Virus record (IMG/VR): IMGVR_UViG_3300040809_000789
Coordinates: 1 to 20,911 of that record
Length of the DNA stretch: 20,911 bases
Source of the DNA: a virus
Strand: one strand, 5' to 3'
Positions 1 to 20,911 of this stretch are shown in pieces (within the stretch, counting starts at the first letter, position 1; the number at the start of each line of letters is the position of its first letter). Below the pieces are notes generated by a model. That model made no database searches. It had not been told where the DNA came from and saw only the letters and a program-made list of their open reading frames with translations. Both the position numbers and the translations under genes were made by a program.

Positions 1-1250
1 GCTACTATAGCTTCATCATATAGCTGTTGCGCTATAAGCCCTCTCTCTCTTAACTCAGTTAACTTGTCAAGTTCAGCGGCAAACCTTTCATCTTCTGACA
101 TTCCGCGATTAATAACGCCTTGAGCAAAACCGCTAGCCTTTGTTTTTTGAGTCTCAATAGCGTCAAGACTCTTTTGCTCTTCCTTTTTTGCTTTGATTGC
201 GTCAATTTCATCGTAGTGGGCGTTTATTTTTTCCTTGAGTGCATCGACTATTGACTTTTCTGTCTCACCGACTGCTAATTGAGTTACAGCGTATAGAGCT
301 GACTCTCTCTCAGATAAACCTAGAGTAGCTATTTGTGTATCTAGAGCTTTGTTTATCTCCGCCAAGTTTCTTATTCGCTCAGTTGTGGCGTTTTCAGATG
401 TTACGGAATTTGAAGCGTTATTTGCCTGTGCCGAGTCTAGATTTTTTACAGCGTCAGTTTGCTTTCTAATACTTTCTGTTAGCTGGTCTCTTTCTGCTCT
501 AAGTTTTTTAAGTTGCTTGTTTTGCTCATCTATCTGTTTTGCATTTTTCTTCTCATCCCTAAGTAAGTATTGGTTGCTTTTTATTAGAGATTCTATTCTG
601 TTTCTTTTTTCTTGCAGCTGATCTTGTTCTTTAGCTATAGTCTTTGCAACTTCTGCTTTTACGTAGTCTTTCTGAGCTATAGTTAAGGTTTGTATCTTCT
701 CTATTAGATCATCAATTGGTGGTAGTATTTCTTCTATTTCTTGCGTTGCTGAACTAAGGCTTGGTATTAACGTTCCAACAACAGCAGCACCAATGCCGGC
801 AATTGCACCAACTAGCGGTAAACCAAGAACTATACCTAAGTCTGCAGCCTGAGCACCAAATGCCAGCATAGCATCTTGACCGCCTTGTATCTGCCCAACA
901 AACTGCTGTAACTGTATACCAGCTTGACCAGCATTCCTTCCAAATCCACCAAGAGCACCACTAGCGCTTCCTGTTTTGCTATAAGCTTTCGTTGCTTCTT
1001 TCGCCAACCTTCTGTATTCGTGCGTTTGCTTGACAAGCACCTTGTTATTGGCATCCATCACAATACCGGTCTTTGTAATCGTGTTTCCTAGTTGTTTTTG
1101 TGACCTCTCAAATTCTCTAACACTTTTATCAGCATTTAAGAATGAGTCGATTTGCTTTTTCATGGACTTATTGACTTGCGCCTCGGCCTGTAAAAGCTCA
1201 GCCGTACCAACTTCTATTTCGTATTTTATACCGCCAGCATCATAAGCCAT
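1..1250 (-). CDS. Tail tape measure protein, N-terminal part (runs off the window)
   Basis: The reading frame is open from the ATG at 1250 to the window edge, giving about 416 codons without a stop; the rest lies beyond position 1. Tape measure proteins set tail length during assembly. The translation begins MAYDAGGIKYEIEV and has a helical N-terminus. A glycine-rich hydrophobic stretch follows at about residues 137-165 (GIVLGLPLVGAIAGIGAAVV). After that comes a long charged region rich in K, E and Q, predicted coiled coil, all typical of lambda/TP901-type tape measures. The start overlaps the stop of the upstream gene as TAATG, so translation is probably coupled. Position directly after tail tube and chaperone-slot genes supports the call. 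The C-terminal domain cannot be assessed here. Confidence 0.88.
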   Translation of the reverse strand, partial: MAYDAGGIKYEIEVGTAELLQAEAQVNKSMKKQIDSFLNADKSVREFERSQKQLGNTITKTGIVMDANNKVLVKQTHEYRRLAKEATKAYSKTGSASGALGGFGRNAGQAGIQLQQFVGQIQGGQDAMLAFGAQAADLGIVLGLPLVGAIAGIGAAVVGTLIPSLSSATQEIEEILPPIDDLIEKIQTLTIAQKDYVKAEVAKTIAKEQDQLQEKRNRIESLIKSNQYLLRDEKKNAKQIDEQNKQLKKLRAERDQLTESIRKQTDAVKNLDSAQANNASNSVTSENATTERIRNLAEINKALDTQIATLGLSERESALYAVTQLAVGETEKSIVDALKEKINAHYDEIDAIKAKKEEQKSLDAIETQKTKASGFAQGVINRGMSEDERFAAELDKLTELRERGLIAQQLYDEAIV

Positions 1251-1834
1251 TAGTTAAGCATCCCGTATCTTTTTGCTAACTCAAGCATGTTAGCTTGCTG
1301 TTTGTCAGATGCATCCTCAAACATATCAGGATATTTAGCGCGCATCTGTCTAATAAATTGTGTCATTGTCATTCTACTAGCTTCTTCGTGAGATATATCG
1401 AATGCTAAAACAGCTGTTTCAACAAACTCGCTAGCTTCAAATGTTTTAAGTGGTGCGTTATCACCATCTTTTGATTTTGCACGGTATTCAGTATCGCCAA
1501 TAATGCCATGCTTAATTAAGTGACCAGCAAGAATAACAAGCTGCTCCGTTGTCATTCCGTTATCGCTTGGTCTGATAGCAATCTCTTTGCGCCATTGATT
1601 TAAAGTCATTGCGCCAGTTAGTTTTTCGGGCAATTCCGTTGTCGCGCAAGCTTTCACTATCTTTTCAGCAACTCGCCTAATTACATACCAAGGCGCTTTA
1701 GTGTCAGATAGTAATTTCACATAGTCAATAATTTGACTAGGCGAGCCTATTTTTTCCATATTGGCGAATGACGGGAGCAAGCTAAAATGCCGCCCCTGCC
1801 ATTCGATATTTACAAGCCCGTACTTAATAAGCAT
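1250..1834 (-). CDS. Tail assembly chaperone-slot protein, 194 aa
   Basis: The gene sits between the tail tube and tape measure genes, where siphovirus tail assembly chaperones are encoded. The protein is mainly helical and mildly charged, with no signal peptide or membrane segment. Its N-terminus (KYGLVNIEWQGRHFSLLPSF) resembles phage proteins that begin with a short beta region and continue as a helical bundle. The start forms TAATG with the tail tube stop, and the stop forms TAATG with the tape measure start. Most phages make a second, frameshifted chaperone here. No second frame fits before the tape measure gene, and no convincing slippery heptamer was found near the 3' end. The chaperone role is inferred from position, not from a motif. 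Confidence 0.6.
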   Translation of the reverse strand: MLIKYGLVNIEWQGRHFSLLPSFANMEKIGSPSQIIDYVKLLSDTKAPWYVIRRVAEKIVKACATTELPEKLTGAMTLNQWRKEIAIRPSDNGMTTEQLVILAGHLIKHGIIGDTEYRAKSKDGDNAPLKTFEASEFVETAVLAFDISHEEASRMTMTQFIRQMRAKYPDMFEDASDKQQANMLELAKRYGMLN

Positions 1835-2349
1835 TATGGAGTGATATTCTCTTTTTGCTCTGGCGGGTTGTTTGGGTCGTCAGTTGCGATCATCTTGAAA
1901 TTGACGTCACCACTGTTAACGCCTTCATTCTCATAAGAACGGCTAGTGTCATTAACCAAACAGAAAAAGTAACGGTGTACACCCATTTGCTGATCCATGA
2001 GCCACAACCAAACAGTTGCTTGTCGGCCTGCATCAATTTCAGTGTTTCGATAGTCGCGCAGTTCTTCTTGCGATGAAATTAGCGCCTTATCTTTTGCTGA
2101 AAGTACAGATACAGGGATTTCAACACCGCGACCTACTTGCAGCTCTTTCTCATACGCTCCGCTAGAGTCGTTGTTGGCTGAAACAGTACGTGTTGTATCG
2201 TTTATGTTTTTGGTTGTAGTGTAACCAAGAGCTTTGTAAGGGAGTTTTGGTGTAGCTGCTTGCGTTGGGTCATCGCTGCCGCAACCTGGAGCCCACGCAA
2301 CAATCATATTACGCCCAATGTCGAGCGCTTCGTTTTCACATGTTGCCAT
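1834..2349 (-). CDS. Major tail tube protein, 171 aa
   Basis: This is the predicted subunit of the tail tube through which DNA passes. The protein is of usual size for a siphovirus tube protein and beta-rich. It opens MATCENEALDIGRNMIVAW and contains phrases common in this family: a variable N-terminal strand, a central VGRGVEIPVSVL strand, and a late VNSGDVNFKMIATDDP segment. A good SD (GAGGAT) lies seven bases before the ATG. It is the first gene of the tail operon: a terminator (2414-2438) and then an extended -10 promoter (2388-2396) lie just upstream, so it is probably transcribed at its own, high level, fitting a protein needed in many copies. The family call rests on position, size and composition. 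Confidence 0.75.
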   Translation of the reverse strand: MATCENEALDIGRNMIVAWAPGCGSDDPTQAATPKLPYKALGYTTTKNINDTTRTVSANNDSSGAYEKELQVGRGVEIPVSVLSAKDKALISSQEELRDYRNTEIDAGRQATVWLWLMDQQMGVHRYFFCLVNDTSRSYENEGVNSGDVNFKMIATDDPNNPPEQKENITP

Positions 2350-2387
2350 GTTTTTATCCTCAAATTACTAGTAAATTGTCATCTGAG

Positions 2388-2396
2388 ATTATAACA
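2388..2396 (-). promoter_or_regulatory. Extended -10 promoter for the tail tube operon
   Basis: Read on the minus strand the bases are TGT-TATAAT, a perfect -10 hexamer with the upstream TGN extension that can replace a -35 element. No good -35 is visible 17 bases upstream. It lies about 40 bases before the tail tube ATG and directly after the terminator at 2414-2438. Confidence 0.6.
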
Positions 2397-2413
2397 CGCA
2401 AAGTTATATAAGA

Positions 2414-2438
2414 AAAAACCGCCTAATTGGCGGTTTTT
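2414..2438. terminator. Bidirectional intrinsic terminator upstream of the tail tube gene
   Basis: A perfect 10-bp inverted repeat, AAAAACCGCC / GGCGGTTTTT, encloses a five-base loop (TAATT). The A-rich and T-rich ends give a GC stem followed by a U tract on both strands. It separates the non-coding tract from the tail operon. Confidence 0.8.
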
Positions 2439-2474
2439 GTTTTGGAGATTTACTTAATTTAGAAATAAATGGAA

Positions 2475-2520
2475 GGTGTATCGGCTATTAATCCTATCAA
2501 AAGGTTAATACCATTACACC
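2475..2520. repeat. 46-bp imperfect inverted repeat (long hairpin)
   Basis: Arms pair as GGTGTA/TACACC, then GG/CC, TATTAA/TTAATA and CCT/AGG, about 17 base pairs with small bulges and a six-base loop. It has no adjacent T tract on the plus strand. On the minus strand it begins right after the U tract of the terminator at 2523-2551, so it is not simply that terminator's stem. Confidence 0.6.
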
Positions 2521-2522
2521 CT

Positions 2523-2551
2523 AAAAAAATACCGCCTATATTTCAAGGCGG
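2523..2551 (-). terminator. Minus-strand intrinsic terminator
   Basis: On the minus strand CCGCC and GGCGG pair around a ten-base loop and are followed by TA and seven T residues. It would end transcripts coming from the connector and tail-terminator genes, leaving about 280 nt of transcribed non-coding sequence between the gene ending at 2832 and this site. Confidence 0.7.
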
Positions 2552-2831
2552 CTAAACATTTATAGCTTGGTTGCGCTATATTTCGACTGCGTATGATACA
2601 AAGTGTATCTCTACCCTAGACTTCGACCCTCAAAACCAGTATTCGATCAAGTTAAGATTAAATGCACTTTTTGTCTTTTGTTTTGCGGTAGCTAAACGCT
2701 AAACATTAAACTATTATGCAAATAAATCTAGGGTGAGTTACACTCTGTTAAATCTGCCTCACTCTATCTCTCGACTGTGCTTAGCAATGCTATATATCGT
2801 CATAGCTACGAGATAAAATTATCACCTTGCC

Positions 2832-3017
2832 TTATTTGAAGTTTTCAGGGTTTACATAAGGGATGCCAGCGGTAAATTTTATATAATGATTACCTATAAT
2901 GCCGTTTACTGGCGGCTCTTGCATATAAACTGGCGCTTTATGCCCAAGCTTAAAAGCTCTTTTTGTTGCGCTATTCATACCAAGTAATTTCTTTCTTGCT
3001 TTCTTGTTTAATTTCAT
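2832..3017 (-). CDS. Small basic protein, 61 aa, unknown function
   Basis: I do not recognise this protein. The N-terminal third is very lysine/arginine rich (MKLNKKARKKLLGMNSATKR), and the rest contains a short beta-like segment with proline and glycine. It has no membrane segment or cysteines. A good SD (GAGGT) stands three bases before the ATG, part of TTGAGGTAATATG, supporting real translation. It lies downstream of the tail terminator gene in the same direction and is the last gene before the non-coding tract. The basic N-terminus suggests nucleic-acid or capsid/tail contact, but this is a guess. Confidence 0.6.
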   Translation of the reverse strand: MKLNKKARKKLLGMNSATKRAFKLGHKAPVYMQEPPVNGIIGNHYIKFTAGIPYVNPENFK

Positions 3018-3067
3018 ATTACCTCAACTTATTTTAAGACTAAATATAAACGCTAACTTTCATTGTG

Positions 3068-3508
3068 TCAAACATTAAATTTAACATTTAATGATATTTC
3101 GAAAACTGCGCGACTATCTTCTGTGTAAAGTGGGCGCGATACACCGCGAGTACTGATTGACATAATGCACTCCGCGCTTGACTTGTGGTTTGTAATTAAC
3201 CACTTGTAAATATCGCTAGCTAACCCGTTAGCTATTGCATGGTCATTATCCTCAGCTTTGCTAAATACTGCGATTAACATTGGGTATTCAGTGTAACCTT
3301 GATATGGTCTACCAAACGAATCACCGCCATTACGCCGAACAAGTACAGCTCGATCGCCTGGTGCTAACTTAGTTAAATCAATACTACCAGCCGTTGAATC
3401 TGTTGCACCTTGTGGATTACCGAAGCAATCAGTAAACGATGTTAGTAATCCGCTCGTTTTAACATGCTCAAGCAATCTTACATCTTCAAAATTAGCTAAA
3501 GTTGTCAT
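3068..3508 (-). CDS. Tail terminator-like protein, 146 aa
   Basis: Tail terminators cap the tail tube and join it to the head. The size, the position just before the tail tube gene and the alpha/beta layout fit this family. It shows an N-terminal helix, a strand pair around DRAVLVRRNGG, a YPMLIAVFSK strand, an ANGLASDIYKWLI helix and a final pair of strands ending in FEISLNVKFNV. It overlaps the upstream gene by four bases (ATGA), with GAGG upstream at a somewhat long distance. The family is divergent at sequence level, so the call depends strongly on gene order. Confidence 0.62.
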   Translation of the reverse strand: MTTLANFEDVRLLEHVKTSGLLTSFTDCFGNPQGATDSTAGSIDLTKLAPGDRAVLVRRNGGDSFGRPYQGYTEYPMLIAVFSKAEDNDHAIANGLASDIYKWLITNHKSSAECIMSISTRGVSRPLYTEDSRAVFEISLNVKFNV

Positions 3509-3921
3509 ATTTTAAATATCGCCTCATTTGCTTCAATCATCGTTTTAGCTTCTGGCGATTCAAAGCCGTATTCTAAAAAATGCGGTGTAGCTTCTGGATT
3601 CCACGCCGTTGCTGGTGCAATACCTTTTTTATTATTGCCGTATTTGGCAGGTGGTTTAGGTCGCCATGGTGTTGTCGGGTTGTTTAGTGCCGCCGCATAA
3701 CCTCTATTATAACTAAGCGTGCCAACATATCGACCAGTAAATGAATCAAAATCTTGGGATTGACTATTAACTAATAAACCATAAGCAAGCGGCGCTTTAG
3801 TCTTTGATAAAATGCCAGCATCACTAACAATAGCCTGCACAAATTGCTGTGACTTTTTGTCAATATTATCAACAGCTTTTCTAATATTACCTAGTACTTT
3901 GTTAGCGTTTTTTACTGGCAT
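3505..3921 (-). CDS. Tail completion / HK97 gp10-like protein, 138 aa
   Basis: This gene lies between the connector-like genes and the tail terminator, the usual place of HK97 gp10- or lambda Z-like proteins that complete the head-tail joint. The protein begins with a basic helix (residues 1-35). A region typical of this group follows: KTKAPLAYGLLVNSQ, then a block rich in N, P, G and Y (NRGYAAALNNPTTPWRPKPP), then PHFLEYGFESPEAKTMIE near the C-terminus. The HFLEYG phrase closely matches the conserved 'H.vEfG' core of gp10-like proteins. The start lies shortly after the upstream TAG; the SD is weak, so coupling is likely. Confidence 0.65.
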   Translation of the reverse strand: MPVKNANKVLGNIRKAVDNIDKKSQQFVQAIVSDAGILSKTKAPLAYGLLVNSQSQDFDSFTGRYVGTLSYNRGYAAALNNPTTPWRPKPPAKYGNNKKGIAPATAWNPEATPHFLEYGFESPEAKTMIEANEAIFKI

Positions 3922-3925
3922 TGCG

Positions 3926-4246
3926 CTATTCCGTCAATGCGTTTTCGTAAACCCAGTCATAAACATCGCAAAAATTATCGCTAAACGATGGTTTAGCCAT
4001 TAAACTTCCACCCGGTATAATCACAAGATTTTCAACTACTGAAGAATCCCAATTTACCATGAATTTATCTTTACCATCGCGCTCAGTAAGTTGTCTTACA
4101 ACCAAGTTTCCATCAATAATTTTTGCGCCTGTAATGTATTTAATAGGTAGCTTGGCTTTGGTTCCCATCAGATATACGCCAAAATCACTGAGTTCACTCT
4201 TTATTTTGTCAAAGTTAAATGCTGGTATTTCGTTAATGCTAATCAT
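3926..4246 (-). CDS. Small connector-region protein, 106 aa, unknown function
   Basis: I do not recognise a family. The predicted protein is soluble and mixed alpha/beta, starting MISINEIPAFNFDKIKSEL and ending in an acidic helical tail. It has no cysteine pair, signal peptide or membrane segment. It begins three bases beyond the stop of the upstream gene and has no obvious SD, which suggests translational coupling. Its place among head-tail joining genes makes a structural or assembly role likely, for example a stopper or a minor neck protein. There is no direct evidence for either. Confidence 0.55.
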   Translation of the reverse strand: MISINEIPAFNFDKIKSELSDFGVYLMGTKAKLPIKYITGAKIIDGNLVVRQLTERDGKDKFMVNWDSSVVENLVIIPGGSLMAKPSFSDNFCDVYDWVYENALTE

Positions 4247-4248
4247 AA

Positions 4249-4611
4249 TTAAGTCACCAAATGTAAATCATCAAGTTGATTGCCGCGCAAAATATCAGCA
4301 GGTAATAAGTTTACTTGTCTAATTTCTTCTGCGCCGTCAATATTACTAGGCGTTAATTCTGTTAAGTGATCGCCAATAGCAACAAAATCACCTAGACGCG
4401 GTTTTTCAATGTCGTACTCAAGCCAGTATTGCGACATAGGTGTAAATGTCACGCCGTTTGAAGTAAACTGACTAGAACCCCCTTGCTTTGGGTCTGCCAA
4501 TGTAACAACTCTATCCCACGACTCGGTTGAACCATGACCACCCAAGCCGCCTCCGCGCTTATACCAGATAGTAATTAGAGTTTTAGCGCTGCGCTTTGTT
4601 GGATTGCTCAT
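4249..4611 (-). CDS. Head-closure/connector-like protein, 120 aa
   Basis: The protein is beta-rich, with a central segment (GVTFTPMSQYWLEYDIEKPRLGDFVAIGDH) reading like a small beta barrel. This fits head-closure (stopper) proteins such as the SPP1 gp16/lambda FII group in size and gene position. The N-terminus has a basic stretch and a glycine-rich loop (KRGGGLGGHGS). It overlaps the upstream adaptor-like gene by four bases (ATGA). No catalytic or metal motif is visible. The functional call is inference from fold-like features and context. Confidence 0.5.
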   Translation of the reverse strand: MSNPTKRSAKTLITIWYKRGGGLGGHGSTESWDRVVTLADPKQGGSSQFTSNGVTFTPMSQYWLEYDIEKPRLGDFVAIGDHLTELTPSNIDGAEEIRQVNLLPADILRGNQLDDLHLVT

Positions 4612-4991
4612 AACGGGTTATCAGCCTCGAATGTTTTGCCAGCACTGCCAAAACTAAATTGAGTATCATCAACAGGCAGGCATCCAGCCGTATCTTGCTT
4701 GTACGCATAAGCCAGCAATGCGTTATCATATTGATTGTCGCCACCGTACTTTGATTGCTTAAACGATGTGCTTGCCCCGCTTGCCGCTCGATCTTGTGTT
4801 ACTTGCATTTCACCGGTTGACGATTGAAGTGAGCCGGCAACGTATGAATTGGCAATATCGTCAGCAACATCAGCGCCGTATGAATTGGTTAAACAGGTGT
4901 ATGTATCAGCAAATGCAGCAATACGCCCGTTAATCATACCGTCTGGGCCAGTTCCGCCGTATTCTTTTACTGTTTCTAGTGTGAATGCCAT
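4608..4991 (-). CDS. Head-tail adaptor-like protein, 127 aa
   Basis: This is the first gene of the connector block read from the membrane-protein cluster. The helical protein contains AAFADTYTCLTNSYGADVAD, a middle segment with VTQDRAASGASTSF, and a terminal helix YDNALLAYAYKQDTAGCLPV. Helical adaptors that dock on the portal (SPP1 gp15/HK97 gp6 group) have this size and position. A strong SD (GGTGG) stands four bases before the ATG. There is no portal gene in the window for it to pair with. The adaptor role is inferred. Confidence 0.5.
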   Translation of the reverse strand: MAFTLETVKEYGGTGPDGMINGRIAAFADTYTCLTNSYGADVADDIANSYVAGSLQSSTGEMQVTQDRAASGASTSFKQSKYGGDNQYDNALLAYAYKQDTAGCLPVDDTQFSFGSAGKTFEADNPL

Positions 4992-5327
4992 TTAACCACC
5001 TGCAAATTTACTTAAATCTACTTTGCTCGCCACCATCGCAATGATTAAAGCCGTCATAGCAACAGGGAATGCAATTTTAAGCACGTAATTATCAATCATG
5101 CGATAAAACCAGCTTGATAGACTTATGCCTTTTTCGTGCTTCTCAAGAAAGTCTTCAATTTCTTTAATTCGATTGTCTTTTTGCTCGTCACGTACTGCAC
5201 GCTCTTTATCTGCGACAACTAGTTCATTAATGGCGTTAGCAAGCTTGTCTATTGAATTTGCCTGTTGCGCCATGTACTTTTCGATAGTTGCTAAATGCTC
5301 ATGCGTTACGATACTATCGTTACTCAT
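4992..5327 (-). CDS. Coiled-coil protein with C-terminal membrane segment, 111 aa
   Basis: Residues about 10-70 form a strongly charged heptad-like coiled coil (for example EHLATIEKYMAQQANSIDKL). One hydrophobic segment follows at about 83-101 (LKIAFPVAMTALIIAMV), with a short polar tail. This layout resembles XhlA-type phage proteins, which assist holins at the inner membrane, and some membrane-anchored lysis accessories. It follows a predicted two-helix membrane protein and forms TAATG with the frame ending at 5327; GGTGA upstream is a usable SD. Its location, sandwiched between membrane genes and connectors, also allows an unrelated role such as infection exclusion. Confidence 0.6.
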   Translation of the reverse strand: MSNDSIVTHEHLATIEKYMAQQANSIDKLANAINELVVADKERAVRDEQKDNRIKEIEDFLEKHEKGISLSSWFYRMIDNYVLKIAFPVAMTALIIAMVASKVDLSKFAGG

Positions 5328-5535
5328 TATTTTTCACCGTTGCAAATGTTTTTAACAGTATACCAAAAATATGAGTGAGCGACATTACTGCGAAAGATAG
5401 CGAGCAAGTTGCTAAACTTATCCACCATGCCTGCAAAAATGAATCCACGCCAATATAACGAAACAATGATACAAACGTGAATACACACAATGATATTAGC
5501 GTAGTTGCGCCAAATAAACGTTTCAGTGTACGCAT
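5320..5535 (-). CDS. Two-helix membrane protein, holin candidate, 71 aa (overlaps another frame)
   Basis: The protein has a basic N-terminus (MRTLKR), two hydrophobic helices (about residues 8-27 and 37-64) and a short charged C-terminus (ATVKNNE). This is the size and topology of class II holins, which form holes in the inner membrane at lysis. It lies almost entirely inside the 3' part of the 187-aa frame at 5327-5890, read in a different phase, and its stop overlaps the next start by eight bases. No good SD precedes its ATG. Either the two frames are both used, or one of them is spurious. The holin call is by topology only. Confidence 0.5.
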   Translation of the reverse strand: MRTLKRLFGATTLISLCVFTFVSLFRYIGVDSFLQAWWISLATCSLSFAVMSLTHIFGILLKTFATVKNNE

Positions 5536-5890
5536 TTATGTAAGAATCCATTGCCATTGCGAGTAAGAATAAAATCATTGTAGCACAAGCTGTTAATGTG
5601 TTTTTGTTGTTAGTCCTGTATATGTGTAAGCCAGCGACGCTAAGCCATGTAAGACAAAGCGCACAATAGTAAGCTAGTCCGTACAACTCCCTACTCAAAC
5701 CGCTCGGCACGAACCCAATCATTGACACTACGTCAGACAATAAAAAAGCCGCACCGAAAAGGTACGACTTTCTAATGGTAAGTAAATAAGCAATAAAAAT
5801 TAAATTACTTTGGGTCTTCGCTACCAGTATCTTTATCTGATCCGCGGTCAGGTTTGTTAGGTGAGCCCATGCTAAAAAATCCTCAATCAT
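5327..5890 (-). CDS. Multi-span membrane protein, 187 aa, unknown function
   Basis: About five hydrophobic segments are visible, at about residues 28-39, 44-62, 69-91, 98-116 and 125-150, separated by short basic loops, so this is an integral inner-membrane protein. I do not recognise a family. The stop forms TAATG with the start of the coiled-coil gene. The SD before the ATG at 5890 is weak. The last 209 bases are shared with the 71-aa frame at 5320-5535. The 5' half has no competing frame and the hydrophobic pattern continues throughout, so at least the first part is probably real. It may work with its membrane-protein neighbours in lysis or in changing the host envelope. Confidence 0.55.
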   Translation of the reverse strand: MIEDFLAWAHLTNLTADQIKILVAKTQSNLIFIAYLLTIRKSYLFGAAFLLSDVVSMIGFVPSGLSRELYGLAYYCALCLTWLSVAGLHIYRTNNKNTLTACATMILFLLAMAMDSYINAYTETFIWRNYANIIVCIHVCIIVSLYWRGFIFAGMVDKFSNLLAIFRSNVAHSYFWYTVKNICNGEK

Positions 5891-5909
5891 TAATGGAGCC
5901 TATAGTTTA

Positions 5910-6107
5910 TCAGGTTTTACCATTCATAAAAACAAACAGCTTTTTTATGGATTTTGGCGTTTCCGCGTTATAAACGTAACTTAAAAGACTGGCAATAAAA
6001 ACCAGTGCGAGAGAAATTAACTCCAACATCAGCAAGAATAAAAATGGAATTATAATAACTGCAGCGCCAACCCACCACTGCCATCTTTTAGCCAGCCTTT
6101 TATTCAT
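5910..6107 (-). CDS. Small membrane protein, 65 aa
   Basis: A basic N-terminus (MNKRLAKRWQWW) is followed by a long hydrophobic run at about residues 13-46, long enough for one or two membrane passes, and a lysine-containing cytoplasmic-type tail. The start overlaps the stop of the upstream gene by four bases (ATGA). It belongs to a row of consecutive membrane proteins between the unknown 149-aa gene and the connector genes. A holin or antiholin role is possible, but nothing specific shows it. Confidence 0.6.
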   Translation of the reverse strand: MNKRLAKRWQWWVGAAVIIIPFLFLLMLELISLALVFIASLLSYVYNAETPKSIKKLFVFMNGKT

Positions 6108-6553
6108 AAATCACCATACTCTTTCGCTGCATTATCAAACTTTTCGATTTTAGCCAGTGCCGACTTAACCGAACCCATGTAGCAACCGTTAGATAGTGCC
6201 GCGGCATTCATATTTTTTGACGCGCCTTTTTTGTACTCAATAACGGCATTGAGAACATTGTCAGATATAGCTTTTGCGCCAGTTGTTTTAAATGCGTTTA
6301 ACTGACTCTCGATATCGCTAGGCCATGTAGCAAAGAACTTATTCCAGAATACAATCTTTTCAGCAAGCTTTTGGCCGTACTTCTTTTTAAAGTAGTTATC
6401 GCGACTATCCTTGCAGACTTTAAAGCTATCCCACTTGCCAGGCTCAAACAAAAAGCATTCAGCCGCTTTTACGTTTTCTTCCGAGTGCTTTCGTCCACTA
6501 GCCGACTCGCTAATAAACTTTAAAATGTATTCAAACTGTTTTTTGTTAATCAT
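6104..6553 (-). CDS. Unknown soluble protein, 149 aa
   Basis: I do not recognise this protein. It is helical and lysine-rich with no signal peptide. Aromatic residues cluster in the first two thirds (KAAECFLFEPGKWDSFKVCK, VFWNKFFATWPSDIE). It is the first gene after a strong minus-strand promoter (TTGTCA-17-TATTAT) and is followed by membrane proteins. That position would suit an endolysin in a lysis cassette, but no muramidase, amidase or transglycosylase motif is visible. An AGGAA element lies somewhat far from the ATG. A regulatory or accessory role is equally possible. Confidence 0.55.
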   Translation of the reverse strand: MINKKQFEYILKFISESASGRKHSEENVKAAECFLFEPGKWDSFKVCKDSRDNYFKKKYGQKLAEKIVFWNKFFATWPSDIESQLNAFKTTGAKAISDNVLNAVIEYKKGASKNMNAAALSNGCYMGSVKSALAKIEKFDNAAKEYGDL

Positions 6554-6585
6554 CTATTTATTATTTCCTAATTTGATTTTTAAAT

Positions 6586-6614
6586 ATAATAACAGTTAAA
6601 AATAAAGTTGACAA
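6586..6614 (-). promoter_or_regulatory. Sigma70-type promoter, minus strand
   Basis: On the minus strand TTGTCA (6614-6609) and TATTAT (6591-6586) are separated by 17 bases, each one mismatch from consensus. It drives the 149-aa gene and the membrane-protein cluster with a leader of about 25 nt. Its -35 overlaps that of the opposing plus-strand promoter with a one-base offset. Confidence 0.7.
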
Positions 6615-6636
6615 CTAAGTGATGCGTGTTTAGTAT
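6608..6636 (+). promoter_or_regulatory. Sigma70-type promoter, plus strand (first accessory island)
   Basis: A perfect -35 TTGACA (6608-6613), a 17-base spacer and a -10 TAGTAT (6631-6636) lie about 30 bases before the leader peptide start at 6667. It shares most of its -35 bases with the divergent minus-strand promoter. Confidence 0.7.
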
Positions 6637-6666
6637 TATGTTTAACTTAATGAGTGAGGCAACAAA

Positions 6667-6717
6667 ATGCTTAACTGGCTAATAACTAATATTCTAATGG
6701 ATGGTTACGATGATTAA
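6667..6717 (+). CDS. Possible 16-aa leader peptide
   Basis: A short frame (MLNWLITNILMDGYDD) has a better SD (TGAGG, seven bases before the ATG) than the gene that follows. Its stop overlaps the start of the secreted-protein gene in the eight bases ATGATTAA. This is the classic arrangement for translational coupling: ribosomes ending on the leader restart on the next ATG. The peptide itself has no recognised function. It could also be chance, since the frame is only 17 codons. Confidence 0.45.
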   Translation: MLNWLITNILMDGYDD

Positions 6718-7039
6718 AAAATTACTACTTATTGCAGCGCTATTCTCAACTAGCGCCGCAGCAAATGAAGAAACACTAGCCAAGCAATTAATTGATAACG
6801 CTTATGCAAAAGTTGGCCTAAGTTACAAATTCAATGAGGCGGAAGTTCGCTGGGATGGTGGTGCGACTAACAAGCCAATCGGAGCACGATTCGAAATTGG
6901 CACAAAGTACAAGAATTTCACGTTCGGGTACAGCCATCACAGCAATTTGCAAACCGGTTTCCCATTTAACGATAACCGTGAATACTTTAAAGATGAATTC
7001 TTTATCGATTACGAAATTAAGTTAAGCGAGATTTTCTAA
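6710..7039 (+). CDS. Secreted protein with signal peptide, 109 aa
   Basis: A clear Sec signal peptide is present: MIKK, a hydrophobic core LLLIAALFSTS, and a likely cleavage after AAA before NEE at about residue 19. The mature part is small and beta-rich, with GLSYKFNEAEVRWDG, FEIGTKYKNFTFGYSHHSN and FFIDYEIKLSEIF, so it is probably periplasmic or outer-membrane associated. The GYSHHSN phrase faintly recalls the active-site region of PagL-type lipid A deacylases, but the protein is shorter than a full eight-strand barrel. I chose the ATG at 6710 over the one at 6701 because it overlaps the leader stop and starts directly with the signal peptide. It is the first main gene of the accessory island; an envelope-modifying role is a guess. 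Confidence 0.65.
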   Translation: MIKKLLLIAALFSTSAAANEETLAKQLIDNAYAKVGLSYKFNEAEVRWDGGATNKPIGARFEIGTKYKNFTFGYSHHSNLQTGFPFNDNREYFKDEFFIDYEIKLSEIF

Positions 7040-7191
7040 TGCTAAGCAAGAACGATGTAATTGATTTTATTCTTAGATACGCAACATATGGCTTACTGTG
7101 CGTAATGATTGGCTTTGCAATTGGATATGTTTTAGCGGGCCCACATGTTGTAGATTTTATTGTTAATTGGAGTAACAACAATGCTAAGTAA
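7039..7191 (+). CDS. Single-span membrane protein, 50 aa
   Basis: The frame starts with MLSKNDVIDFILRYATYG, passes through a hydrophobic helix at about residues 17-34 (LLCVMIGFAIGYVLAG) and ends in a polar tail. It begins on the stop of the secreted-protein gene (TAATG) and overlaps the next gene by 11 bases. Function is unknown. The tight overlaps on both sides are the main evidence that it is real. Confidence 0.6.
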   Translation: MLSKNDVIDFILRYATYGLLCVMIGFAIGYVLAGPHVVDFIVNWSNNNAK

Positions 7192-7372
7192 ACAAACAAT
7201 GATGCAGCTGAAAAGTGAGCTGCCAAACGATAAGTACATAGCAATACTGGAAGATGTTACTTATACGTCACATCGAGTCATATCATCACCTAAAACTGAT
7301 GACTGGCCGGAATTTATGGTTAACGAAGTACGCGCACTAAATCAGCGCATTAAAGAAATTAAGGAGAAATAG
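7181..7372 (+). CDS. Small soluble protein, 63 aa, unknown
   Basis: The ATG at 7181 was chosen because GGAG lies eight bases upstream; a TTG at 7160 would add seven residues but has no SD. The protein begins MLSKQTMMQLKSELPNDKYI, is mostly helical and charged, and ends in a lysine/glutamate helix (RIKEIKEK). It has no membrane segment or cysteine. It begins inside the preceding gene and is followed after one base by the next start. Function is unknown. Confidence 0.6.
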   Translation: MLSKQTMMQLKSELPNDKYIAILEDVTYTSHRVISSPKTDDWPEFMVNEVRALNQRIKEIKEK

Positions 7373-7373
7373 T

Positions 7374-7529
7374 ATGTCACTAGCATTCGGCGGAAACGCA
7401 CAAGTAAAAAGCGACCCAATTTGGATTATCGCAGGGCGCAGTAATAAGCGAGAAAAGAAAGTAACGCACCGTATTAATGGTGAGCGTGCATCTCGCTCTG
7501 AGTTTGAAATGTTTAAGGGTGGTAAATAA
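7374..7529 (+). CDS. Small basic protein, 51 aa, unknown
   Basis: The start has a strong SD (AAGGAG, seven bases upstream). The translation begins MSLAFGGNAQVKSDPIWIIA, is rich in lysine and arginine in the middle (GRSNKREKKVTHRING) and ends in a glycine/lysine tail. No known family was recognised. The stop overlaps the next ATG as TAATG, as elsewhere in this operon. Confidence 0.6.
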   Translation: MSLAFGGNAQVKSDPIWIIAGRSNKREKKVTHRINGERASRSEFEMFKGGK

Positions 7530-7657
7530 TGTTCGAAAATGACGATCCATTAGGCTACGCTGTAATGGCTGCTTTTTGGATCTCATTATTACTAAGTGGC
7601 ACATGGTGGCCTGTAACTTTAATTGTATGGGTATTGATATGGATTTATGCAAAGTAG
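7529..7657 (+). CDS. Small membrane protein, 42 aa
   Basis: After an acidic start (MFENDDPLGY) nearly the whole chain is hydrophobic (for example FWISLLLSGTWWPVTLIVWV), with a glycine/threonine break that allows two short helices. It starts on the stop of the preceding gene and overlaps the following frame by 19 bases. The function is not known. It is one of several very small membrane proteins in this island. Confidence 0.55.
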   Translation: MFENDDPLGYAVMAAFWISLLLSGTWWPVTLIVWVLIWIYAK

Positions 7658-7743
7658 AAAAAAGTATAACTTGGTTTGTTGTAGCTGCAATGTGTTTAGC
7701 TTTTTACACAGCAGTTACAGTTGGTTTTTATTTTTTTAATTAG
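7639..7743 (+). CDS. Very small single-span membrane protein, 34 aa
   Basis: The frame MDLCKVEKSITWFVVAAMCL continues as a hydrophobic helix to FYFFN. It overlaps the preceding gene by 19 bases and ends eight bases before the next ATG. Only a weak G-rich element precedes it, so it probably depends on coupling. The short length makes it less certain than its neighbours. Confidence 0.42.
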   Translation: MDLCKVEKSITWFVVAAMCLAFYTAVTVGFYFFN

Positions 7744-7750
7744 TTTTTAT

Positions 7751-8119
7751 ATGAGATATTTGACAGAAGAGGAATTGAAATTAGCGCCAGATTGGGCTGA
7801 TTCGTATTTTATGAATTTATCAGGTCGTTTAGTTTACTTTAGCGCTATCACCGGTAACGCTCAGCTTTTTGGGCATGATTACATCATACGATATCTTAGT
7901 GAGGATCATTATGCGTTTTCAAGATGTAAACCAATACCTCGCAAGCCATTCGACATAACGCAGTACGTGTTTAGTGACGGAAGAATTAACTTCGATAAAT
8001 ATCATAATGGCCTGCTAGTAGAGATTGAAAGTGATTTTTACGAGTGCGCACACATAAATAAAGATGACGCCATAGCAATAGCTAAGCACTTTAATTTAAC
8101 AGCGGAGGATTTAAAATGA
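7751..8119 (+). CDS. Soluble protein, 122 aa, unknown
   Basis: I set the start at the ATG at 7751 (MRYLTEEELKLAPDWADSYF); the frame extends upstream but only through T-rich sequence overlapping the previous gene. There is no clear SD. The protein is mixed alpha/beta with many aromatics, and ends in a small helical motif, DDAIAIAKHFNLTAEDL, that resembles the closing helix of many small phage proteins. It contains no membrane segment. The stop overlaps the next start by four bases (ATGA). Function is unknown. Confidence 0.6.
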   Translation: MRYLTEEELKLAPDWADSYFMNLSGRLVYFSAITGNAQLFGHDYIIRYLSEDHYAFSRCKPIPRKPFDITQYVFSDGRINFDKYHNGLLVEIESDFYECAHINKDDAIAIAKHFNLTAEDLK

Positions 8120-8559
8120 TTAACAGAGTATTTAACGCGCTAATGTTTGCATTACTAATGTGTGGCGCATCAATGAATATCACAGGATTAATTGACGTTT
8201 ATGCAGTTTATGTATTTACTCAGCTCGCACTCGTTATTGTGAGTGGTATTTATTGTTTGTACGTAGCTTATCAGTTCGATACCGAGCATGATAAATCACT
8301 ATTTATCTCTGATAGTCTAATTAAGCACTTTGGCAAAAGATTCGATTCATACAATAAATTTATTGTCCTTCCGATTAAGGTTCTTTCTGTAATTGCGCTC
8401 GCCCATGCAGAGTATTTTATAACAGCCAGCGTGCTATCAATCGTCCTTTTGTTTTATTTCAAGTTGAGCGCGTCAATGGGTAGGAGGTTTAGCGTTATGG
8501 AAGAGTACATTTTGGCTCAATCACAAAATAACGTTTCAGTAGTTAGCTTTAAAAAGTAA
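8116..8559 (+). CDS. Membrane protein with about four spans, 147 aa
   Basis: Hydrophobic segments lie at about residues 7-25, 29-51, 81-97 and 102-117, followed by a polar C-terminal tail of about 30 residues. A good SD (GGAGG) precedes the ATG at proper distance. It is the last gene of the first accessory island and its stop is two bases before a strong terminator. The family was not recognised; an effect on the host inner membrane, such as exclusion or anti-phage interference, would fit a moron but is a guess. Confidence 0.65.
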   Translation: MINRVFNALMFALLMCGASMNITGLIDVYAVYVFTQLALVIVSGIYCLYVAYQFDTEHDKSLFISDSLIKHFGKRFDSYNKFIVLPIKVLSVIALAHAEYFITASVLSIVLLFYFKLSASMGRRFSVMEEYILAQSQNNVSVVSFKK

Positions 8560-8560
8560 A

Positions 8561-8589
8561 CAAAAACCCCTCGCAATGAGGGGTTTTTG
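8561..8589. terminator. Bidirectional terminator between convergent genes
   Basis: A perfect 12-bp inverted repeat, CAAAAACCCCTC / GAGGGGTTTTTG, with a five-base loop. It has U tracts in both directions and ends the plus-strand island as well as the fibre operon, whose stop lies at 8591-8593. Confidence 0.9.
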
Positions 8590-8590
8590 T

Positions 8591-9820
8591 TTAGACCTCA
8601 GCAATAATGATAAAGCTATCATCTCTAGCGATAACCGAGTTTGCAGCCGTTTTATTCTCTACCTCAATTCTCACCCTATCACCTTTTGCTAAATTGGTTA
8701 TAAAGTTTATCGGAAAGAATGCCACATCATTTGGCCCAACAAGGTTGTTGATTAACCTAGATATATGACTAAGCTCAGTTGGATATGTAGCGCCTCCATC
8801 GGTTGACTTTGTTACCCGAATATCAATCAAATCGTTAGCTGTGCCTTGAATTGCTAAATCACCGGTAATGATGAAATCACCAACACCAGTAAGGCATTCA
8901 AACTCACCGTTAACAGGTTGACTAAAGTGTATTGATTTCTCAACCGTAAACGTACCTAATAAAGGGTAGTATGTATCTATCGCCGCTATCGCCGTTGATG
9001 CTTGAGCTGTAATGGTGGATTTAATGTATTTGTTTGTATTGGGTAAGCCAGTGTTTGATTTCCAATTCGACTTAACTGATTCGGCGCTTATGTTCGGTGT
9101 TATCCCAGTGTCTTGAGGGTTTATAGCGCCCTGTCTTGTTATAAACGTACCTTGAAGTAATAACGACTCGTCACCAAGTATTTCAGATTCAGAAAAATCC
9201 AGTAAAGATCCATTGGCAGGTAGGTCACAGTTAATATCTGTAATGAATCGACCAGAGAAAGTCAACCCGGAACCAGCTTTGAATAATGCAGATAAATCAG
9301 ATAACCCACGAACAATCGATGTTGATATTCTTGCGCCATTCCATGCACCTCTAAACTCTAAAATAGGTGTACCACCGAATCGGCCACTACCTACCTCAAG
9401 GTATTGACGATAATTATCAATGTAGCCAAGAGATGTGCAATCATTAAAGTTTACCTTATCAAACTCTATCGCCTCACCACCTGTAACACCTTTGATACCC
9501 CATAACGATGAGTTAGATCCGCTAGTGGTTAGCGTTAAATCAGCACCAAGGATATTGCCGCTACCACCAACCGGTGAAGTAAACATAGTGTAGTTTTCAG
9601 CGCTTGAAAAAAGCCTAGAAACATCGAAGTTGTGGCCAGACAAATACAAACCAGCGGCAGGAACCTCAATGGATTGAGAGCCCATATCAACAGCACCATC
9701 AATAAAATAAACAACATCACTTCTTAAAGTTGGGCTAAAATCGCTCGCGTCACGAATGTAAACAATCTTGCTTGGTATATCGCTGAATTCAACTGAACTA
9801 CCGCTCCGCCTAATCCCCAT
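8591..9820 (-). CDS. Fibre-like beta-helix structural protein, 409 aa
   Basis: The protein is rich in short strands, glycine, serine and asparagine with repeated turns (for example GSGNILGADLTLTTSGSNSS), typical of a right-handed beta helix used in phage fibres and spikes. The N-terminus (MGIRRSGSSVEFSDIPSKI) is probably an attachment part. The C-terminal part (about residues 290-409) reads as a beta-sandwich domain ending DDSFIIIAEV, perhaps a receptor- or sugar-binding module. I prefer the ATG at 9820, which overlaps the upstream stop as TGATG and follows an SD (AGAGGTGG), over the GTG one codon earlier. Its place right after the capsid genes suggests a head fibre or capsid-bound fibre rather than a tail fibre. 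Confidence 0.6.
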   Translation of the reverse strand: MGIRRSGSSVEFSDIPSKIVYIRDASDFSPTLRSDVVYFIDGAVDMGSQSIEVPAAGLYLSGHNFDVSRLFSSAENYTMFTSPVGGSGNILGADLTLTTSGSNSSLWGIKGVTGGEAIEFDKVNFNDCTSLGYIDNYRQYLEVGSGRFGGTPILEFRGAWNGARISTSIVRGLSDLSALFKAGSGLTFSGRFITDINCDLPANGSLLDFSESEILGDESLLLQGTFITRQGAINPQDTGITPNISAESVKSNWKSNTGLPNTNKYIKSTITAQASTAIAAIDTYYPLLGTFTVEKSIHFSQPVNGEFECLTGVGDFIITGDLAIQGTANDLIDIRVTKSTDGGATYPTELSHISRLINNLVGPNDVAFFPINFITNLAKGDRVRIEVENKTAANSVIARDDSFIIIAEV

Positions 9821-10107
9821 CACGCCACCTCTACATTAACGGCTGAGTCACTGCCAACACTAAAAGCCCACAAGCCAACGTTATTATCAACTGCGTACGG
9901 CGTATCTATATTTGTTATTCTTCTAAATCCATCGGCGTCAGTTGGTTGAGTTGTCTTCTCGCACAGCCTAACGTGTGAACTTGATTCCAACTTTACATTC
10001 AGCGCAGTACCAAGCGTTACAGCAGGAAATCCAGCCTGTGCATTTAGCGCTGCGTTTACATCTACCCAAACACCAGCAGGGAGAGTAATATTAGGTCTTG
10101 TAGCCAT
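9820..10107 (-). CDS. Small beta-rich structural protein, 95 aa
   Basis: It begins MATRPNITLPAGVWVDVNAA and reads throughout as a compact beta sandwich. Similar small proteins with an 'ITLP..tWVd' opening are common beside capsid or fibre genes of marine phages and may be capsid-surface or fibre-base proteins; this is from memory of the family. It has a clear SD (GAGGAA) and an extended -10 promoter 28 bases upstream of the ATG. It is coupled to the fibre gene through TGATG, which suggests that the two products work together, perhaps as adaptor and fibre. Confidence 0.55.
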   Translation of the reverse strand: MATRPNITLPAGVWVDVNAALNAQAGFPAVTLGTALNVKLESSSHVRLCEKTTQPTDADGFRRITNIDTPYAVDNNVGLWAFSVGSDSAVNVEVA

Positions 10108-10134
10108 ATTTAATTCCTCGGTTACTTTTTACCC

Positions 10135-10143
10135 ATTATACCA
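10135..10143 (-). promoter_or_regulatory. Extended -10 promoter for the fibre operon
   Basis: The minus strand reads TGG-TATAAT, a consensus -10 with TGN extension, at suitable distance from the ATG at 10107. The upstream -35 is poor (AAACAT at 17-base spacing), as is usual for extended -10 promoters. Confidence 0.6.
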
Positions 10144-10153
10144 ACTAAAACTA

Positions 10154-10182
10154 TTGCATGTTTAAAGATGATGCGCTATTGT
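10154..10182 (+). promoter_or_regulatory. Weak sigma70-like promoter for the second accessory island
   Basis: TTGCAT (10154-10159), 17 bases, and TATTGT (10177-10182) precede the gene starting at 10212. Both hexamers are imperfect. It faces away from the fibre operon promoter in the same short gap. Confidence 0.4.
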
Positions 10183-10211
10183 GTTAGTGTTATTTTTAAT
10201 TGGAGGTTGTT

Positions 10212-10592
10212 ATGATTAACTTCAAATTTATGCACTTCAAGTGTAAAAGAAAAAAGAACGGTGCGTTAGGTGGTTTTGATACCGTTTACCTTAAAGGTTA
10301 TACGTTTCCAGCTATTCAGTGGGGAGCAATGGATGAGCGCGATATTTTTCAAGTTTTAAAATCTAGCAAGCCAATACAAAGAGCTAAGGTAATCCTTGAA
10401 CGCTCAGATCCTGAGCTATATGGCGGTCTAATAATTGACGGCAGTGAAGCTGAAAGGATAAGTAAAAAAGAGTATCAAAATGATAGCGGCGATAAACAAA
10501 CTCATTACATGGAGTACTTGCAATACTCGCCAACTGTGGCGTTCTTTTTAATTTTTGGAATGGCTGCTTTATCTGAGCATATGGGGTGGTAA
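10212..10592 (+). CDS. Protein with C-terminal hydrophobic segment, 126 aa
   Basis: A strong SD (GGAGG) five bases before the ATG at 10212 fixes the start; a TTG at 10200 lies on the SD itself and is rejected. The N-terminus is basic (MINFKFMHFKCKRKKNGALG) and the middle is mixed alpha/beta. One hydrophobic helix follows at about residues 106-119 (YSPTVAFFLIFGMAAL) near the C-terminus. It is probably a tail-anchored membrane protein. Function is unknown. The stop overlaps the next ATG as TAATG. Confidence 0.6.
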   Translation: MINFKFMHFKCKRKKNGALGGFDTVYLKGYTFPAIQWGAMDERDIFQVLKSSKPIQRAKVILERSDPELYGGLIIDGSEAERISKKEYQNDSGDKQTHYMEYLQYSPTVAFFLIFGMAALSEHMGW

Positions 10593-10795
10593 TGAATACA
10601 CTAAAAACTGAATACCTGAAACGCGCAATAGATACTGGAAATAAAAATGCAGTAAATCTTGTTCGTGAGTTTTTTGATGGTGGTGTTTTTGATTTCACAC
10701 TTACTCGCCGAGGAATATGCGTTGATACTGATAAAATTCAATGGAGTCTCGCAGACCTAGATAGAGCGCTTGATGTTATGGAGCAATCAAAATGA
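10592..10795 (+). CDS. Small soluble protein, 67 aa, unknown
   Basis: The chain starts MNTLKTEYLKRAIDTGNKNA, looks helix-strand-helix, and ends in an acidic/leucine helix (SLADLDRALDVMEQSK). It is coupled to the preceding stop by TAATG, with a G-rich SD (GGGGTGG), and overlaps the next start by four bases. No family was recognised. Confidence 0.6.
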   Translation: MNTLKTEYLKRAIDTGNKNAVNLVREFFDGGVFDFTLTRRGICVDTDKIQWSLADLDRALDVMEQSK

Positions 10796-10938
10796 ATATA
10801 CAAGACAGGAAACTATTGCAAGAATGCTATGGGTTGACGTACAAAGAGTGTAACTCTGTTTTCAAGATGGTTAGAACCGGTCGCTATACTTTAGATTCAG
10901 CAGCAAAGAAAATATTAAACCAAAGGGAATCAAAATGA
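10792..10938 (+). CDS. Small basic protein, 48 aa, unknown
   Basis: The frame reads MNIQDRKLLQECYGLTYKEC and on to a basic C-terminal helix (SAAKKILNQRESK), with two cysteines ten residues apart. Both ends use the four-base ATGA overlap with neighbouring genes, strong evidence that it is translated. The helix-turn-helix-like length and charge could suit nucleic-acid binding, but no motif proves it. Confidence 0.55.
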   Translation: MNIQDRKLLQECYGLTYKECNSVFKMVRTGRYTLDSAAKKILNQRESK

Positions 10939-11192
10939 CACTAGAACAAATAGCACAACAGGCAATGGATTATCTAGATAGTGTTGGTGTGGCGGCGGAT
11001 TATGAGATTTACAATGATTTAGTTAGAGTCATAACTGAAGATATAGAGTGGGCGTATTTTTATTTTGAATGTGATGAAATGATGGAGGATATAAAAACTG
11101 AATACCCAGAAAGCAAAGAGCGACGAGAAATGAGAATGCGGATTGATAAAGAAATAAAAATGCGGATTGATAAAGTAAAAAGCCCCAATTAA
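10935..11192 (+). CDS. Acidic helical protein with repeated tail, 85 aa
   Basis: The protein is acidic and aromatic in the first 60 residues (EDIEWAYFYFECDEMMEDIK). It then ends in a charged helix containing two copies of MRIDK, encoded by a 24-bp tandem repeat. It is the last gene of the second island; its TAA stop lies in the loop of the terminator. A DNA-mimic or protein-binding role would suit such acidity but is only a suggestion. Confidence 0.6.
   Translation: MTLEQIAQQAMDYLDSVGVAADYEIYNDLVRVITEDIEWAYFYFECDEMMEDIKTEYPESKERREMRMRIDKEIKMRIDKVKSPN
11135..11175 (+). repeat. Direct repeat of 17 bp, period 24
   Basis: AATGCGGATTGATAAAG occurs at 11135-11151 and exactly again at 11159-11175. 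The period is a multiple of three and the repeat stays in frame in the 85-aa gene, duplicating the MRIDK segment. Confidence 0.85.
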
Positions 11193-11201
11193 GGGGCTTT
11201 T
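11178..11201. terminator. Bidirectional terminator at the end of the second island
   Basis: AAAAGCCCC pairs with GGGGCTTTT around a six-base loop (AATTAA). The loop contains the stop codon of the plus-strand gene. The minus-strand capsid operon ends at 11222 and would use the same hairpin. Confidence 0.85.
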
Positions 11202-11221
11202 GTTTTATTTGGTTTGTTAGG

Positions 11222-11497
11222 TTATTTCTTTTCTAACTCTGCGAATTTTGCAGTTAAATCAGCGTTAGCCTTTTCTAACTCAGCAATTTTCTTGTTAGCA
11301 GCAGCTAACTCTTTTTTGCTGTCATCAGATTTAGGTTGCTCACCAGTCTCTTTAACTCGACCAACCAATGAGGCTGGAACAACAAAGTCATCGCCCTGCT
11401 CTAAAAGCTCAACATCAATAACGGTGTTGCGTTTAAGCTCACCGCTATCTTTGCCGACATAAAGCATTTTAACCGTCTTAGTTTTTGCTTTAGCCAT
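11222..11497 (-). CDS. Protein with C-terminal coiled coil, 91 aa, capsid operon
   Basis: The first 50 residues are beta-rich (KTVKMLYVGKDSGELKRNT, a small SH3-like pattern). The last 35 form a regular charged coiled coil (KKIAELEKANADLTAKFAEL). A strong SD (AAGGAG) precedes the ATG, and the gene starts 11 bases after the major capsid stop. Small proteins of this kind often follow the capsid gene and may be connector or scaffold accessories. No specific family was recognised. Confidence 0.55.
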   Translation of the reverse strand: MAKAKTKTVKMLYVGKDSGELKRNTVIDVELLEQGDDFVVPASLVGRVKETGEQPKSDDSKKELAAANKKIAELEKANADLTAKFAELEKK

Positions 11498-11507
11498 TAC
11501 TTACTCC

Positions 11508-12620
11508 TTAAGCTTTGGTGCCAACAGATAAGCCCATTTGACCTTTAAAGTCAGACTTAAGCTGGATTGACTGAGCGCACATATTCTTAAATACGTATTC
11601 GTCAGTAGTGTTTGCACGGAATTGTAGGATTTGTGCAAGTGGCATTGCGTCAAGAATCTCAACACATTCGCTATCACGCACTAGCGCTATAATTGTATCA
11701 GTTGGCACTGAGTCAGAAGCCACGATACGGTCAACACCTGGTAGTTGCAATAACTCTTGCTCAACAGTCTGGCGAAGCAAACCGGTAGCAGTTGGTGTAC
11801 CACTAGCAACAGCGTTTTGTGTTGATGCAATATAGAACCAGTCATCCCAGTTAAAGTAAAGCGTGAAGCCTGACTTGTAGTTGTCGCCGTGAGCAGCCTT
11901 TAATGTACCAACAACAGCATCTTTAATTTCAGCAGGTGTTGCACCTTGAATCGTTAAGCCGTGAGTGAACGTATTGCGGTCTGGGTGGTTAAGCATACCG
12001 TACACTTTAGAGCCGCTAATTTCGATATTATCAAAGCCGTTCAGGGCCATATCTTCACGCTTCTCTAGGATGTGACGGTTTTTGTTACGCATAGCGTTGT
12101 CACGCATTAAGCCACCACCATTACCGCGCATCAGTGTTTGCATTTGTCGCCAACCGTATGACACGTTATTGTCAAGAATCGGAATCGGCGTACCAGCATA
12201 CTCAATTACGTTTTGGTCTGTTTTAGCCTTACCGCGACCATCAAGAGTTACGTTAACATCTGTTGAGTTATCGCTGTACTTAGCGTAGTAGTCGATCATA
12301 ACACCGATATCTACAGTACGAGTAACCGCACTTGCTAAGTCGTCAAAAATACCAAGCATTGAACGTTTAATATCCAAACCGCCAGCAGCCCACTGACCGA
12401 ATGAATCATGCGGAACTGTTGCAGCGTTGCCAGAGAAAATATTCTCAGAGTTAGCAACCCAACCAGAGTCAGCATCAACGCCAATGCGCTTACCAAGCTC
12501 ACGCTCATGTTCATTCCACTTTTTCATGTGGTTAATCATCAGCGCCTGCTGGTCAGCAGTGTAACCCATAGGCTTAATAGCAGATGAGCCGTTAGCTGTA
12601 ATAATCTTGCTAGATTTCAT
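11508..12620 (-). CDS. Major capsid protein, 370 aa
   Basis: The protein has the size and position expected of an HK97-fold capsid subunit, after the protease and a small capsid-associated gene. Features of the encapsulin/linocin-like or DUF2184/DUF6260-type capsid group are seen: an N-terminal arm (residues 1-60), a DYYAKYSDNSTDVNV segment, repeated asparagine/arginine helices (MRDNAMRNKNRHILEKRED) and a C-terminal domain with ECVEILDAMPLAQILQFRAN. I place the start at the ATG at 12620: GGGGA lies eight bases upstream, and the frame extends two codons further only to a TTG. No separate propeptide cleavage site can be identified by eye. Confidence 0.8.
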   Translation of the reverse strand: MKSSKIITANGSSAIKPMGYTADQQALMINHMKKWNEHERELGKRIGVDADSGWVANSENIFSGNAATVPHDSFGQWAAGGLDIKRSMLGIFDDLASAVTRTVDIGVMIDYYAKYSDNSTDVNVTLDGRGKAKTDQNVIEYAGTPIPILDNNVSYGWRQMQTLMRGNGGGLMRDNAMRNKNRHILEKREDMALNGFDNIEISGSKVYGMLNHPDRNTFTHGLTIQGATPAEIKDAVVGTLKAAHGDNYKSGFTLYFNWDDWFYIASTQNAVASGTPTATGLLRQTVEQELLQLPGVDRIVASDSVPTDTIIALVRDSECVEILDAMPLAQILQFRANTTDEYVFKNMCAQSIQLKSDFKGQMGLSVGTKA

Positions 12621-12635
12621 GTTCAAAATCCCCTA

Positions 12636-13067
12636 TTAAGCTGGTTTAGTGTATGCGTTGGCAACAACGAAATCTAAGAAGCCAACACCTGTTAAGTTCT
12701 TTGCACCATCAACAAATGCAACAACAATATCACCAGTTGCAGCAGCAGCTAATTGACCGCTAGCATTAACTGTTAACTCAGCTTGGTCTGCATAGTTACC
12801 GATTGCCGCTAACGCTTGATACTCTTGCTCTGGCTCTAGGCGATACTGAATGCCAGTTTCATCAGCTGTATAAGCCGTTTCAATGTCACTCTCTAAATAA
12901 CGAGGGTTAGATAAAAGCAGTAAGCGACCCGTAGCGTCAGCAGCTGTTACAACCTTACCCGTTGCAGCTTTCTTTACGAAAGTACCAGGTAGGTATGCAC
13001 CAGTTACTTGTAGATTTAGTGTTTCTGGTTCGCGCTCAGCCGGACCGCGATAAATTACGTTAGCCAT
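12636..13067 (-). CDS. Capsid-associated (decoration/cement-type) protein, 143 aa
   Basis: The protein is alanine- and valine-rich with beta strands (for example TGAYLPGTFVKKAATGKVV and GDIVVAFVDGAKNLTGVGFL). It lies between the protease and the major capsid genes, as decoration or cement proteins do in many siphoviruses. The SD GGAGG is provided by the last codons of the upstream protease gene, which ends three bases before the start. Decoration proteins stabilise the expanded capsid by binding its outer surface. The role is inferred from order, size and composition. Confidence 0.6.
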   Translation of the reverse strand: MANVIYRGPAEREPETLNLQVTGAYLPGTFVKKAATGKVVTAADATGRLLLLSNPRYLESDIETAYTADETGIQYRLEPEQEYQALAAIGNYADQAELTVNASGQLAAAATGDIVVAFVDGAKNLTGVGFLDFVVANAYTKPA

Positions 13068-13070
13068 ATA

Positions 13071-13490
13071 TTAACCCTCCAGACCAGCGTTTAAGTCGAT
13101 ATTGTCGAAGCCATCATCTTTTTTGTTTGAGGCGGTTGTACGACCACCATGCTGCGCGTTATAACCTGCCGCAACGTGTTCAGCACCGTTAGCCGCTAAG
13201 AATGCTTTAGCTTTTTCTAGACCAAGCGCTTTGGCGTCATCCGCATCTAAGCCTTTGTTAAGTGCCGCTACTTGCTCAGCCACTTCGTTAAGCTCTTTGT
13301 CAGCGTTTGCTGTTAGTTGGTCAGCAAGAGGTTTAACCGCTGCGTTAACAATCGATTCAACATCTTCTTTAGTGAAACCCTCACTAGCATTTGCGGCAAG
13401 CTTAGATTTCATTAGAGTTTTAAGCTCATCGTCTGTGACCTGACTATTAGCAGTCAAGCCTAACGCTTTGAGCATTTCACTACGATCCAT
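13071..13490 (-). CDS. Nested scaffold protein from an internal start, 139 aa
   Basis: Inside the protease gene the ATG at 13490 (MDRSEMLKALGLTANSQ) is preceded by GAGGAT at a six-base distance, a better ribosome site than that of the full gene. The product would be the acidic, alanine-rich helical C-terminal half, as in lambda C/Nu3, where an in-frame nested gene makes the scaffold. The split between the protease-like and helical parts falls just before this start. Independent expression is inferred, not shown. Confidence 0.55.
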   Translation of the reverse strand: MDRSEMLKALGLTANSQVTDDELKTLMKSKLAANASEGFTKEDVESIVNAAVKPLADQLTANADKELNEVAEQVAALNKGLDADDAKALGLEKAKAFLAANGAEHVAAGYNAQHGGRTTASNKKDDGFDNIDLNAGLEG

Positions 13491-14216
13491 AATTAGATCC
13501 TCATTTTGTTGGTTTACGTCAAATTCTTGACTATTGTAGCCTTTATCGGTTGCGGGTGCAAAAACGCCTTTTAGCTTTTCAACTAGCTTATTGAATGCGC
13601 TTTCGTTTAGAGGCTCCTGCTGCTCATCATTGGTAATATCATTAAAGTTGCAAACGAAAGTATTTTCAGAGTTAAATACCGCTGTTGTTTCTTTGCCGCC
13701 AGCTGGGTTGTCAACCGCTGCCAAATGGTTAAATTCTTGGTTAATAGCTGAGCGACTGTACTTTTGGCCTTTTGAGTTAACGCCAGACAGCTCATTACTA
13801 GAAAAATAAAGACCAGTTGATACGCCTAAATCTTCTTTACTATCAAGCTTTGATTGTAGTTTATCACCGTTAGTTTGCGCCGCTAATAGTGATTTCTTAA
13901 TTTCTGCGTCAGCATACCAGGTATCGTTAACTTCATAGACGTTAGTTACCACTCCACCACTAAAGAAGTCCATTAAACCATTACCCTCTAGCGCACTTAC
14001 AAAGTTACCGTTTTTGTCTACAGGGTGGTCAATAGTGAAAGGCTTACCAATCATTGTAGGCATACCTTTTTCGTTCTCTTCTTTGGGATAGTAAACGCCA
14101 TTCATAACACCAGAATTAGTGGTTATTGGAATGCCTTTTAACTTGTAATGCGTCTCGTTAGATTCAATCTGCGAGCCTTTTGCATTGGTTTGTATTACTA
14201 GCTTATTAGTTTTCAT
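13071..14216 (-). CDS. Prohead protease with fused scaffold region, 381 aa
   Basis: The N-terminal ~190 residues resemble the DUF2213-type phage prohead protease: PFTIDHP with His64, GVSTGLYFS with Ser133, and FNHLAAVDNPAG with His164, the last segment being typical of this family. These are the likely catalytic region. After residue ~200 the chain becomes a charged, alanine-rich helical domain typical of capsid scaffolds. An internal ATG at residue 243 has its own SD, so a separate scaffold may be made (see 13071-13490). The gene starts directly after the U tract of a hairpin (14217-14244), with AGGG as the only SD-like element, inside that hairpin's stem. Confidence 0.78.
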   Translation of the reverse strand: MKTNKLVIQTNAKGSQIESNETHYKLKGIPITTNSGVMNGVYYPKEENEKGMPTMIGKPFTIDHPVDKNGNFVSALEGNGLMDFFSGGVVTNVYEVNDTWYADAEIKKSLLAAQTNGDKLQSKLDSKEDLGVSTGLYFSSNELSGVNSKGQKYSRSAINQEFNHLAAVDNPAGGKETTAVFNSENTFVCNFNDITNDEQQEPLNESAFNKLVEKLKGVFAPATDKGYNSQEFDVNQQNEDLIMDRSEMLKALGLTANSQVTDDELKTLMKSKLAANASEGFTKEDVESIVNAAVKPLADQLTANADKELNEVAEQVAALNKGLDADDAKALGLEKAKAFLAANGAEHVAAGYNAQHGGRTTASNKKDDGFDNIDLNAGLEG

Positions 14217-14244
14217 AAAAAAGCCCTATGTGTTAGATAGGGCT
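14217..14244 (-). terminator. Intrinsic terminator abutting the protease start codon
   Basis: On the minus strand AGCCCTAT and ATAGGGCT pair around a seven-base loop and run into six T residues that end at the ATG of the protease gene. The 3' arm also contains the only SD-like AGGG. It can act as a terminator of upstream transcripts or as a structure hiding the ribosome site. Confidence 0.7.
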
Positions 14245-14253
14245 ATTGTAGCA
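14245..14253 (-). promoter_or_regulatory. Extended -10 promoter for the capsid operon
   Basis: The minus strand reads TGC-TACAAT, one mismatch from the extended -10 consensus; no clear -35 is present. A start site six to eight bases downstream would fall inside the hairpin 14222-14244, removing most of its 5' arm. Confidence 0.5.
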
Positions 14254-14282
14254 AGTTTTAAAAGGTGGGGCTAATTACAGTA

Positions 14283-14393
14283 TTATTTTGCTTTAGGCGG
14301 CTCTTTTGGTTTGCATGATTTGATGCATGGTTGATAACCGCCAAGGTTTTCTCTTGCTCTTTTGCATCCGTCACATTTACACTTTTCACTCAT
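14283..14393 (-). CDS. Cysteine-rich mini-protein, 36 aa
   Basis: The frame encodes MSEKCKCDGCKRARENLGGY and a lysine/proline tail, with five cysteines (CKCDGC at residues 5-10 and CIKSC at 23-27). That spacing suits binding of one zinc ion by two knuckles, C-x-C-x2-C and C-x3-C. It has an excellent SD (GGAGG, eight bases before the ATG). It sits alone between the 332-aa gene and the protease. Function is unknown; small zinc-knuckle proteins can bind nucleic acid or host proteins. Confidence 0.6.
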   Translation of the reverse strand: MSEKCKCDGCKRARENLGGYQPCIKSCKPKEPPKAK

Positions 14394-14447
14394 TACACCA
14401 ACCTCCGTAAAATTAAAATTCGTTGCTTCTTTGTACCGCGTAAAGAT

Positions 14448-14465
14448 GGATAGTTAAAACTATCC
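14448..14465. repeat. Inverted repeat with 8-bp arms
   Basis: GGATAGTT and AACTATCC are perfect complements around two bases, just downstream of the 332-aa gene stop. There is no T tract on the minus strand, so it is not a standard terminator; an operator or an mRNA 3' end structure is possible. Confidence 0.6.
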
Positions 14466-14486
14466 CTCATTTTCTTTGTTATCATT

Positions 14487-15485
14487 CTAGTCACTTGGTA
14501 ATTCCTTGTTCAATTCCTCAGCCCATAAAGATGCGTAACTAACTAAATCTAACAAGCTATCTTCATGTAGCCGATTAGAGTTGCTATATTGACGCACAGC
14601 TTTAACGCAAGTAAGCAGCAAGCAAACATCAGAGCCTTTTAGTTCTTTACCTGTTAACGCGTTAAATGCTTTTGCCGCTGCATCAAATGAGCGCTCACCA
14701 GTGCCGTTTGAGTCGTATTGCTCACCGCGCTGTTTTTGCACTTCGATGCACTCAGATAGGTATTGTTTTGATGTTTTGTGCTTTTTATCCGTACTTACTG
14801 ACTTGGTTGTTTTGGGTGCGGACTTATTTACAGCGTTGTAAATGTCATTTTCAATATCTCTAATGTGCTTCTTGAAATCTTGCTCTAAATTCACGCTGGT
14901 TTTAAACGTTATCTCGATATTATCATCAGCATTCTTTCTTGCTGAATCAGGAATTGCATACTCAAGCCCTTCATCACTTTCACCAATAATAAAGCGACCT
15001 TTTTCACCATCACCACTTAATTCCGAGCGCGTTTTATCTATGACTTTTTTAATGTCACTTTCCCCCGCCTCACGCTCATTCATCATGCGCTTAAGCTTGC
15101 CTATTGCCATTATTTGATTGTAGGTTAGTTTGCGCTTGCACCACTCTTTATGATTTTTTGCTGCGTAAATATAATCAGGGCAAATAACTAAAACACCGTA
15201 CTTTTGCAACCCTAAAAAGGAGCAGCACGCTGAATTTTGATATTCAAACCCAAACAACCCAAACACCTCAACAACATCATTATACTTTTGCTCGGTGTCT
15301 AGCTCTGATTTTTCAATGTAGTCACCTATGCGTGGTTCGTTTAGTTGGAAGTCTGACTTTGATAATATTTCAGAGTGAGAATACAAACCACCATCAACAG
15401 CGGACGCTAGGCGATTTTTATAATCAACAAACTGCTTACCACTAGCAAAACAAACCAAACCATCTTCCCATTCAATATTATTCAT
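14487..15485 (-). CDS. Two-part protein with C-terminal DUF6378-like domain, 332 aa
   Basis: The last ~95 residues (from about 236) match the pattern of the phage DUF6378 family: QRGEQYDSNGTGERSFDAAA, then DVCLLLTCVKAVRQ, then HEDSLLDLVSYASLWAEEL. This is a helical domain with conserved RG-Y, ERS and H-DS-D residues; its activity is unknown to me. The first ~235 residues are unrelated, mixed alpha/beta with three cysteines near CCSFLGLQKYGVLVICPDYI and a charged linker. DUF6378 proteins are usually short and early-gene associated, so this is an N-terminal extension or fusion, encoded in the place where a portal gene is expected. GGAG lies ten bases before the ATG. Confidence 0.6.
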   Translation of the reverse strand: MNNIEWEDGLVCFASGKQFVDYKNRLASAVDGGLYSHSEILSKSDFQLNEPRIGDYIEKSELDTEQKYNDVVEVFGLFGFEYQNSACCSFLGLQKYGVLVICPDYIYAAKNHKEWCKRKLTYNQIMAIGKLKRMMNEREAGESDIKKVIDKTRSELSGDGEKGRFIIGESDEGLEYAIPDSARKNADDNIEITFKTSVNLEQDFKKHIRDIENDIYNAVNKSAPKTTKSVSTDKKHKTSKQYLSECIEVQKQRGEQYDSNGTGERSFDAAAKAFNALTGKELKGSDVCLLLTCVKAVRQYSNSNRLHEDSLLDLVSYASLWAEELNKELPSD

Positions 15486-15487
15486 TG

Positions 15488-15853
15488 TTAAATTACTCCT
15501 ATCTCATTAATTATCGCTGAAACCACTGGTACGCTACTGAAAACATCAGGGTTATACTTAATAACAATATAAACCGATGCAGCATCAAGAACCTGATTAT
15601 GCACCACCTTGTCTATATTGTTTTTCTTGATCCACTCTGGCGCGCGCTTGGAGTTAGAAATCCCACAATTAAAAATCTGGCAATCAACTAAGTTGATAAA
15701 TCTATCATCACCCACAGGTACACCATCTAGAGCGACTGAATCTATCGATACATTATCAAGTTGCCAAATTACAATCATGTGCAAGTCTCCTGTGTCATTA
15801 TCGACACTACGGAGCATAACAAACCCTTCCTTGCGCTTTGTTTCGCAAACCAT
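15488..15853 (-). CDS. Soluble protein, 121 aa, unknown
   Basis: The ATG at 15853 is preferred to the GTG one codon upstream because it overlaps the upstream stop as TGATG and follows GGGGTGG. The protein is beta-rich in its first half (MIVIWQLDNVSIDSVALDGV) and mixed afterwards, without membrane segments. It ends two bases before the start of the 332-aa gene. No family was recognised. It is part of a four-gene minus-strand accessory block. Confidence 0.55.
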   Translation of the reverse strand: MVCETKRKEGFVMLRSVDNDTGDLHMIVIWQLDNVSIDSVALDGVPVGDDRFINLVDCQIFNCGISNSKRAPEWIKKNNIDKVVHNQVLDAASVYIVIKYNPDVFSSVPVVSAIINEIGVI

Positions 15854-16164
15854 CACACCACCCCTATCTCAAAATCATCTGCCATTTGCTTCAACTCATC
15901 ATAAGCAGCGTTATAAATTAATTCACTTAATTCATTGCGACAATCGCAACATTCAGCACCGTCTAGCCATTTATTGATTAGCGGCATCATGTCTAGGCTG
16001 TTACATATGTTGTCACGGTTAATTAGCTTTTCATTATTCCACTCTGTACTACGGTCATATTGCACTTCATTTGCCGCAACTAATTTAGCTGCACCATGCA
16101 GCCAATCACAACGGTTAGCATTCTTAGCTGCAATTGCTGCGTCTTTTGCTTGTACTATGTTCAT
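15853..16164 (-). CDS. Helical cysteine-containing protein, 103 aa, unknown
   Basis: The protein is helical and acidic, beginning MNIVQAKDAAIAAKNANRCD and containing DGAECCDCRNELSELIYNAA near residues 68-87. The CCDC cluster plus single cysteines at 19 and 54 could bind metal, but spacing does not match a known finger. It starts on the stop of the previous gene. No family was recognised. Confidence 0.55.
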   Translation of the reverse strand: MNIVQAKDAAIAAKNANRCDWLHGAAKLVAANEVQYDRSTEWNNEKLINRDNICNSLDMMPLINKWLDGAECCDCRNELSELIYNAAYDELKQMADDFEIGVV

Positions 16165-16352
16165 TATTCAACTTCCTCCCAAAAACCTTTACTGTCAAGA
16201 TGCGCGCAAGATGTTTTAAATCCTGGCTTTGGCGTTACTATACAAATTTCAATTCCATCATCATTGGTGATATACCAATCATTTACAACATCGTAAACCT
16301 TGCCAGCTGTTATGTATTCGCATTCGTTATAGTCAGTTTTTACTTTCATCAT
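16164..16352 (-). CDS. Small SH3-like phage protein, 62 aa
   Basis: The start is placed at 16352 (ATG ATG) because GGAGG lies five bases upstream; the longer frame from 16364 would begin before the SD itself. The sequence (MMKVKTDYNECEYITAGKVY, then DVVNDWYITNDDGIEICIVT) fits the widespread small beta-barrel phage proteins with a 'Y.....GKvYeV' core and a late W near the C-terminus. Their exact role is unknown. It is the first gene after a good minus-strand promoter. Confidence 0.6.
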   Translation of the reverse strand: MMKVKTDYNECEYITAGKVYDVVNDWYITNDDGIEICIVTPKPGFKTSCAHLDSKGFWEEVE

Positions 16353-16381
16353 TACTACCTCCATTCATTTAACTTGCACTA

Positions 16382-16410
16382 AATATAATATTAAACAAAA
16401 CACTTTACAA
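16382..16410 (-). promoter_or_regulatory. Sigma70-type promoter, minus strand (accessory block)
   Basis: On the minus strand TTGTAA (16410-16405), 17 bases and TATATT (16387-16382) precede the gene starting at 16352 by about 30 bases. The -35 overlaps that of the opposing promoter. Confidence 0.6.
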
Positions 16411-16432
16411 GTATTATTTTTAGGGTTATTGT
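16404..16432 (+). promoter_or_regulatory. Sigma70-type promoter, plus strand (third accessory island)
   Basis: TTTACA (16404-16409), a 17-base spacer and TATTGT (16427-16432) lie about 31 bases before the GTG at 16464. Five of its six -35 bases are also those of the minus-strand promoter. Confidence 0.6.
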
Positions 16433-16463
16433 TTGTATCGAAATTAATTATTGGAGATAGAGA

Positions 16464-17207
16464 GTGAGCGATATTAAATACCCTTATATTGGGAGAATCA
16501 CGAAAAGTGGTTCGATAATTTTGTTTTATGGCAAAGGCACAGGTGTAACTTTAGATTCTAAAACTTGTGTCACTACAGATGGCGAGCATAACGATAATAT
16601 TGATGAGCGTTACTTCAAAAACATCACCCGCGAATACCTAGCTAACACATACGGAAAGGTTGAAAGCAAAGAGCATGCGGAGTTTATTGTTGAGTTGGCT
16701 GAGAATGCAGGGTTTACAGTCTCTCGTATTGTAGCTATTGATAGCGTTAATTCATTTATGTTTTATGATGCAAGCAATTGTAGTTTGCACAGGGTAAATC
16801 AAGATGAACTTTCAAATGAAGAAGGTCGAAAACAAATCACAATACCAATGCCACCTAAGTGTGATGAACCACTAAACAACGGCGATAACCTTTTATTTGG
16901 TGGTGATGATAAGTGTAAGGAATGGCCCTGTGTTGGTGATGAGGTTTTAGCACCATTTGACCGAGTAAACGTAAAAGCAACCGTATGCTGGCAGAGAGTT
17001 AACGATAGCGGCATACATGTGTCACTTTTATTTGATGATGATTACGAGGCTTTTTGGTGCGTCACAGGAGATTTACAAAAACCAAAAACATTAGAAGAAG
17101 AGTTGTGTGAAGACATTGAGTACGCAATACACCACTTTGAAGGTGATAAAGTAGCCGGTAGAAAATGGCTAATGAATAAATACAACATAACCAAAAAGCC
17201 GCAATAG
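16464..17207 (+). CDS. Modular accessory protein, 247 aa, unknown
   Basis: Translation begins at a GTG seven bases after GGAG. Several short modules can be seen: a beta-rich start (YPYIGRITKSGSIILFYGKG), a helical motif ITREYLANTYGKVESKEHAE at about residues 54-73, and an SH3-like block (WPCVGDEVLAPFDRVNVKAT, from about 158). A C-terminal helix domain (EEELCEDIEYAIHHFEGDK) follows. I recall the REYL-SKEHAEF and WP-VGDEV modules in other phage accessory proteins, in differing combinations. It is the first gene of the third island. Its reaction, if any, is unknown. Confidence 0.6.
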   Translation: MSDIKYPYIGRITKSGSIILFYGKGTGVTLDSKTCVTTDGEHNDNIDERYFKNITREYLANTYGKVESKEHAEFIVELAENAGFTVSRIVAIDSVNSFMFYDASNCSLHRVNQDELSNEEGRKQITIPMPPKCDEPLNNGDNLLFGGDDKCKEWPCVGDEVLAPFDRVNVKATVCWQRVNDSGIHVSLLFDDDYEAFWCVTGDLQKPKTLEEELCEDIEYAIHHFEGDKVAGRKWLMNKYNITKKPQ

Positions 17208-17224
17208 CGGCTAAGGATTTTAAT

Positions 17225-17548
17225 ATGATTAAAAAAGAGAAGATTTACATAAAAGATATAGCAAAAGCGCCTTACTTTGATAGGTTTTTCTATTACTTAT
17301 TAAATCACCTTGGCACAGATATATTTGATCGTGATTATATGACTATAAACCCGTTAAAGTGGTGTTTGATGACTGTTATAGTTGCCGCATACACGGTGTT
17401 TGTTTACTTGGTAGTAACCCCTGTCGTAGGTATTCCTTTGTTGGCGTATGATGCACATAAAATGCCAAAACTATACGAATCAAGCGAGTTTAACGGCTAT
17501 TATCAGAATGACGTATATTTATTAAGGGAGTTGCCGGCTAACCAATAA
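17225..17548 (+). CDS. Membrane-anchored protein, 107 aa, unknown
   Basis: A basic start (MIKKEKIYIKDIAKAPYFDR) leads to a hydrophobic stretch at about residues 47-74 (CLMTVIVAAYTVFVYLVVTP), then an exposed tail with many Y and E residues. AAGGAT precedes the ATG. The gene's last 11 bases overlap the 3' end of the large terminase gene on the other strand, and no terminator lies between, so transcripts may collide here. Function is unknown. Confidence 0.58.
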   Translation: MIKKEKIYIKDIAKAPYFDRFFYYLLNHLGTDIFDRDYMTINPLKWCLMTVIVAAYTVFVYLVVTPVVGIPLLAYDAHKMPKLYESSEFNGYYQNDVYLLRELPANQ

Positions 17549-19154
17549 AATCATCAAGCCAGTCTGAGCTTTCAACCATAGCAAAAGCCATGACACCACC
17601 ATCAAACAAGTTAGGGCTTGGTATTCCTCGTTTTGCCAAGTCCTTTTTACTTTCAACCTTATCTTTTCCGTTATTATCAGTGTCGCGCAGTATGCGGCTC
17701 ATCTCGCTTATGAACTCTTCAAGTATTTGCGGATCCATTGACTCACTATCAAAACTAATCATTTCATCTTCGTTGAATTCCTCACCTTCCATGAGCGCCA
17801 TGTAAGTGTTTTTAACTCTATCAGCAAATGACCAAGTTGATTGCGCTTTAACGTTTGCGAACTTATCTTTGTTTGTTTTTCCTGGCGCATACTCATCAGT
17901 TGGATCGACAATATCCTTACTGCCAGCATTAAACCCTGTGAACACAACTTTTTCATATCCGTTTTGCGTGTTTCTTTCCTCGTTAAACTCATCAAAGCTT
18001 GAACCAGCATTAGAGCCAACGCCAACAGAGTCATAGATAATACTTGCCTTGTTGTCATATGCTAAGTTATAAACGCGTTTGTATGATTTGCGACTCTCAT
18101 GCTCTTTGTGCTGCCACTTGTCAATGTGAGTTACCACAGAGCCGTGGCGCATAACCGTAGTATTCCAGTCTTTACCACCATCCATAATATCAAAGCCGAC
18201 AACTTTCGAGCCAGATGGTTCAAAGCCCAACTTCTTATGTGCATCAATACAGGCTCTAGCGTAAAGCGCAGGTATTAACACACCTTCAACAGAAGCATCG
18301 TAATCAACATCAATTTCTTGCGCTACTGTTACTGGGTCCTGCTCTCTAACTTGCTTATCGTACCAAGCTTGATCTTTACGCGGGTCATCTTGCCACCTAA
18401 GAGTTAAAACCTTAACTTTACCGCTAAATCGTTTTCTGTAAAATGAGTTACCGTTTCCGTTCGGTGTTGATATATCAATCTGGCAGTTGGTTGTTTGTGA
18501 TAGTGCCGCGTCCGCAGCTTCTTGACGCTCAAGGAATGCAGCCTCATCAACAAAGTAAATTGATGTACGCGCACCACGGCCAATGTCATAACCACCTTCA
18601 CCGGTTAGCGTTGAGCCGTTTTCAGGATTGGTTATCTTTAAGAAGTTAGCGTGCTCTTTTTCGCTATAACCAGTAGGCAAAAACTCCTTTGGTATAAAGC
18701 GTAAAAACTGCCTACCTTTCTCAAATATGCTTTTAGGGTCGCCAAGGCGGTCAACTAAGTCAACTTTACGCGAACCATAGCCAGCCGTGTAATCATCCCA
18801 AAATAACCACATCGTACAGCCGTATGCGATAGACAGCCAAGACAAGCCAAAATCACGAGTCTTTTCTACTAAGCCTCTTTCTCTATTCCGCCACCTTTCG
18901 TGGATCCATTGTAAAGTTTCAACTTGCTTAGGAAATAGAATAAATGGCACTACGGCTGGTAAATCACGCTCAAGGTTACGCGGGTCGAATGTCATACCCC
19001 AATCGGTTATAAAATCCCAAGGATGGTTTTTGTAGTGCAACTTTGCCGCGGCTAATGCTTTTTGGTTTTGACGCAGAAAAGAAAGCCGTCTTTGGCGCTC
19101 TGCAAGGACGGCTGAATAGTTTGGATTTTTAAAGTCTATTTCAAGATTTGCCAT
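17538..19154 (-). CDS. Terminase large subunit, 538 aa
   Basis: This ATPase-nuclease motor packages DNA into the prohead. The ATPase half has a Walker A-like EKTRDFGLSW (97-106), Walker B IYFVDEAAF with Asp203 and Glu204, and the coupling motif ISTPNG (228-233). The RNase H-like nuclease half has the expected acidic residues: Asp322 in VGFDIMDGG, Asp375 in IIYDSVGVG and Asp518 in LFDGGVMAF. Length is normal for the family. It overlaps the small subunit gene by 14 bases. Downstream, instead of a portal gene, there is a plus-strand gene overlapping its 3' end. Confidence 0.93.
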   Translation of the reverse strand: MANLEIDFKNPNYSAVLAERQRRLSFLRQNQKALAAAKLHYKNHPWDFITDWGMTFDPRNLERDLPAVVPFILFPKQVETLQWIHERWRNRERGLVEKTRDFGLSWLSIAYGCTMWLFWDDYTAGYGSRKVDLVDRLGDPKSIFEKGRQFLRFIPKEFLPTGYSEKEHANFLKITNPENGSTLTGEGGYDIGRGARTSIYFVDEAAFLERQEAADAALSQTTNCQIDISTPNGNGNSFYRKRFSGKVKVLTLRWQDDPRKDQAWYDKQVREQDPVTVAQEIDVDYDASVEGVLIPALYARACIDAHKKLGFEPSGSKVVGFDIMDGGKDWNTTVMRHGSVVTHIDKWQHKEHESRKSYKRVYNLAYDNKASIIYDSVGVGSNAGSSFDEFNEERNTQNGYEKVVFTGFNAGSKDIVDPTDEYAPGKTNKDKFANVKAQSTWSFADRVKNTYMALMEGEEFNEDEMISFDSESMDPQILEEFISEMSRILRDTDNNGKDKVESKKDLAKRGIPSPNLFDGGVMAFAMVESSDWLDDFIG

Positions 19155-19629
19155 TAATCATATCTTGATAAATACGTGTCGCTTCGGATGGGTCCATCTC
19201 ATGAGTGATTTGTTTAACGTCATGCGATACCTTTCCGCTGTGCTCTATTTCAGAGCTATCTTTAAGCCCAAGGTCGCGTGCTATTATGTTAGCATTTAAA
19301 ACGCCGCCAGCCGCTCCTGTGAACTTCTGTTCACGCATTACTGACTCAATATGCTTAGTGACTTCCAAGTATTCAGGCTTTGCTTTGTAGTTATGCCAGG
19401 TTGATACGCTTACATTCAAGAATACACAAAGACCTTCCTGGGTCATTGCTCGCATCTTAAATTCATCACCGTAGATGATTTCGCCTTGACTAGAAAATGG
19501 CTTTTGAATGTGAATTGGATTATCTTTGCACCACGCAAAATATTCGTATGCTCTATGTAGCATTTCATCAGGTGAATTAAAGCATGGCGGCTGCCCTACG
19601 CTTTTCTTAGCTACCTCCCACAACTCCAT
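19141..19629 (-). CDS. Terminase small subunit, 162 aa
   Basis: This is the DNA-recognition partner of the large terminase. The N-terminal part (FNSPDEMLHRAYEYFAWCKD) and the helix-turn-helix-like MTQEGLCVFLNVSVSTWHNY (about residues 62-81) match the pattern of phage DNA-packaging proteins of the terminase small-subunit group. The C-terminal part carries the oligomerisation region typical of them (NIIARDLGLKDSSEIEHSGK). GGTGG precedes the ATG. It overlaps the large subunit gene, and its promoter region follows the terminator at 19690-19712. Confidence 0.85.
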   Translation of the reverse strand: MELWEVAKKSVGQPPCFNSPDEMLHRAYEYFAWCKDNPIHIQKPFSSQGEIIYGDEFKMRAMTQEGLCVFLNVSVSTWHNYKAKPEYLEVTKHIESVMREQKFTGAAGGVLNANIIARDLGLKDSSEIEHSGKVSHDVKQITHEMDPSEATRIYQDMINGKS

Positions 19630-19667
19630 AAAACCACCTTATTAAAATTAATAAAAACTTAAACATA

Positions 19668-19676
19668 ATATTACCA
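19668..19676 (-). promoter_or_regulatory. Possible extended -10 promoter for the terminase operon
   Basis: The minus strand reads TGG-TAATAT just after the terminator at 19690-19712; a shifted TATTAT (19670-19665) is an alternative -10. No good -35 is visible. Confidence 0.38.
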
Positions 19677-19689
19677 CAAAGCAGAAAAT

Positions 19690-19712
19690 AAAAAAGCCTC
19701 AGTTAAGAGGCT
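19690..19712 (-). terminator. Minus-strand intrinsic terminator before the terminase genes
   Basis: On the minus strand AGCCTC and GAGGCT pair around a six-base loop and are followed by six T residues. The stop codon of the preceding gene lies in the loop. Confidence 0.8.
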
Positions 19713-19879
19713 GTTAAATTATTAATCGCTTTCTCGACCACTTCTGTAGCAATCATCTCGTTATCAATCGCTGTTTTTAAATCAAGCATAATGCCGAAAT
19801 CAGAAAATACATTATCCTTTTCATCGATTACGCTTATTAAGCATTCGCTTGGCTGTACTGTGGTAAAGCTAATTTCCAT
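19703..19879 (-). CDS. Small soluble protein, 58 aa, unknown
   Basis: The frame begins MEISFTTVQPSECLISVIDE, forms an acidic beta-alpha unit and ends in a helix (EVVEKAINNLTAS). GGTGAG stands just before the ATG and is shared with the stop of the preceding gene. The TAA stop is in the terminator loop. It is the last gene of the upstream small-gene operon. No family was recognised. Confidence 0.6.
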   Translation of the reverse strand: MEISFTTVQPSECLISVIDEKDNVFSDFGIMLDLKTAIDNEMIATEVVEKAINNLTAS

Positions 19880-19882
19880 AAC

Positions 19883-20068
19883 TCACCACCCCGCAAACAA
19901 ACCAAGTAAAATTAACATAACATACCACAGAAGCCACCAGCGCGATTCTAAGCGCTTCAAATCCGAATAGTATGGACTTAATCGAAAAGCATGAGAAACC
20001 GCCTTACGTTGGTTCTGAGCGCTGAATTTAACGACATTACCACCAATATTTACACTGTATCTAGGCAT
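19883..20068 (-). CDS. Small membrane-anchored protein, 61 aa
   Basis: The basic N-terminal two thirds (MPRYSVNIGGNVVKFSAQNQ) are followed by a single hydrophobic segment at about residues 44-60 (WWLLWYVMLILLGLFAG) at the very C-terminus, a tail-anchored layout. GGGAAG precedes the start, which overlaps the end of the previous gene by eight bases. Function is unknown. Confidence 0.58.
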   Translation of the reverse strand: MPRYSVNIGGNVVKFSAQNQRKAVSHAFRLSPYYSDLKRLESRWWLLWYVMLILLGLFAGW

Positions 20069-20243
20069 TGTTCTTCCCTTTTAAATTAAGTTTGGTTTTC
20101 GATGGTATGTAAATCTCGCCCTTTTCGTTGTATAGAGCGCCTTTACTAATCAGCCTTGATAACTGATGCCCATGCACTTGCAGATCATTACTAGCAGCGT
20201 TGCATGAGCCGTATTGTTGAATTAGTGATTTAAGTGTTTTCAT
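20061..20243 (-). CDS. Small DNA-binding-like protein, 60 aa
   Basis: The chain MKTLKSLIQQYGSCNAASND followed by LQVHGHQLSRLISKGALYNE reads like a helix-turn-helix with a short beta hairpin (GEIYIPSKTKL) and a basic tail, as in small Cro-like or excisionase-like proteins. AGGAA lies eight bases before the ATG. The start overlaps the stop of the zinc-ribbon frame by four bases. A regulatory role is plausible but the target is unknown. Confidence 0.5.
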   Translation of the reverse strand: MKTLKSLIQQYGSCNAASNDLQVHGHQLSRLISKGALYNEKGEIYIPSKTKLNLKGKNNA

Positions 20244-20416
20244 TCGCTTATTTCCTGTTTAGATTCAAAAAATCCATACGCCCAATAATCAACAAAACCA
20301 CAAGCTTTACACTTTGTTAAGCACTCTGATATATGCCAGTTAACTGTATCTTTGACTTCAATCTCGTTTTCACCAGATCATGAACTACACACGTTGTAAT
20401 TATCGTATCTATTCAC
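20240..20416 (-). pseudogene. Zinc-ribbon protein frame with an in-frame TGA at a cysteine position, 58 codons plus stop
   Basis: Starting at GTG 20416, after SD GGGGTGG, the frame reads MNRYDNYNVCSS, then TGA (20380-20378), then SGENEIEV and on to CLTKCKACGFVDYWAYGFFE. It ends in TGA overlapping the next ATG. The TGA falls exactly at the second cysteine of a CxxC pair that the downstream CKAC would complete into a four-cysteine zinc ribbon. The rest of the frame, the SD and the four-base overlap with the next gene are intact. Explanations: a single-base nonsense change from TGC or TGT, a sequencing error, or TGA recoding. No convincing SECIS hairpin follows the TGA. Confidence 0.6.
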
Positions 20417-20429
20417 TTTAGCCACCCCG

Positions 20430-20448
20430 AAGCTCCTTAAGGGAGCTT
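20430..20448. other. Hairpin at the gene junction (terminator-like on the plus strand)
   Basis: AAGCTCC and GGAGCTT pair around five bases. The T tract follows only on the plus strand, where no gene is seen. On the minus strand the hairpin joins the end of the 60-aa gene to the ribosome site of the zinc-ribbon frame, and the stop codon lies in the loop. Confidence 0.55.
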
Positions 20449-20619
20449 TTTGTAGTTATTTGCGAAGTGTGGGTTTTCTAGCATTTCCTTAAGCAAAGAG
20501 CACTGACCAACTGGCTTCCCTTTATATTCGTAAAATCCTAGATATGAATCTTTAGTCTCGCCTGTTATAACCATAATCATTTTGTTAGCTTCGATTTTAT
20601 CGCCTTTTGATAATTTCAT
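20437..20619 (-). CDS. Small soluble protein, 60 aa, unknown
   Basis: The ATG at 20619 is chosen because GGAG lies seven bases upstream; the earlier TTG precedes the SD. The sequence (MKLSKGDKIEANKMIMVITG, then SYLGFYEYKGKPVGQCSLLK) fits a small SH3-like beta barrel, with a short charged C-terminal helix. It has its own promoter (20661-20688). Function is unknown. Confidence 0.6.
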   Translation of the reverse strand: MKLSKGDKIEANKMIMVITGETKDSYLGFYEYKGKPVGQCSLLKEMLENPHFANNYKKLP

Positions 20620-20660
20620 AATAATCTCCAACTGTTTAAGTATTGCGTTTCAGTAGGTTT

Positions 20661-20688
20661 ATAATAACACTCTCACATATTTGTGCAA
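20661..20688 (-). promoter_or_regulatory. Sigma70-like promoter, minus strand
   Basis: TTGCAC (20688-20683), 16 bases and TATTAT (20666-20661) on the minus strand precede the gene starting at 20619. The -10 is one mismatch from consensus, the -35 weaker. Confidence 0.5.
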
Positions 20689-20707
20689 CACTTATTTGTG
20701 ATTATTT

Positions 20708-20911
20708 TTAATTTATTTCCTCCACATCGCTATCAAGTAACGCACAACCACCATCTACACAAAAATATTTACTACCGTCATGAGTCATTTTTCGCTGTTC
20801 AACTTTACCGGTTAAAGTGTTATCAATCATATCAATTGCATTTTCTTTAACCTTATTTTCGTTAAAGTCAAACACGCAAGTCAATCCATTTTTAGAAGAA
20901 ACCTTAAAGTA
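20708..20911 (-). CDS. Partial small protein, C-terminal 67 aa, unknown
   Basis: The frame is open from the window edge to TAA at 20710-20708, so the start lies beyond 20911 (an internal ATG at residue 28 is possible but less likely). The visible part reads LTCVFDFNENKVKENAIDMI and later GSKYFCVDGGCALLDSDVEE, with two nearby cysteines. It is probably soluble. No family was recognised. Confidence 0.5.
   Translation of the reverse strand, partial: YFKVSSKNGLTCVFDFNENKVKENAIDMIDNTLTGKVEQRKMTHDGSKYFCVDGGCALLDSDVEEIN

Follow-up and report, generated by a model that had tools for sequence, protein, structure and literature searches.

Phage morons, or inverted accessory islands, are short cassettes that lie opposite to the structural genes and carry a promoter of their own. 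In bacteria, bidirectional promoters of the type described by Warman and Grainger share a -10 element, and their transcription starts lie 7-25 bp apart, mostly 18 (PMC10268837). At basal activity, no measurable competition between the two directions was seen for the bidirectional promoters of E. coli, and competition appeared only when one direction was strongly raised (PMC12825309). Where divergent promoters overlap, a switch is reported to require unequal strengths together with a regulator that acts differently on each promoter (PMC4207663).

The 20.9-kb virus record analysed here over its whole length of 20,911 nucleotides (the window) is a fragment of a Pseudoalteromonas siphophage, with a large terminase (17538-19154, minus strand) that is 86% identical to its counterpart in phage TW1 and with close DNA matches in 13 phage records, all 13 of them Pseudoalteromonas phages. 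The genes of the window lie mainly on the minus strand and are interrupted by three short plus-strand islands. Two of these islands begin at gaps in which two divergent promoters share one -35 box, and we consider it probable that each of the two sites is a compact bidirectional sigma70 promoter cassette from which two operons are started. The third divergent gap of the window (10108-10212) is without a shared -35 pair, so that not every island border has this design. Terminator-like hairpins occur at about double the frequency seen in shuffles (30 versus 16.5, both strands of the window); strong ones are found at 8557-8593, between converging genes after the first island, and at 11178-11201, where an island converges with the minus-strand block. 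No Rfam family was matched in the window.

Several other stretches of the window are recorded here as separate observations. The mostly non-coding stretch 2753-2817 is 84-95% identical to stretches in HS1, HS5, PHS3 and PS_L5, Pseudoalteromonas phages that are otherwise different. The 37 bases at 17177-17213 are identical to those at the border of the terminase gene and a converging gene in H40/1, and possibly represent an exchange joint or a terminator. The best single promoter match of the window (3043-3071, minus strand, TTGACA-17-TATATT, 11/12) lies between two genes of the same strand, and its mirror promoter is also present (20/24 for the pair).

Site 1 lies in the gap at 6554-6666. Its heptamer TTGACAA (6608-6614), which is kept in the relatives G001 and G002, reads as TTGACA on the plus strand (6608-6613) and as TTGTCA on the minus strand (6614-6609). 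Spacers of 17 bp lead to the -10 boxes TAGTAT (6631-6636, plus) and TATTAT (6591-6586, minus), from which transcription would start near 6643 and near 6579, respectively. The whole intergenic element (6554-6666) thus reads as minus-strand ribosome-binding site (RBS), minus promoter, shared box, plus promoter and plus-strand RBS, and is 96% identical with that of G002 and 85% with that of G001. On the plus strand it is followed by a 16-codon leader ORF (MLNWLITNILMDGYDD, 6667-6717), which overlaps the start of the next gene and is retained in G002 across the aligned part. This next gene, the first of the island (6710-7039, plus), encodes a small protein with an N-terminal signal-peptide-like stretch (MIKKLLLIAALFSTSAAA), for which neither a Pfam nor a PHROG match was obtained. 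The first gene on the minus strand (6104-6553) encodes a protein of 149 aa (PHROG 23168, unknown function); in H40/1, G004 and G011, the neighbour of site 1 has homology to this protein in its C-terminal part. In G002 the element is separated from the 149-aa gene by a short gene, and the part corresponding to the last two genes of the window's island is lacking.

Site 2 lies in the terminase-side gap at 16365-16463, and the whole intergenic element is present in ten relatives. The heptamer is TTTACAA (16404-16410; TTGACAA in most relatives), read as TTTACA on the plus strand (16404-16409) and as TTGTAA on the minus strand (16410-16405), again with 17-bp spacers to the -10 boxes TATTGT (16427-16432, plus) and TATATT (16387-16382, minus). 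The first island gene (16464-17207, plus) begins with GTG and encodes 247 aa (PHROGs 15819 and 32526, unknown function); in nine other records, too, the element is followed by a relative of this gene. The first minus-strand gene (16164-16364) encodes 66 aa, and its place is taken by different gene families in the relatives. No 7-base stretch of the element is better conserved than TTAATTA, just upstream of the plus-side RBS, with a column identity of 0.95.

The original prediction described these two gaps as back-to-back promoters with a common -35 box and the same geometry, and the relatives support it. The coordinates of both heptamers as overlapping -35 boxes are exact, as are the 17-bp spacers on both sides in both gaps. 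The distance of 39 bp that was predicted between the facing -10 boxes is also true in both gaps; it adds no coincidence of its own, since one heptamer flanked by two 17-bp spacers necessarily gives 16+7+16, but the exact 39 bp is not conserved in the relatives, most of which have spacers of 16+17 or 16+16 bp at site 2.

To some extent, sharing of a -35 box comes for free. TTGNCAA is palindromic, and any TTGACAA promoter brings with it a 5/6 match to the -35 box on the opposite strand, so that the feature in need of explanation is the second -10 box. One may thus argue that the sites are a by-product of chance, in which a TTGACAA promoter of an AT-rich gap obtains a mirror through the self-complementarity of its -35 box and a single direction matters. 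Single promoter-like sites are not enriched in the window (46 versus 53.7 in shuffles). When shared pairs were scored out of 24 (two arms, 12 each) against the sigma70 consensus, site 1 reached 20/24 and site 2 reached 18/24, the window's own arms at site 2 scoring only 9/12 each. In dinucleotide shuffles of 37 divergent gaps, pairs of at least 20/24 occurred in 0.075 gaps and pairs of at least 18/24 in 2.1 gaps. Within the window alone, gap 1 therefore beats chance and gap 2 does not; since a pair of gap-2 quality is not rare in shuffles, gap 2 rests on comparative evidence.

For this comparison, the closest IMG/VR relatives of the window and annotated isolates were taken together (18 records, in which ORFs were predicted with a simple script). 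Pairs of at least 20/24 were found in 18 of 84 divergent gaps, in 1 of 165 codirectional gaps and in none of 32 convergent gaps. Shuffled divergent gaps gave 0.19 such pairs (maximum 2), about 95 times fewer than observed, so that the predicted enrichment in relatives over shuffled AT-rich sequence was borne out. At a threshold of at least 21/24 there were 8 pairs in divergent gaps versus 0.03 in shuffles, and shifting either -10 box by 5-8 bp reduced these 8 to 0-1. With published gene tables, 8 of 10 genome-wide sites of at least 20/24 fell in divergent gaps; shuffled genomes gave an expectation of 1.2 sites in total. The lineage's excess over its shuffles and the near absence of pairs from codirectional gaps argue against the chance reading, as does the presence on each side of a gene that needs a promoter and starts at about equal distance: on nearly every side the distance from the heptamer centre to the first start codon is 54-63 nt, enough to accommodate an RBS and a leader of about 20-30 nt. 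On the other hand, among the matches listed from viruses at large, the geometry is not peculiar to divergent gaps, whose share is similar for a spacing control (13/80 for the geometry versus 10/80), as the chance reading would have it; in the same listed matches, coding sequence accounts for 12/80 with the true geometry versus 34/80 with the control. No good copy was found in the viruses of the next clade out (G005-G008), and in the collections searched the cassette is restricted to this lineage. A by-product of chance is already disfavoured, and we regard it as very unlikely.

The copies represent two orthologous sites, assigned by position and neighbouring genes; an all-against-all comparison gave a cluster of 20, a cluster of three and singletons. 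Site 2 comprises gap 2 of the window and its counterparts in G001, G002, G004, G010, G012, G013, H103, XCL1123, TW1 and H40/1, which adjoin the large terminase or have the same right-hand gene family. Site 1 comprises gap 1 of the window, G001 and G002, with corresponding elements in H103 (18798), XCL1123, G004, G010, G011, G012 and H40/1. H40/1, G004 and G011 each have, next to the site-1 element, a homologue of the window's minus-strand neighbour (E 1e-13 to 1e-16); on the other side of the element, their neighbours are homologous to the plus-side neighbour in G001 (E 4e-9 for G011). DNA likeness extends even between site-1 and site-2 elements, with E down to about 1e-11. Judged from these likenesses, the enrichment reflects the descent of two, perhaps originally one, elements that were kept over a long divergence, and the copies thus stand for few independent events.

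In all 21 copies, two opposed promoters with spacers of 16-18 bp and overlapping polymerase sites are found, and each arm matches the sigma70 consensus at 9-11 of 12 positions. The two arms of a copy are never more than one match apart (11/10, 10/10 or 9/9), and are thus balanced in consensus match, which is a rough proxy for strength. Among 11 non-redundant copies of the larger family, with identity down to 47%, the heptamer columns T, T, C, A and A are invariant, and column identity is on average higher by 0.30 in the six palindromic columns than in the spacers (permutation p about 0.005). The sole palindromic column that varies has T for G in the lineage of the window (TTTACAA), where both arms drop together to 9/12. 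The central base of the heptamer is constant within each site, and the direction with the better -35 box is therefore conserved. At site 2 of G011 one arm survives, while its partner arm and the -35 region have been replaced. A variant is seen in phage C7 (L086, 14163-14278), in which TTGCAA provides equal 4/6 -35 boxes with 17-bp spacers on both sides; this is consistent with loss of the centre base of the heptamer.

A conserved palindrome may also be mainly an operator, at which a dimeric regulator represses or activates both promoters together. Symmetry indeed extends beyond the palindromic heptamer, at positions 7-8 and 12-14 from its centre (0.75-0.83 versus a background of 0.32), but the bases at 4-6 from the centre, which directly flank the heptamer, are near background (0.25-0.42). 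Moreover, the heptamer fits TTGACA both ways and has -10 boxes at functional spacing in all copies, and no regulator gene was identified beside the elements in a search that was not systematic. We therefore find it unlikely that the conserved centre is mainly an operator.

Under the preferred reading, a single palindromic TTGNCAA box would be the -35 element of two outward promoters, with a -10 box, a short leader and an RBS for each direction. About 100 bp would then start both the inverted plus-strand island and the neighbouring minus-strand genes, which would be co-expressed. Host RNA polymerase would bind in one orientation, fire and leave, and the next polymerase may go either way; both operons would be expressed, in a ratio set by the two arms. 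The cassette is inherited at two fixed sites of this Pseudoalteromonas siphophage lineage, with the flanking genes being swapped. We infer the actual start sites, the exclusive occupancy and the ratio and timing of expression.

That polymerase can use one direction at a time, as was originally predicted, is expected because the two -35 hexamers overlap by 5 bp and two holoenzymes cannot both sit on them. The prediction went further, and saw in this a compact switch without a repressor that makes the island and the minus-strand block mutually exclusive or balanced. Competition at bidirectional promoters does appear once one direction is strongly active (PMC12825309), and polymerase occupancy might make island and block alternative programmes. 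However, in every copy the two arms are about equally close to the consensus, differing by at most 1/12 (a measure of consensus match only), whereas overlapping promoters are reported to switch when their strengths are unequal and a regulator is present (PMC4207663); in addition, nothing would store the choice after promoter clearance. Of the two outcomes predicted, balance is defensible, mutual exclusion is unsupported, and a switch that works without a repressor seems to us highly improbable.

While the element persists, the neighbouring genes are exchanged at its edges. Near-identical elements adjoin unrelated genes, and the sequence break falls near the RBS. At site 1, H40/1 and G012 are 99% identical up to the right RBS and then have different right genes; at site 2, the left genes differ between G012 and G013 and also between H103 and G010, in which the sequences diverge outside the left leader. 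With this in mind, one may speculate that the element is a portable docking cassette, in which the conserved, quasi-palindromic bidirectional promoter and RBS unit with its shared -35 box offers homology for gene exchange by co-infecting phages. We put this forward as a tentative possibility; if true, any gene landing beside the element would be expressed at once. No site-2 element was recovered from plasmids, and a search of bacterial genomes for one exact pattern of a site-2 arm gave nothing. Gap 2 had matches in an Acinetobacter phage, but these precede a tRNA within a cluster of same-strand genes and were set aside as AT-rich chance; the match in Escherichia phage mellemsur lies between same-strand genes and was likewise rejected. 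BLAST with gap 1 alone gave no convincing annotated phage.

In the accessible papers, work on bacterial bidirectional promoters concerns shared -10 elements, and no conserved design with a shared -35 box turned up among them; isolated examples of overlapping -35 boxes probably occur in the subscription literature. The isolated phages TW1, H103, XCL1123 and H40/1, which carry this conserved class, offer a clean natural model: a single substitution changes both promoters at once, and it is the central base that determines which of the two directions receives the perfect -35 box. It also suggests how phages plug accessory genes into a block of structural genes with ready-made expression.

Like the promoters described by Warman and Grainger (PMC10268837, PMC12825309), the phage element has a pseudo-symmetric core on which sigma70 polymerase may sit in two orientations, one at a time. 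Unlike those promoters, which share their -10 element, it shares the -35 box: reciprocally overlapping -10 elements are not seen at the phage sites, where the overlap is at -35 and the -10 boxes are 39 bp apart. The starts predicted from the -10 positions would lie about 64 bp apart in the phage, versus 7-25 bp in the Warman and Grainger type, and the phage element, unlike that type, has an ORF in both directions. The second relative is the Pc/Pr pair of plasmid pLS20, which also consists of overlapping divergent promoters of which polymerase can bind just one (PMC4207663). There, the authors prefer a reading with reciprocal coincidence of -10 and -35 boxes; the two promoters differ greatly in strength, and the switch is made by a regulator together with DNA looping (PMC4207663); the phage arms, in contrast, match the consensus equally and no regulator is known. 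As in moron islands, finally, the genes lie on the opposite strand and have a promoter of their own, as well as a terminator in the case of site 1: plus-strand genes at 6710-8559 are set amid minus-strand genes, with a promoter at 6608-6636 and the hairpin at 8557-8593, the terminator of site 2 being less clear. Unlike in moron islands, a single conserved bidirectional element combines the island promoter with the promoter of the neighbouring operon, and it is the sharing of the -35 box, rather than of the -10 box, that distinguishes this element from the bidirectional promoters described so far in the papers searched.
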